NCBI RefSeq assembly: GCF_024198255.1
Contig: NZ_JAJVKW010000022.1
Location: forward strand, 62,001-126,000
Source: Myxococcus guangdongensis
GTDB lineage: Bacteria > Myxococcota > Myxococcia > Myxococcales > Myxococcaceae
Direction of reading: 5' to 3'
DNA: 64,000 nt
The position numbers were made by a program, and so were the translations under genes. Below, one piece after another: positions 1-64,000 of the stretch; position 1 is the first letter of the stretch; every line of letters starts with the position of its first letter. The notes beneath the pieces are model-generated. The model was given only the letters and a program-made list of their open reading frames with translations, did no database searches and had not been told where the DNA came from.

Positions 1-101
1 CCTCGCACGGCCTCGGAGACCCGGCAAAAAATCGGCGGCGCTCTGCCTCGAGACCCCCTTCCTTGACTCGGGGAGGGCCTCAATGGACCATCTGAGTCAG
101 C

Positions 102-3080
102 TTGAAGAACACACTCGCTCGCGCGACCCTCCTCAGCTTCGTGCTCTTCCTGGCGGTGCCTGTCCGTGCCGAGGAGCCTTCTCTTCTCCACTCCGCTCCG
201 GCACGCGCGGAGGCCAACGTGCCGCTGCGGCTCGACGGCACCCTCGTGGAGGGCGCACGCATCCTGGAGATGCAGGTGCGCTACCGGGGCCCGGGAGAGC
301 CGTTCGCCCGCGTGCCGATGGAGCGCCAGTACGGCGACCTGTATCGCGCCGTCATCCCTCCCGAGCACATGGTGCCTCCAGGCATCGAGTACTACGTCGA
401 GGGCCTCACCGCCGACGGAGAGCGCATCGCCATCTTCCAGTCCGCCTCGCGGCCCGCCCGCGTGTTCGTGGCCGGAGAGGCGCCCGCCTCCGCGCGCAAG
501 CCCGGCGCGTCCGAGCCTCCCGCGCTGGCCACCGTCGACGAGCGCCCCAGCGTCACCAGGCCTCCTCCTCCGTCCACGAACGAGCGCTCGCGTCCCTCCG
601 CGTCCTCCGAGGATGACTCGATGGCCGCGCTCACCGCGGACCTGAACGAGGGGGTCCCTCCTCCCACGCCCAAGACCTCCCGGGACTCGCGCGGGTCGTC
701 CACGCCGCCGCCGAAGGGGAGCTCCCCGACGTCGCGTGATTCCTCGCGTGCGTCTCGCGACACCACATCGACCTCGAGAGACGCGCCCACGCGCGAGTCG
801 CAGCCGTCCCGCGAGCCTCCTCCCTCACGCGACGCGGTGACCTCGCGCGAGCCGGGCGTCACGCGGGAGTCGCCCTCGCGCGAATCGGTATCCACGCGCG
901 ATACGTCCCGTGACACGGGCTCCTCGCGTGGCGAGCCCGTCTCCTCGCAGCGCACGGAGCTGGAGGACGACCTGGCCCTCTACAGCGCCGAGGACACGCT
1001 GGCGCTGGCCACTCGCCACGAGGAGAAGGTCCGCAAGGTGCCGGCCATCGGCGCCTCCTTCAACCGTGAGCAGATCAGCGTGCTCGGCGCGCGCACGGTG
1101 GCGGACGTGCTGGACGTGGTGCCTGGCCTCACCGTCAGCCGCGACGTGCAGGGCTTCCACCGCACGGCGGTGCGCGGCCTGCGCAACGACGCGGAGGTGC
1201 TGTTCCTGCTCAACGGCCACCGGCTCAACAACTTCTTCGACGGCAAGGCGATGATGAACCTGCCGGTGGAGAACCTGGAGCGCATCGAGGTCATCCGTGG
1301 CCCGGGCTCCGCGCTGTACGGCGCCGGCGCGTTCCTGGGCGTGGTCAACATCGTCACCGACACCTCGGACGGAGTCCGCACGGCCGTGTCCGCGGGCGGC
1401 TTCCCGGAGAAGGACGACCGGCTGGCCGTCACCGTCAACGGGCACGCCTCCGCGGGGCACACCTTCGGCGACCTGCGCCTGTTCGCGGACGTGGACGTGT
1501 GGAACCAGTCCGGCGACGCGAACATCATCGACCACGACGGCCTGGACGACGAGTCCACCTCCCAGGGGCTGCGCTCGGTGGAGGACCCCGCCGGCAAGAC
1601 GCGCGATGACCGCTTCCTGCTCAACGTGGGCGGCGGCGCGACGTACTCCATGGGCGACGCCGGACGGCTGGCCGCCTCCGTGCGCTACCTCTCCGAGAAC
1701 CGCACCGCGCTGCTCGGCCTGTTCGACGTCGTGGCCGAGGACTCCGAGCTGAAGTGGAACGTGCTCATGGCGGACGTCCACTGGGAGAAGAACATCGGCT
1801 CGTCGGTGCTGCTGCGCGCGCGCGCCGGCTTCGACCAGCAGTCCACGGACCGCCTCTTCCAGATCACCCCTCGCAACTTCCGCACCGGCCCGGACTCGAA
1901 CCAGCTGTTCGACAACGGCCTGCGGGAACAGACGCAGATTTCGGTGCGCTCGATGACCGGCGGCGTGGACGCGGACATCGTCCTGTCGTCCAACAACCGC
2001 CTGTCCGTGGGCGCGGTGGTGGAGCAGCAGTCGCTGGGCGACTACACCTACGAGACGAACTACACGCTGGACGCGCGCGTGCGCCCGGGCGGCTTCACCA
2101 CGCCCGAGGGCCTGGCGGACCTGCTGGAGCTGGCCGGCGGCGCGGCGTCGCGCAGGCTGACGGTGGGCGCCTTCGCCCAGGACCAGTGGACCGTCATCGC
2201 GCCGCTGACGCTCACCTTCGGCGTGCGCGTGGACGCCACGCAGCTGCCCACGGTGGGGACGAGCGGGGACATCACCGGCACCAGCTTCGTGGCGCGCGTG
2301 AATCCGCGCGTGGGCCTGGTGTTCTCCGCCACGGACGCGCTGGTGCTCAAGGCCCTGTACGGCCGCGCCTTCCGCGCGCCCACGCTGCAGGAGCTGGTCG
2401 AGCGCATCCCCGACACCGACTACAACCAGGGCCGCTTCGAGGGCAACCCGAGCCTGCAGCCCGCCATCGTGGACACCTTCGAGCTGGGCGCGGACCTCAT
2501 CCAGTCCGCGGGCGAGGCGCGGGTGCGGCTGCGCGCCAACGCGTACCTGGAGCTCTTCTCCTCGCCCATCGTCCCCGTGGACACGTCCGGCAACATCGTC
2601 CCGCTGCGCAACCGCGAGCTGGGCGTGCGCGTGTACGGCATCGAGGGCGAGGCCCGCCTGGAGGCCTCCAAGCGCGCCAACGCCTGGTTCAACGCGAGCA
2701 TCTCCCGCGCGCAGGACATGGAGCTGCCCTCGCAGTCCCGGCTGCTCACCGACACGCCGCAGGCGCGCTTCAACGCGGGCGTGTCCATGCCCATCGGCGC
2801 GTGGGTGAACTTCGACGTGGTGGTGCGCACGGGCGCCGAGCGCCGCAACAACAGCCGCTCCGTGCTGGAGCTGGTGCGCCGCTACAAGATTCCCGCCTAC
2901 AGCCTGGTCACCGCGCAGATTCGCACCGAGCCCATCCTGGACATCTGGGAGGTGTCGCTGGTGGCGCACAACGTCTTCGACCACGACCTTCGCGACGACG
3001 TGCCGCGGCCGGACCGCGTCACCGGGAACCTCCCGCGCGAGGGCATGTCCGGCTACCTCACCGTGAGGGCTCACTTCTGA
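102..3080 (+). CDS. TonB-dependent outer-membrane receptor with Ig-like and Ser/Arg-rich N-terminal extension
   Basis: Outer-membrane beta-barrel receptor of 992 residues for TonB-dependent uptake; the substrate cannot be read from sequence. The TTG start at 102 follows an in-frame stop at 93-95 and gives a signal peptide (MKNTLARATLLSFVLFLAV, cleavage near VRAEE). Residues about 30-120 look like a small beta-sandwich (YRGPGEPF, IEYYVEGLTADG). Residues about 125-290 are a low-complexity linker dense in SRD, SRE and TRE motifs. The plug domain begins near residue 310 (VADVLDVVPGL, RIEVIRGPGSALYGAGA) and the barrel runs to the C-terminal aromatic residue (VRAHF), as expected for outer-membrane insertion. 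The plug and barrel are typical; the roughly 280-residue N-terminal addition is not. The stop codon overlaps the start of the next lipoprotein gene, so the two are probably co-translated. Confidence 0.9.
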   Translation: MKNTLARATLLSFVLFLAVPVRAEEPSLLHSAPARAEANVPLRLDGTLVEGARILEMQVRYRGPGEPFARVPMERQYGDLYRAVIPPEHMVPPGIEYYVEGLTADGERIAIFQSASRPARVFVAGEAPASARKPGASEPPALATVDERPSVTRPPPPSTNERSRPSASSEDDSMAALTADLNEGVPPPTPKTSRDSRGSSTPPPKGSSPTSRDSSRASRDTTSTSRDAPTRESQPSREPPPSRDAVTSREPGVTRESPSRESVSTRDTSRDTGSSRGEPVSSQRTELEDDLALYSAEDTLALATRHEEKVRKVPAIGASFNREQISVLGARTVADVLDVVPGLTVSRDVQGFHRTAVRGLRNDAEVLFLLNGHRLNNFFDGKAMMNLPVENLERIEVIRGPGSALYGAGAFLGVVNIVTDTSDGVRTAVSAGGFPEKDDRLAVTVNGHASAGHTFGDLRLFADVDVWNQSGDANIIDHDGLDDESTSQGLRSVEDPAGKTRDDRFLLNVGGGATYSMGDAGRLAASVRYLSENRTALLGLFDVVAEDSELKWNVLMADVHWEKNIGSSVLLRARAGFDQQSTDRLFQITPRNFRTGPDSNQLFDNGLREQTQISVRSMTGGVDADIVLSSNNRLSVGAVVEQQSLGDYTYETNYTLDARVRPGGFTTPEGLADLLELAGGAASRRLTVGAFAQDQWTVIAPLTLTFGVRVDATQLPTVGTSGDITGTSFVARVNPRVGLVFSATDALVLKALYGRAFRAPTLQELVERIPDTDYNQGRFEGNPSLQPAIVDTFELGADLIQSAGEARVRLRANAYLELFSSPIVPVDTSGNIVPLRNRELGVRVYGIEGEARLEASKRANAWFNASISRAQDMELPSQSRLLTDTPQARFNAGVSMPIGAWVNFDVVVRTGAERRNNSRSVLELVRRYKIPAYSLVTAQIRTEPILDIWEVSLVAHNVFDHDLRDDVPRPDRVTGNLPREGMSGYLTVRAHF

Positions 3081-3919
3081 TGTCACTGCCCAAGTCCCTC
3101 GTCGCCGCGCTCGTGTGCGCCCTGGCCTCGCCCCTGGCCGGGTGCATCTCCTACAACGACTCGTGCCAGCCGCTCGTCGCGGACCCCGACGCCGTCGTCG
3201 GCTACCTGGGCCAGGACGTGCTGCTCGACAAGCCCTTCGTCTGGCACGACAACAACGCGCTGGCGCAGGCCGCGGCGGATGCGTTCCGCCACGCGGAGGA
3301 TGGCTCGGCCCGTCCCGCGGTGCTGGGCGTCATCAACGGCGGCTCCCTGCGCGCGGAGGGCCTGTGCTTCACGCGCCAGGCGCTGCGCAAGGGGCCGCTC
3401 ACCGACGGCGTGCTCCACGAGGTCATCCTCTTCGAGAACCTCGTGGTCTCCGTGGACCTCACCGAGAAGGAGCTGGTGAGGATGATGGAGAACAGCGTGG
3501 GCAGCCTCTACCGGGAAGGGGAGCTCATCGCGTCACCGTCCGGCGCGTTCCTTCACCTGTCCGAGGGCACGACGATGCACGTCAACTGCGCGAGCCCGCG
3601 CGGCCAGCGCGTGGAGGCGCTGACGGTGAACGGCCAGCCCGTGCCCCTGCCGCCGCGTGACGACGAGAGCATCCGCTACCGCGTGGCCATGCCCAGCTTC
3701 CTGCTCGGAGGCGGCGACGGTTACGGGGAGGCGTTCGGCAACGCGGGCCAGAACCCGGACCGCTTCCCGGTGCAGGCGCGGAAGCTGGGAGGGACGGACG
3801 CGAACATCACCTCGGCGTACCTGCGGGAGAGGCATCCCTCACCCGAGCAGTCGCTCACCGAGAAGCCGCGAATCACGTTCTCGAACTGCGCACGACCCGC
3901 GCGGCCCGCCGGAGGTTGA
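3080..3919 (+). CDS. Lipoprotein resembling the 5'-nucleotidase C-terminal domain
   Basis: Predicted lipoprotein of 279 residues. The signal peptide ends in a lipobox (SPLAGC, Cys near residue 20). The body matches the 5'-nucleotidase C-terminal (substrate-binding) domain: INGGSLRA near residue 90, then a segment ending in FENLVVSVDLTEKELVRMME, and a late GGGDGY motif. The N-terminal metallophosphoesterase domain that carries the metal ligands in UshA-type enzymes is absent, so nucleotidase activity is unlikely. A ligand-binding role on the outer membrane or in the periplasm is an inference. The ATG overlaps the TGA of the TonB receptor gene by one base, so this may be the receptor's surface partner. 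The 5'-nucleotidase relationship rests on motif recognition only. Confidence 0.8.
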   Translation: MSLPKSLVAALVCALASPLAGCISYNDSCQPLVADPDAVVGYLGQDVLLDKPFVWHDNNALAQAAADAFRHAEDGSARPAVLGVINGGSLRAEGLCFTRQALRKGPLTDGVLHEVILFENLVVSVDLTEKELVRMMENSVGSLYREGELIASPSGAFLHLSEGTTMHVNCASPRGQRVEALTVNGQPVPLPPRDDESIRYRVAMPSFLLGGGDGYGEAFGNAGQNPDRFPVQARKLGGTDANITSAYLRERHPSPEQSLTEKPRITFSNCARPARPAGG

Positions 3920-3944
3920 TTGCCGGGGGCCGTTCGCGGGGCCT

Positions 3945-4223
3945 TCAGGACTTCGGCTCGTCCGAGCTCGGAGCCGCCGCCACCAGCGGGGTGGTGGCCG
4001 CGGGCGTCGCCGCTGGGCTCGCCGCGACGGCGGCGGGACGAGGAGGCGCGCTCAGCACGTCGTTGACCGACGGCATCCGCCGAATCTCGGCGCGCGCCAC
4101 CTTCCACGCCTGCTGGACGATCCACGACAGCGAACGGTCCTGCCGCGTGGCCTCACGCTGGATTTCCTCCAGCATGTCTTCGGGGAAATAGAGGCTTTGC
4201 TTGCGATGGTCGGTGGTGGCCAT
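3945..4223 (-). CDS. Small ribbon-helix-helix-like protein with Ala/Pro-rich tail
   Basis: Protein of 92 residues. The N-terminal 50 residues have the pattern of a ribbon-helix-helix DNA-binding fold: a short strand (RKQSLYFP), helix 1 (EDMLEEIQREATRQD) and helix 2 (SLSWIVQQAWKVAR). A disordered Ala/Pro/Thr-rich tail of about 35 residues follows. The ATG is preceded by GAGGAG about 10 bases upstream. It lies 7 bp downstream of a second copy of the same domain and is probably co-transcribed with it. Such proteins usually dimerise and bind DNA through the strand, but the target is unknown. I recall a myxobacterial small-protein family of this type (TIGR04563) but cannot verify membership here. 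Confidence 0.8.
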   Translation of the reverse strand: MATTDHRKQSLYFPEDMLEEIQREATRQDRSLSWIVQQAWKVARAEIRRMPSVNDVLSAPPRPAAVAASPAATPAATTPLVAAAPSSDEPKS

Positions 4224-4230
4224 GCCTGCG

Positions 4231-4428
4231 CTACTCCTCGCGCGGGTCCGGGTCGCCCGTCACATCGTTGACGGCGGGGAACGACTTGATGCGGTCGCGG
4301 GCGATCTTCCACGCCTGCTGGACGACCCAGGAGAGAGAGCGGTCCTGTCGGGTTGCTTCCTCCTGAATCTCCTTCAGCATCTCCTCGGGGAAGTACAGCG
4401 ACTGCTTGCGCTTGTCGGTGCCTGCCAT
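4231..4428 (-). CDS. Small ribbon-helix-helix-like protein
   Basis: Protein of 65 residues starting MAGTDKRKQSLYFPEEM. The ATG at 4428 is chosen over an upstream in-frame ATG (4470) because GGAG sits about 8 bases before it and its N-terminus then matches the neighbour. It shares the RHH-like core with the downstream gene (RKQSLYFPE, EATRQDRSLSW, VQQAW) and lacks that gene's Ala/Pro tail. It is the first gene of a two-gene unit with a 7 bp gap. Two related RHH proteins side by side suggest a tandem duplication, possibly with heterodimers. No toxin gene is adjacent, so an antitoxin role is not supported. Confidence 0.8.
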   Translation of the reverse strand: MAGTDKRKQSLYFPEEMLKEIQEEATRQDRSLSWVVQQAWKIARDRIKSFPAVNDVTGDPDPREE

Positions 4429-4589
4429 ACTTGAGTCTCCGGGGCGGATTCGAGGTGACGACCTGAACACACCGGTGCCGTTATCCGACAGACGCCCAAG
4501 AGGGTCAACGGTTTAGGTCGACTCATTCCGCGCCCGTCGGCTCCCTGTTCGGGCACGTTCAGTGCCGCCTGACGTATCCAGCCGGACGC

Positions 4590-4797
4590 GAAAAAGGAAA
4601 CGCCCCGGTCCTCGCGATGGGAGGACCGGGGCGTTTCGGAAAGAGGGACCGCCGGGAGTGGATCTCCCAGCGGTCCCGTGGACCCAGAGGGGGAGGGGGG
4701 GGACCCCTAGGTCCAACACCTTGAAAAGTCGACCGTCCCCTCAACAACGTCCGGTGGCGCGCATATTTCCGCTTCCGCGACCGCGCCCATCCGGTGT
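4590..4797 (-). ncRNA. Candidate small RNA divergent from tilS
   Basis: No protein gene explains this stretch. On the minus strand a sigma-70 type promoter (4802-4830) predicts a start near 4795, and a strong intrinsic terminator at 4597-4637 followed by CTTTTT gives a transcript of about 205 nt. Four helices are visible. A 5' hairpin spans 4751-4794 (GGCGCG pairs with CGCGCC, with outer CCGG pairs). A short hairpin lies at 4701-4714 (GGACC/GGTCC). A third spans 4645-4677 (14 bp with one mismatch), and the terminator has a perfect 17 bp stem. A C-rich tract (about 4687-4702, read as C on the RNA) lies unpaired between hairpins and could contact G-rich ribosome-binding sites. The structures are seen directly; expression and function are inferred. 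Confidence 0.55.
4597..4637 (-). terminator. Intrinsic terminator of the candidate small RNA
   Basis: Perfect 17 bp inverted repeat (GAAACGCCCCGGTCCTC and its complement) with a 7-base loop. On the minus strand it is followed directly by CTTTTT; on the plus strand no T-run follows. The orientation therefore fits a minus-strand transcript. Confidence 0.7.
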
Positions 4798-4801
4798 GAC
4801 G

Positions 4802-4830
4802 ATCATAAGAACCGACCCCCCTGCCTTCAA
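4802..4830 (-). promoter_or_regulatory. Promoter of the candidate small RNA
   Basis: Minus-strand -35 TTGAAG (4825-4830), 17 bp spacer, -10 TATGAT (4802-4807). This is one of the best sigma-70 matches in the window. It points away from tilS with no ORF downstream. Confidence 0.55.
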
Positions 4831-4882
4831 CCGCGCGCGCCTCTGTAACCCTGTTACCCGACATTCCATTCCGCCCCCGCAG

Positions 4883-6244
4883 ATGTCTCCCACCGGACCC
4901 GCGACGCAGTTGCTGAAGAGGACACTGATGGACACGTATGCGCGCCTCGGACTGGAGGGCCGGTCCGTGCTGTGCGCCGTGTCCGGAGGCGCGGATTCGG
5001 TGGCCCTGCTCGTGGGCACGGCGAGCGTGCGCGAGCGGCTGCGGCTTCGAGTGGAGGTCTGTACGGTGGACCATGGCGTGCGTCCCGAATCCCGAGCGGA
5101 GGCCCTGGCCGTGGGCTCGCTCTGCGAGCAGCTGGGCGTGCCCTGCCACGTGCGATTCCTGGCCTTGCCTCAGGGCCCGGGACTCGAGGCCCGCGCACGG
5201 CAGGCGCGCTACGAGGCCCTGGAGGCGGTGCGGCGGGAGCGGGGCCTGTCGGCGGTGGCGACAGCCCACTCGGCGAGCGACCAGGCGGAGACGCTGCTGA
5301 TGCGGCTGGCGCGGGGCGCGTCGACGCGGGGCGCGGTGGGCATCCATGAGGCGCGAGGCTCGCTGGTGCGGCCGGTGCTCGCGTTGACGCGGACGGAGCT
5401 GGTGGCGAGCCTCAAGGAGCAGGGCGTCGGATATGCGACAGACGCGATGAATGATGACCCGGCGTTCCTGCGGGTCCGGGTGCGACAAGACGCGCTGCCG
5501 GCCCTGTCGCGCGCGGCGGGCTTCCAGGTGGACGCTAGGCTGGCGTCGTACGCGCGGCTGGCGGCCGAGGACGACGCGCTGCTGAGCGACCTGGCGGACG
5601 CGGCGTGGGCGCGCGTGCGACTTGAGGAGGGGGCGCTGGACGCGGTGGCGGTGCGAGCGCTGGAGGTGCCCCTGCGGCGCAGGGTGCTCGAGAGGCTGCT
5701 GGCCGGGCACGACGTGGTGGCGGACGCGGCGATGGTGGAGCGCGCGATGCGGGCGGTGGAGCAGGGCGGCTCGGCGACGGTGGGGCGTGGGTTGCGGCTC
5801 CGGGCCACGGGCGGGCGGGTGCGCTGCGTGGCGTCCTCGGAGGTGAAGGCGCCTCTGGTGCGGGCCATGGTGCTGACGGGGGAGGGGGCCGGGGGCGTGC
5901 TGGAGGGCACGGGGTGGCATTTCCGCGTCGAGCCGCGCGAGCCGCCTCCGGGCATGCACGGGTTGGCGTTGGCGCGCGATGTCCTCTGGCCGCTGACCGT
6001 GCGGACGCGCAGGCCCGGAGACCGGGTGCGCGCGGGCGCGAAACAACGCCGGCTGCAGGATGTGTTGGTGGATCTTCGGGTGCCCGCGGAGTCGAGGGAT
6101 TCGCGGCCGGTGGTGCTGGATGCCGAGGGCACCGTGGTGTGGCTCCCAGGGCTGTGGACACCCCCGTCACGGGCGGAGGTTTCCGGACACTACCTGTGGG
6201 CCGCACCCGTGGGTCCGAGCAATCACCAGGACCCTTCGTTATAG
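4883..6244 (+). CDS. tilS: tRNA(Ile)-lysidine synthase TilS
   Basis: Modifies cytidine-34 of the tRNA-Ile that reads AUA, using ATP and lysine; the enzyme is cytosolic and usually essential. The protein has 453 residues, a normal length. The PP-loop ATP motif SGGADS is at residues 34-39. It is followed by the family signatures VDHGVRPES and ATAHSASDQAETLLMRLARG, and the C-terminal domain has the TilS-like RRPGDRVR segment. The ATG at 4883 places the usual helical lead-in (LLKRTLMDTY) before the P-loop but has no clear Shine-Dalgarno. An ATG at 4928 with GAGGA upstream is an alternative. The gene opens the housekeeping run and is divergent from the candidate small RNA. Confidence 0.93.
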   Translation: MSPTGPATQLLKRTLMDTYARLGLEGRSVLCAVSGGADSVALLVGTASVRERLRLRVEVCTVDHGVRPESRAEALAVGSLCEQLGVPCHVRFLALPQGPGLEARARQARYEALEAVRRERGLSAVATAHSASDQAETLLMRLARGASTRGAVGIHEARGSLVRPVLALTRTELVASLKEQGVGYATDAMNDDPAFLRVRVRQDALPALSRAAGFQVDARLASYARLAAEDDALLSDLADAAWARVRLEEGALDAVAVRALEVPLRRRVLERLLAGHDVVADAAMVERAMRAVEQGGSATVGRGLRLRATGGRVRCVASSEVKAPLVRAMVLTGEGAGGVLEGTGWHFRVEPREPPPGMHGLALARDVLWPLTVRTRRPGDRVRAGAKQRRLQDVLVDLRVPAESRDSRPVVLDAEGTVVWLPGLWTPPSRAEVSGHYLWAAPVGPSNHQDPSL

Positions 6245-6276
6245 AGTGGAATGAGTGTTGTCGGGGGTTGGCCGTG

Positions 6277-6305
6277 CCCCCTAAATAGTTGAGGGCTTTT
6301 TGCTG
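6277..6305 (+). terminator. Weak intrinsic terminator after tilS
   Basis: Short GC hairpin (GCCC/GGGC around an A-rich loop) followed by CTTTTTG, 33 bp past the tilS stop. The stem is short, so efficiency is doubtful. Confidence 0.4.
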
Positions 6306-6316
6306 TTGCTGATACG
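6289..6316 (+). promoter_or_regulatory. Possible promoter of ftsH (first copy)
   Basis: TTGAGG (6289-6294), 16 bp spacer, GATACG (6311-6316), about 105 bp before the GTG start. A moderate match that partly overlaps the proposed tilS terminator. Confidence 0.3.
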
Positions 6317-6420
6317 GTCCGACGACTGGGAAGTCGCCTGGTGTCGGGCAAATGATTGAAAAGGCTGGGTTTCTCCCGGCACGGCCCTCACCCGCCGAGT
6401 ACCGAAAGGGCAGCTGACAC

Positions 6421-8337
<1,917 letters not shown>

Positions 8338-8366
8338 TCCCAGTCGCCGCCACGCGGCGCTGAACG

Positions 8367-8406
8367 AAGGCCCTTCCCACCCCGGGGAGGGCCTTTTCGT
8401 TTGTCG
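8367..8406 (+). terminator. Intrinsic terminator of ftsH
   Basis: Inverted repeat AAGGCCCT...AGGGCCTT with inner CC/GG pairs, followed by TTTTCGTTTG, 30 bp after the ftsH stop. A convincing rho-independent signal that separates ftsH from folP. Confidence 0.75.
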
Positions 8407-8658
8407 GGGCACGGTGGGGCGCATGGGGGCGGCCCTCAGGGGGCTCGCGTACCGGGGCGCTGGACCGGGACGCCAGGATGGCCGGACCCAAGCCCGCCGA
8501 CATGGCGCCCTCCATCGGGCGCAGGAGCGCGGCGAGGCCGCTCTGGGTCTTCGCCGTCACGCGGGCCTCGCATTCGGTGCCGCTCGGGTGTGCGCGAGCG
8601 GGTAGGGTGGTCGAGGGCCGCCATCGGCCCGTTCCGCTTCTCGCAGGAGCCCTCGCCC

Positions 8659-9897
8659 ATGATTCGCGCCCGCCCCATCAGCGTCGACCGTCCGGAGGAC
8701 CTGACGCTGGCCTTGCGTCGCATGGGGTTGCCCACGCCCGCGCGCGAGTACCTGCTGGAGAAGCTGCCGCATGGGCAGTGGCTGCTCACCGGCGTGTCGA
8801 AGCAGGTCGGCCAGTTCCTCCACGGCCTGGGCGAGCGCTCGAACGCGCCGGGTCGCGAGGAGTTCCCTTCCTGGGTGTCGGGCGACATTCGCACCCGCGC
8901 GGGCGCGGGCCTGTTGTCCGGGCGTCGGGAGCAACTCGAGCGGCTCGTCGCGCTCGCCCGCGCGGAAGGGGGCGAGCTCGTCGCGCTGGTGGGCGCGTTG
9001 GACCGGGCCCTGGGGCTTCACGTGGCGCCGACGCCGCTGGTGCTCGGCGAGCGCACCTTCGAGTGGGGCTCGCGCACCTATGTCATGGGCGTGGTGAACG
9101 TGACGCCGGACAGCTTCTCCGATGGGGGCCGCTATCAGGACGTCGACGCGGCCGTGGCCCACGGGCTCGCGCTGGCGGAGGCGGGCGCGGACCTGCTGGA
9201 CATCGGCGGTGAGTCCACGCGCCCCGGCTCACGGGCTGTCTCCTCCGAGGAGGAGGTGGCCCGGGTGCTGCCGGTCATCGAGGGCCTTCGTGCCCGCACC
9301 GCGGTGCCTCTCTCGGTGGACACCACCAAGTCGGCGGTGGCGCGCGCGGTGCTCGAGGCGGGCGCGCACCTCATCAACGACATCACCGGCTTTCGCACGG
9401 ACCTGGAGCTGCCCCGCGTGGTGGCCGAGCTCGGCGCCGCCTGTTGTCTGATGCACATCCAGGGGACCCCCAGCACCATGCAGCAGGCGCCCGCGTACGA
9501 AGACCTGGTGGACGAGGTGCTGACGTTCCTGGAGGACTCCACGGCCCTGGCCGCGGCCGCGGGGGTGCCCCGTGAGCGCATCCTGTTGGACCCGGGCATC
9601 GGCTTCGGCAAGACGTTCGACCACAACCTCTACCTGCTGCGACGGTTGGAGGAACTGCGCGTGCTCGGGCTGCCCCTGCTCGTGGGCACCAGTCGCAAGG
9701 GGTTCCTCGGTGCCCTGACGGGTGGCAAGCCGGCGGGCGAGCGTCTGGCGGCGACGCTGGGCTCCGTGGCGGCGATGGCGGTGCTGGGTGGCGCGGACCT
9801 CGTCCGGGTGCACGACGTGGCGGAGGCCCGCGACGCGCTCGTGGTGGCGGACGCGATTCGCCTGGCGCGCGACGGAGGCGCCCTGCTCGGACGCTGA
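8659..9897 (+). CDS. folP: Dihydropteroate synthase with N-terminal extension
   Basis: Condenses 6-hydroxymethyl-dihydropterin diphosphate with p-aminobenzoate to dihydropteroate in folate synthesis. The ATG at 8659 has AGGAG upstream and gives 412 residues. The TIM-barrel enzyme starts near residue 135 with the signature VMGVVNVTPDSFSDGG. It continues with DIGGESTRPGS, INDITG, a DPGIGFGKT loop and VGTSRKGF, all typical of FolP. The first 130 or so residues have no counterpart in ordinary FolP, which has about 280 residues. They contain an Arg/Leu-rich helical stretch of unknown role. The enzyme assignment is secure; the extension is unassigned. Confidence 0.95.
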   Translation: MIRARPISVDRPEDLTLALRRMGLPTPAREYLLEKLPHGQWLLTGVSKQVGQFLHGLGERSNAPGREEFPSWVSGDIRTRAGAGLLSGRREQLERLVALARAEGGELVALVGALDRALGLHVAPTPLVLGERTFEWGSRTYVMGVVNVTPDSFSDGGRYQDVDAAVAHGLALAEAGADLLDIGGESTRPGSRAVSSEEEVARVLPVIEGLRARTAVPLSVDTTKSAVARAVLEAGAHLINDITGFRTDLELPRVVAELGAACCLMHIQGTPSTMQQAPAYEDLVDEVLTFLEDSTALAAAAGVPRERILLDPGIGFGKTFDHNLYLLRRLEELRVLGLPLLVGTSRKGFLGALTGGKPAGERLAATLGSVAAMAVLGGADLVRVHDVAEARDALVVADAIRLARDGGALLGR

Positions 9898-10126
9898 GCC
9901 GGCGTGGCCCTTTCGCCACACGGTGGCGGCGGGGCCGCGTGTAGGCGTGGGGTGGGCCCTGGTATCGTTTTCGCACTGAGGTTCAACGGTGATACAGCCT
10001 GCAAGCCCGGGCCGTTGCCGGGGGAGCATCGGGGCCCTACCTTCGAGCCCCGGCGGTGGGCGGGGTATAAGCCCCGACGTCGAGCGACCGGCGAAGGCCC
10101 GGCGTGGGAAAGGTGGAGCGGCAACC

Positions 10127-11521
10127 ATGGCGTACAGGATGAACATGGCTCCCAAGGAGGAGCGCGCATCGCAGAAGCTGTTCGGCACGGATGGTGTTCG
10201 CGGCAAGGCGAACGTCTATCCGATGACAGCCGAAGTCGCGATGCAGCTCGGGCGGGCGCTCGCGTACCTCATCCGCAATGGACCGCACCGCCACCGCGTC
10301 ATCGTGGGCAAGGACACGCGACTGTCGGGCTACATGCTCGAGCAGGCGCTGGCCGCGGGCCTGACGTCCATGGGCGTCGACGTGGAGCTCGTCGGGCCGC
10401 TGCCGACGCCGGGCATCTCCAACATCACCACGTCCATGCGGGCGGACGCGGGCGCGGTCATCTCCGCGTCCCACAACCCGTACGAGGACAACGGCATCAA
10501 GTTCTTCTGGCGCGACGGCTTCAAGCTGCCGGACGAGACGGAAGGCAAGATCGAAGAGCTCCTGTCCACGGGCGCCATCGACTCCATCCGTCCCACGGCG
10601 ACGAAGATTGGCCGCGCGTTCCGCATGGAGGACGCGCGGGGCCGCTACATCGTGTTCCTCAAGGCGACCTTCCCGCGCGAGCTGACGCTCGAGGGGATGA
10701 CCATCGTCGTCGACTGCGCCAACGGCGCGGCCTACAAGACGGCGCCCGCGGTGCTGGAGGAGCTGGGCGCGAAGGTCATCACGCTGGGCGTCTCGCCGGA
10801 CGGCAAGAACATCAACCACAAGTGCGGCGCGCTGTTCCCGGAGAACCTGGCGCGCACGGTGCTCAAGCACGGCGCCCACCTGGGCATCGCGCTGGACGGT
10901 GACGCCGACCGCCTCATCGTCGTGGATGAGAAGGGCAAGGTCGTGGATGGCGACGCCATCATGGCCATCTGCACCGGCGAGCTGGTGGCCCGCAAGCAGC
11001 TCAAGAAGAAGGTGCTGGTCTCCACGGTGATGAGCAACGTCGGCCTGGAGCGCGCGGTGGCGCGCTGGGGCGTGAAGGTGGCTCGCACGCGCGTGGGTGA
11101 CCGGTACGTCGTCGAGGAGATGCGCAAGAACGGCTACAACCTGGGCGGCGAGCAGAGCGGCCACCTCATCTTCCTGGACCACACCACGACGGGTGACGGC
11201 ACGCTGGCGGCGCTCCAACTGCTGGCGGTGATGTGCCGCGCGGGCAAGCCCCTGAGCGAGCTGTCCTCCATCTTCGAGCCGGTGCCCCAGACGCTGGTCA
11301 ACGTGGTGGTGAAGCAGAAGAAGGAGCTGGGCGAGCTGCCGGACGTGATGAAGATCATCAAGTCCGTGGAGCAGAAGCTCGGCAACTCCGGCCGCGTGCT
11401 GGTGCGCTTCTCCGGCACCGAGCCCAAGGCGCGCGTGCTGGTGGAGGGCGAGGACGCCGCTCGCAACGAGGCCTACGCGAAGGACATCGCCGACGCCCTG
11501 GCGAAGGCGCTCAACCGCTAG
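10127..11521 (+). CDS. glmM: Phosphoglucosamine mutase GlmM
   Basis: Interconverts glucosamine-6-phosphate and glucosamine-1-phosphate on the route to UDP-GlcNAc for peptidoglycan. The catalytic phosphoserine loop [15 protein letters not shown] is near residue 115. The metal-binding DGDADR and the sugar loop GGEQSGH follow, and the phosphate-binding [10 protein letters not shown] lies near the C-terminus. The length of 464 residues is normal. The ATG at 10127 has GGTGGAG upstream. An ATG at 10145 ([10 protein letters not shown]) would also give a full enzyme, so the start is uncertain by six codons. The substrate assignment among phosphohexomutases rests on the GlmM-type loops. Confidence 0.93.
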
Positions 11522-11537
11522 TCGTCGTTCACGACGG

Positions 11538-11566
11538 TTGACTTCCGGACGCTGGCCGCGATTAGA
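11538..11566 (+). promoter_or_regulatory. Possible promoter of the pdxJ-acpS-nnr-tsaE operon
   Basis: TTGACT (11538-11543), 17 bp spacer, ATTAGA (11561-11566), about 60 bp upstream of pdxJ and just past the glmM stop. Good -35, weak -10. Confidence 0.35.
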
Positions 11567-11629
11567 GGGGCCAGCGCGTGCCGGGGCCCCCGACAATCCC
11601 GGCACCGCGCGTCAAGCGAGGTGCGGTCG

Positions 11630-12355
11630 ATGGGACAGCGACTGGGTGTCAACGTGGACCATGTGGCGACGCTGCGGCAGGCGCGGCGCACCACGTATCC
11701 GGATCCGGTGACGGCGGCCGCGCTGGCGGAGCTGGCCGGCGCGCAGCAGATCACCATCCACCTGCGCGAGGACCGCCGTCACATCCAGGACCGCGACCTG
11801 CGCATCCTGCGTGAGACGACGCAGACGCTGCTCAATCTGGAGATGGCGGCCACCACGGAGATGGTGAAGATCGCCTACGAGCACAAGCCGGACGTGGTGA
11901 CGCTGGTGCCCGAGCGCCGCGAGGAGCTGACCACCGAGGGTGGGCTCGAGGTCGCCGGCCAGCGCGAGCACGTCGCGAAGATCATCAAGAACCTCAAGGA
12001 CGGCGAAATCACCGTCTCGCTGTTCATCGACCCGGACCTGGACCAGGTGCGCGCGTCGCACAAGGTGAACGCGGACCGGATCGAGCTGCACACGGGCCGC
12101 TACTGCGAGGCGCGCAACGAGAAGGAGCGCGCGCGGGAGCTGGCGCGCATCGTCGACGCGGCGAAGGCGGGCACCAAGCTGGGCCTGGGCGTGGCCGCGG
12201 GTCACGGGCTCAACTACGACAACGTGCAGCCCATTGCCCGCATCGCGGAAATCGACGAGCTGAACATCGGCCACGCCATCGTCGCGCGCGCGGTGCTGGT
12301 GGGCTTCGACCGGGCGGTCCGGGAGATGCTCGACCTGATGCGCAACCCGGGATAG
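11630..12355 (+). CDS. pdxJ: Pyridoxine 5'-phosphate synthase PdxJ
   Basis: Last ring-closing step of the DXP-dependent pyridoxal-phosphate pathway, joining 1-deoxy-xylulose-5-phosphate and 3-amino-2-oxopropyl phosphate. It has 241 residues. The diagnostic N-terminus [17 protein letters not shown] is followed by [13 protein letters not shown], a VTLVPE segment, ELHTGRY and [14 protein letters not shown], covering the known active-site loops. ATG 11630 is preferred over GTG 11621 because the GTG lies within the GAGGTG ribosome-binding site. It is followed by acpS after 6 bp, the same order as in many proteobacteria. Confidence 0.96.
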
Positions 12356-12361
12356 CGCGCC

Positions 12362-12742
12362 ATGGGAATCCGGGGCCTGGGTCTGGACATCTGCTCCATC
12401 TCCCGCATCCAGCGCATCCTGGACGGGCCTCGCGCGGAGCCGTTCCTGAACCGCGTCTACACGGAACACGAGCGCGCCCTGTGTGGCCAGCGTCACGACG
12501 CGGCCAGCGCCTATGCCGCGCGGTTCGCGGCCAAGGAGGCGCTGGTGAAGGCGCTGGGCGCGCCGCCGGGCATCCGCTGGAAGGACATGGAGGTGCGCCG
12601 CGATGGCGGCGCGCCTTACTTCGGCCTGTCCGGCGTGGCGCTCGAGGTGATGGAGGCCCGGGGGCTGGAGGCCTTCCTCGCGTTGACCCACGACGCCGAC
12701 GTGGCCGCCGCCACGGTGGTGCTGCAGTCGAAAGGGGAGTGA
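12362..12742 (+). CDS. acpS: Holo-[acyl-carrier-protein] synthase AcpS
   Basis: Transfers 4'-phosphopantetheine from CoA to apo-ACP, activating fatty-acid synthesis. It has 126 residues, the standard size. The metal-binding start GLGLDICSISRI and the second signature FAAKEALVKALG are both present, with the conserved Asp (residue 9) and Glu in place. It lies 6 bp after pdxJ and 4 bp before nnr, so it is clearly co-transcribed. Confidence 0.95.
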   Translation: MGIRGLGLDICSISRIQRILDGPRAEPFLNRVYTEHERALCGQRHDAASAYAARFAAKEALVKALGAPPGIRWKDMEVRRDGGAPYFGLSGVALEVMEARGLEAFLALTHDADVAAATVVLQSKGE

Positions 12743-12746
12743 AGCC

Positions 12747-14282
12747 ATGCTGCGCGTCCTCACCGCCGCCCAGATGCGTCAGGCCGAACAGGCCGCCGAG
12801 CAGCGCCACGGCATGCCCTCCGCGCTGCTGATGGAGAACGCGGGGCGGGGGCTCGCGGACGTGGCGTGGAAGCTCGCAGGTCCCCATGGGCGCTTCGTGG
12901 TGGTGTGTGGACCGGGCAACAACGGCGGCGACGGGCTGGTCGCGGCGCGCTTCCTCCTCGAGGGCGGCGCGCGCGTCTCGGTGACGCTCGTGGGTGACAC
13001 CGCGAAGCTGACGCCCGAGTCGAAGCGCAACCTGGAGGCGCTGAGGGGGTTCGGTGGCGCGGCGCTCGCGCTGGAGGCCGTGGAGCCTCCCGCCATGGGC
13101 GACGTGGTGGTGGACGCGCTGTTCGGCACGGGGCTGAGCCGGGCTCCGGCGGGTGCGTTCGCGGAGGCCATCTCCGCCATCCACCGGTGGCGCCGCGCGG
13201 GCGCGAAGGTGGTGGCCGCGGACGTGCCGTCGGGTCTGCAGAGCGACACGGGCGAGCCCTTCTCGCCCTGCGTGGAAGCGGACGCGACGGTGGCCTTCGG
13301 CTTCCTCAAGCCAGGGCAGGTCCTGGAGCCCGGGGCTTCGCTGTGTGGTCGCGTGCACCGCGTGGACATCGGCATGGGGGGCGCGTCGTCGCGCGACGTC
13401 ACCGGTGCCGAGCTCTTCGTGGTGGAGGAGTCCGACGCGCGCCGCACGCTGCCCGCGCGCAAGGCGGACACGCACAAGGGTACCTACGGGCACGTGCTCG
13501 TGGTCGCCGGCAGCCGGGGGAAGACGGGCGCCGCGGCGCTGGTCGCGAAGGCGGCGCTGCGCTCGGGGGCGGGGCTCGTCACGGTGGCCACGCGAAGCGA
13601 CGCGCTCGAGTCCGTGCAGTCACACTCCGCCGAAATCATGGGCATCCCCCTGGAGGGCACGGGCCCGCTCGGCCTCGGGGACCTGGACGCGCTGCTCGCG
13701 GCGGCCGAGGGCAAGGACGCGCTCGTGATGGGGCCGGGCATCCCCCGGGGCCCCGAGACGGGCCGGCTCATCGGTGAGCTGCTGTCGCGCGTGGAGCTCC
13801 CCGCGGTGCTGGACGCGGACGCGCTCAACGCGGTGGCGGAGGACCTCTCCGTGCTCCGTCGCGCCAAGGGGCCCGTCGTCCTCACGCCGCACCCGGGCGA
13901 GATGGCGCGTCTGACAGCCAAATCGACCCAGGAGGTCCAGTCCAAGAGATTGGACATCGTGGGTCGACTCGCGGCCGGGCTCAACGTGACGGTGGTGCTC
14001 AAGGGCGACCGCACGCTCACCGCGCACGCGGATGGCCGCGTGTTCATCAACACCACGGGCAACCCGGGCATGGCCACGGGCGGCTCGGGGGACGTGTTGT
14101 CCGGCGTGTGTGGCGCGCTGCTGGCGCAGGCCTTCCCGCTGCCCGACGCCATCTGGACGGCGGTGTACACGCATGGCCTCGCCGGGGACCTGGCCGCCGC
14201 GCGACGCGGGCAGCTGGGTCTGGTGGCGGGAGACCTCATCGAGCAGGGGCTCTGCGAGGTGTGGCTGCGGTGGGAGCGATGA
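12747..14282 (+). CDS. nnr: Bifunctional NAD(P)HX epimerase/dehydratase Nnr
   Basis: Repairs hydrated NADH and NADPH. The N-terminal domain epimerises R- and S-NAD(P)HX, and the C-terminal domain dehydrates the S form using ADP or ATP. It has 511 residues. The YjeF N-terminal domain (1 to about 215) contains the nucleotide loop CGPGNNGGDG near residue 57 and VDALFGTGLSR. The ribokinase-like C-terminal domain (about 230-511) contains VVAGSRGKTGAA, LTPHPGEMARL and the catalytic GGSGDVLSG near residue 445. The fusion is the common bacterial arrangement. It sits between acpS and tsaE, a widely conserved order. Confidence 0.95.
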   Translation: MLRVLTAAQMRQAEQAAEQRHGMPSALLMENAGRGLADVAWKLAGPHGRFVVVCGPGNNGGDGLVAARFLLEGGARVSVTLVGDTAKLTPESKRNLEALRGFGGAALALEAVEPPAMGDVVVDALFGTGLSRAPAGAFAEAISAIHRWRRAGAKVVAADVPSGLQSDTGEPFSPCVEADATVAFGFLKPGQVLEPGASLCGRVHRVDIGMGGASSRDVTGAELFVVEESDARRTLPARKADTHKGTYGHVLVVAGSRGKTGAAALVAKAALRSGAGLVTVATRSDALESVQSHSAEIMGIPLEGTGPLGLGDLDALLAAAEGKDALVMGPGIPRGPETGRLIGELLSRVELPAVLDADALNAVAEDLSVLRRAKGPVVLTPHPGEMARLTAKSTQEVQSKRLDIVGRLAAGLNVTVVLKGDRTLTAHADGRVFINTTGNPGMATGGSGDVLSGVCGALLAQAFPLPDAIWTAVYTHGLAGDLAAARRGQLGLVAGDLIEQGLCEVWLRWER

Positions 14283-14313
14283 GCGACACGGTGTTGTCGA
14301 GCGAGGTGCGGCG

Positions 14314-14793
14314 ATGAGCGAGGCCAACACGGTGGAGCGGCGCGTGACGCTGGCCTCGCCCGAGGAGACGCACCGGCTCGGAGTCCGGCTGGGCGAGCTG
14401 CTCGAGCCGGGGGACTTCGTGGGGCTGATTGGCGATTTGGGCGCGGGCAAGACGCACCTGGTGCGCGGCGTGGCCGAGGGCGCGCGCGTGCCCCGCTCCG
14501 AGGTGGCCAGCCCCACCTTCGCCATCGTGTACCCGTACTCCGGCCGAATCCCGCTGTACCACGCGGACCTGTACCGCCTGACGGGCTACGACGACCTCTA
14601 CGCCACCGGCTTCATGGACCTGGTGGGCGGCGAGGGAGCGGTGCTGGTGGAGTGGTTGGACCGGGTGCCGGAGGCCGCGCCTCGCGAGCACCTGCGCGTC
14701 ACGTTGGCCCACGCGGGCCAGGACTCGCGGACCCTGGAGGCCCGGGCCTTCGGAGCCCGAGCCTCGACGCTGCTGACGACCTGGCTGCCCTGA
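14314..14793 (+). CDS. tsaE: tRNA threonylcarbamoyladenosine ATPase TsaE
   Basis: ATPase partner of TsaB/TsaD in making t6A-37 on ANN-decoding tRNAs. It has 159 residues. Walker A GDLGAGKTHL is near residue 47, followed by the family signature SPTFAIVYPY and HADLYRL. A late VLVEWLDR strand provides the acidic residue. The ATG at 14314 has GAGG upstream and lies 31 bp after nnr. It is the last gene of the operon and converges on the amidotransferase gene with a 2 bp gap. Confidence 0.95.
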   Translation: MSEANTVERRVTLASPEETHRLGVRLGELLEPGDFVGLIGDLGAGKTHLVRGVAEGARVPRSEVASPTFAIVYPYSGRIPLYHADLYRLTGYDDLYATGFMDLVGGEGAVLVEWLDRVPEAAPREHLRVTLAHAGQDSRTLEARAFGARASTLLTTWLP

Positions 14794-14795
14794 CG

Positions 14796-15656
14796 TCAGG
14801 CGGCGTGCTGGCTGGGGCCGGGCGTGGGCGGCGGCATGACGCCCCCCGCGAGCTCCGGCACACGCCAGCGGTGGAAGACGAGCCCGGCGTCCACGCCGAT
14901 GACGTCCTCCTCCTGCACGGGCGCCCAGTTCGGCCCGCCGCACAGCGCCTCGCTGGAGACGATGAGCTGCTCCAGGCGCGTGCCCGCGACGGGGAGGCCG
15001 CCCAGCTCGCACCGCGCGCCGCCCACGGACACGAAGAGCGTCCGGTTGCGCCGCGAGGCCACCATCACCTCGCCGTTGGTGACGAGGAAGTTCATCGCGG
15101 AGCGCTGCTGCGCCTGCGAGTCATCCGTGATGGCCGCCACCAGCCCCATCGTCTCCGCGAGCGCCCGCGCGACGCCCTCCACGGGGACCGAGTGGCCGAT
15201 GGGATGCCTGGCCGCCAGGCGGGTGAGGAAGAGGTAGAAGCACCGCTCGCTGTCCGTGGTGCCCTGGATGCCCACGCGCAGCGTCGGGCAGATGAGCTCC
15301 TCCACCGCGGCGCGATGCCGGGCGAATTCCCTCAACGTCCCGTTGTGGACGAACGTCCAGCGGCCGTGGTGGAAGGGGTGGGAGTTGCGCAGCTCGACCG
15401 CGCCCACCGAGGCCAGACGGATGTGCGCCACCACCGTGTGTGAGGACACACGGCTGCTGACACGCTCGAAGTCGGGGTCACTGTGCGCGGGGCCCACACC
15501 GTGGGCCACGACAGGCGACGCTTCGGCGCCATAGGCGGCGATTCCCCATCCATCCTTGTGCTCGCGTGACTGGATGAGGAGCGAGTTCTTCTGCGTCACC
15601 AGCGAGGGGTGGACCGCGGAAGGGACTGACGATCTGAATCCAAAAAGTCGGCACAT
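14796..15656 (-). CDS. Class II glutamine amidotransferase-like protein
   Basis: The N-terminal nucleophile glutaminase fold is recognisable. The Met is followed directly by Cys (MCRLFGF), then DGWGIAAYG, SHTVVAHIRLAS, NSHPFHHGRWTFVHNG and a TDSE motif. These belong to the single-domain YafJ/EgtC-like group. It has 286 residues, a usual length. No partner synthase is fused or adjacent, so the ammonia acceptor is unknown. No ergothioneine genes are visible nearby, so an EgtC role is unsupported. A TATAAG-like -10 element lies at 15671-15676 on the minus strand, which would leave a very short leader. Confidence 0.88.
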   Translation of the reverse strand: MCRLFGFRSSVPSAVHPSLVTQKNSLLIQSREHKDGWGIAAYGAEASPVVAHGVGPAHSDPDFERVSSRVSSHTVVAHIRLASVGAVELRNSHPFHHGRWTFVHNGTLREFARHRAAVEELICPTLRVGIQGTTDSERCFYLFLTRLAARHPIGHSVPVEGVARALAETMGLVAAITDDSQAQQRSAMNFLVTNGEVMVASRRNRTLFVSVGGARCELGGLPVAGTRLEQLIVSSEALCGGPNWAPVQEEDVIGVDAGLVFHRWRVPELAGGVMPPPTPGPSQHAA

Positions 15657-15744
15657 GGCTGCAGTTGGTACTTATAACGGCCGGCCCCGACGGGAAGTTC
15701 TCCAACACTCCCGTGCGACGCACGTGTCACCAGTCGACGTCGCT

Positions 15745-17010
15745 TCACCCGCAGGAATTCAGCTCCTGCTGGACGACGACACGCCCGGCTTTCACCACCG
15801 TGCGCGCGTGCCCTATTCCTAAATGGTAGGGCAGATGACGGAAAGACGCACAGCTGAACAAAACCAGGTCGCCTGCATCACCCACGGCCAACCGCCCTTG
15901 TCGTTGCAGTCCCAATGACAACGCGGCGCCACGGGTCGCGGCCCAATACGCCTCCGCCGCCGAGAGTCCGTTCTCGAGACACGCGAGTCCCAGCGCCAAC
16001 GCCGTGTTTTCACTCATGGCGGAGCCCGGGTTGACGTTGGTGCCCAAAGCGACATTGAGGCCCGCGTCGCGGATGCGACGTCCCGGCGCGTAGGGGCGCA
16101 TGCGCAGGAAGAGGGTGGAGGTGGGCACGAGCACCGCGGTGACGTTGGCGGCGGCGAGCGCGCGCAGGCCCGCGTCGGTGACTTGCTCCAGGTGGTCGGC
16201 GGTGGCGGCGCCCAGTTCGGCGGCGAGCTCGGAGGCGCCGAAGGCGGTGAGCTGGTCGGCGTGGAGGCGCGGCTGCATTCCCAGCTCGCGGCCGGCGGTG
16301 AGGATGCGGCGGGCCTCGTCGACGGTGAAGGCGCTGTCCTCGACGAAGACGTCGCAGAAGCGCGCCAGGCTCTCGTTGGCGACGGCGGGGAGGATTTCGT
16401 CGATGCAGAGGCGGACGTAGTCCTCGCGGCGCTCGCGGTACTCCGCGGGGATGGCGTGCGCGCACAGCAGCGTGGGCACCAGCTCCACGGGCGTCATCGT
16501 GTTGAGCCTGCGCACCACGCGCAGCATCTTCAGCTCGGTCTCCACGTCGAGCCCGTAGCCGCTCTTCACCTCGGCCACCGTCACGCCCTGCGCGAGCAGC
16601 CGCTGCACGCGAGGCAGCGCCAGCCGCACCAGCTCCTCCTCGCTGGCCGCGCGCGTGGCGCGCACGGTGCTGACGATGCCGCCGCCGGCCTTGGCGATCT
16701 CCAGGTACGTGGCGCCCTGGTTGCGCAGGTCGAACTCCGCGGAGCGCTCACCGGCGAAGACCAGGTGCGTGTGCGGGTCCACGAAGGCGGGGCCCACGAA
16801 GCCGCCTTTCGCGTCGAGCACCTCGGTGCCCGCGCCCACGCTGCCAGCTGGCAGCTCCGCCTCCGCGCCCACGTACGCGATGCGACCGGCGCGGATGCCC
16901 ACGCAGGCGTGGGGACGCGAGGTGAGGGCGGCCTCCGCGGGCTCGCGGTGCGTGCCCTCCAGGGTGAGGACCTCGGACGTGTTTCGGACCAGCAAGTCGA
17001 GCGCTTCCAT
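15745..17010 (-). CDS. hutI: Imidazolonepropionase HutI
   Basis: Third step of histidine degradation, hydrolysing 4-imidazolone-5-propanoate to N-formimino-glutamate. It has 421 residues from ATG 17010. The amidohydrolase metal site DPHTH is at residues 78-82. HADQL, DHLEQVTD, LVPTSTLFLR and GTNVNPGSAMSEN follow in HutI order. Longer upstream starts would overlap the preceding lipoprotein gene, so the short start is preferred. It is the last gene of a three-gene minus-strand unit with hutU and a lipoprotein. Confidence 0.95.
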   Translation of the reverse strand: MEALDLLVRNTSEVLTLEGTHREPAEAALTSRPHACVGIRAGRIAYVGAEAELPAGSVGAGTEVLDAKGGFVGPAFVDPHTHLVFAGERSAEFDLRNQGATYLEIAKAGGGIVSTVRATRAASEEELVRLALPRVQRLLAQGVTVAEVKSGYGLDVETELKMLRVVRRLNTMTPVELVPTLLCAHAIPAEYRERREDYVRLCIDEILPAVANESLARFCDVFVEDSAFTVDEARRILTAGRELGMQPRLHADQLTAFGASELAAELGAATADHLEQVTDAGLRALAAANVTAVLVPTSTLFLRMRPYAPGRRIRDAGLNVALGTNVNPGSAMSENTALALGLACLENGLSAAEAYWAATRGAALSLGLQRQGRLAVGDAGDLVLFSCASFRHLPYHLGIGHARTVVKAGRVVVQQELNSCG

Positions 17011-17014
17011 GATG

Positions 17015-17755
17015 TCAACGACCTCCACGCACACCCACGATGGGAACGTTCCAGCTCGTGCTGTCTCCAACCTTCGCGCGACCGAAGCCACCCGACAGCT
17101 CCAGGGTGTCCAGCCATCCCCACGTGAAGCGCGCGGCGACGACACCGCCGTAGTACAGCGAGCCGTTGCTCATGCCGTGCGACGACAGCGTGTGCACGGC
17201 GACGAAGGGGACCAGGCCCACCGACACACCGGGCTCCGGCGAGAAGCTCAGGGCACACGTCGCCTCCGCGCCCGCCATGCTGCCCGGTCCGCCCTTGCTC
17301 GAGGAGATGCCGAAGTCGGACGCCCCGCGCACCGCCAGCGAGGGCGCGAGCCCCAGGCGTTCCGAGCCGATGTAATAGGACATGCCCGCGTAGACGCCGT
17401 AGCCGGGCACGGGCAGCGGCAGGAACATCTCGCCCTGCAGGCCCGTGTGCAGGTGCAGCCGCGCGGTGAGCGGCCACGTCATCGCGGCGTCGAAGGCGAG
17501 GCCCCACTGCTGGGTGGAGAAGCTCGCGTCGTCGCCGCGGAAGCGGTCATCGGTGCCGACGGAGGGCACCGTCCCCGCGATGGGCGCGCTGAGCCGGGGG
17601 CCGGTGCGGATGCCGGCCTGGAGCATGCGCTGCTGGGCGGAGCCGGGCCCCAGGCGCATCACCATGGGGCCGACGGCGGAGGGGGCACACCCCGCGAGCG
17701 CTCCGAGCGCAAGGACCAGCAACAGCGAGAGGCTCGGGCGCGCGGGGTGGGCCAT
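17015..17755 (-). CDS. Predicted lipoprotein within the hut operon
   Basis: Protein of 246 residues from ATG 17755. The lipoprotein signal is MAHPARPSLSLLLVLALGAL followed by the lipobox AGC. The rest is rich in Gly and aromatic residues with alternating polar and hydrophobic stretches (GLQGEMFLPLP, YGVYAGMSYYIG, FTWGWLDTLELSGGFG), resembling an outer-membrane beta-barrel or beta-rich surface protein. No family is recognised. It is placed 14 bp after hutU and 4 bp before hutI and must share their transcript. A role in histidine or urocanate entry is possible but is only inferred from position. Confidence 0.8.
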   Translation of the reverse strand: MAHPARPSLSLLLVLALGALAGCAPSAVGPMVMRLGPGSAQQRMLQAGIRTGPRLSAPIAGTVPSVGTDDRFRGDDASFSTQQWGLAFDAAMTWPLTARLHLHTGLQGEMFLPLPVPGYGVYAGMSYYIGSERLGLAPSLAVRGASDFGISSSKGGPGSMAGAEATCALSFSPEPGVSVGLVPFVAVHTLSSHGMSNGSLYYGGVVAARFTWGWLDTLELSGGFGRAKVGDSTSWNVPIVGVRGGR

Positions 17756-17769
17756 GGCGAGGCACAAGG

Positions 17770-19425
17770 CTACACGGTGATGCCCGGAATCTTCACGCCC
17801 CGCTCCTTGGCCACCTCGATGGCCTCGGGGTAGCCCGCGTCCGCGTGGCGCAGCACGCCCATGCCGGGGTCGCTGGTGAGCACGCGCTCGATGCGGCGCG
17901 CGGCCTCGGCCGTCCCGTCCGCGACGATGACCTGTCCGGCGTGCAGCGAGTAGCCCATGCCCACGCCGCCGCCGTGGTGGAAGGACACCCACGACGCGCC
18001 ATTCACCGCGTTCACCAGCGCGTTGAGGATGGGCCAGTCCGCCACCGCGTCCGTGCCGTCCTTCATCGCCTCCGTCTCACGGTTGGGCGACGCCACCGAG
18101 CCGCAGTCCAGGTGATCTCGTCCGATGACGATGGGCGCCTTCACCTGGCCGGTGCGCACCAGCTCGTTGAAGGCGAGGCCCGCCTTCGCGCGCTCGCCGT
18201 AGCCCAGCCAGCAGATGCGCGCGGGCAGACCCTGGAACGCCACGCGCTCCTCGGCCATGTTCAGCCAGCGCTGCAGCGAGGCCTTCTGGGGGAACAGCTC
18301 GCGCACCACGCGGTCCGTGACGCGGATGTCCTCGGGGTCTCCGGACAGGGCCACCCAGCGGAACGGGCCCATGCCCTCGCAGAACAGCGGGCGGATGTAC
18401 GCGGGCACGAAGCCAGGGAACTCGAACGCGTTCTCCATGCCGCCCAGCTGCGCCTGGCCGCGCAGGTTGTTGCCGTAGTCGAAGACGTGGCAGCCGGCGG
18501 CCTGGAAGTCGTTCATCGCCTCCACGTGCTCGATCATGGACTCGCGCGCGCGGCGCACGTAGCCCTCCGGGTCCCTCTTGCGCAGCTCGGCCGCGGCCTC
18601 CAGCGACAGGTCCGTGGGGATGTATCCGTTGAGCGGGTCATGCGCGCTGGTCTGGTCCGTGACGAGGTCCGGCTTGATGCCGCGGCGGTACAGCTCGCGG
18701 AACACCGAGGCCGCGTTGCCGATGACGCCGATGGAGCGGCCCACGCGCCTGGCTTGCGCGTCCTTCACCATCGCGAGCGCCTCGTCGAGGTCCTTGGCGA
18801 CGACGTCCAGGTAGCGCGTCTCCACGCGGCGCTGGGCGCGCCACGGGTCGATCTCCACGCCCAGGAACACGGCGTTGTTCATGGTGGCCGCGAGCGGCTG
18901 CGCGCCACCCATGCCGCCCAGACCGCCGGAGAGGATGAGGCGGCCGGAGAGGTCGTCGGTGCCGAAGTGGAAGCGGCCGGCGGCGGCGAACGTCTCGTAG
19001 GTGCCCTGGAGGATGCCCTGGGTGCCGATGTAGATCCACGAGCCGGCCGTCATCTGGCCGTACATCATCAGGCCCTTCTTCTCCAGCTCGTGGAAGTGCT
19101 CCCAGTTGGCCCAGCGGCCCACGAGGTTGGAGTTGGCGATGAGCACGCGCGGCGCGTCGGGGTGCGTGCGGAAGACGCCCACGGGCTTGCCGGACTGGAC
19201 GAGCAGGGTCTCGTCGTCGGCGAGGCTCTGGAGGCTGGACACGATGCGGTCGAAGGAGGGCCAGTCGCGCGCGGCCTTGCCAGTGCCGCCGTAGACGACG
19301 AGGTCCGCGGGATTCTCGGCGACCTCCGGGTCGAGGTTGTTCATCAACATCCGGAGCGCGGCCTCCTGGACCCAACCCTTGCACGAGAGGGTGGAACCAC
19401 GGGGGGCGCGGATGACGCGGGACAT
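17770..19425 (-). CDS. hutU: Urocanate hydratase HutU
   Basis: Second step of histidine degradation, converting urocanate to imidazolonepropionate with a tightly bound NAD+ acting as electrophile. It has 551 residues, as in the family. The N-terminal [20 protein letters not shown], the NAD-site [26 protein letters not shown], and the urocanase signature [14 protein letters not shown] with its conserved Cys are all present. AGGAGC precedes the ATG. It is first in a unit with the lipoprotein and hutI. hutH is not in this window. Confidence 0.96.
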
Positions 19426-19605
19426 GAACGGGCTCCTGAGGAATGGCTGACGGAAAGGCCCGGCACACTACCCGAACCCGTGGAGCGCGGGGGCAGCACC
19501 GTGAAGCCCCTCGCGCGCAGTGTCCATGGGAGGCATCCGCCGCGCCCCGTCCCCGAGGTGGGGACGGGCACGCTCCGTCCATGACGCGCGGGGCCGAAGC
19601 CCGCT

Positions 19606-20736
19606 TCAGGAGTGCAACGAGCCGTCGTCGTCGGGGACCTGGAGCGGCGCCTGGGACGAAGGCGCGCGCGCCACGCCCTCGCTCCGGTGGAGGCGCAGGT
19701 GGTTGAGGACCTCCTTCACGCCGAGCACCGACTCGGTGACGTCCTCGATGGCGCGCTTCTCGTCGCGGCTGCGCACGCTCCCGGCGAGCGTCACCACGCC
19801 GTCCAGCACCTGCACTCCCACGTCCGAGGCGTCCATCCACTCCTGCATCAGCCGGTCGCAGATGTCCGCGCGGATGCGGTCATCGCCTCGCTGATAGCCA
19901 CGGGGTCCGCGTCCCTGGGGCGTGCGGGGTCGGCCGGGGAGTCCGGCGTAGCCACCATGACCCAGGTCGTGGTCATCCGCGCGCGTCGCGCTGGTGGAGA
20001 ACCCCACCCGGGGCGGTGCCATGTTCTCCACGCCGGGTCCGTGGCCCGAGGGCTGCGTGCCGCCCCGTCGCACATCTGCCTCCGCCAGCCGCTCGCGAGG
20101 GCGCAGCTCCCTCAGCTCGTCCATCCATGCCTCGGGTTCATCCCAGGTGTCCGCGCCGCGGCGCCCCTGACGCGAGTGGCCCGGGCCCACGCCCCCGCCA
20201 CGCAGCGAGTCCGACGGAGCGTCCCTCCAGCGCCCCCGGTGCGAGCCGCCCCTGTCGTCGGGCGGGCCGTGGCGTCGGGGGGCCTCCTCATCGAGCGCGC
20301 GGAAGGTGCCGCTCGGGCTGTAGCCGGGTCGTCGGGCGATTCGCTCCGGGTCGAAGTGTCGGGCGCGGCGGTCCAGCTCCCGGTCGCGGTCGAAGTCCCG
20401 GCCGTATTCGTGGGCCCGGTCCAGCGCCCTGGCCGCGTCGCCGAAGTCCCGGTCGATTTCATAGTCGAGCGAGTCCCGGTCGCCTCGGAGCGTGCGGTAT
20501 TCGCGGTCGCGCTCGAGGTCCCGGGAGGGGTGCTCGAAGTCGCGCCGGGCGTCCCAGTCCGAGCGGTGGGAGTCGTGGCCCGGCCGTGCGTGGTGCTCAG
20601 GGTGTTCGTGACGGGGAGGGCCCCGGTGTTGGTGGCCCGGGTCCTGGGCGCGCCAGGCGGGGGCGTCTTCGTGCTCCCTTCGGCCGTGTCGCTCCTTGCC
20701 CCGTCGGTTGGGGTCATCATGGCGCCTTCCACTCAT
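19606..20736 (-). CDS. BON-domain protein with long charged disordered N-terminus
   Basis: Protein of 376 residues. The first 290 or so are extremely rich in Arg, Asp, His and Gly (repeats such as DRDRE, RRDFEH, DFGDAARALDRAHEYG) and are predicted to be disordered. A BON domain occupies about residues 295-365 (RIRADICDRLMQEW, GVVTLAGSVRSRDEKRAIE, GVKEVLNHLRL). BON domains bind phospholipid or act in envelope stress proteins. No signal peptide is visible, which is unusual for a BON protein and argues for a cytosolic or inner-leaflet role. It is divergent from the oxidoreductase gene across 233 bp. The start ATG has AGGAGGC nearby. The function of the charged region is unknown. Confidence 0.8.
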   Translation of the reverse strand: MSGRRHDDPNRRGKERHGRREHEDAPAWRAQDPGHQHRGPPRHEHPEHHARPGHDSHRSDWDARRDFEHPSRDLERDREYRTLRGDRDSLDYEIDRDFGDAARALDRAHEYGRDFDRDRELDRRARHFDPERIARRPGYSPSGTFRALDEEAPRRHGPPDDRGGSHRGRWRDAPSDSLRGGGVGPGHSRQGRRGADTWDEPEAWMDELRELRPRERLAEADVRRGGTQPSGHGPGVENMAPPRVGFSTSATRADDHDLGHGGYAGLPGRPRTPQGRGPRGYQRGDDRIRADICDRLMQEWMDASDVGVQVLDGVVTLAGSVRSRDEKRAIEDVTESVLGVKEVLNHLRLHRSEGVARAPSSQAPLQVPDDDGSLHS

Positions 20737-20969
20737 GTCATCCGCCTCCTTGGATTCCGGCTCGCGCGTGGGGTCCTGTCCTCCAGAGGGTTTTGACCGA
20801 GCGCGTTCCCGGCAACGCCGCCTCGCCTCGTCGGTCGTCCGGGCGTGGGCCGGGTGGAGAGCGAGGGGCCGACAGGCTTCGAGCAGGCGTTACCGCGAGG
20901 CCCGGGAGCGGTAGACTCGCGCGCGCCACGAGCGGACGGTCGTCCGGATGGCACCAGGAGAGGGCGGGC

Positions 20970-23348
20970 ATGGCCGAGACACAGCGGGACGATGAGGAGA
21001 CGGGGAGCGAGCAGGGCGCGGCATTGGCCCGGCCCCTGCCACCCGTCCAACCGCCCGACGAGCCGAGGCCTCCCTTGGTCAGTCTCCCTCCCACCGTCGC
21101 GGGTGGCATGGCCGCCATCGTCTCCTCGATGAAGCACGCGTGGGGCGAGATGGGCCCGGTGCGCGGCACGTTCCTCCTGCACAAGGTGAATCAGAAGGAC
21201 GGCTTCGACTGTCCGGGTTGCGCGTGGCCGGACCCAGGGCATCGCTCGGTGGCGGAGTTCTGCGAGAACGGCGCGAAGGCGGTGGCGGAGGAGGGCACGA
21301 AGGAGCGCGTGACGCCCGACTTCTTCCGGCAGTGGAGCGTCGCGGCGCTGTGCGAGCAGTCGGACCACTGGCTGGGCAAGCGGGGGCGACTGACGCAGCC
21401 GATGGTGCTGCGCGAGGACGCCACGCACTACACGCCCATCTCCTGGGACGAGGCCTTCGCGCTCGTGGCCGAGGAGCTCAACGCGCTGGACTCACCCGAC
21501 GCGGCCTGCTTCTACACCTCAGGGCGCACGAGCAACGAAGCGGCGTTCCTGTACCAGTTGTTCGTGCGGCAGTTCGGGACGAACAACCTGCCGGACTGTT
21601 CGAACATGTGCCACGAGTCCAGCGGCACGGGGCTCGGCGAGACGATTGGCATCGGCAAGGGCACCGTCACGCTGGAGGACTTCGAGCAGGCGCAGGCTGT
21701 CTTCGTCATCGGCCAGAACCCCGGCACCAACCACCCGCGCATGCTCTCCACGCTCCAGGCCGCCGCGCGCCGGGGCTGCGAAATCGTCAGCATCAACCCG
21801 CTGCCCGAGGCGGGGCTCAATCGCTTCCGGCATCCGCAGGAGGTGTTCCAGTTGATGGGCCCGGGAACGGCGCTCAACAGCCAGTTCCTCCAGGTGCGCA
21901 TCAACGGAGACGTGGCGCTGCTGCAGGGGCTGGGCAAGGCGCTGCTGGAGATGGAGGCCGAGCGGCCCGGCACGGTGGTGGCGCGCGGGTTCATCGAGGA
22001 CAAGACGCTCGGGTTCGACGCGTATGCGCGCAACGTGAGCGCGGTGAGCTGGGACGACGTGGTGTCGCGCAGCGGGGTGCCGCGCGCGCAGATCCAGACG
22101 GCCGCGGAGCTGCTGGCCCGCTCCGAGCGCATCATCTTCTGCTGGGCCATGGGGCTGACGCAGCACCGCAACGCGGTGGCCAACATCCAGGAGATCGTCA
22201 ACCTGGCGCTCGTGCGCGGCAGCATCGGCAAGCCGGGCGCGGGCCTGTGTCCGGTGCGCGGGCACAGCAACGTGCAGGGCGACCGCACCATGGGCATCTG
22301 GGAGCGGCCGAAGCCCGAGTTCCTGGACGCGCTCGCGCGGGAGCTCGACTTCGAGCCGCCCCGGCACCATGGCAAGGACGTGGTGGACACGCTCCACGGC
22401 ATGCACGAGGGACAGGTCCGGGTGTTCTTCGCGCTCGGGGGCAACTTCCTGTCGGCCACCCCGGACACGGAGTTCACCGCGCGGGCCCTGCGGCGCACGC
22501 GGCTCACGGTGCATGTGTCCACCAAGCTCAACCGCGCGCATCTGGTCCACGGACGACGGGCCCTCATCCTCCCGTGCCTGGGGCGGACGGAGCGGGACGT
22601 ACAGGCGGGTGGACCTCAGTTCGTGACGGTGGAGAACTCGATGGGCGTGGTGCACGCCACGCGCGGCGCGGTGGCTCCGGCCTCCGAGCACCTGCTCAGC
22701 GAGCCGATGATCGTCGCGCGACTGGCCACGGCCGTGCTGGGCTCGCGCTCGAAGGTGCCGTGGATGTCACTGGTGGAGGACTACTCGCGGGTGAGGGACT
22801 TGATTGCCCGGGTCATCCCGGGCTTCGGCGACTTCAATCGGCGCGTGCAGGAGCCGGGTGGATTCTATCTGCCGAACGGACCTCGGGAGGGCCGCTTCAC
22901 CACGGCGAGTGGGAAGGCGCACTTCACGGTGCACACCATGCCGGGCGAGGACCTGGAGCCCGGGCAGTTGATGATGATGACGCTGCGCACGCATGACCAG
23001 TTCAACACCACGGTGTATGGGCTGGATGATCGCTACCGTGGCATCAAGGGTGGGCGGCGCGTGGTGATGATGCATCCCAAGGACATCCAGGAGCGCGGGC
23101 TCGTCGAGGGACAGGTGGTGGACCTGACCAGCCACTTCCGGGGAGAGACGCGCGTGGCGCGGCGGTTCCTGGTGGTGCCGTACAACATCCCCCGGCGGTG
23201 CGCGGCGACGTACTTCCCGGAGACGAACGTGCTGGTGCCGGTGGACAGCTTCGCGGAGAAGAGCCGCACGCCGGCCTCGAAGTCCGTGGTCATCACCGTG
23301 GCGCCGTCGGTCGAGGCGCCTTCCCTCGTCGAGGGTTCGACTTCATGA
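20970..23348 (+). CDS. FdhA/YdeP-type molybdopterin oxidoreductase
   Basis: Molybdenum-cofactor oxidoreductase of 792 residues, of the formate-dehydrogenase-like YdeP group. The N-terminal DCPGCAWPDP replaces the usual 4Fe-4S ligand set. Molybdopterin motifs follow: YTSGRTSNEAAFLYQL, DCSNMCHESSG, FVIGQNPGTNHPRM, RGHSNVQGDRT and, in the C-terminal domain, TLRTHDQFNTTVYG. The catalytic position shows no selenocysteine (no in-frame TGA). AGGAGAGGG precedes the ATG. No formate-dehydrogenase subunits or fdhD lie beside it. E. coli YdeP contributes to acid resistance, but the substrate here is unknown. Confidence 0.9.
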   Translation: MAETQRDDEETGSEQGAALARPLPPVQPPDEPRPPLVSLPPTVAGGMAAIVSSMKHAWGEMGPVRGTFLLHKVNQKDGFDCPGCAWPDPGHRSVAEFCENGAKAVAEEGTKERVTPDFFRQWSVAALCEQSDHWLGKRGRLTQPMVLREDATHYTPISWDEAFALVAEELNALDSPDAACFYTSGRTSNEAAFLYQLFVRQFGTNNLPDCSNMCHESSGTGLGETIGIGKGTVTLEDFEQAQAVFVIGQNPGTNHPRMLSTLQAAARRGCEIVSINPLPEAGLNRFRHPQEVFQLMGPGTALNSQFLQVRINGDVALLQGLGKALLEMEAERPGTVVARGFIEDKTLGFDAYARNVSAVSWDDVVSRSGVPRAQIQTAAELLARSERIIFCWAMGLTQHRNAVANIQEIVNLALVRGSIGKPGAGLCPVRGHSNVQGDRTMGIWERPKPEFLDALARELDFEPPRHHGKDVVDTLHGMHEGQVRVFFALGGNFLSATPDTEFTARALRRTRLTVHVSTKLNRAHLVHGRRALILPCLGRTERDVQAGGPQFVTVENSMGVVHATRGAVAPASEHLLSEPMIVARLATAVLGSRSKVPWMSLVEDYSRVRDLIARVIPGFGDFNRRVQEPGGFYLPNGPREGRFTTASGKAHFTVHTMPGEDLEPGQLMMMTLRTHDQFNTTVYGLDDRYRGIKGGRRVVMMHPKDIQERGLVEGQVVDLTSHFRGETRVARRFLVVPYNIPRRCAATYFPETNVLVPVDSFAEKSRTPASKSVVITVAPSVEAPSLVEGSTS

Positions 23349-23363
23349 GGTCCGTGAGCGCGC

Positions 23364-26300
23364 ATGCACCCGTCCGGTGAGGCCGCGTGGCCGGAGTCGC
23401 TCCGGCCGCTCTACGAGGAAGTCGCGAGCACTCCCGCCACGGAGGCGGTGGAGGCGTCCGCGCGTTGGACCACGTCCTTCGCCGACTGGGTGCGCGGGGC
23501 GTCGCTGGAGGAGCGGACGCTGGCGCAGCTCGCCACCTGGGAGCGACTGGCCCGAGGGGAGCGTGGGCTCGGGGAGCTGTTGTTCCTGGTGGGCTCTTGC
23601 AGTGAGCTCTTGTGGCCCTACGCGGTGCCGCCCGCGGGGCTGTTGGAGCGGTTGTTGTCGCGACAGGGCGCGATGCTGGAGGTCCTGCGCGGCACGGGTG
23701 AGCCGGAGGTCGCGGCGCGGGTGCTTCGTGAGAGCGAGGCCGCGCTGTCGACGGTGTTGACGCGGTATCTGAAGCGTCACCCGGACTCGCTGCTATCGCT
23801 CGTGGGGAACGTGCCGTGTACGTATGACGGACGGGCCCTGCGGTTCCTCGACTCGGTGGAGGTGGACCTCAAGCGGGTGATGGCTTCGGGGAACAAGGCC
23901 ATCGGGATGTTGGAGCAGCTGCGCCTGCTGTTGCCGGCGACGGCGGAGGCCGGGCGCGACAAGCTGGCGGACTACATCCGCACGCGGGCCTCACGGATTC
24001 CGTGGCAGGAGGCCTCGGAGGTGCTGGCCGAGCGGCTGTTCGCGCTGGCGACGTCTCCGGATGGGCGCGGGGCGATGCGTGGCTTCCTGGCGTGCTACCC
24101 GAACGGACGCAAGGAGCCGGACTGGTGTGCTCGCGCGGGTGTTCTGCTGGCGCGCACGTTGGAGGTGGGTGGGTCTCCGGCGGTGGTGGAGAACCTGTGC
24201 GAGTTGCTGGCGCGCTTCGATGCACCGCCGGTGGATGGGCTGCGTGGGGCGCTGGGCGCGCTGGTGGGCAGCGACTTCGACACGCTGACGGACCTGGGGC
24301 CGGTGCGCTTCGTGCTGGACCACTGTCAGGCGAACCTGCGCAAGGGCGAGCCCGGGCTCGTGCTGACGCAGGTGTGGCTGGAGGAGCGGCTGTTCCGCGC
24401 GTCGGTGCGCAAGGGCTTGTCGGACGCGTTCGAGCGGCGCAAGCGGATGCGGGCGAAGCTGGAGCCGATGGCCACGGGCTTCGCGCACCTGTGCTGGCTG
24501 GCGGAGGAGTGCGCGGATTTGTGGCCGAAGCTGGGGTCGGAGAATCGGCCCGGGCTGGATGAGCTGGCGGCGTGGCGGGACGAGGTGGCGGAGCGGATTG
24601 CTCGCAAGCCCATGCCCCGGAAGGCGGCCATCGAGTTCTTCCTGTGGTGCGCGCCGGACGCGGCGTCGTCCGAGGCGGAGCTCGTGGTGCTGTCGCTGGC
24701 GCGGACGGAGACGGACCGGCGACAGGTCCGGCGGCTCAAGGACCATCCCTCGTCTCGGGTGAGGCTGCGGGTTCGCACGCTGCAGCGCTGGTTCCAGGGA
24801 GCCACGGGGAAGGATGGAGCGAAGGCTCCGCCGCCCACGGGCGCGGTGGCTCCGGCATCGCTCACGGAGGCGCTGAGGCATCTGCATGTGACGCGTGCGG
24901 TGCCGTTGAGTGGGCGGACGTGGCTGCGGGACAGGGACCTGGAGGAGTTGCTGTTCGGCGCGGTGTCTCGCGTGGAGGCGGACTTCTCGACGCGCTATCC
25001 GGAGCGGTTCCGCGAGGACACGGTGGAGTTGGTGGACTCGCTGCTCGAGGCGCTGAGTGGCGAGCTGGGACGCGTGAAGGCGGACGTGTTCTCGCTGCTG
25101 GCCCAGGGCCAGCCGCCGCCGCTGGATTTCGAGCTGACGGTGCGGCGCGTGGCGGAGCGGGTGGTCGAGGAGCCGAAGCCATCGAGGAGAGGGCGGGGGA
25201 GGGCGGCGGCTGTGCCCGTGGCCACCGAGGTGGGCCCGGTGGGTGTGCTGGACATGTCGACATCCTGGGCTCCTGTGGTCGAGTCCGTGATTGCCGAGGA
25301 TGAAGGCGCGGGGAGAGGGGACGACTCGCTGCTGATGGAGGACGAGGTGTCGCGCCTGTTGGAGGCGGAGGCGTTGGCTCGGGTCGAGGCTTCCGACGAA
25401 ACGACTCTCGCGGAGATGCCCGAGGCGCCCCATGACGGACTGAGCGTCGAGGCGTTGACGCCTGCTCCCGACTCGCTGGTCGCGCAGGGGCCGGATGCCC
25501 CGGTGACGGTTGCCGAGTCCCATCAGGATGCGCTCGTTTCCGATGCGCCGCACGATTCGACGGGACCGATGGCTGGGGAGGCATCCGCGCAGGACGTGAT
25601 TCGCGCGAACGTGGAAGCGTTGGACGAACCGAACGCCCACTCGCAGGTGTCTCCTGGCGGAGGCTTCGCCATGGCTCCATCGATTGAGGGCGCGGCTTAT
25701 GCGAAGCCCGTCGGAAGTGACGAGACCGTTCACGTCGTGGCCTCGGTGGAGTCCGCTGACGAAGTGAGCGCCACGACACGCGTCGACGCTCCGTCGCAGG
25801 TTGATGACGTCGCGGCGGAGACGGCCTTCTCCGTCGACAACCCCGCGGTGTCCGCGGGTGAGGCGTCCGACAGCACCCCCGTCGGCGCATCCTCATCGGC
25901 TGCTGACGAGGCGAGCGACACCGATTCCCACGTCGACGCTTCCACGAGAGTTGCTGACGGCGCTGCCGCTGACGATTCGTCTGACCACACGACGAGCGTC
26001 GACGCTGCTGAGCAGGTTGCTGGGAGTCCCTCGCTCGTTGACGCACCTGCGTCGGCTGCTGGCGAAGCGAGCGATGCCACCGCTCACGTTGCCTCTCCCG
26101 TCCAGGTCGCTGACGTCATCGCCACGCAGCCTGCTGACGGCGCGATTGACGGTGGCTCGCGGAGTGACGCCCCTGACTCCGCGCCCTCGGCCGCCGCCGA
26201 TGCGGCCAGTACGGAGCCGCTGCCTCCGCTGGTCGCTCCCGCGTCGACGTCGTCTTCCGAAGTACGTCTCCCCGACGATGAACCCGCTGCTCGCTCGCGA

Positions 26301-26819
26301 CGAAGCCGAGGCAAGCGGGGTTCATCGGACCGGGTCCCGGACTCGCGCACCTCGGGCACCGAAGTCGCGTTCGTCATGAGCGCCGAGGTCGACGGTTTCG
26401 TGGACACCGAGCGCGCGGTGCTCGTCCAGGTCGTGAAGCTGGAGCAACGTGGCGAAGGTCAGTGGCTGCCTCACTTCCGCCTCGGCCGTGAGATGGTCGA
26501 TGGCCTGCTTTCACGTACCGACTCGGCCTACTGTCTCTTCCTCGTCCCACCCATTCCTCGCGCCGAGTGCTGGTTGCTCCCAGCCCGTCTGGTGCGTGAC
26601 CTGATGGACGCCCAGCGCTCCCTCACCACCGTGTCCCGGGACTCCGTGGCGCGTGCCGCGCGCTCCTTGTCCCAGTGGTGGATGGGCGACTTCGTGAATC
26701 TGTGGACCGGAGACGAACGGACCGCCTTCCTCGAGCACGTCTCCGCCGAGTCCCCGAACGCACCGGACTTCGTCGTCCAGTGCTCCTTCCACTCCGGGAC
26801 TCGCACGCCGAAGCCCTGA
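23364..26819 (+). CDS. 1151-residue protein of unknown function, helical body, acidic linker and C-terminal globular domain
   Basis: Not recognised as a known family. Residues 1 to about 620 are Leu/Ala/Arg/Glu-rich and look all-helical, with repeat-like segments (ENLCELLARFDAPP, FAHLCWLAEECADLW). Residues about 640-1000 are low complexity, rich in Ala, Asp, Ser, Val and Thr. Degenerate repeats there are built on VDA..QVAD and GEASD. The final 145 or so residues are globular again (AEVDGFVDTERAVLVQVVKLE, SAYCLFLVPP, CWLLPARLVRDL). That block faintly resembles restriction-like folds (acidic residue, strand, then a Lys), but a canonical (D/E)xK motif is missing. It lies 15 bp after the oxidoreductase gene, so co-transcription is likely. 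No signal peptide or transmembrane segment is visible. Confidence 0.75.
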   Translation: MHPSGEAAWPESLRPLYEEVASTPATEAVEASARWTTSFADWVRGASLEERTLAQLATWERLARGERGLGELLFLVGSCSELLWPYAVPPAGLLERLLSRQGAMLEVLRGTGEPEVAARVLRESEAALSTVLTRYLKRHPDSLLSLVGNVPCTYDGRALRFLDSVEVDLKRVMASGNKAIGMLEQLRLLLPATAEAGRDKLADYIRTRASRIPWQEASEVLAERLFALATSPDGRGAMRGFLACYPNGRKEPDWCARAGVLLARTLEVGGSPAVVENLCELLARFDAPPVDGLRGALGALVGSDFDTLTDLGPVRFVLDHCQANLRKGEPGLVLTQVWLEERLFRASVRKGLSDAFERRKRMRAKLEPMATGFAHLCWLAEECADLWPKLGSENRPGLDELAAWRDEVAERIARKPMPRKAAIEFFLWCAPDAASSEAELVVLSLARTETDRRQVRRLKDHPSSRVRLRVRTLQRWFQGATGKDGAKAPPPTGAVAPASLTEALRHLHVTRAVPLSGRTWLRDRDLEELLFGAVSRVEADFSTRYPERFREDTVELVDSLLEALSGELGRVKADVFSLLAQGQPPPLDFELTVRRVAERVVEEPKPSRRGRGRAAAVPVATEVGPVGVLDMSTSWAPVVESVIAEDEGAGRGDDSLLMEDEVSRLLEAEALARVEASDETTLAEMPEAPHDGLSVEALTPAPDSLVAQGPDAPVTVAESHQDALVSDAPHDSTGPMAGEASAQDVIRANVEALDEPNAHSQVSPGGGFAMAPSIEGAAYAKPVGSDETVHVVASVESADEVSATTRVDAPSQVDDVAAETAFSVDNPAVSAGEASDSTPVGASSSAADEASDTDSHVDASTRVADGAAADDSSDHTTSVDAAEQVAGSPSLVDAPASAAGEASDATAHVASPVQVADVIATQPADGAIDGGSRSDAPDSAPSAAADAASTEPLPPLVAPASTSSSEVRLPDDEPAARSRRSRGKRGSSDRVPDSRTSGTEVAFVMSAEVDGFVDTERAVLVQVVKLEQRGEGQWLPHFRLGREMVDGLLSRTDSAYCLFLVPPIPRAECWLLPARLVRDLMDAQRSLTTVSRDSVARAARSLSQWWMGDFVNLWTGDERTAFLEHVSAESPNAPDFVVQCSFHSGTRTPKP

Positions 26820-26822
26820 CCC

Positions 26823-28214
26823 TCAGGCCGCGAGCTCCAGCTCCACCTTCTCCATGTAGCCGGGCACGTACGCCTTCCAGCCCTTCGACTGTACTCGCTG
26901 CCGGAGCGCCTCCAGCGCGTCCGGCTCGCCGTGCACCAGCAGCGTCTGGCGCGGCGGAGAGTCGAAGCCCTCCATCCAGCGCATCGTCTCCGTCCAGTCC
27001 GCGTGCGCGGAGAACCCGCTCACCGTCCGGATCTCCGCGCCCACCGGCACCACCTGCCCGTGGATGCGGCACTCCTTCTCCCCATCCAGCAGCTTGCGCC
27101 CACGCGAGCCCACGGACTGGTAGCCCACGAACAACACCGTGTTGCGCGGGTCCGGCAACCGGTGCTTCAGGTGGTGCAGCACGCGGCCTCCCGTCGCCAT
27201 GCCGGAGGCGGAGATGATGATGGCCGGCCCCTCGTGCATGTTCAGCCGCTTGCTCTCCTGCGCCGACGTGACGAAGCGCGTCCGCTGCGTCGCCAGCGGC
27301 GATGCCCCGCGCTCCACCAACGACCTCATCACCAGGTCGTGCTCCTCCGGATGCGCCAGGTACACGGGCGTCGCGTCACACGCCATCGGTGAGTCCACGA
27401 ACACATCCACCACCGGGATTCGCTTCGCCTCCTCCAGGTTGCGCAGGTGGAAGAGCAGCTCCTGCGTGCGCCCCACCGCGAACGCGGGAATCACCACCAC
27501 GCCCCCTCGGTCGAATGCGCCCTTCACCGCGTCACACAGCGCCTCCATCGGCTTCTGCTCGCGGTGCTGCCTGTCTCCGTACGTGCTCTCGACCACCAGC
27601 GTCGTCGCCGAGTCCACGCTCTGCGGATCCCTCAAGATGGGCGCCTGATAGCGGCCCAGGTCACCGCTGAAGACCACGCGCTGACGCGTGCTCTTCAAGT
27701 CGAACACGCAGACCGCCGAGCCGAGGATGTGGCCCGCCCGATAGAACGTCAGCGTGATGCCGGGGAGGATCTCCTTCGGCCGCTCGTAGCCGAAGGTCTC
27801 GATCATCCCCACCGCGCGCTCGGCGTCCGGCACCGTGTAGAGGGGCAGGGCGGGGTGGTGCTTGGAGTAGCCCTCCTTGTTCGCGTAGCGCGCCTCCTCC
27901 TCGTGCAGGTACGCCGAGTCCGGCAGCAGCAGGGCCGTCAAATCCCGGGTGCCGGGCGTGGTGTAGATGGGGCCGTCGTAGCCCTCGCGAATCACGCGGG
28001 GGAGTCCTCCCGTGTGGTCGATATGCGCGTGCGTGAGCACGATGGCGTCCAGCTCTCGCGCCGGGAGCGGGAGCGGTTGCCAGTTGCGCTGCCGCAGCTC
28101 CTTCTGTCCCTGGAAGAGCCCACAGTCCACGAGCACCTGCTGCCCGTCATGCTCAAGGAGGAACTTGGAACCCGTCACGGTTCCGGCGGCGCCGAGGAAA
28201 TGGAGGGAAGCCAT
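26823..28214 (-). CDS. Beta-CASP metallo-beta-lactamase-fold hydrolase (CPSF/RNase type)
   Basis: Predicted zinc-dependent RNA-processing hydrolase of the YSH1/TTHA0252 group, 463 residues. The metallo-beta-lactamase site THAHIDH (His62, His64, Asp66, His67) and the later FYRAGHILGSA and FSGDLGR motifs supply the zinc ligands. The beta-CASP insertion holds ESTYGDRQH, the PAFAVGRTQELL helix, ISASGMATGGRVLHHL and the C-terminal SAHADWTE. Members cleave or trim RNA; the substrate here is unknown. The stop lies 3 bp from the convergent 1151-residue gene. The start is divergent from the sigma-54 activator over 34 bp. Confidence 0.92.
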   Translation of the reverse strand: MASLHFLGAAGTVTGSKFLLEHDGQQVLVDCGLFQGQKELRQRNWQPLPLPARELDAIVLTHAHIDHTGGLPRVIREGYDGPIYTTPGTRDLTALLLPDSAYLHEEEARYANKEGYSKHHPALPLYTVPDAERAVGMIETFGYERPKEILPGITLTFYRAGHILGSAVCVFDLKSTRQRVVFSGDLGRYQAPILRDPQSVDSATTLVVESTYGDRQHREQKPMEALCDAVKGAFDRGGVVVIPAFAVGRTQELLFHLRNLEEAKRIPVVDVFVDSPMACDATPVYLAHPEEHDLVMRSLVERGASPLATQRTRFVTSAQESKRLNMHEGPAIIISASGMATGGRVLHHLKHRLPDPRNTVLFVGYQSVGSRGRKLLDGEKECRIHGQVVPVGAEIRTVSGFSAHADWTETMRWMEGFDSPPRQTLLVHGEPDALEALRQRVQSKGWKAYVPGYMEKVELELAA

Positions 28215-28248
28215 GGCCCTCAGTCTACCGTGCTAGCGTGGGGTGCTC

Positions 28249-29628
<1,380 letters not shown>

Positions 29629-30960
29629 CTAGCGAGCCGCGTGCTCGGTCACCTGGCCGGGCGCGCCACCCGTGGTCCAGCCCTCGAGCCGGGCCATGGG
29701 GCTTCCCGCGAGCTGCCGCGCACCGCGTGCATCCGTCGAGAGCGTCCCGGGCTCGGCGTGCAGATAGACGCGCGTCTCCAGCTCCGCTCCCGCGAGCGCC
29801 AGGACACGCGCGAGGAGCCGTTCGGCGAGCTCCCGATAACCCCGTTGCTCGCTCGCCCGCGCGGACGCCTCCTCGGACAACGCGCGCCAGGCGAGCAGGG
29901 CATTGCCTCCCTCCAGCGCCAGGGTCCACCCCTCGGACTCCAGCAGCTCGCGGCCCGCGTCGAGCGCGGCGTCCCTCGCATCGAGCGCCTCGTCCGTCGG
30001 GTCCACGTCCGAGGCCGCGAAGCGCAGGTCCAGGTACAGCGCGGAGGCCCACGTGTTGGACTCGGAGGACGAGGTGAGCGCCGCGCGCAGTGCCGTGAGG
30101 AAGCTCGTCACCTCGGGCCAACGCTCCTCGGGCTTCTTGGCCAGACAGCGCGAGACCACCGCCTCCACCGCCGCGGGCACGCGGACGTGCTCACTCAAGC
30201 GGGGCGGCGGCGCGTGCAGGTGTTGCTCCTCGACCTCCACCGCGCTCTCGCCGGCGAACGGGGGGCGCCCCACGAGCAGCTGGTAGAGCAGCACACCCAG
30301 CGCGTACAGGTCCGTGCGCACGTCCACGGGTTGGCCGAGAATCTGCTCCGGCGCCATGGCCACCGGTGTGCCGAGCACCGCGCCCGCGGTGGTCAGTGCC
30401 GTGCCACCCGAGAGGGGCGCCACCTTGGCGATGCCGAAGTCCACCAGCTTCACCGTGAAGCCCTCGGTACGCGGCAGGAACATGACGTTCTGGGCCTTCA
30501 AGTCGCGGTGCAGGATTCCCTGCCCGTGTGCCGCCACGAGCGCGCTCCCCAGTTCCTCCATCACCGTGTGGGCCTCGGCGAGCGAGAAGGGGCCTCGCTG
30601 GGAGAGCCACCGGTCCAGGCTCATGCCCTCCAGCCACTCCATGGCGAGCCAGGGTCTTCCATCGCGCAGCTCCCCGTACTCCAGCACGCGGACGATGTGA
30701 GGATGGTCGAGCGCCTGGAGCGTGTCCGCCTCCTGCTTGAAGCGCAGGAGGACCTCACTGACGTGGTTGAGGTGGGCCCGCACGACCTTCACGGCGGCGG
30801 GAGCCCGGGTGTCCAGGTGGATGGCGCGATAGAGCGACGCGGTGATGCCGGAGTGGACCCGATGCTCCACCATCCACGAGCCGACGAGGGCTCCGGGCGC
30901 CAGCTCATCGCCATACAGGGCGACCTGGGCGTTGCCCTCGCGCTTGTCCCACTCACTCAT
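29629..30960 (-). CDS. Ser/Thr protein kinase
   Basis: Eukaryote-type kinase of 443 residues. The kinase domain spans about residues 25-290: a glycine loop is poorly kept (EHRVHSGITASLY), the ATP lysine is in AAVKVV, the catalytic loop is HRDLKAQN, followed by DFGIAKV, GTPVAMAPEQ and SDLYALG-type (TDLYALGVLLYQLL). A Leu/Ala/Arg/Glu-rich C-terminal region of about 150 residues has no recognised domain. No transmembrane segment is seen, so it is probably cytosolic. The degraded glycine loop is the only oddity. GGAGGG precedes the ATG. It is convergent with the FHA activator and lies 53 bp downstream of the larger kinase. Confidence 0.92.
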   Translation of the reverse strand: MSEWDKREGNAQVALYGDELAPGALVGSWMVEHRVHSGITASLYRAIHLDTRAPAAVKVVRAHLNHVSEVLLRFKQEADTLQALDHPHIVRVLEYGELRDGRPWLAMEWLEGMSLDRWLSQRGPFSLAEAHTVMEELGSALVAAHGQGILHRDLKAQNVMFLPRTEGFTVKLVDFGIAKVAPLSGGTALTTAGAVLGTPVAMAPEQILGQPVDVRTDLYALGVLLYQLLVGRPPFAGESAVEVEEQHLHAPPPRLSEHVRVPAAVEAVVSRCLAKKPEERWPEVTSFLTALRAALTSSSESNTWASALYLDLRFAASDVDPTDEALDARDAALDAGRELLESEGWTLALEGGNALLAWRALSEEASARASEQRGYRELAERLLARVLALAGAELETRVYLHAEPGTLSTDARGARQLAGSPMARLEGWTTGGAPGQVTEHAAR

Positions 30961-31013
30961 TCCGGCCCTCCATCCCCTGCACTCGCGTCCTGCCTGTACG
31001 TCTCATCGTGTGC

Positions 31014-34973
<3,960 letters not shown>

Positions 34974-35140
34974 CGATGGCGGCGGCGAGGGGGAAAGAGA
35001 GTCCCAGTTGCGAGCGGGCCCGTCGAAGCATCGCCGCTCGGCGGCACGGACGGAAGACCTCCCCCGATACGACCTTCACCCTCCATCAGGCGCCGGGCGG
35101 GGTGCTCAGCCCTCGTCCCGGCACGCTTCTGGACTCATCC

Positions 35141-35416
35141 TCAGTCACTCATCTCCGGCAGCTCCTCCGGCAGATTGTCCGGGTCCAACCGGAGGATGAT
35201 GCACAGCCGTACCAGGGTGGAGATGGTGGGCACCATCACCCCGCGTTCCACTCGGGAAAGCACCTCCACGGGCATCTCCAGGCGCTCGGCGACTTCTTCC
35301 ATGCCGAACCCCTTGGCCTGGCGGGCGGCCTTCAGTGCCGCCCCGAGCACCTCGGCCCTTTCCGCGCGACTCGTCTTCATGGACGCGAGCATGACGCCAT
35401 CCGGCCCGCTCGTCAT
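35141..35416 (-). CDS. XRE-family helix-turn-helix regulator
   Basis: Small DNA-binding protein, 91 residues from ATG 35416 (GGTG upstream); shorter starts at 35392 and 35380 are also possible. The Cro/C1-type HTH spans about residues 24-80: LGAALKAARQAKG, MEEVAERLEMPVEVLSRVERG, PTISTLVRLCIIL. The C-terminus is acidic (DNLPEELPEMSD). No adjacent toxin or phage gene is seen. It is divergent from the Nudix gene across about 250 bp, so it may act on that shared intergenic region. Confidence 0.85.
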   Translation of the reverse strand: MTSGPDGVMLASMKTSRAERAEVLGAALKAARQAKGFGMEEVAERLEMPVEVLSRVERGVMVPTISTLVRLCIILRLDPDNLPEELPEMSD

Positions 35417-35664
35417 CCAATTCACCACATGCTTTGTCGCCGACGCCCGGCCTCCAACACTGACGTGGGGCTGGAGTCGGAGCCAGGGAGCCCTTGGCCG
35501 GCCGGGTGCCCGGCGCAAGGCGGAGGACCGCCCTGGAGGAGGGCTGGGCGCCTGCCCGGGGCGTGCGTAGCCTGCCGGAAAGGGGGCCGTGGCATTGGCG
35601 CCGGGCGAGGGCTGTGTTAGGCCGCCCCTCCCTCGTTGGCCTGCCCAGGAGTCAGGAGAAGCGA

Positions 35665-36072
35665 ATGGCCCGTCGCCACGTCCGCGTCGTCGGTGCGATG
35701 CTCGAGAACGAGCTGGGACGCTACCTCATCACCCAGCGCCCCCCCACCGCGTCGCTCCCCCTGCTGTGGGAGTTCCCCGGCGGACGGGTGGAAGAGGGTG
35801 AGAGCGACGCCGAAGCGCTCATCCGGGAGATCCACGAGGAGATGGGGGTGGCCGTGGTGGTGCTCGACCAGGCCATGCACACCCGCCACGAGTATCCCAC
35901 CTACGACATCGACTTCCGGGTGTTCCGCTGCCGTCTGGTCGAGGCCGAGCACCACATCCGCCACCTGCGCGTGCATGACCACCGCTGGGTGACGCTGGAG
36001 GAGATGTCGCAGTACCGCTTCCCCGACGCGGACGCCAAGACGCTGGCGAAGCTGTTGGACCTGGACTCCTGA
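35665..36072 (+). CDS. MutT-like Nudix hydrolase
   Basis: Nucleoside-diphosphate-linked pyrophosphatase of 135 residues. The Nudix box GX5EX7REUXEEXGU is complete in GGRVEEGESDAEALIREIHE followed by EMGV. The N-terminal RRHVRVVGAMLENELGRYLI and the late HRWVTLEEMSQYRFPDAD match the 8-oxo-dGTP diphosphatase/CTP pyrophosphohydrolase group, so nucleotide-pool sanitation is the likely role. AGGAG lies 7-8 bases before the ATG. The next lipoprotein gene starts 1 bp after the stop, indicating coupling. The exact substrate cannot be told. Confidence 0.93.
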   Translation: MARRHVRVVGAMLENELGRYLITQRPPTASLPLLWEFPGGRVEEGESDAEALIREIHEEMGVAVVVLDQAMHTRHEYPTYDIDFRVFRCRLVEAEHHIRHLRVHDHRWVTLEEMSQYRFPDADAKTLAKLLDLDS

Positions 36073-36073
36073 C

Positions 36074-37006
36074 GTGTGGCCCCGCTGGACCTGGGCCCTC
36101 CTCGCGGGGATGGGGCTCGTCGGTTGCTCGAGCCCCAAGCCGCTGCCGCCCGACTCGGGCGTCGAGGACGCCGGCGCCCAGGTCCCCGCGACGGGGCTGC
36201 CCGGGTGCTCCCAGTATGGGGTGCCGCTGCGCACCGGTGAGGTGCCCTCCGAGCTGCCGGAGCTGTCCGGCCTGGCCGCGAGCCGCCGCTTCCCCGGTGT
36301 CTTCTGGGCCCACAACGACTCCGGCAACGACTTCGAGCTGTTCGCCATCGACGAGACGGGCCGCGTGCGGGCGCGGCTGAAGCTCACCGGCGCCCAGCCC
36401 CGGGACCTGGAGGATGTGGCGGTGGGGCCGTGCTCACCCGGGGAGACGCGCACGTGTGTCTTCCTGGCGGACACGGGCGACAACTTCGAGATGCGCGACC
36501 AGGTGCGCGTGTACCGGCTGCCGGAGCCCGACGCGCTCGGTGACGCGACGGTGTCCGTGGAGGTGCTGGCCTTCACCTATCCGGACGGCGCCCATGACGT
36601 GGAGGCGCTGGTGGCGGACGCGCGCTCGGGGCGGCTCATGGTCCTCACCAAGACGCGGCGCTCGCTGGGGGACGCCTTCGCGCTGGACGGCCTGAAGCCC
36701 GGCGCCGTCATCCAGGCGACGAAGCTGGGAGCGCTGGAGGCGCCCGGGGGCGTGGACCGCGCGACGACGGGCGCGTCGCTGCATGCCTCCGGACAGCGGA
36801 TGTTGATTCGCACCTACTCGCGCGTGTGGGAGCTGCGCCAGCCGGGGGCGGAGGACCTCGAGTCGCTCTTGAAGGGCTCGCTCGTCGAGGTGCCGGCCGG
36901 ACCCCAGGCGCAGGCCGAGGCGGTGTCGTACGTGTCGGATGGCGAGGGGTATCTGCTGGGTACGGAGTTCACCGGTCAACCCTTGTGGCGCGTCGGGTGT
37001 CGCTGA
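36074..37006 (+). CDS. Predicted lipoprotein with propeller-like repeats
   Basis: Secreted lipoprotein of 310 residues with a GTG start, coupled to the Nudix gene. The signal is MWPRWTWALLAGMGLVGC with lipobox LVGC, followed by a Pro/Asp-rich spacer. The body contains blocks such as LSGLAASRRFPGVFWAHNDSG, DLEDVAVGPC, DTGDNFEMRDQVRVYRLPEP and DAHDVEAL-like segments. These are typical of SdiA/esterase-like or SMP-30-like beta-propellers. No enzyme residues can be assigned. Function unknown. Confidence 0.82.
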   Translation: MWPRWTWALLAGMGLVGCSSPKPLPPDSGVEDAGAQVPATGLPGCSQYGVPLRTGEVPSELPELSGLAASRRFPGVFWAHNDSGNDFELFAIDETGRVRARLKLTGAQPRDLEDVAVGPCSPGETRTCVFLADTGDNFEMRDQVRVYRLPEPDALGDATVSVEVLAFTYPDGAHDVEALVADARSGRLMVLTKTRRSLGDAFALDGLKPGAVIQATKLGALEAPGGVDRATTGASLHASGQRMLIRTYSRVWELRQPGAEDLESLLKGSLVEVPAGPQAQAEAVSYVSDGEGYLLGTEFTGQPLWRVGCR

Positions 37007-37053
37007 TCTCGCGACTCGGGTGCGTCCGGGGTGCAGGGAAACCGTCCAGCGGG

Positions 37054-37081
37054 TTGACGCTCTGGCGCCGGTGAACATCTT
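37054..37081 (+). promoter_or_regulatory. Possible promoter of ftsH (second copy)
   Basis: TTGACG (37054-37059), 16 bp spacer, CATCTT (37076-37081), 65 bp before the GTG start. The -35 is good and the -10 poor, so an alternative sigma factor is possible. Confidence 0.35.
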
Positions 37082-37146
37082 TGCCCGGCTGAGTGTGACG
37101 CCATCCGGGCACGGGGCCCGAATGAGCGGGGAGGGGGAGGGCGAGC

Positions 37147-39204
37147 GTGCCGACGATGAAGCCACAGGAGCTCCCGCCGGGTGTGGGCCCGCGGGGAAAG
37201 AAGTCCGACAAGCCAGGGACGCCGGGCAAGGGGTTCAAGTTCGGCTCACCGCTGGGCTACATCCTGCTGCTGGTCCTGGGCTTCCTTCTCTTCCGGAACG
37301 TGTTCCAGGACGCGGGCGTCCGCCGGGTGAGCTACAGCCAGTTCCGGGACGCGGTGGAGTCCGGCAACTTCAGCCGGGTCCAGATCTCCAACGAGTGGGT
37401 GAAGGGCTTCCTCAAGGACACCGCCCAGCCGCCTCCGCCGGCGCAGGGGGAGCGTCCGCTGCGAGGCGAGCCCAGCGCGCTGCCGTGGATGGCCTACCGC
37501 GTCCAGGGGGACGAGTCGCTGGTGCCGCTGCTCGAGCAGAAGGGCGTCCAGTTCGAGGCGGTGCCGCAGTCCGGGCTGGGCGAGGCCCTCTGGATATGGC
37601 TGTTGCCGCTGGGTCTGTTCTTCCTCTTCTGGAGCTTCATGATGCGCAGGGTGGCCGGCGGCATCGGCCAGGGTCCGCAGAGCGTCATGAGCTTCGGGAA
37701 GACGCGCGCCAAGGTGCAGGCCGAGGCCGACACCGGCGTGGGCTTCAAGGACGTGGCGGGCGTGGACGAGGCGGTGGACGAGCTGCGCGAAATCGTCGAG
37801 TTCCTCAAGACGCCGGAGAAGTTCCGCCGCCTGGGTGGCCGCATCCCCAAGGGGGTGCTGCTGGTGGGCCCGCCGGGCACGGGCAAGACGCTGCTGGCGC
37901 GCGCGGTGGCGGGCGAGGCGGGCGTGCCGTTCTTCAGCCTGTCCGGTTCGGAGTTCGTGGAGATGTTCGTCGGCGTGGGCGCGGCCCGCGTGCGTGACCT
38001 GTTCGCCCAGGCCACGGCCAAGGCGCCCTGCATCATCTTCATCGACGAGCTGGACGCCATCGGCAAGAGCCGCAACTCGGGCGTGGCCGGCGGCCATGAC
38101 GAGCGTGAGCAGACGCTCAACCAGCTGTTGGCGGAGATGGACGGCTTCGACAGCCGCGCGGGCCTCATCATCCTGGCGGCGACCAACCGTCCGGAGATTC
38201 TCGACAGCGCGCTGATGCGGCCGGGCCGCTTCGACCGGCAGGTGCTGGTGGACCGTCCGGACAAGCGCGGCCGCGAGCGGGTGCTGGAGATTCACGCCCG
38301 CGGCGTGAAGCTGGGCCCGGACGTGGACCTGAGGACCATCGCGTCGCGCACGCCGGGCTTCGCGGGCGCGGACCTGGCCAACGTGGTCAACGAGGCGGCG
38401 CTGCTCGCGGCCCGTCGCAACCGCGACGCGGTGATGCGGGCGGACTTCGAGGAGGCGATTGAGCGCGTCGTCGCGGGCCTGGAGAAGAAGAACCGCCGGA
38501 TGAACGAGCGCGAGAAGGAGATTGTCGCGCACCACGAGGCGGGCCACGCGGTGGTGGGGTGGATGCTTCCGCACGCGGAGCGGGTGACGAAGGTCTCCAT
38601 CATCCCGCGCGGGCTCGCGGCGCTGGGCTACACCATGTCGCTGCCCCTGGAGGACCGCTACCTCATGTCGCTGGACGAGCTGCGCGACAAGATGGCGGGG
38701 ATGATGGGCGGCCGCGCCGCGGAGGAGATCTTCATCGGCGAGGTGTCCACCGGCGCGTCCAACGACATCCGGCAGGCCACCGAGATCGCCAAGATGATGG
38801 TGCGTGACTACGGCATGAGCACGCTGGGGCCTGTCGCGCTCAGCGCGGACCACGGCCCCAACTTCCTGCGCTCCGCGGGCCTGCCCGAGTCGCGGACGTA
38901 CTCCGAGCAGACGGCGAGGATGATCGACGAGGAGGTGCGCAAGCTCGTCAGCGAGGCGCTGGACCGGGCCCGGGAGGTGCTCAGCAAGCACCGGGACAAG
39001 GCGCAGGCGCTGGCGGCCCGGCTCCTGGCGGTGGAGGTGGTGGAGGAGGACACGATGGCGTCCATCCTCGGCCCCAAGGTGCTGGCGCAGCGGGGGCTGT
39101 TGCACCCCGAGGCCCGCCAGGTCATCTCCGCCCACCCGGTGGGCGGCAGCAACGACGAGCCGCCTCCGCCGACGCAGCACGCTGACAAGCCCCTGGACTC
39201 GTAG
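37147..39204 (+). CDS. ftsH: ATP-dependent zinc metalloprotease FtsH (copy 2)
   Basis: Second FtsH-type membrane AAA+ protease, 685 residues with a GTG start preceded by GGAGG. A 30-residue Pro/Lys-rich N-terminus comes before transmembrane segment 1 ([13 protein letters not shown]). Segment 2 is near residues 143-160 ([19 protein letters not shown]). Walker A GPPGTGKT, Walker [30 protein letters not shown] and the zinc motif [11 protein letters not shown] are intact, so it should be active. Compared with copy 1 it has a longer periplasmic segment and a Pro-rich tail. It heads a cluster with a sigma region 1.1-like protein, grpE and an HtrA protease, suggesting a stress-response role. Confidence 0.95.
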
Positions 39205-39239
39205 TCGACGTCCGGGCGCCTGCTCTCCGGCCTGGCCCA

Positions 39240-39280
39240 CGCCCCCCGCCACCGCGCATTCCTGCGGTGTCCGGGGGGCG
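39240..39280 (+). terminator. Strong hairpin after ftsH copy 2
   Basis: Near-perfect inverted repeat (CGCCCCCCG...CGGGGGGCG plus inner CACCGC/GCGGTG, with a small bulge) 36 bp past the ftsH stop. It is followed by AAATTATCTT rather than a T-run, so it may terminate weakly or protect the 3' end. Confidence 0.5.
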
Positions 39281-39312
39281 AAATTATCTTGAGACCGAAA
39301 GGAGGCGTCGCC

Positions 39313-39555
39313 GTGGAGAACAGGATCGGCAAGAGCTACATGGCCCGGAAGGCCCTCTTCGCGAAGGGGCTCAAGGAGGGGCGGCTCACGGTTCAGGAGA
39401 TAGAGGAGGCGCTGCCGGCGGGGACGTTGACGGCGGCGGAGCGCTGGCTCCTCTACTACTCGCTGCGGGCCGCCCAGGTGGAGATCATCGACGAGGTGAC
39501 GGGACAGGTCGACCATGGGTTCATGGCCGAGTCCCCCGCCGCCCAGGAGCATTAG
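39313..39555 (+). CDS. Free-standing sigma-70 region 1.1-like protein
   Basis: Protein of 80 residues. The GTG at 39313 has an excellent AAAGGAGG ribosome-binding site 8 bases upstream; earlier in-frame starts do not. The sequence ALFAKGLKEGRLTVQEIEEALP, then LTAAERWLLYYSLRAAQVEIIDEV, matches the pattern of sigma-70 region 1.1: a helix, G-x-LT-x-x-EI, ALP, a helix, then I-x-I-x-DE. In primary sigma factors that domain blocks the DNA channel. No core-binding or DNA-binding regions are attached. A role as an RNA-polymerase or anti-sigma-like modulator is inferred. It lies between ftsH and grpE. The family assignment is by motif only. Confidence 0.75.
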   Translation: MENRIGKSYMARKALFAKGLKEGRLTVQEIEEALPAGTLTAAERWLLYYSLRAAQVEIIDEVTGQVDHGFMAESPAAQEH

Positions 39556-39565
39556 CTCCGCTGCG

Positions 39566-39593
39566 TTGACACGCACTCGCGCGCGGTTAGGTT
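39566..39593 (+). promoter_or_regulatory. Promoter of grpE
   Basis: Perfect -35 TTGACA (39566-39571), 16 bp spacer, -10 TAGGTT (39588-39593), about 60 bp before the grpE ATG and just after the region 1.1-like gene. It would let grpE and the HtrA gene be transcribed separately. Confidence 0.5.
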
Positions 39594-39654
39594 GCGCCAG
39601 TTGCCGCCTACCCGCGCGTGAAGCGCGCTTCTCCACCTCGACTTCAGGTTCGAC

Positions 39655-40290
39655 ATGTCCGGTCCTTCGCACTCCGACCCCTCCCAGGAACCCCAGCACG
39701 CCCAGTCCGCCAACGGCGGAGGTCCGCCGGGCCCGGAGGCCGGTGCGGCGGGCGAGGCCGAGGCCCGGACGCCCGCCGACGACGTGGTCTCCGAGGCGGC
39801 CGACGCGGAGAAGGAGCGCCTGCGCGCCGAGCTGGAGTCCTCCCGGCGTCGGGTGGACGAGCTGGCGCGCGCCTACCAGGCGGTGAACAAGGACCGCGAG
39901 GAGTTCAAGCAGCGGCTCACCCGCGAGCGCGAGCGGATGATGGACGTGGAGCGTGGCAACGTGGCCGTGACGCTCCTGGAGGCCATCGACGAGCTGGACC
40001 GGGCCCTCTCCATGAGCGGCCAGGACCACTCGCCCCTGGCGCAGGGCGTGCGGATGATCCGCGACTCGCTCCTGAGCAAGGCCCAGGGCATGGGCATCGA
40101 GCGGATCACGGTGACGGGCCAGTCGTTCGACCCCAACGTGGCCGAGGCCACGGACATGGAAATCACCGCCTCCCCCGACGAGGACCAGAAGGTGGTGGCG
40201 GAGATTCGCGCGGGCTACCGGCTCAAGGAGCGGGTCATCCGCCCGGCCCGGGTCAAGGTGGCCAAGTACGTGGCGCCCGCCCAGGCCTGA
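39655..40290 (+). CDS. grpE: Nucleotide exchange factor GrpE
   Basis: Cochaperone that releases ADP from DnaK. It has 211 residues. A disordered Pro/Ser/Gly/Glu-rich N-terminus (1 to about 48) is followed by a long coiled coil (ADAEKERLRAELESSRRRVDEL, YQAVNKDREEFKQRL). The C-terminal beta domain contains FDPNVAEATDMEITASPDE and VVAEIRAGYRLKERVIRPARVKVAK, the GrpE signature. dnaK and dnaJ are not in the window. The next gene, an HtrA-type protease, starts 62 bp later. Confidence 0.95.
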   Translation: MSGPSHSDPSQEPQHAQSANGGGPPGPEAGAAGEAEARTPADDVVSEAADAEKERLRAELESSRRRVDELARAYQAVNKDREEFKQRLTRERERMMDVERGNVAVTLLEAIDELDRALSMSGQDHSPLAQGVRMIRDSLLSKAQGMGIERITVTGQSFDPNVAEATDMEITASPDEDQKVVAEIRAGYRLKERVIRPARVKVAKYVAPAQA

Positions 40291-40352
40291 GCAAGGCCCC
40301 GGAAGGAAAACGAGGAAGACGGCGGCGGGGCGGGTTGTTCCCGTCGCTCGTC

Positions 40353-41810
40353 ATGCGCCGCCGTATAAGCTGCCACCTCGTGGCTTCCCGACTGCTCTTC
40401 GTCCTGGTGTCCCTGGCCGTGCTCCCCCTGACGGCGTCCGCCGAGGAGGGGCCGGTGGGGCCCTGGCTGCAGGCGCGCCTGCGAGAGCACGCCGCCTGGT
40501 TCTCGTACCAGGGCTCCGGTGAGGCCCGTCCTGGCGGCGCGCTGGGCCTGTGGCGCGAGCGCCCCGCTGGAGAGACGGGCCTGCCCGCCTTCGTTCCGCC
40601 CACGTCGCTGGCGCCGTTGATCCGCGCGGTGGAGGCGGGCGTCGTCAACATCACCACGGTGAGCCCCCGGGACAGCGGGCTGGCCGGGATGAAGCGCTCG
40701 ACGGGCTCGGGCTTCGTGCTGACGCCCGACGGGCTGGTCGTCACCAACAGCCACGTGGTGTCGGGGGCGAGCAAGATTGCGGTGCGCCTGTCGGACGGCC
40801 GCGAGTTCTCCGCCGAGGTGGTGGGCCGGGACGCGTCCACGGACGTGGCGCTCCTTCGGCTGAGCGGCTCGGACATGGGGGACTTGCCCGCGCTCTACCT
40901 GGGGGACTCGGACCGGCTGGAGGTGGGGGACTGGGTGGTGGCCATCGGCAACCCGTTCGGGTTGGACCACTCGGTGTCGCACGGGATGATCTCCGCCAAG
41001 GAGCGCGTGCTGGGCGTGGGCCAGTTCGACGACTTCATCCAGACCGACGCGCTCATCAACCCGGGCAACTCCGGCGGGCCGCTCTTCAACATGAAGGGCG
41101 AGGTGGTGGGGGTGAACACGGCCATCATCAGCCAGGGGCAGGGCATCGGCTTCGCGGTGCCCATCAACCTGGTGAAGGACCTGCTGCCGAACCTGCGGGA
41201 GAACGGGAAGCTCACGCGCGGCTGGCTGGGCGTCATCGTCAACGATGACCGGGAGAGCGCCGAGCGCCGGGCCCCCCTGGTGAAGGACGTCTACCAGGGC
41301 AGCCCCGCGGCCGCCGCCGGCATCCGCTCCGGAGACCGGCTGGTGGCGGTGAACGGGCGCACCATCGGCTCCTACCTGCAGCTGCTCCGGAAGGTGGCGC
41401 TGCTGGCGCCGGGCACCGAGGCGAAGCTGACGCTCCTGCGCCAGGGGACGACGCAGGAGGTGGCGGTGCGGCTGGTGGAGCGCCCCGCGCAGGAGGCCGC
41501 CGAGGGGCTGGTCCAGCGTGTCACCAGCGATGAGGACCTGGGGCTGTCGCTGCGGGATTTGACGCCCGAGGTGGCCGCGCCCCTGAACCAGGTGGCCTGG
41601 GATGGGGCGCTGGTGTCGGCGGTGTCGCCGCGCAGCCCCGCGGAGGCGGCGGGCCTGCGCATGGGCGACGTGGTGACGGAGGTCAACCGCAAGCGGGTGA
41701 AGGACGCGGCCGGGGTGCGCGCGGCCCTCTCCAAGGGGAGCTCCGGTGCCAGCATCCTGCTGCGGGTGAAGCGCGGGGACTCCCAGCAGTACCTGGCCAT
41801 CGCCCGGTGA
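40353..41810 (+). CDS. HtrA/DegP-type periplasmic serine protease
   Basis: Envelope quality-control protease/chaperone of 485 residues. The signal peptide is MRRRISCHLVASRLLFVLVS to about TASA. The trypsin-like domain has the catalytic triad His134 (TNSHVV), Asp164 (STDVALL) and Ser240 (NPGNSGGP). Two PDZ domains follow, about 285-375 (GWLGVIV, SPAAAAGIRSGDRLVAVNG) and 395-480 (SPRSPAEAAGLRMGDVVTEVN). The arrangement is that of DegP/DegQ. GTG 40380 would give a shorter signal peptide and cannot be excluded. It belongs to the proteostasis cluster. Paralogue identity (DegP, DegQ or MucD) is not distinguishable. Confidence 0.95.
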   Translation: MRRRISCHLVASRLLFVLVSLAVLPLTASAEEGPVGPWLQARLREHAAWFSYQGSGEARPGGALGLWRERPAGETGLPAFVPPTSLAPLIRAVEAGVVNITTVSPRDSGLAGMKRSTGSGFVLTPDGLVVTNSHVVSGASKIAVRLSDGREFSAEVVGRDASTDVALLRLSGSDMGDLPALYLGDSDRLEVGDWVVAIGNPFGLDHSVSHGMISAKERVLGVGQFDDFIQTDALINPGNSGGPLFNMKGEVVGVNTAIISQGQGIGFAVPINLVKDLLPNLRENGKLTRGWLGVIVNDDRESAERRAPLVKDVYQGSPAAAAGIRSGDRLVAVNGRTIGSYLQLLRKVALLAPGTEAKLTLLRQGTTQEVAVRLVERPAQEAAEGLVQRVTSDEDLGLSLRDLTPEVAAPLNQVAWDGALVSAVSPRSPAEAAGLRMGDVVTEVNRKRVKDAAGVRAALSKGSSGASILLRVKRGDSQQYLAIAR

Positions 41811-41832
41811 GGGAGCCCCCGAGGCTGTCCGC

Positions 41833-42471
41833 CTAGCGGCTGGCGTTGGCGTCCTTGCCGTTGAGCCACAGGCCGATGGGGTGGCCGGTGCGGCCCTCGG
41901 TGAGGATGAGCCCGTCGATGCGGGCCGTCACCCCGTGGTTCTTGCCGCCGCCCTTCTTGGGCAGGGACCACACCGCCTGCGGCGTGAAGACGACCTGGGC
42001 GCGCACCTGCCGCATGGAGAACATGCGGGCGAAGAGCTGCCCGTTCCATCCCTCCGGCAGCGTCCCCGTCACGGTGAGGAAGGGCAGCACCGGGTTGCCG
42101 TTGCCGTCCTGCTTCTTCGGGGCGCCGTGGGTGAGCGCGTAGCGGCCGCCGGGGAAGAAGGGGGTGATGTTGACGGTGTACTCGCCCGCGCCCGGGTTGT
42201 AGGGCCCCGGGGACAGCATGGTGGCGTCGTCCTCGCCGATGATCATGTACAGCCGCTTGCCCTGGTACTTCTTGCGGAAGGCCTCCGCGTCGGACTTGCA
42301 CTTCGGGTCCACCAGCGCCCCTTCACACGCGCCGATGTACTTCTCGAGGAAGGCCCCCAGGCCTCCCAGCGGCTCGGCTTCATCGCGCAGCTTGGCGAAG
42401 CGCGAGTCCACGTCGGCCAGGGCCAGGGTGGGCAGGAGGAGGGCGACGGCGGCGACCAGAAAGCGGCTCAA
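41833..42471 (-). CDS. Secreted protein of unknown function
   Basis: Protein of about 212 residues if translation starts at TTG 42471, which gives a clean signal peptide (MSRFLVAAVALLLPTLALA); ATGs at 42516 and 42528 are alternatives. The mature part has three Cys, a KCKSDAEAFRKKYQGKRLYM helix and beta-rich segments (NITPFFPGGRYALTHG, LFARMFSMRQVRAQVVF). No domain is recognised; it is probably periplasmic or exported. It converges on the HtrA gene. Its promoter region (42472-42640) is shared with the PilZ gene and contains the GTAGG inverted repeats. Confidence 0.78.
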   Translation of the reverse strand: MSRFLVAAVALLLPTLALADVDSRFAKLRDEAEPLGGLGAFLEKYIGACEGALVDPKCKSDAEAFRKKYQGKRLYMIIGEDDATMLSPGPYNPGAGEYTVNITPFFPGGRYALTHGAPKKQDGNGNPVLPFLTVTGTLPEGWNGQLFARMFSMRQVRAQVVFTPQAVWSLPKKGGGKNHGVTARIDGLILTEGRTGHPIGLWLNGKDANASR

Positions 42472-42545
42472 GACGAGGGGCTCCGGGGTACGGGGGGGAA
42501 GCCCGGATGGTGCCATGTCCCCGTGCAACAGGGGGCTGCCTTCTC

Positions 42546-42606
42546 GTAGGTGTGTGGGGGTGGATGTAGGTGAATAAATTGCCTACATCTGGCTACCATG
42601 TAGGGT
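42546..42606. promoter_or_regulatory. Cluster of GTAGG/CCTAC inverted repeats (candidate operator)
   Basis: GATGTAGG (42563-42570) and CCTACATC (42582-42589) form perfect 8 bp arms around an AT-rich 11-base spacer. A second palindrome CTACCATGTAG lies at 42593-42603, and a further CGTAGGTG at 42545-42552. The AT-rich centre is unusual here. The position between two divergent genes suggests a regulator-binding site or transcription start region. Confidence 0.5.
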
Positions 42607-42642
42607 GCCTCTGTCACCACCTGTTGCCGGGAGGCACCCCCA

Positions 42643-43002
42643 GTGTTCGAGCGTCCGCAAGAGCGCCGCAGTCACCTGCGCTTCGACAAGGTCTTCACCG
42701 TCTACCTCACCACCCAGGACGGGATGATGAGGGGGGTGGGGCGCAACATCAGCGCGCGGGGCATGTTCGTGGAGGTCCGCGACGCGGTGGGGCTGGGGGA
42801 GAAGCTGAAGGTGACGTTCGCGGGCGAGGACGGCACGGAGATGACGTGCCTGTGCGAGGTGCGCTACCAGGTGGCGCTGGCGTTCGGCCGCAAGGACGGG
42901 CGCGAGGGCTCCAGCCGTGGGGTGGGCCTGCGAATCGTGGCGTACGAGACGCACGACGACGCGCCGCTGCTCCTGGTGGACCGCGAGCGGGTGATGCACT
43001 GA
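42643..43002 (+). CDS. PilZ-domain protein
   Basis: Single PilZ domain of 119 residues with a GTG start and GGGAGG upstream. PilZ domains bind cyclic di-GMP through an RxxxR motif and a (D/N)xSxxG motif. Here ERRSHLR (residues 7-13) and NISARGMFVEV (about 34-44) match both. The C-terminal strand GVGLRIVAYETHDD follows. Myxobacterial proteins of this kind act in motility, exopolysaccharide or development signalling. Which one cannot be said, and c-di-GMP binding is inferred from the motifs. Confidence 0.9.
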   Translation: MFERPQERRSHLRFDKVFTVYLTTQDGMMRGVGRNISARGMFVEVRDAVGLGEKLKVTFAGEDGTEMTCLCEVRYQVALAFGRKDGREGSSRGVGLRIVAYETHDDAPLLLVDRERVMH

Positions 43003-43103
43003 GGTCTGCCTCGTGGCCGCCAGGCGGAAGCGGCCCGGTGGCCCGACGACGCTCCCGGGACAGGGGGCCGCCAGGGGCCGCCACGGCTGGCGCCACGACA
43101 TGA

Positions 43104-43140
43104 CAAGGGCACGGTCCTCACGAGGAGAACCGTGCCCTTG
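43104..43140. terminator. Bidirectional hairpin between pilZ and gdhA
   Basis: Perfect 12 bp inverted repeat (CAAGGGCACGGT and its complement) with a 13-base loop that itself can form CCTC/GAGG pairs. It lies 23 bp past the gdhA stop on the minus strand and about 100 bp past the PilZ gene. There is no long T-run on either side. Confidence 0.6.
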
Positions 43141-43163
43141 GCGCTTTCAGGAGGCGAGAGGGC

Positions 43164-44714
43164 CTACTGCGAGAAGCCCTCGAGCAGGTAGTGGGCCTCG
43201 ATGCGCTTGAGCGCGAGGATCATCGCGGCGCAGCGGCTGTCCACGGCCTCGCCGACGCAGTACTGGCGGCTGTCGTGCATGTCCGTCTTGCGCGGCTGGT
43301 TGCGGGAGATGTCGCGGATGATGCGGTAGTTGCGCTTCATCGCGCGCTCGAGGCGCTGGTCGACCTCCGCCTCGCTCCAGCGCTCCATGCGCTTGTTCTG
43401 GATCCACTCGTAGTAGCTCACCGTCACGCCGCCGGCGTTGGCGATGATGTCCGGGATGAGCTCGATGCCGCGCTTCTGCAGGACGCGGTCGGCCTCCGGG
43501 GTGGTGGGGCCGTTGGCGCCCTCGGCGATGAGCTTGACCTTGAGGCGCTCGGCGATGTCCGCCGTGATCTCGCCACCCAGGGCGGCGGGGACGAGGATGT
43601 CCGCCTGGACGTCCCACAGGTCCTTCTTCTCGATGCGCTGGGCGCCCGGGAAGCCGAGCACGCTGCGCTTGAGGTTCTTGGGGTCCTGCACGTAGGCGGC
43701 GAGCGCGTGCACGTCGATGCCGTCACCGTTGTAGATGGTGCCGTCGGCGTCATTGACCGCCAGCAGGCGCGCGCCCATGCCGTGCATGATGATGGCGGCG
43801 TGGCTGCCCACGTTGCCGAAGCCCTGGATGACGAAGGTCTTGCCCTTCACGCTCTCGCCGCGGTCCGCGTAGTAGTCCTCGATGCAGAACGCGACGCCCT
43901 GACCGGTGGCCTTGCCGCGGCCCTCGGAGCCGCCGATGCGCACGTCCTTGCCCGTGACGATGCCGCGCAGGTTGTGGCGCTCGCGCTCACCGTCGGAGAA
44001 CTGGCGGTACAAGAGCGCCATGATCTCCGGGTTGGTGCCCACGTCCGGGGCCGGGATGTCGATGTTCGGCCCGATGAGGCTCTTGAGCCGGTACATGAAG
44101 CGAAGCGTGATCGCCTCCAGCTCCTCGCGGCCGTACTCGCGCGGGTCGATCTGGATGCCGCCCTTGCCGCCGCCGAAGGGGACCTCGGCGATGGCCGTCT
44201 TCCAGGTCATCTCCGCGGCCAGGGCCTTGAAGAGGTCCAGCGACACCTCGCGGTGGTAGCGCAGGCCGCCCTTGTAGGGGCCGCGGGCCTGGTTGTGCTG
44301 GACGCGGTAGGCCTTGAAGCGCTGCGACTCACCGGGGACCAGCTGGTAGACCTTGCCGTCCGGCAGGCGCAGGTGGCCCTGGCGGATGGCCACGTCGGAG
44401 CCCAGGAGGGCGCGGCCGTTGAGGATGATGCTGCCGTTGGCGAGGGCCTCCAGGCCCTCCTTGTTGCGCACCTGCGTCTCCGGCAGGTCCGCGAACTGCT
44501 TGGCGCGCTCGGGGATGAGCGGGACGAGGCGATCCTTCAGCTTCGCCGTCACATAGAAGATGTGCTCGTAGTCGGGCTCCTCGAGCTCCAGCCGGACGCG
44601 CTTGTCCAGCTTGATGAGGTCGGCCGCCCGATGGAAGATCTCCATCGCCTCGGTGTAGACGGTGCGCTTCGGCGTCGGCGCCGGAGCGCGCATGAAGTTC
44701 TCTTCGCTGGCCAT
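43164..44714 (-). CDS. Glutamate (Glu/Leu/Phe/Val family) dehydrogenase
   Basis: Oxidative deamination of glutamate to 2-oxoglutarate, linking nitrogen and carbon metabolism. It has 516 residues from ATG 44714 (AAGGAG 10 bases upstream). The substrate domain has GGLRYHREV, MTWKTAIAEVPFGGGKGGI with the catalytic Lys, and APDVGTNPEIM. The Rossmann domain has VIQGFGNVGSHAA and DADGTIYN. The first 80 residues or so extend beyond the common 420-residue enzymes (MASEENFMRAPAPTPKRTV). An amino acid other than glutamate is possible, but the overall pattern favours glutamate. Confidence 0.92.
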   Translation of the reverse strand: MASEENFMRAPAPTPKRTVYTEAMEIFHRAADLIKLDKRVRLELEEPDYEHIFYVTAKLKDRLVPLIPERAKQFADLPETQVRNKEGLEALANGSIILNGRALLGSDVAIRQGHLRLPDGKVYQLVPGESQRFKAYRVQHNQARGPYKGGLRYHREVSLDLFKALAAEMTWKTAIAEVPFGGGKGGIQIDPREYGREELEAITLRFMYRLKSLIGPNIDIPAPDVGTNPEIMALLYRQFSDGERERHNLRGIVTGKDVRIGGSEGRGKATGQGVAFCIEDYYADRGESVKGKTFVIQGFGNVGSHAAIIMHGMGARLLAVNDADGTIYNGDGIDVHALAAYVQDPKNLKRSVLGFPGAQRIEKKDLWDVQADILVPAALGGEITADIAERLKVKLIAEGANGPTTPEADRVLQKRGIELIPDIIANAGGVTVSYYEWIQNKRMERWSEAEVDQRLERAMKRNYRIIRDISRNQPRKTDMHDSRQYCVGEAVDSRCAAMILALKRIEAHYLLEGFSQ

Positions 44715-44778
44715 GTCGAAAACGGCTCCTTGTGGTCCCAGCCACGCTCGGGCCGGGGACGCGGGGATAGCGGCGCCC

Positions 44779-44807
44779 TTATGTGCATATGCGCCAACCG
44801 AGTTCAA
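44779..44807 (-). promoter_or_regulatory. Possible promoter of the glutamate dehydrogenase gene
   Basis: Minus strand TTGAAC (44802-44807), 17 bp spacer, ACATAA (44779-44784). It gives a leader of about 58 bases. The rest of the 44715-44980 gap shows no gene. Confidence 0.3.
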
Positions 44808-44984
44808 CCGCTGCGGCGCCACGCTTCCTCCCGAAAAAACGGAGCGATGACGGGGACTTATGGCAACGCACTGTGTCACCGGCGGCGGATGCACCGTGTC
44901 ATGGATGTCACGGTGGGGTGGGTTTGTTCGTTGGGGAACGAAGCACCTGGGCCGGATTGAAAACGGGGGGCGCCTCATTTCGGC

Positions 44985-45013
44985 TTGCCCTACCCGGAAC
45001 GCCATGGTACTTC
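44985..45013 (+). promoter_or_regulatory. Promoter of tRNA-Thr
   Basis: TTGCCC (44985-44990), 17 bp spacer, TACTTC (45008-45013), 15 bp upstream of the tRNA 5' end. The spacing is right for a stable-RNA promoter. Confidence 0.45.
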
Positions 45014-45027
45014 CCGCGCCGCCTTGC

Positions 45028-45099
<72 letters not shown>

Positions 45100-45110
45100 A
45101 GAGAAAGAGA

Positions 45111-45147
45111 AGGGCCGGTTGCGAAAGCAGCCGGCCCTTTTCGTTTT
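45111..45147 (+). terminator. Intrinsic terminator of tRNA-Thr
   Basis: A 12 bp stem (AGGGCCGGTTGC with its complement, one G-T pair) closed by a GAAA tetraloop and followed by TTTTCGTTTT, 12 bp after the tRNA. A textbook rho-independent terminator. Confidence 0.9.
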
Positions 45148-45674
45148 CAGGGTGCCGCTCGCTGGGCGGCCTGCTTCCCGTGCTTGCTTCGTCGCCTTGG
45201 AGGCGGGCGGGCTTGTGCTCGGAGCTCCGGCCTTGGGGTGAGCCCGTCCCTCCATGTCCGCCCAGGTCCCTGTGCCTGGCGCTGCCTCGTGGTGCCCCTT
45301 CCTCCAGGTCTCTTCAGCAGAGGGCGTGGGTACGACGCGCTCATGGACGTGGGCGTCGGAGCGGGTGAGGCCCACGTCAGGGCGTCGCATCCGACGCGGG
45401 GTTCCGGGCTCGAAGGATTGTTCCATGTAACCCCACTGGGTGGTTTGGGTGTGTGTCTTTGATGGGTTGTCCATGCGCGGGGCGGGTGCTCCCGGGTGTG
45501 CGCAGGGTGATGGGTGTCTGGATTTTTCCAGGGCTCTCGATGTCTGATTTGAGGAGTGTCCGGGAGCTGACGATTCCAGGGTTCTCGAATGACACCTGGG
45601 TGTGTCGGTGACCCATCCGTGGCGTTTTGCAGGCGCCGGCAATGGCAGACAGGTGTTTGCTGAAATCCTCCATT
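45148..45674. other. Gene-free stretch between tRNA-Thr and a secreted-protein gene
   Basis: About 530 bases with no convincing gene. The long open frames here lack a ribosome-binding site and encode low-complexity Pro/Thr/His-rich sequence. It contains an imperfect direct repeat, TTCCAGGGCTCTCGATG (45526-45542) and TTCCAGGGTTCTCGAATG (45574-45591), 48 bp apart. No integrase or attachment-site duplication of the tRNA was seen. Confidence 0.5.
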
Positions 45675-45707
45675 TTGACTGGAAATGCTGGTTTTCCTTG
45701 TTATGAT
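45675..45707 (+). promoter_or_regulatory. Extended -10 promoter of the secreted-protein gene
   Basis: TATGAT (45702-45707) preceded by TG one base upstream (extended -10). A TTGACT lies at 45675-45680 with an overlong 21 bp spacer. It sits about 75 bp upstream of the ATG in unusually AT-rich sequence. Confidence 0.45.
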
Positions 45708-45781
45708 TTGCAATGAAAGGGAGCCCGATGTTAGGAAGGTTGCGGCTCAGGCCAACACCAGACAACACAGGAGAAATACCC

Positions 45782-46363
45782 ATGACGAGGAACGTGAAGC
45801 GTTTCCTGGCCGTCTCCCTGCTGTCCCTCGCGCCGTCTGTCGCCGCCGCCGAGCAGTTCGACTTTGGTGGGCTGGAGTTCTTCCGGGGTGAGTACGTCAC
45901 CGCGGTGAAGACGGAGACCTTCGAGCTGAAGGCGCGTCACGCCGAGGGTGGCGCGTCGCTCCTGGCGAACCCCCTGCAGACCTTCGCCGTGGGCAACTGG
46001 ACGGGCGTCAACGTCAGCTTCGGTGGCACGCTCTCCGGCGTCCGCCTGCCCATCCCTCCGCCGAACCCGCTCGGCCCCGTCGCGAAGCCGTCGGTCAACG
46101 GCGTCTTCCAGATTGAGGTTGCCCCGGCCACCTCGGTGACGCAGACGTACTTCTACACGACGAATCCGGCGGACCCGACCGGTGCCGCGAAGACCTGCCT
46201 CTGGCAGCTGGCGGTGACGTACAACGCCGGCACCGCGACCTGCTCGGCCACCATCGGCCAGGCCGCCTACGGCACGCAGGGCGTCATCTGCTACCTGGAC
46301 AATGCGCAGTCGTGGATCAACCCGACCACGTGTGACGCGCAGGTCGTCTCCGCCATGGAGTGA
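45782..46363 (+). CDS. Small secreted protein of unknown function
   Basis: Protein of 193 residues. The ATG at 45782 has AGGAGAAA upstream and starts a clear signal peptide (MTRNVKRFLAVSLLSLAPSV, cut near AAA-EQ). The mature part is beta-rich and polar (FDFGGLEFFRG, ELKARHAEGG, NWTGVNVSFGGTLSG, TQTYFYTTNP). Its four Cys could form two disulfides. No family recognised. It has its own promoter and is followed by a strong hairpin, so it is probably monocistronic. It is adjacent to the T6SS-linked island but on the other strand, and no functional tie is shown. Confidence 0.82.
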   Translation: MTRNVKRFLAVSLLSLAPSVAAAEQFDFGGLEFFRGEYVTAVKTETFELKARHAEGGASLLANPLQTFAVGNWTGVNVSFGGTLSGVRLPIPPPNPLGPVAKPSVNGVFQIEVAPATSVTQTYFYTTNPADPTGAAKTCLWQLAVTYNAGTATCSATIGQAAYGTQGVICYLDNAQSWINPTTCDAQVVSAME

Positions 46364-46376
46364 GCCGGGCCTCCTT

Positions 46377-46407
46377 CCGCGGGTGGCGCGCTCGTTGCCA
46401 CCCGCGG
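46377..46407. terminator. Hairpin between secreted-protein gene and immunity pseudogene
   Basis: Perfect 11 bp inverted repeat (CCGCGGGTGGC and its complement) with a 9-base loop, placed between convergent genes. There is no T-run. It could serve both directions. Confidence 0.55.
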
Positions 46408-46438
46408 TGGGGTTCGTGACTCGGAGTGGAGCGGATGC

Positions 46439-46761
46439 TCAGTAGTCCCAGGCGTTGAACTCGAGGGTGCTCTTGAACTGAGAGACCTCGGGATGGGCGT
46501 CCTTCAGCGCGGTCATGATCTGCTGGACCCACTGTTGAAGCTCGGGACTCTTCTCGCTGTACTTCGACCCATACACGAAGGTGTAGACAAGGGTTCCGGG
46601 AGAGGTCTGGTCCGGCATGGTTCTGTAGAAGGAGAACCGCAGCGAACCGGGTTCCTCTTCGTTCACCTCGTCGTCGGGCGTGAAGTACCCGTGCTCGGTG
46701 AGATAGTTCTTGATGAATGACGTTGCCGTGCTGGCGACAGCATGAATGCCTGGGGGCTCAT
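46439..46761 (-). pseudogene. Frameshifted second copy of the putative immunity gene
   Basis: A tandem duplicate of the gene at 46828-47151. It is 323 bases long against 324, and the C-terminus is nearly identical (AHPEVSQFKST, WDY). The ATG AGC CCC start is kept at 46761. A one-base deficit near a run of five G (46752-46756, C on the coding strand) puts the start out of frame with the remainder. Six C would restore an open frame beginning MSPPGIHAVAS. As it stands, only an internal GTG at 46666 could initiate, giving 75 residues that lack the first third. It could be a true decayed copy, a slippage-controlled gene or a sequencing error in the homopolymer. Confidence 0.7.
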
Positions 46762-46827
46762 TCGCAGGAGGGCTTCAAACGTGTGTGTCGCGTGATGAGG
46801 CTCGCGGCTCGTGCATTGAATGGGCCT

Positions 46828-47151
46828 TCAGTAATCCCAGGCGTCGAGTTCGATGGTGCTCTTGAACTGAGAGACCTCGGGATGGGCCTGCTTCAGCGCG
46901 GTCATGATCTGCTCGACCCATTGCTGGATCTCGGGACCGTCCTTCTCGACCTTCGACCCATAGACGAAGGTGTACACGATGGTTCCGGGTGAGGTCTGGT
47001 CCGGCATGGCTCTGTAGAGCGAGAGCCGCAGAGAGCCGTCGTCGTTCTCGTCCAGCTCATCAGACGGGGTGAAGTACTGGCGCTGGACGAGGTAGTCGCT
47101 GATGAAAGATGTGGCTGTCTCGGCGACGGTATCGATTTTCGTGGGGCTCAT
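46828..47151 (-). CDS. Small acidic protein, putative immunity protein of the adjacent toxin candidate
   Basis: Protein of 107 residues. It is acidic in the middle (DELDENDDG) with an N-terminal helix (KIDTVAETATSFISDYL) and a C-terminal helix (EIQQWVEQIMTALKQAHP). No family is recognised. AGAGG lies upstream of the ATG. It starts 44 bp after the toxin candidate on the same strand and is followed by a degenerate copy of itself. Small size, acidity, tandem duplication and position downstream of a basic secreted-type protein next to VgrG genes together suggest cognate immunity. Direct evidence is absent. Confidence 0.7.
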   Translation of the reverse strand: MSPTKIDTVAETATSFISDYLVQRQYFTPSDELDENDDGSLRLSLYRAMPDQTSPGTIVYTFVYGSKVEKDGPEIQQWVEQIMTALKQAHPEVSQFKSTIELDAWDY

Positions 47152-47195
47152 TCGAGGGGACCTCTGAAAGCAGGTTGAAGGAGGGGGGATGAAGC

Positions 47196-48335
47196 TCAGC
47201 GTGCACTGCCCTTGGTTCGCGCAGGCCCTGCGCCAGGATCTCCACGCAGGCGCGAGGCCTGTTCAGCCCGGCAGCGCCCTCGCCGGAAGGTATTGGCTGC
47301 TCGCCGTGCCCTGGTGACTTCCGCCTTGGCCGCATCTTCGCCTGGCGTTCCCCGGGCGGCTTCTCGGTTGGCGGTGGCATTGTGGACGTTCTGGTCCAGA
47401 TGAGCCTGGTACTGGTCCTGGCGAGGAGGCGGCGGAGGCGAGCCTGTGAATGAGGCGGGCACTGTGCTGTCCCGTTCATGCTTGGCCATGTCATCCGCCA
47501 TCTTCTGCTTCATCTGTGCTTCGGCCTTCTTCCGCCAGTTGTTGATGCACTTGGCGGCGGACTTCCCATCGATGACGTCGGCTGGAGGACAGGTGGGGGA
47601 TTTTACCGACCCCAGGCCTGAGCCCGCTGCACCTCCTGGTCCACCCGAAGCGCTTGCCGAGCCGCTAGCGCCACTCCCACTGGTTCCAGCCAGCCCCGGA
47701 GGTTGTTGGTTGGCGGCGCGCTCGGAGGTCCGCCACCGTTGTTGGTGCTCTCTCACATACTGGTTGACGCGCGCGTCCTCATCCGCGTGGCGTTGACGTT
47801 GTCCGTACTCGGTCTCCGGCCGACCTGACTCTGAGTTGTCATACCGTCGCCGTTGAATATCCGCGTTCTCCCGGCGGGTATGCCGTCCGTGCTCCATGTT
47901 CTCGGACGCCATGCCCTGCTGCGGAACGGCGGGCGCGCGATCCGACTCATAGCCGTCGATGACGTTCCGGCAGGGGTCCCCACGTGCCTCGTTGCCCATG
48001 TCATCCGTGCCGCTCTCCCGGAAGTTGGAGTCGCGGACGAGATGGCCTGACTGGCAACTTCTGAGGTAGCGGTCACCCGCGGTGGGGCGTTCCAACGGAG
48101 TTCCGTCCTTCATCCCAGCTGCATGCTCCGCTGCGGTCGCCGTGTCCCACCGCACGCATTTGGCCTTCGCCTCTCTGTTGAGTTTGGCGACGTGGTCGTA
48201 CGAGCCGAACCATTCCGGGTTCAGCTTGGCCTTGATGAGCAGTTGCTGGCATTGCCGGGAGAAGAAGCTGCTACCACCGCCCTCGAGATAGTTGACGGGT
48301 GTGTGCGGTGGTGGCGTGGGCGCGCTGGCTGTCAT
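47196..48335 (-). CDS. Candidate type VI-associated effector of unknown mechanism
   Basis: Protein of 379 residues; GAGGGGGA precedes the ATG. A Pro-rich N-terminus (TASAPTPPPHTPVN) leads to a Cys-containing globular region (QCQQLLIKAKLNPEWFGSYD, LRSCQSGHLVRDSNFR, GDPCRNVIDGYESDRAP, GRHTRREN). The middle is rich in Arg/Glu/Gln, then a Gly/Ser/Ala linker (about 220-250). A second domain has PPADVIDGKSAAKCINNWRKKAE and a basic tail. There is no signal peptide. Paired Cys and His residues could form a nuclease-like metal site, but no known toxin motif can be assigned. Its place between a propeller gene and an acidic small gene, near PAAR and VgrG genes, supports an effector role by context only. 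Confidence 0.65.
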   Translation of the reverse strand: MTASAPTPPPHTPVNYLEGGGSSFFSRQCQQLLIKAKLNPEWFGSYDHVAKLNREAKAKCVRWDTATAAEHAAGMKDGTPLERPTAGDRYLRSCQSGHLVRDSNFRESGTDDMGNEARGDPCRNVIDGYESDRAPAVPQQGMASENMEHGRHTRRENADIQRRRYDNSESGRPETEYGQRQRHADEDARVNQYVREHQQRWRTSERAANQQPPGLAGTSGSGASGSASASGGPGGAAGSGLGSVKSPTCPPADVIDGKSAAKCINNWRKKAEAQMKQKMADDMAKHERDSTVPASFTGSPPPPPRQDQYQAHLDQNVHNATANREAARGTPGEDAAKAEVTRARRAANTFRRGRCRAEQASRLRGDPGAGPARTKGSAR

Positions 48336-48386
48336 ATCGGTCCCCCTCGAACGGACGGCTTCGCTGACCTTCGTGAATCGAGTCTC

Positions 48387-49292
48387 TCACCACTTGCGTG
48401 GAATGTCCTGGACGCACGCGACGAAGTCCGCGAGCGGCACGGTCCGGAACTCCTTCGCGTCCTCGGTGTCGACCAACCCCTCCGACGTGGCCATCACCAG
48501 CCGCTTCCGCGTGTCCAGGCTCAAGGGCCTCACAGGCGTCTCCACCTCCTCGAGCTCATTGCCGCGCAGCGTGAAGAGCCCATACGTCCCACCGGCCACC
48601 CAGACCTGCTCCCGGTACTTCGCCACGCTCATCAACATCCCCGGGGACTCCGCCACCTCCGACCAACCGTAGACGCTGCCCTCGTGCACGCCCGCGTCGC
48701 TGCAGGCGTACATCTCGTCCTTGCTGACGACATGCACGGCCGTCATCACCGCCTCCGTGAAGGACGGCGCCGGATGCCACCGCGCCCCATCCCAGCGCGC
48801 GATGAGCCCCTCCCCACCCACCGCGTAGACCAGGTCCGGCGCGAGCCCATGCACCGCGAAGACCTCACCAGGGCAGGGGAGCTCATGCCATTGCCTGCCA
48901 TCCCAGCGGTAGAACGACTCCTTGCGCTGCTGTGAATGCGGCCCCCACGCCAGCACGAACCGGTCATCCAGTCCCCAGATGCCCGAGACGACGCACGGCA
49001 ACTCGTGGAACTCCCACGCCGGGCGCGAGGGATTCTCCGAACGGTTGATGTGCACACCGCCGCGGCGAAAGCTGCCTTCCGCCACGTAGACGGTGCCCGA
49101 CGGAGAGCGCCAGAGCGACGTGAGCCACCCCACCTGGCCCAGCAGCGTGAAGACACGCCCGTCCACCACCTGGCCCACCCACGACTCCGCGTGGTCCTCC
49201 ATCCAGTCCTTGCCATCCCACCGGTCCGCCAGGAAATGGCAATCCCAGGCCGAGTCGCCGCTGGCCCGGCGGAATGCGTGTGCGAGCTTCAT
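48387..49292 (-). CDS. Beta-propeller-like protein of the T6SS island
   Basis: Protein of 301 residues. ATG 49292 is chosen because GAGGTGG lies just upstream and the longer form adds a basic, unlikely N-terminus. Repeated W-containing blades are visible (AHAFRRASGDSAWDC, GWLTSLWRSPSGTVYVAEGS, GIWGLDDRFVLAWG, SFYRWDGRQWHELPCPG, LIARWDGARWHPAP). These resemble the WDG repeats of seven-bladed propellers common in myxobacteria. No signal peptide. It is first in a probable operon with the toxin candidate (51 bp gap) and its immunity gene, so it may assist loading or folding of the effector. That role is inferred. Confidence 0.78.
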   Translation of the reverse strand: MKLAHAFRRASGDSAWDCHFLADRWDGKDWMEDHAESWVGQVVDGRVFTLLGQVGWLTSLWRSPSGTVYVAEGSFRRGGVHINRSENPSRPAWEFHELPCVVSGIWGLDDRFVLAWGPHSQQRKESFYRWDGRQWHELPCPGEVFAVHGLAPDLVYAVGGEGLIARWDGARWHPAPSFTEAVMTAVHVVSKDEMYACSDAGVHEGSVYGWSEVAESPGMLMSVAKYREQVWVAGGTYGLFTLRGNELEEVETPVRPLSLDTRKRLVMATSEGLVDTEDAKEFRTVPLADFVACVQDIPRKW

Positions 49293-49489
49293 GGTGTGTC
49301 CACCTCGGGTGCGGCGCGCGTCGTGCGGGCATGTCGGAGCCACGCCCCTTGGATGACAGACAGCCCCCGCCAGAGGGACCGAGGTCCACCCCGGTGAGCG
49401 TCATTGAAAGGAAATGCGCCTGGGTCTCTTGAAGCCACGGTCTCGTGATAGTCGTACATCGCTCGGGGTGTTGCCAGGAGGCGGTGACG

Positions 49490-50416
49490 ATGTCGAAGCT
49501 GCGTGGACCGGGGGGCGACGTGCTCGCGGACAACCCGGAGGTGACGCTGACGCGGTATGCCCTCGGGCTGACGCTGTACCTGGATGAGCCCTACGTCTGG
49601 GCCACCGAGGGCGCCGCGGCCCTGCTCCGGCGCTTCCTCCAACTGGCTCCCGCCGAGCGGCTCACCTGGTACACCACCTCCACGCTTCCGGAGTGGCACC
49701 GCTTCACGCCACGAGTCGCCGACGATGTGCTCGCCTCCTTGTCCGTCTCCTGGGCCGATGTCCGCGTCAGGCACCTGTTCACGTTCCGGCTGGTCGATGA
49801 CCTCGGCGCGCCAGGGCTCGGCTTCATCTACCGCGAGATGGACTCGGCGAGAGGGCGTCGCGGCTTCCTCCAGGTGCTGCTGCCGGAGACCCTCGACCCG
49901 AAGCAGCTGCTTCAGCTGGCCAAGGAGATTGGCGAGCGCTGGCCCCTGCTCTGCGGCGTGGGCGGCTACGTGGGCACCTGGAACGAGTGGGTCAAGTCCA
50001 CCGCGTTCTGGAGCCTGTTCCGCTCCAGCCAGCGCTACCTCGGGCTCGACATCCAGGACCCGGATGCCATGTCCTGGTGCGTGGGCGAAGGGCTGCCCGG
50101 CAGCAACTGGCTCACGCTCGTGGGAGACGGCCTCGCCGGGAAGCTCTCGCTGGACCTCGCCGCGCTCAAGGCCCGTGCCTGGACGTCCGCGGTCCACGTG
50201 CACACGCTGAAGGGGACCACGCTCATCCAGGCCGGCGAGGCTCCGACGCTCGGTGACGTCAACGCGCTCGAGTACCCATCCGCCTATGCCGAGGTGGCGC
50301 GGGTGCTGGAGCCCCACTTCGTCAAGACGCCCACCGAGTACTGGGGCGGCTTCCAGGAGGAGCAGAAGACGGGGGCCTGGCTGCGCCGCTTCGTCTTCCC
50401 GGAGGACCTGCGCTGA
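49490..50416 (+). CDS. DUF3396 (type VI immunity family) protein
   Basis: Protein of 308 residues from ATG 49490 (AGGAGG upstream). The DUF3396 pattern is recognisable: VTLTRYALGLTLYL near the start, a long helical middle, and YLGLDIQDPDAMSW, GLPGSNWLTLVGD and LIQAGEAPTLGDVN in the C-terminal half. Pfam describes this family as type VI immunity, and members lie beside T6SS effectors. It converges on the ketosynthase-like gene (7 bp gap) and is divergent from the propeller gene. No obvious cognate toxin is adjacent in the same operon. The family call is from motif memory. Confidence 0.8.
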   Translation: MSKLRGPGGDVLADNPEVTLTRYALGLTLYLDEPYVWATEGAAALLRRFLQLAPAERLTWYTTSTLPEWHRFTPRVADDVLASLSVSWADVRVRHLFTFRLVDDLGAPGLGFIYREMDSARGRRGFLQVLLPETLDPKQLLQLAKEIGERWPLLCGVGGYVGTWNEWVKSTAFWSLFRSSQRYLGLDIQDPDAMSWCVGEGLPGSNWLTLVGDGLAGKLSLDLAALKARAWTSAVHVHTLKGTTLIQAGEAPTLGDVNALEYPSAYAEVARVLEPHFVKTPTEYWGGFQEEQKTGAWLRRFVFPEDLR

Positions 50417-50423
50417 GCCCATC

Positions 50424-51527
50424 TCACGGCTCCCGTGAGAGCAGCACCACGCCGCGCGCGCCGCCCGCGCTCGAGCCCGTCAGCAGGCAGGTGGCCGCGC
50501 CCGGGTCACCTCGCAGCATGCCCTCCACCGCGACGGCCAGCCCCGTGGGCATCGCCGCGGCGCCGAGGTCGCCCAGGCATTCGGACAGATACTCGAGCGC
50601 GGCCTCCGGGGGCATCACGTCATGGGCCACCCGGGGCCAGGCCAGCTTGAACTCGTGCACGCGCAGCTCCTCCGCCGTCATGTCGGAGAGCCACCAGTCC
50701 AGCGTGCGCCGCTCTTCACGCAGGCGCTCGGACACCACGCGGCCCGCGCGCGTCAGCGCCGCCGCCATGCAGGGGACGTCGTTGTCCTGGGTGGCCAGCT
50801 CGACGTCGGTGGCCACCGTGTCGAGCCTCGCGAGCACCGGCCACTTCGTCCGCTTCGCCACGTCCGTCCGGGTCAGCGCGCAGAAGGCCGCGCCTTCTCC
50901 TCCGACGAAGGTGTCCAGGTTCTCCCCGTCGAAGATGCGCTGCTGGTCGATGAGCGTCTGGACCACCTCGGGGTCGTAGTACGTGTCCACGCCTCCGACG
51001 AGCGCGACGTCCACCTTGCGGCTGCGCAGCGCCTCGCCCGCTTCGATGAGCGCGAAGGCCAGCGAGGCATGCCCTCGCGGCACCACGTGGACCACGGGCC
51101 GGAGGTCTTTCTCCTCCAGGAGCCGCACCAGCGCCTTCTCCACCTGGCGTCGCTGCGTCGCGAAGCCCTCCTGCGTCCGCTCACCCATCCGCTCGGGAAG
51201 GCAGAGCACCAGGGCCACGGTCGCGTCCGGAGGCATCGTCTCCAGGTTCGTCAGCAACTGTGTCAGCGTCCGGGTGGCGATGGGCACCAGCCGCTCGGCG
51301 CCCGAGTCCCGCGTGGGCAGCGTCCGGATGGGCGCCATCGTCACGCGCTTCCCGTTCGGCGCGCGAAACGGTGTCTCCGCGTACGCGGACAGCTCCGCGC
51401 GGCGGAAGGCCCACGTCTGATACGGCGCGAAGGCCAGCCCGTTCCACGCGGCCGTCCCCACGATGACGGGCGCGGAGCCCCACCGTCCGCCGTAGTGCGC
51501 CGAGTCCAGGCGTTTAGAGGAGCTCAT
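50424..51527 (-). CDS. Ketosynthase-like (thiolase fold) protein of the T6SS operon, catalytic Cys not seen
   Basis: Protein of 367 residues; the ATG at 51527 has a near-perfect AGAAGGAGGT ribosome-binding site. The thiolase-fold signatures KVDVALVGGVDTYYDP, FVGGEGAAFCALTR and a C-terminal GSSAGGARGVVLL are present. The position of the nucleophilic Cys in ketosynthases (TACSSS before the ALRSG...ALVGG strand) reads PRGHAS here, so condensing activity is unlikely. It overlaps the DUF2169 gene by 4 bp (ATGA), showing tight coupling. Proteins like this accompany T6SS accessory genes in myxobacteria. A scaffolding role is inferred. Confidence 0.82.
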   Translation of the reverse strand: MSSSKRLDSAHYGGRWGSAPVIVGTAAWNGLAFAPYQTWAFRRAELSAYAETPFRAPNGKRVTMAPIRTLPTRDSGAERLVPIATRTLTQLLTNLETMPPDATVALVLCLPERMGERTQEGFATQRRQVEKALVRLLEEKDLRPVVHVVPRGHASLAFALIEAGEALRSRKVDVALVGGVDTYYDPEVVQTLIDQQRIFDGENLDTFVGGEGAAFCALTRTDVAKRTKWPVLARLDTVATDVELATQDNDVPCMAAALTRAGRVVSERLREERRTLDWWLSDMTAEELRVHEFKLAWPRVAHDVMPPEAALEYLSECLGDLGAAAMPTGLAVAVEGMLRGDPGAATCLLTGSSAGGARGVVLLSREP

Positions 51528-52555
51528 CGCAGGACCTCCTTCTCGTGCACCTGGATGTAGTGCAGGCGGCGCGCGGGGCGCGGCATGGGCACCACGGCGC
51601 GCCAGGTCAGCTCCAGCGTCTCCTCGTCCGAGGGCCGCAGCAGCACCGTGTCGAGGACCGGGCGGTGCTCCTTCTCCCCCTGGTCCGTCCGCGTCGTCAC
51701 GGCGAAGTGCAGCCGGGGGAGCGCGAAGTGATACGCGCCGCCCGCGGAGAGGTTGAGCAGCTTCACCATCTCGCCCCCCTTCAGGTACTCGGGGCAGATG
51801 AGCTCGGGTGTCGCGCACTGGTTGTGGCGCTCGTCGAAGTCCAGCGGCTGCAGCGGCATGCGCTCCTTCATCCACTTCTCGTCTGCGGTCCCCGCGTAGC
51901 GGCGGCGGGGCTCCCAGTGTCTGCCGATGGCGCCCACGCCGGCGGGCGCGGGCCGCGTCCTGGCGGACGAGATGAGGTCGCGCGGGTCCTCGATCTGCGG
52001 AGCGGGCTGGTTCACCAACACGTCCGAGTCCCGCGCGACGCCGCGGCCCAGGGGATTGCGCGCCTCCTCCATGGGCGGCTTGCCGGAGTCGCTCGCGTCG
52101 AAGCCTCCGTACGCGAGCTCCCACTTCAGGGGCACGCTGGTGAAGGGCTGCGGCGGCCCGAGCGCCAGCCCGAGCGCGCCCCGGTACCAGACCCGGGTGC
52201 CGAACACGCGCAGGCTCTTGGAGACGGGGCCCACCTCGATGTGGACGTCCAGCTGTTTGACGGCCTGGCCGCCCTTGCTCATGGCGTTGCCCACCACCAC
52301 CACATCCGTGGAGGGCTTGCGGATGCACACGTCCGCGGGGAGCTGGATGCTGCTGGCCTCGGGCGCCTTCTTGTCCCAGGGCTCGTCGGCGTGGCGGACC
52401 TGGGCGCCACCGACGCGTGTCACCCGCGCGCCGCCCGGGGTGATGGAGAAGAGCTCCTTGATGAGGACCACCATCAGGATGCCGCCGTCCATCCCCAGCT
52501 GGGGGACGAGGGCCACCGTGGACGAGGTGCCGTTGAGCAGCTCGGGCGTGTTCAC
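51524..52555 (-). CDS. DUF2169-family T6SS accessory protein
   Basis: Protein of 343 residues. The DUF2169 hallmarks are present: LIKELFSITPGG, EPWDKKAPEASSIQLPADVCI, KQLDVHIEVGPVSKSLRVFG, KWELAYGGFDASD, NPLGRG and a late YAGTADEKWMKERMPLQPLDFD. These proteins occur beside VgrG/PAAR genes and are thought to be adaptors that help load effectors on the spike. Here it lies between the HEAT-repeat gene and the ketosynthase-like gene, overlapping the latter. No signal peptide or enzyme motif. Confidence 0.88.
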   Translation of the reverse strand: MNTPELLNGTSSTVALVPQLGMDGGILMVVLIKELFSITPGGARVTRVGGAQVRHADEPWDKKAPEASSIQLPADVCIRKPSTDVVVVGNAMSKGGQAVKQLDVHIEVGPVSKSLRVFGTRVWYRGALGLALGPPQPFTSVPLKWELAYGGFDASDSGKPPMEEARNPLGRGVARDSDVLVNQPAPQIEDPRDLISSARTRPAPAGVGAIGRHWEPRRRYAGTADEKWMKERMPLQPLDFDERHNQCATPELICPEYLKGGEMVKLLNLSAGGAYHFALPRLHFAVTTRTDQGEKEHRPVLDTVLLRPSDEETLELTWRAVVPMPRPARRLHYIQVHEKEVLR

Positions 52556-52561
52556 GTTACG

Positions 52562-54559
52562 TCACCTCGCATACCGCGTCGTCCATCCATCCGAGGGGCT
52601 TCGCCGGCTGCCCGACTCCACATGAACCCTCCAGGCCTCGAGCTGCGCGAGCTGCCGGGCGACGAAGTCCGAGCGGTCCAACGGAACGGCTCCGCCCGTG
52701 CGCACCGCCAGCTCCACGTGCACCCACCGGCGCGCCGCCGGCAGTGACTCCGGGGCCTCCAGCTCCCACAAGGAGACCTTCGGACTCCACGCGTGACCGA
52801 AGCGGTAGCGCGTGCCCTTCCTGGCGTGGCGGCCATGCTTCGCCCACCAGCCAGCCCACACGACGGCCCGGTCCGTGACGTCGAGCACGGGCGTGGGCGG
52901 TGTGAAGGGCTGTTGGAAGGGCAGTGCGTCCCGCGCGTACTCGGGGCTCGGGACGTCCTCCGTCAAGGACGCTCCCGTCAGCCGTTGGAGCGCGTCCAGC
53001 GCCGCTGCCTTCGTGTCGGGCGCGTCCATCGCGAGGTGCCCGAGCAGCACCTCCATGAACGACAGGTCACCGAACCACCCCAGGGCCCGCAGCACCGCGG
53101 GCACCTCACCCGAGTCCAGCGCGGCGCGCAGGTCGTCGGCGCCAGACCCGTCCGCGGACACCGCCAGGAAGAGGGCCGCGTCCGCGAAGGCGCCCTGACC
53201 CTTCAGCACCAACGCGCGCGCTCGCTCCAGGCCGAGCTCGCTTCGCCGCAGCAGGGCGCTCTCCAGCGCGGCGCGGACGACCTCCTCGTCCTCGTGGCGC
53301 AGCGCCTGTTCGAGCGCGCGGTGAGGCACGGGCCCCTGGGTGGCTCCGAGCACCTGGCTCGCGGCCCGAACCACCTCCAGCTCCGGGTCCTCCAATCCGC
53401 GCTCCACGTCGGACACGGAGAGCGCGCCGCGCCGCGCGAGGATCCGCAGCCCCGCGGCCCTTCGCGCCGGCAACTCCGCGTCCAGCCACGGGCGCACCAC
53501 TCGCTCGATGCCTGGATGTGGCGCGAGCGAGAGCGCGTCCGTCACCGCCTCGGCCATCCTCGGCTCGCTCAGCTCCACGGTCCGGATGATGCGCAGGGCC
53601 TGGTCGAGCGCGTCGTTCCCGGCGAGTGAGCCGAAGAGGAACACGTTGGCCCAGGTGAGCTCGGGGTCCGGCTCGGGACGCTCCTCCAGCAGCTTCACCA
53701 GGCGCGGCAGGATGGGCGCGCCACAGGCGACGATGGCGTCCACGCGGCGCACCAGCCGTCGCTCGGTGCGCTCGCCATTCGACCAGGGCGTGAGGGGCCG
53801 GGCCCGACGCATCAGCCCGAACATCCCCAGCTCCTCCAGGCAGGTGCGCGCATGACCGAAGAGCACGTCCTCCTCGGCCTTCGAGTCGCCGAAGTGGAGA
53901 GGCAGGGCCCGCGCGTCCGTCGCCGCGACCCTCGCTTCGTCCTCCTCCGGCGCTTCGTCCTCTTCTTCCTCTTCTTCTTCTGCCTCGAACGCCGCCAGGC
54001 GTGCGTGCGCCTTGGCGAGCAGCGCGTCCAACTGCGCGAGCGTCGTCACCGGCGGAGGCGCCGCGGGTGGGGCAGGGGGCGGCGCTTCCGGCTCGGGCAG
54101 CTCCGGCAGGGGGATGGCCGGCAGGAGGACCTCGCGCACCGGCTCGAGCAGCCGGGGCTCGCGGAGGCTCGCGCGCAGGGGCTCCGCGCGGCTCTTGGGC
54201 GGGAGCGGCCGCTCGTCGGCGCCGGTGGAGAAGGGCTCACCCAGGGCGCCGATGGCCGCCTTCATGGCCTGCTGGAGCAGCGCCAGCTCCGCGAGTCCGC
54301 CCGGGTCCTTCGTGGGGACCTGTGCGAGCAGCCGCGCCGCCGCGTGGAGGTTCGTCGCCATGGCGCGGATGCGCTCGCGCCGGACGTTGAACTGCGCGCG
54401 CGCCGCGTGGGCCTCGTAGGCCTCACGCAGGGCCAGGGCGAGCTGCTCCTCGGCCTGCCGGATGGGCAACGCCGGGTCTGTCACCGCCCTCAAGCCGAGC
54501 AACGCCTCATCGAGCAACGCCTGGACTGTCTGGATGCCCATCCGCTCCGTCACGCCCAC
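52562..54559 (-). CDS. HEAT-repeat T6SS-associated protein
   Basis: Protein of 665 residues, with GTG 54559 as start (GTG 54553 or ATG 54541 also possible). An N-terminal helical region of about 130 residues is followed by a Pro-rich stretch (LPELPEPEAPPPAPPAAPPP) and an acidic run near residues 195-212 (EEEEEEEDEAPEEDE). The second half is built of HEAT-like repeats (AAGLRILARRGALSVSDVERGLEDPELEVV, AALESALLRRSELGLERA). The C-terminal block RYRFGHAWSPKVSLWELEAPES ends it. It resembles the TIGR02270 group found in T6SS loci. It follows the PAAR-like gene by 4 bp. A scaffold role in effector assembly is inferred. Confidence 0.82.
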   Translation of the reverse strand: MGVTERMGIQTVQALLDEALLGLRAVTDPALPIRQAEEQLALALREAYEAHAARAQFNVRRERIRAMATNLHAAARLLAQVPTKDPGGLAELALLQQAMKAAIGALGEPFSTGADERPLPPKSRAEPLRASLREPRLLEPVREVLLPAIPLPELPEPEAPPPAPPAAPPPVTTLAQLDALLAKAHARLAAFEAEEEEEEEDEAPEEDEARVAATDARALPLHFGDSKAEEDVLFGHARTCLEELGMFGLMRRARPLTPWSNGERTERRLVRRVDAIVACGAPILPRLVKLLEERPEPDPELTWANVFLFGSLAGNDALDQALRIIRTVELSEPRMAEAVTDALSLAPHPGIERVVRPWLDAELPARRAAGLRILARRGALSVSDVERGLEDPELEVVRAASQVLGATQGPVPHRALEQALRHEDEEVVRAALESALLRRSELGLERARALVLKGQGAFADAALFLAVSADGSGADDLRAALDSGEVPAVLRALGWFGDLSFMEVLLGHLAMDAPDTKAAALDALQRLTGASLTEDVPSPEYARDALPFQQPFTPPTPVLDVTDRAVVWAGWWAKHGRHARKGTRYRFGHAWSPKVSLWELEAPESLPAARRWVHVELAVRTGGAVPLDRSDFVARQLAQLEAWRVHVESGSRRSPSDGWTTRYAR

Positions 54560-54563
54560 GCCC

Positions 54564-54941
54564 CTACCGGGAGTCCCCGAAGCCCACGTTCCCCGTCACG
54601 CAGACGGGCTTGCCCTCGAAGTGCACGGTGACGGCGGGGACGGGCAGTCCCCACGCCACGCCGCGGTTGACGCCCGCGACGGTGATGTCCTTGGTGAGCG
54701 CGACGCCGGGCTCGTTGCCCTTCATGTTCCCCGTCTTGCAGAACGAGCTGTGGACGTGCTTGCTCTCGATCTCGATGTTGCTGCACTTGACGCTCAGCGA
54801 GCCCGAGTCCCCGGTGATGGGGTAGGGCATGGGCAACGGGCTGGGTGCCGCGGGCGTGTGGCACATGTTGGGCGCCATGGGCACCACGGTGTGCTTGCTC
54901 TTCTCTCCGACGACCGTCATTCCAAGCGCGGTGACGCTCAT
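54564..54941 (-). CDS. PAAR-like (DUF4150) spike-tip protein
   Basis: Protein of 125 residues. The pattern fits the PAAR-like DUF4150 family that caps VgrG: GMTVVGEKSKHTVVPMAPNM, the PSPLPMPYPITGDSG segment, an SVKCSNIEIESKHVHSS block and a C-terminal VHFEGKPVCVTGNVGFGD. Cys and His residues that could hold the tip metal are conserved. No toxin domain is fused. It lies 12 bp after the 167-residue gene and 4 bp before the HEAT-repeat gene. Confidence 0.88.
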   Translation of the reverse strand: MSVTALGMTVVGEKSKHTVVPMAPNMCHTPAAPSPLPMPYPITGDSGSLSVKCSNIEIESKHVHSSFCKTGNMKGNEPGVALTKDITVAGVNRGVAWGLPVPAVTVHFEGKPVCVTGNVGFGDSR

Positions 54942-54953
54942 GGGCGCGGGCTC

Positions 54954-55457
54954 CTAGTTCAGCTTGATGAGGGTGGCCAGGACCTTGGCCACCTCGCGTG
55001 CACGGGTGATGACCCGGTCGGCGTACAGCTCGACCTCGGTCGCGGTGACTTGGAGGAACGCGCCGGGGACGCGCAGCAGCGCCTTCTCGTCCGCCGTCAC
55101 CGAGAAGCTGCGCACGCGCGCGTTGACGGCCCCGCTCCGGTCCATGTGCAGCGCGCGCTGCGTGGTGAGCAGGCCCGCGATGAGTGGCGCCTCGTCGGAG
55201 GCATCCACGATGACCCTCGCGCCCGAAGCGAGGGCCTCCTCGAGGAGCGCGGGGTCCACCGAGGGGTCCACCCGGAGCACGTGCTCCGCTGCGCCGATGC
55301 GCACGCGCCACCCCGCGTCCTCCTTTGCCACCAGCCGCCCCAGGCTCATCGGAGGCAGGGCCACCGCGGGCGCCGGTGCCAGCCTCACCTGACGCGGAGA
55401 CTCCTCGGAGGTCTCGGCCTCTTCACGTGCCACGCTCTTGAGTGCCTGCATGCTCAT
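54954..55457 (-). CDS. T6SS-associated protein of unknown function
   Basis: Protein of 167 residues, 10 bp after a vgrG and 12 bp before the PAAR-like gene. The N-terminus is polar (REEAETSEESPRQV). The rest forms two beta-rich segments (GWRVRIGAAEHVLRVDPSVD, ARVIVDASDEAPLIAGLLTT) and a C-terminal helix (DRVITRAREVAKVLATLIK). I cannot name the family with certainty; similar short proteins are found between VgrG and PAAR genes. An accessory role in spike assembly is inferred from position. Confidence 0.75.
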   Translation of the reverse strand: MSMQALKSVAREEAETSEESPRQVRLAPAPAVALPPMSLGRLVAKEDAGWRVRIGAAEHVLRVDPSVDPALLEEALASGARVIVDASDEAPLIAGLLTTQRALHMDRSGAVNARVRSFSVTADEKALLRVPGAFLQVTATEVELYADRVITRAREVAKVLATLIKLN

Positions 55458-55467
55458 GTCCGTCTCC

Positions 55468-58236
55468 TCATCCCGGCATGATGGCGGGAGGGTTCATCTT
55501 GATTTCGGAGGTGCCTTCGATGGTGACGCCCAGCGCGCCCTTGATGGCCACGCCGCTGGAATCGATGACGACCTCAGAGGCGCCACACGTCAGGGTGATC
55601 TTCCCGGAGGCCTCGAGCTTGAGATTGGCGGCGGTCACCACGCCCGCGGCACCCGCGGTGATGGAGTGGCCTCCGGTGATGTCCTGGGTCTGGCTGGCCA
55701 CGTTGATGGCCACGGCCCCCTTCGCATCGATGGCGAGCGCCTTGGCCACCTTCACCATGTACGCGCCCACGGTCTCGAGCTTCGCGATACCCACCTGCTC
55801 GTTCTTGCCGCCGTTGATCAACTCGATACGGGCCGCGCCCACCGTCTCCGTCGAATCTCCGCCGACCGCGAACGAGACGCCCGTCACGGCGTTGATGACC
55901 GCCAGCGCGCCGATCTTCTCGGTGACGGAGCCCTCGACCGTCGTGCCCCACGTACCGGGGCCACCGCCGCCGCCTCCTCCTCCGCCACCACCACCTCCTC
56001 CGCCACCACCACGACCTCCGCCTTCACCTCCAGCGTGCCCCGAGTTCTCGGTGGCCGGAGCGTCCCACGATCCCCCCGCGCCGCCTCCGCCACTACTTCC
56101 CCCTCCGAAGCCCCCGAAGTCTGGTCCCCCAGCGCCACCACCGCGCGCTGCGGTGCCCCCTCGCGTCAGCGCGCCGCTCGACACGGCTTGGGCCATGCCG
56201 GAGGCCATGACGTTCGAGAGGGACAGGTTCCCATCCTCGGCGAGCTGGCCGACCTCCGAGCCGAAGACGGCCACGGCGGTGTTGTCGCCTCCGAGGAGGG
56301 CTGCTGCCGGGCCGGCCAGCTCCGCGGCGGTGCCCAGCGCATCCCGGGCGGCATTCAGCCCTGGCATCAGGGGCCCGAGCAGGGCGGCTTCGGCACGGCT
56401 CGCCGCCTTGCCCGCCAGGGCGGTCGCCGCCTCGAGGGCCAGGGACTCGATGCTCTCGAGTATTCCTTGCGCCGGGTTACCGACCTGCATGTTCTCCAGC
56501 CCGCCGACCTTCAGCGTGACGGCGCCGGTGATCTCCTCGCCGATGATGCCGCTGACCTTGACCGCGCGGTTGGCGCCCACGGTGACCTTGTGGTCCTTGC
56601 CCACCGAGGCGTTGTGGATGCCCTTGACCGCCACCTTCTCGTTGGCGCCGACGGACATCTCCCGGTTCGTGCCGATGGTGCGCTTCTGGTTCACGGCGAC
56701 CTTGGCGCTCTTGTCGTTGGCGGCCTTGATGTTGATGTCGTAGGCGCCATTGACGTAGACGCGCTGGCTGTCCGCCGAGTCGTCGAAGCTGACCTCGTTC
56801 GAGCCCCCCGCGCCGGGCGACGAATTGGAGCGGTGCCCGGACACCGTCTTCTGCGCGGGCAGGCTGTAGTCTGGCGGGTTCAGCGGGTTGTAGAGGCGCC
56901 CCAGGCACACGGGCCTGTCCGGGTCTCCCTCCACGAACTCGATGAGCACCTCCCAGCCGATGCGGGGAATCATCACGGAGCCCGTGGTGTGCGCCTGCGC
57001 GACGCGGACCCAGCAGGACGACGTGTCGTCGAGCATGCCGTCACGGTCCCAATGGAACTGCACCTTCACGCGGCCGTGCTCGTCGCAGTGGAGCTCCTGA
57101 CCCGAGGGCCCCGTGACTCGCGCCGTCTGGAGCCCCTGGATTCGCGGCCGCGGCGTCTCACGTCGGGGGCGGAACACCTGCGCGGAGGGCACCACGTCGA
57201 AGTCCACCTCGCAGTGCGCCGCGCCGGTGTCCACGAGCGGGCCGGGCTCCTGCTGGCCGTGGAAGCGCAGGTGCAGGCGCGAGGCGGTGATGAAGTACTC
57301 GCCGTCCGCGAAGGGGTGGCCCACCAGCGACACGCGACGCCCCGCCGCCAGCGTCATCGCGTTGGTGCGAGCCCGCGCGGACTTCCGCCGTCCCCGCAGC
57401 TCCTCCAGGCGACGCTTCGCCAGCCGCTTGCCGTCCGCGGGCTGCGTGTACCGGCCCGGGTACTCGTACCACTCCGCCTGCACGGAGTCCTCGGCGAGCT
57501 GGTCCGCCGCCAGCTTCTTCGAGGGGTTCAGCATGTCGTAGTCGTCCAGGCTGACCTTGGAGACGCTGGCGCGCACGCCGCTGCGCCAGTCCCACACCGC
57601 CACCGCGTCGCCTCCGAGCGAGGCGTCGTAGCGGAAGGGCAGGGCGTCCGGCTCCATCACCTCGGCGGACTCGCTCGCGTCCGAGAGCACCATCACATGC
57701 CCGTCCGCGCTGTGCTCGAACGCGAACCAGATGCCCTCCTCCTCGAGCAGCCGGCACACGAAGTCCCACTCGGACTCATCGTACTGCACGCAGTACTCAC
57801 GCCGCGGATACGAGCCCTCCAACGTCCAGCGGAACAGCCGGTCCTCGAGCCCCGCGTCCTTGAAGACGGCCTTCACGATGTCCGGGACGGACAGCTCCTG
57901 GAAGATGCGGAAGCCGTACCGGTACGCGAGGAGCCACGGCTGCGGGACGAGCGTGAGCCGGTAGCGCACGAGCTGCGCCGGGTCATCCGTGGCGACGACG
58001 TCGAGCCGGTCCACCACCCCCGACACCTCGCGCACCTGCCCGAAGGCGTCCTCCAGCACCACGTGGGCGAACCCGCCGCGCGCCTCCTCCGGCGCGAGCT
58101 CGGTCGTCGACAGGTCGAGTTCGAACACGAACCGCCGCGACACCTCTTCTTCGCCACGCAGGGCGTGGACGACGAGGTCCCCACTCTGACCGGGGATGCT
58201 GGCGGTGACGGATACTGCCGAGGGCGAGTCGCTCAT
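55468..58236 (-). CDS. VgrG/TssI spike protein with poly-glycine insertion
   Basis: T6SS needle-tip protein of 922 residues. The gp27-like part (1 to about 370) contains EYCVQYDESEWDFVCRLLEEE and GIWFAFEH. The gp5 OB-fold region has TGPSGQELHCDEHGRVKVQF, SSCWVRVAQAHTTGS and GRLYNPLNPPDY. The beta-helix region has short Gly/Val repeats (VGANEKVAVKG, VGANRAVKVSG). Before the C-terminal DUF2345-like segment (ASGKITLTCGASEVVIDSSG) there is an Ala/Gly-rich insert of about 200 residues ending in a run of some 17 Gly. No enzymatic domain is recognised. It is the third of three vgrG genes in one operon. Confidence 0.93.
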   Translation of the reverse strand: MSDSPSAVSVTASIPGQSGDLVVHALRGEEEVSRRFVFELDLSTTELAPEEARGGFAHVVLEDAFGQVREVSGVVDRLDVVATDDPAQLVRYRLTLVPQPWLLAYRYGFRIFQELSVPDIVKAVFKDAGLEDRLFRWTLEGSYPRREYCVQYDESEWDFVCRLLEEEGIWFAFEHSADGHVMVLSDASESAEVMEPDALPFRYDASLGGDAVAVWDWRSGVRASVSKVSLDDYDMLNPSKKLAADQLAEDSVQAEWYEYPGRYTQPADGKRLAKRRLEELRGRRKSARARTNAMTLAAGRRVSLVGHPFADGEYFITASRLHLRFHGQQEPGPLVDTGAAHCEVDFDVVPSAQVFRPRRETPRPRIQGLQTARVTGPSGQELHCDEHGRVKVQFHWDRDGMLDDTSSCWVRVAQAHTTGSVMIPRIGWEVLIEFVEGDPDRPVCLGRLYNPLNPPDYSLPAQKTVSGHRSNSSPGAGGSNEVSFDDSADSQRVYVNGAYDINIKAANDKSAKVAVNQKRTIGTNREMSVGANEKVAVKGIHNASVGKDHKVTVGANRAVKVSGIIGEEITGAVTLKVGGLENMQVGNPAQGILESIESLALEAATALAGKAASRAEAALLGPLMPGLNAARDALGTAAELAGPAAALLGGDNTAVAVFGSEVGQLAEDGNLSLSNVMASGMAQAVSSGALTRGGTAARGGGAGGPDFGGFGGGSSGGGGAGGSWDAPATENSGHAGGEGGGRGGGGGGGGGGGGGGGGGPGTWGTTVEGSVTEKIGALAVINAVTGVSFAVGGDSTETVGAARIELINGGKNEQVGIAKLETVGAYMVKVAKALAIDAKGAVAINVASQTQDITGGHSITAGAAGVVTAANLKLEASGKITLTCGASEVVIDSSGVAIKGALGVTIEGTSEIKMNPPAIMPG

Positions 58237-58242
58237 AAAGCC

Positions 58243-60459
58243 TCAGGCGCTCTTGTGCAGCAACTGGTTGAGCACCTTGTTGTTCTTGATGACGACGGTG
58301 GGCGCCTTGATGTTGATCTGCCCGCTGGCCAGCAGCTCCACCGTGCAGGCGCCGCCCCGCAGGACCAGCTTGTTCTCCGCGGAGAAGGTGATGTTGGTGG
58401 CCTTCACCTTCATGCCCCCGCCCGCGGTGATGGCCACCAGGCCCTTGGCCGTGTCCGTCCTGCTGCCGCCACACTTCACCTTCTCCACGCCCGCGTTCAT
58501 CACGTAGCCCGCGCCGCAGGAGACGGACATCTGCTTGGCCTTGGTGAACTTCAGGGCGCCGATGGTCTCCGTGAAGTTCGTCGACACCGACACGAGCCGG
58601 CTCTTGCCCGCAAGCTCCATCCAGGCCGCGCCGACCTTCGTCGAGGAGGCCCCCACCACCTTGCGCGTGTAGGCGACGAGCGCCGTCACCACCTGCAGCG
58701 CGGCCACCTTCCGGTCCAGGGTGCCCTGGATGCTCTCCGCCATGTCCCCGCCCACCTGCACCATGCGCGCGCCGCCGATGCTCACGCTCAAGTCCCCGCC
58801 GACGCCATCCGTGTAGTCGCCCCCCACGTTGATGTCCTGGTTGGCGCCCACGCTGAGCGTCCGGTTGCCGGTGACGTTGGCGTAGTGGTTGCCTCCCACG
58901 CTCATCGTGTTGTCCACGCCCACCGAGCAGCGCTCGTCGTTGGCGACCGTCATCTCCGCGTCGTTGTCCACCAGCAGCGTGTAGTCCTTGGACGCGTTGA
59001 TGAAGATCTCCTCGGCGCCCGCCGCGTCCTCGAAGCGCAGCTCGTTGGCGCCCGGTCCGCCTCCCGTGGTCGCGCTCTGGATGGAGCTGCGCGTCGCCCC
59101 GTCCGGCAGCGCGTAGGGGGGCGTGTGCTCGGCGTTGTAGAGGTGGCCCGCGACGAAGGGCCGGTCGAAGTCCCCCAGCTCGAAGTCCACGAGGAGCTCG
59201 AACTCCACGCGGGGGATGATGAGCGAGCCGCTGAGCGGCAGCTGGCCCACGCGCAGCCACGTGGAGCTGCGGTCATCCACCAGGCCGGAGCGGTCCCACG
59301 GGAAGCGCACCTTCACCCGGCCGAACGACTCTGTGTGGATCTCCTCGCCCGAGGGCCCCGTGACGAACGCGAGCTGCGTGCCTCCGATGAGCGGCTTGGG
59401 CGGCGCCGTCACCGGCCGGTAGGGCACGGTGTGGGGGATGGCCCGGACTTCGTTCGAGTAGAAGCCGGGTCGCTGCGTGTCGTGCTCGCTGGAGGCGTGG
59501 TGCACCACCCGGGTGATGAGCAGGTCGACGTTGGACTCGGTCCGGCCATGCCCCGTCACGCAGAACGTCCTGCCGGGCTCCAGCCTCGGGCAGGTGCTCT
59601 GGCCCTGGAGCGTGCGCGTCCCCAGCCGCAGCCGCTCCATCAGGCGCCTGGCGCGCGTGCGGCCCGCCGCCGCCTCCACGAAGTCACCGGGATGCTCGTA
59701 GACCTCGCGCCCCGAGGCGGACTCGGCGCTGTGGGTCGCGGACAGGTCGACCGCGGGGCGCTTGAAGTCGTAGTCGCGCAGGAACACCTGGTCGGAGGCC
59801 ATGCTCCGGCCATCGCGCAGGTCGATGACGACGTCGTCGTCGAGCTGGCTGCTGTCCCGGTCCACCAGCAGGCTCTGCCCCCGGATGGGCTCCAGCCGGG
59901 TGCTGTCGTCGAAGAAGAGCAGCCGCGCGCCGTCCGCCTCGTGGTGCACCGCGAAGGCGATGCCCTCCGAGTGGAGCAGCCGCGACATGAAGGCGAAGTC
60001 GCTCTCGTTGTACTGGACCACGTTGACGCGCGTGGGGGGCGGCTCCGTCAAGTCCCAGCTCGCCGTGTCCCCCAGGCCCGCATCGTCGAGGACGCTGGAG
60101 ATGACCTCCTGGACGCTCTGCTCCTGGAAGATGCGCGAGGTGCGCCCCAGCTTGAGCAGCTCCACCGGGGCGCAGATGACGACCACCAGCCGGAAGGCAT
60201 GGCTCTGCGTGACCTCCAGGTGCGCCTCGGTCACCACGCCGTGGAAGGGGCGGTCCTCCGAGTCGTCGTGGAAGCGCATCCACAAGGCCGCCGGCGTGCC
60301 CGGCAGCGCGTCCAGGTCCACGTGCTCTGGGGTCTCCGCCTCGACCTGGACCCGGCAGCCCTCGCTCAGGGCCTCCGTGGCCTCCATCCGCAGGACGCGG
60401 AAGCGGGTGGGGTCGAATCCCTCCAGTGACAGCTCCAGGCTCAGTCGTCGCATCCCCAT
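58243..60459 (-). CDS. VgrG/TssI spike protein
   Basis: T6SS spike protein of 738 residues; AGGGGG precedes ATG 60459. The gp27-like domain has FQEQSVQEVISSVLDDAGL and VVQYNESDFAFMSRLLHSEG. The gp5 OB-fold has TGPSGEEIHTESFGRVKVRF and STWLRVGQLPLSGS. A regular beta-helix of VGG/VGA repeats (MSVGGNHYANVTG, LSVGANQDINVGG) follows. The C-terminus has DUF2345-like strands (ITFSAENKLVLRGG) and a short basic tail without a fused toxin. It lies between two other vgrG genes with 6 and 9 bp gaps. Confidence 0.94.
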   Translation of the reverse strand: MGMRRLSLELSLEGFDPTRFRVLRMEATEALSEGCRVQVEAETPEHVDLDALPGTPAALWMRFHDDSEDRPFHGVVTEAHLEVTQSHAFRLVVVICAPVELLKLGRTSRIFQEQSVQEVISSVLDDAGLGDTASWDLTEPPPTRVNVVQYNESDFAFMSRLLHSEGIAFAVHHEADGARLLFFDDSTRLEPIRGQSLLVDRDSSQLDDDVVIDLRDGRSMASDQVFLRDYDFKRPAVDLSATHSAESASGREVYEHPGDFVEAAAGRTRARRLMERLRLGTRTLQGQSTCPRLEPGRTFCVTGHGRTESNVDLLITRVVHHASSEHDTQRPGFYSNEVRAIPHTVPYRPVTAPPKPLIGGTQLAFVTGPSGEEIHTESFGRVKVRFPWDRSGLVDDRSSTWLRVGQLPLSGSLIIPRVEFELLVDFELGDFDRPFVAGHLYNAEHTPPYALPDGATRSSIQSATTGGGPGANELRFEDAAGAEEIFINASKDYTLLVDNDAEMTVANDERCSVGVDNTMSVGGNHYANVTGNRTLSVGANQDINVGGDYTDGVGGDLSVSIGGARMVQVGGDMAESIQGTLDRKVAALQVVTALVAYTRKVVGASSTKVGAAWMELAGKSRLVSVSTNFTETIGALKFTKAKQMSVSCGAGYVMNAGVEKVKCGGSRTDTAKGLVAITAGGGMKVKATNITFSAENKLVLRGGACTVELLASGQINIKAPTVVIKNNKVLNQLLHKSA

Positions 60460-60468
60460 GAGCGCCCC

Positions 60469-62697
60469 CTACTTCTTGAAGTGGATCTTCCCCTTGAGCT
60501 GCACCTTGGCGCCGCCCTTGAGGCCTTCCGCGTCCACCATCAGCGTCGAGCCCGACAGCTCGAACACCTTGCCCCCGCCCTTGAGCTTCGCGCCGCCGGG
60601 AGCGGTGAGGGTCACCGTCTTGGCCGACATGGCGAAGTCCTTGCCCACCTTCTCGGAGATGGGCCCCGCGGAGGTGATGGCCACCGCGCCCGTGGCCTCC
60701 AGGATGATGTCCTCGCCCGTCTTGAAGTCCGCCAGGCCCGTGGTGAGCACCTTCGCCGCGCCCACGTCCTCCGACTTGGCGCCCTTGAGCACCTCCACCT
60801 TGGCGCCGCCCACCGACTCCGTCTTCCCGCCGCCCACCGTCTCGACGATGGCCGTCGCCGCGTTGATGGAGAACGCCGCGCCCACCGTGCGCGAGCAGTC
60901 CGCGTTGAACGTCTCCAGCACGTGGTTGGTCAGGACGTTCATCGCGCCGCCGATGGTGTCGCTGCGCTTGCCGTCCACCGTCTGGGAGAAGTTGCCGGTG
61001 ACGCCCCAGTCGTCCAACGCCCCGACCTGGACCACCTTGGAGCCCGTCGTCTCCAGCACCGCGTTGCTCGTCACGCTGAGCCCCTGGTTGGCGCCGATGT
61101 CCACCGTCTCGTCGCCGCCCACCAGCGAGGTGGACTGGTCGCCCACCTCCTCCTGCGCGTTGTTGACGATGTCCTCGGAGAGGTCGTGCCCGGTGACGAG
61201 CTTGAAGTCCTTGGAGGAGTGGATGAAGAACTCCATGCCTCCGTTGCCGTCCTGGATGCGCACCTCGTTGGTGCTGCCGCCGCCGGGCGAGGTGGCCGAC
61301 TGGAGCGAGGACTGGGTCCGCTCGTCCGGCAGGGCGTACGGCGGCATCGTCTCCTGGTTGTAGAGCTTCTGCAGGACGACGGGGCGGTCCGGGTCTCCGT
61401 CCAGGAAGCCGACCTCCATCTCCCAGCCCACGCGGGGGAGAATCATGCTGCCGCTGGTGTTCTGCTGCTGCACGCGCATCCAGCACGAGGCGGTGTCGTC
61501 CACCTTGCCCTCGCGGTCCCAATAGAAGTGGACCTTGATGCGCCCGAACTCGTCGACGTGGATCTCCTCGCCCGGCGGGCCCGTGACGACCGCGCTCTCC
61601 TTGCCCCACACGCGCGGGCGCGGGGTGCGCCGCGCGGGCCGGAAGTCGGTGCCCGCCGAGGGGATGGCCCGCACGCGGGTGCCGAAGCGGGTGGACTCCG
61701 CATCCTCCGCCTGGACCAGCGCGTAGTCGTGGGTGACCTGGAGGAGCAGGTACTCCTGGCAGAGGAAGGAGGGGAGGGCGTCGAGCAGGGAGAACAGGCG
61801 CCCGGGCTGCAGCCGGAAGCTGTTGCTGCGCGCCTCCAGGACCATCCGCTCCTGCACCAGCCCGCTCAGGCGGTTGCGCGCGCGGCGGACGCCATCCGAG
61901 GGGCTGGAGAAGGAGCCCGGGTATTCGTAACGCGGGAAGTCCGCCTCGCTGGAGCGCTCCTCGGCCTCCAGCGGCTCGCTGGGGCTGCGCCAGTTCCAGT
62001 CCCGCGCGGTGTACAGGCCGTGCACCAGGCGCGAGGTGAAGGTGAGCTCGGCCACGCGCTCGTCCTCCGCGTGGATGAGCGAGTCGCGCGTGAAGCCGAG
62101 CGCGGGCGTCCCCAGGATGGGCTCGTAGGTGGAAGGGTCGTCCGCGAGCTTCAGCACGTGCTCGGTGGGCAGGTGCTCGAACCAGAAGAAGATGCCCTCG
62201 TCCTCCAGCAGCCGGAGCACGAAGTCCAGGTCGCTCTCCTTCCACTGGGTGCAGTACTCCCGCTTCATGTAATCGCGGGACAGGAGCCACTCGGTGGACG
62301 CGGCGGGCAGGCCCGCCTTCTCCAGGACGGCCTGGATGATCTCCACCGCCGTCATGTCCTGGAAGATTTGACTGCGGCTGCGGTAGCGCAGGCCGTGCAG
62401 CCGGGGCCGCAGGCGCAGCCGGTAGACGAACCCATGGGTTGCGAGCCTCGCGCGGTACTCCGCCTCCTCCACGACGCCGTGGAAGCAGCGCGCCTCGAAG
62501 CTGCCCTCGGAGAAGGTGGGTGAGAGCCTCAGCGTCCCCGCGGTCCCGATGAGGGCCGTCAGGTCCAGATCGGGATCATCACAGGCGAACTCGAGCTCCA
62601 CGTCGAAGAGCTCGGACAATCCCTCACGCGCCGTGGCCCGCAGGACGATGGCCTCCGCGGGAAGGTCCGCATGGTCGATGTGGGCACGTACCTCCAT
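60469..62697 (-). CDS. VgrG/TssI spike protein
   Basis: T6SS spike protein of 742 residues, first gene of the long minus-strand operon; AGAGGGGGAG lies upstream of the ATG. The gp27-like domain has IFQDMTAVEIIQAVLEKAGL and EYCTQWKESDLDFVLRLLED. The OB-fold has TGPPGEEIHVDEFGRIKVHF and SCWMRVQQQNTSGS. It has beta-helix repeats (VGAAKVLTTG, VGGAKVEVLKG) and a lysine-rich C-terminus (GGAKVQLKGKIHFKK). No toxin extension. Its N-terminal half closely resembles the divergent vgrG at 63017, suggesting duplication. Confidence 0.94.
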   Translation of the reverse strand: MEVRAHIDHADLPAEAIVLRATAREGLSELFDVELEFACDDPDLDLTALIGTAGTLRLSPTFSEGSFEARCFHGVVEEAEYRARLATHGFVYRLRLRPRLHGLRYRSRSQIFQDMTAVEIIQAVLEKAGLPAASTEWLLSRDYMKREYCTQWKESDLDFVLRLLEDEGIFFWFEHLPTEHVLKLADDPSTYEPILGTPALGFTRDSLIHAEDERVAELTFTSRLVHGLYTARDWNWRSPSEPLEAEERSSEADFPRYEYPGSFSSPSDGVRRARNRLSGLVQERMVLEARSNSFRLQPGRLFSLLDALPSFLCQEYLLLQVTHDYALVQAEDAESTRFGTRVRAIPSAGTDFRPARRTPRPRVWGKESAVVTGPPGEEIHVDEFGRIKVHFYWDREGKVDDTASCWMRVQQQNTSGSMILPRVGWEMEVGFLDGDPDRPVVLQKLYNQETMPPYALPDERTQSSLQSATSPGGGSTNEVRIQDGNGGMEFFIHSSKDFKLVTGHDLSEDIVNNAQEEVGDQSTSLVGGDETVDIGANQGLSVTSNAVLETTGSKVVQVGALDDWGVTGNFSQTVDGKRSDTIGGAMNVLTNHVLETFNADCSRTVGAAFSINAATAIVETVGGGKTESVGGAKVEVLKGAKSEDVGAAKVLTTGLADFKTGEDIILEATGAVAITSAGPISEKVGKDFAMSAKTVTLTAPGGAKLKGGGKVFELSGSTLMVDAEGLKGGAKVQLKGKIHFKK

Positions 62698-63016
62698 GCA
62701 CTCTCCCCCTCTTCGATTGAGATGTCAGTTTCTGGACATCCCTGCCCCGTTGCAACTCCATGGAGCGTGTCAGCCCTCCGCCCTCTGGCCAACACCTTCA
62801 TGGGTGTGACGAACGCGAACGGCGTCGAGTCTTCGCGCTGTTGGATGCGTGTGTGCTTGGGGGAGGCCCGCGGGGTGTCGTGGATGGGCGCGAATCCCCT
62901 ACATTTCGCGCCATCCTTGGGCATCCCGTTCTTAAAAAAGCACACACGGCCAGGCCCCAGGCTGTCTAACTGTCAAGTTGTTGTACTACAGTGTCGTTCA
63001 CTGGGGGTGCGCCTGA
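62698..63016. promoter_or_regulatory. Divergent intergenic region between two vgrG genes
   Basis: About 320 bases with no gene. A 6 bp-armed inverted repeat GATGTC...GACATC (62721-62740, 8-base spacer) lies 24 bp upstream of the minus-strand vgrG. An AT-richer stretch (62930-63000) with TTGTACTACAGT-like elements precedes the plus-strand vgrG. A minus-strand TTGACA near 62977 has no matching -10. No sigma-54 site was found. Confidence 0.45.
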
Positions 63017-64000
63017 ATGCGCTTGAGGTCGACGATTCTCCATGCCTCCCTCCCCTCGGAGCTCGGCGTGTCGCGCCTGGTGGTGGAGGAAGGCCTCTCC
63101 CAGCTATTCGTGGCGGACGTGGAGTGTGTCAGCGCAGACCCCGATTGGGAACTGACGCCACTGCTGGGGACGAGTGCTTCCGTGAGAGTGGAAGCGGATG
63201 ATGGCTCCTCACGTCACTTCCACGGCGTCGTCGAGGATGCCGAGTTCGTGGGGACGCGAGGCGAGCTGTTTGTCTATCGCCTGCGCTTGATGCCCCGACT
63301 GAAGGGGCTCGCGCACCGGGTCCGCACCCGAATCTTCCAGGACAAGAACATCGAGGCCATCCTCCGGGAGGTGTTCTCCGGCGCGGGTGTCCCCGCCGGC
63401 GCCACGCGGTGGAGCGTGGCGGAGGGACCCGTTCGCGAGTACTGCACCCAGTGGAAGGAGAGTGAGCTGGGCTTCGTGCTCCGGTTGTTGGAGGACACGG
63501 GCATCTTCTTCTGGTTCGAGCACTCCGAGTCGGACCACGTCATGTGTCTGGCGGACTCGCCCGCGGCGCATGTGCCCATCGACGGCGCCGCCGGGCTCTC
63601 CTTCCGGGCCTGGGACGAGCGCGAGACCCTTCGCGACATCGTCACGCGCCTCACCTACACGGCCCGCGTGGTGCCGGACGCGGTGATGTTGCGCGACTGG
63701 AACTGGCAGACCCCGCTGACGCTGCCCGAGGCGAAGCTCTCCGCGTCTGAAGGGGGCGGCTTGGAGGTCTACGAGTTCCCCGCGGGGTTCGTCAGCGCCG
63801 CCGCGGGCAAGCAGCGGGCCGCGGATCGCCTGAGCGCGGTCCGGGTCCGCCAGCGGGTCCTCCGCGGGACGACGCCGTCGCTCCGGTTGTCGCCAGGGCG
63901 CCTGTTCCAGATCTTCGACGCGGAGCCCGCGCCGCTCAATGGCGAGTACCTGGTGCTGGAGCTGCGCCACGTCTACGAGGACCCGACGGCGGGGACGCTG
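63017..64000 (+). CDS. VgrG/TssI spike protein, truncated by the window end
   Basis: At least 328 residues of a fourth VgrG, still open at the window edge. ATG 63017 directly follows an in-frame stop (63014-63016) and is preceded by GGGGGTG. The gp27-like domain is clear: SRHFHGVVEDAEFV, YRLRLMPRLKGLAHRVRTRI, FQDKNIEAILREVFS, EYCTQWKESELGFVLRLLED and GIFFWFEHSESDHV. It is divergent from the three-vgrG operon, so it heads a separate transcription unit whose downstream genes lie beyond the window. Confidence 0.93.
   Translation, partial: MRLRSTILHASLPSELGVSRLVVEEGLSQLFVADVECVSADPDWELTPLLGTSASVRVEADDGSSRHFHGVVEDAEFVGTRGELFVYRLRLMPRLKGLAHRVRTRIFQDKNIEAILREVFSGAGVPAGATRWSVAEGPVREYCTQWKESELGFVLRLLEDTGIFFWFEHSESDHVMCLADSPAAHVPIDGAAGLSFRAWDERETLRDIVTRLTYTARVVPDAVMLRDWNWQTPLTLPEAKLSASEGGGLEVYEFPAGFVSAAAGKQRAADRLSAVRVRQRVLRGTTPSLRLSPGRLFQIFDAEPAPLNGEYLVLELRHVYEDPTAGTL

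Follow-up and report, generated by a model that had tools for sequence, protein, structure and literature searches.

A conserved RNA gene with a C-rich hairpin next to tilS in Myxococcia and its probable role as a trans-acting regulator

The window analyzed here is a stretch of 64,000 nucleotides from the genome of Myxococcus guangdongensis. In the region upstream of tilS, which encodes tRNA lysidine(34) synthetase, the minus strand carries two promoter motifs followed by three hairpins, the last of which is an intrinsic terminator, and, further downstream, two tandem genes of the TIGR04563 family. The individual features, given in window coordinates, are as follows:

4928..6244, plus strand: tilS (tRNA lysidine(34) synthetase), divergent neighbour
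4802..4830, minus strand: P1, sigma-70-like promoter TTGAAG-N17-TATGAT (pattern match)
4746..4770, minus strand: P2, ECF-like promoter element GGAAATA...GTT (GGAAA-N17-GTT; motif counts)
4795-4591, minus strand: predicted longer transcript from P1, about 205 nt (start placed by promoter spacing)
4591..4738, minus strand: short transcript of about 148 nt predicted for P2 (start likewise placed by promoter spacing)
4679..4715, minus strand: SL1, C-rich hairpin with 12 bp stem (fold and covariation)
4703-4691, minus strand: loop of SL1, UCCCCCCCCUCCC, C-rich
4645..4677, minus strand: SL2, hairpin (fold; compensatory changes)
4591..4637, minus strand: SL3, intrinsic terminator with 17 bp stem (4637-4597), then CTTTTT (pattern match; compensatory changes)
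4231..4428, minus strand: TIGR04563 family gene, downstream and on the same strand as the RNA
3945..4223, minus strand: second TIGR04563 family gene

Folding of the 206-nt minus strand gives three strong hairpins at its 3' side and an energy of -117.1 kcal/mol, compared to -90.8 kcal/mol for shuffled sequences (z -5.6), in agreement with the hairpins that the original prediction had assigned to this strand. The C-rich tract mentioned there is located in the SL1 loop, and the 17 bp terminator stem followed by CTTTTT is the sole terminator match of its type between positions 3500 and 6000, although this count alone is not exceptional (0.9 in shuffles). The same prediction had described the stretch as free of open reading frames, which had to be corrected, as mechanical ORFs traverse the sRNA region on both strands in the ORF listing. 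A coding function was rejected on other grounds: the C-run preceding the central U of the loop comprises 8, 7, 6 or fewer bases, depending on the lineage, and these single-base differences among relatives break every frame. Hence, the region is not coding, and a conserved ORF, the finding named at the outset as speaking against an RNA, is excluded.

Covariation in the SL1 stem was assessed using an alignment of 40 distinct sequences with 12 stem pairs, corresponding to 480 cells, of which 99.2% are paired. As this alignment was fitted to the covariance model, its pairing figures are somewhat favoured; an earlier ungapped alignment, which does not carry this bias, gave 99.5%. Double-sided compensatory changes are observed in 6 of the 12 pairs, with 32 double-change cells versus 7.0 in shuffles, and the covariation score reaches 0.346, compared to 0.180 in shuffled and at most 0.126 in slid controls, so that covariation among relatives, the proposed means of checking the prediction, is indeed found. 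Additionally, SL2 and SL3 of the home family exhibit compensatory changes, with 18 of 42 pairs in all. The stem holds 79 G-U cells versus 2 A-C cells, which identifies the minus strand as the RNA, as originally claimed; the complement of the SL1 strand would pair at only 83%. These data also bear on the explanation that the region is a DNA element or a divergent control region of tilS, in which a plus-strand G-rich tract acts, e.g. as quadruplex or protein site, and no RNA is made. Such an element would fit the presence of a G-rich tract on the plus strand and the fixed place beside tilS in all loci. Promoter and terminator motifs, however, share one strand, and the stem pairs change in a compensatory manner, including G-U pairs that are sensible only in a minus-strand RNA; by this G-U bias the DNA element is largely refuted and hardly credible any longer. 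Judged from the sequence comparisons, there is hardly a doubt that the locus is an RNA gene.

By BLASTN, the whole 300-nt region was detected in every further genome of the genus that was searched, with 81-97% identity, while in other families of the order only the first hairpin was matched. Allowing up to 3 mismatches, a 26-nt core was found in 91 of the 145 genomes from the order, in a single copy each, and the reversed control had zero matches. With a covariance model built from the 47-nt hairpin, 125 of the 147 class genomes gave a match, as did 107 of the 116 of good quality among them. Named records with the hairpin include members of Myxococcus, Pyxidicoccus, Corallococcus, Archangium, Hyalangium, Citreicoccus and Anaeromyxobacter. 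Apart from a tandem pair in one genome, each carries one copy of the hairpin. At E 0.001, none of the 48 genomes sampled from the rest of the phylum had the hairpin, in a search with strict filters which very diverged forms could escape.

Several single records deserve mention. In a genome of another family (L111, 3001-3143), the C-rich hairpin is present in two tandem copies separated by 98 nt, and each of them has a terminator-like hairpin of its own behind it. Record BNCN01000007.1, titled Comamonas sp. KCTC 72670, bears the Myxococcus tilS-sRNA locus, and its title is probably wrong. Exact-pattern matches in two archaeal MAGs (L208 and L224) were rejected, as they look like chance, display weak model scores and are devoid of tilS, ftsH or TIGR04563 neighbours.

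The architecture of the RNA varies among families. In most families beyond the home family, an RNA of about 90-110 nt with two hairpins is predicted: SL1 comes first, then ACGG and, immediately behind it, the terminator hairpin. In these families, the counterpart of SL2 is the terminator itself with a T-run directly 3' of it. In most members of the home family, what comes after SL2 is just CUCUUUCC, which looks like an eroded T-run, and termination is assigned to a third hairpin. A terminator hairpin is present in every family, but its sequence bears no relation from one family to the next, in contrast to the almost unchanging SL1; this comparison suggests that SL1 is the functional part of the RNA. 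Throughout the class, the loop and upper stem of SL1 show next to no variation, with the loop CCCUCCCC being common to the relatives compared.

Of the two promoters, P1 is the sole sigma-70-type match in 3500-6000 and clearly above chance (0.1 in shuffles). The TTGAAG-N17-TATGAT motif of the original prediction is confirmed, but its conservation is confined to part of the home family: TTGNNN-N17-TATRAT/TATGCT recurs in 10 of the 37 lineage representatives, almost all from this family, with 0.02 in shuffles. P2, which the original prediction had overlooked, is situated nearer to the hairpin and is conserved far more widely, as GGAA(T/A)-N17-19-GTT with the wider consensus GGAAT[GA]-N17-19-GTT. 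Its relaxed form GGAA[TAC]-N16-19-GTT was found in 29 of 37 representatives (shuffle mean 0.55, maximum 4/37) and the strict form GGAAT[AG] in 21 of 37 (shuffle mean 0.14), with a significance that is somewhat overstated, as the representatives are related and the motif was counted in the sequences where it was first noticed. Mostly, the motif lies 45-68 nt upstream of the hairpin. In its sequence, P2 resembles SigH/SigR-type ECF promoters; the SigH-type ECF sigma factor consensus described in Corynebacterium is GGAAT-N18-19-GTT (PMC10012870), from which the window's own GGAAA-N17-GTT is off by one base and one spacing step. Of the two promoters, P2 would be ancestral, with P1 added later, and the RNA would be under stress control via an ECF sigma factor.

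The neighbourhood of the hairpin is partly constant. All 40 of 40 loci have tilS upstream in divergent orientation, which extends the arrangement first noted in the window to each of them, and in 39 of 40 ftsH is found behind tilS, the last contig ending first. The TIGR04563 family is uncharacterised, and single or paired copies hold the downstream place in most of the class. Of the 40 loci, 35 have TIGR04563 genes downstream on the strand of the RNA, 22 of them at a distance of up to 0.8 kb, as would be expected if the RNA were a cis-acting leader or attenuator whose terminator gates transcription into these genes. In 13 loci, however, the distance amounts to 2.0-2.9 kb and in another 5 there is no TIGR04563 gene inside the stretch read, while the terminator is still kept. 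As the downstream gene is not constant, in contrast to divergent tilS, and no conserved anti-terminator pairing was seen, a cis leader is disfavoured and very improbable.

Instead, trans-acting pairing via the C-rich loop is the most likely reading and reasonably probable, based on the analogy to sX13 and NfeR1 and on the near-invariance of the loop. In sX13, C-rich loops repress mRNAs bearing G-rich motifs independently of Hfq (PMC3771888), while NfeR1 silences ntrBC via CCUCCUCCC anti-SD motifs (PMC10746234). In the SL1 loop of Pxr, a single C-to-A change abolishes function, and M. xanthus is without an hfq homolog (PMC5684412). We infer transcription, mRNA pairing and repression by the RNA: it would be transcribed from the minus strand upstream of tilS, starting at the ECF-like promoter and, in a large part of the home family, at the sigma-70-like promoter too, and would end at the intrinsic terminator. 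By analogy, SL1 would then present its near-invariant C-rich loop (UCCCCCCCCUCCC) in exposed form for pairing with G-rich ribosome-binding sites of several mRNAs, the translation of which would be blocked without Hfq.

Potential targets were sought by scanning the genome of the window and three further ones for ATGs preceded by GGGGAGGGG or GGGAGGGGG. In the four genomes, GGGAGGGGG before ATG was counted 95 times versus 44 times in the reversed control, an about twofold excess which may reflect only G-rich Shine-Dalgarno sequences. Most ATGs behind the motif do not begin convincing genes, and no orthologous target recurred between genomes among the loci read, with 10 kept per foreign genome. 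Lack of a conserved mRNA target would also be compatible with an RNA that binds a protein instead of pairing with mRNAs, the C-rich loop serving as a sponge or as a cofactor of a KH-like or cold-shock protein that binds RNA. Both the loop and the upper stem are almost invariant, more so than partial pairing demands. Contact with ribosome-binding sites that differ in sequence would tolerate a less strictly conserved loop, and a protein or a single fixed partner may be indicated. The ultraconserved C-rich motifs of NfeR1, on the other hand, act by pairing (PMC10746234), and protein binding without mRNA pairing is rather unlikely.

Taken together, computation establishes the RNA gene, its strand, its fold, its conservation and its promoter motifs. 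By its anatomy, the RNA is probably a conserved, independently transcribed, trans-acting regulatory sRNA of Myxococcia with a C-rich loop, equipped with an ECF-like promoter with or without a sigma-70-like one. More tentatively, and with considerable doubt, it may be an ECF-controlled global translational repressor (or titrator of an RNA-binding protein) that acts class-wide on many mRNAs in envelope or oxidative stress without Hfq. It is more widespread than Pxr, and its single copy, fixed place and near-unchanged loop over the class indicate that it probably does something basic. A ready covariance model as well as promoter predictions in many species are at hand from this study.

Regarding known RNA families, Rfam at gathering threshold returned only a tRNA over the window. 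Among permissive scores, the top sub-threshold one was obtained for alpha-r14 / NfeR1 (RF02344) with 41.0 bits (cut-off 58.8; E 2.3e-6 in 401 bases), besides 29.7 bits for Pxr (RF01812; cut-off 80), 26.9 bits for Atu_C7 (cut-off 45) and 26.3 bits for sX13 (RF02232; cut-off 50). As all scores fall below the cut-offs, the four were rejected as identity of the RNA. In the openly accessible literature, no RNA at a tilS-adjacent locus was found, and the myxobacterial sRNA papers found treat one well-studied sRNA, Pxr. The claim of a new small RNA finds strong support in a structure with covariation, conserved promoter motifs, terminator, class-wide single copy and the lack of an Rfam family, and the locus very probably holds an uncatalogued regulatory RNA next to tilS.

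The layout shared with Pxr, a C-rich first hairpin, then hairpins and a terminator, could, along with the score of the Pxr model on the window, indicate that the RNA belongs to the Pxr family in diverged form or is an ancient paralogue of it. True Pxr, however, is present elsewhere in the same genome (G000:C2:529459-529566, corresponding to L073 1501-1608, minus strand) with 120 bits, and with the SL1 model of this study, SL1 of Pxr scores no more than 9.6 bits, from the C-run alone. Neighbours and promoter type differ as well: Pxr has a sigma-54 promoter and lies beside pxrR/nla19 (PMC5684412), on its downstream side, whereas tilS flanks all loci examined here and the promoter motifs, in a search covering these two types, are of the sigma-70 and ECF type. 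Kinship with Pxr is hence improbable. A weak Pxr-like match of 28.4 bits, likewise below the cut-off, at G000:C1:237278-237381 (L074) may represent another C-rich sRNA or chance.

Judged by sequence comparison, the RNA appears as an independent, terminated, non-coding unit with an exposed C-rich motif, and as a likely member of the functional class of C-rich-loop trans-acting sRNAs. Like Pxr, it is myxobacterial and structured, with three hairpins, of which the first carries a C-rich loop, and no Hfq, but it occupies a separate locus and has no detectable sequence homology to Pxr. With NfeR1/alpha-r14 it has in common a hairpin with a conserved C-rich motif, which in NfeR1 is an ultraconserved, Hfq-independent anti-SD; NfeR1, however, belongs to alphaproteobacteria and carries three CCUCCUCCC motifs, compared to one C8-U-C5 tract in the new RNA, whose SL2 and SL3 loops are without the motif that would be unpaired in three hairpins. 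sX13 from Xanthomonas likewise exhibits C-rich apical loops, which pair with G-rich motifs near start codons (PMC3771888), yet three of them instead of one and in an unrelated sequence. If true, the reading as a pairing regulator would extend C-rich-loop regulation to another deep bacterial lineage without Hfq. By the sequence tests made, the RNA is a member of none of these families, while, as far as its anatomy tells, it would work like Pxr, NfeR1 and sX13.
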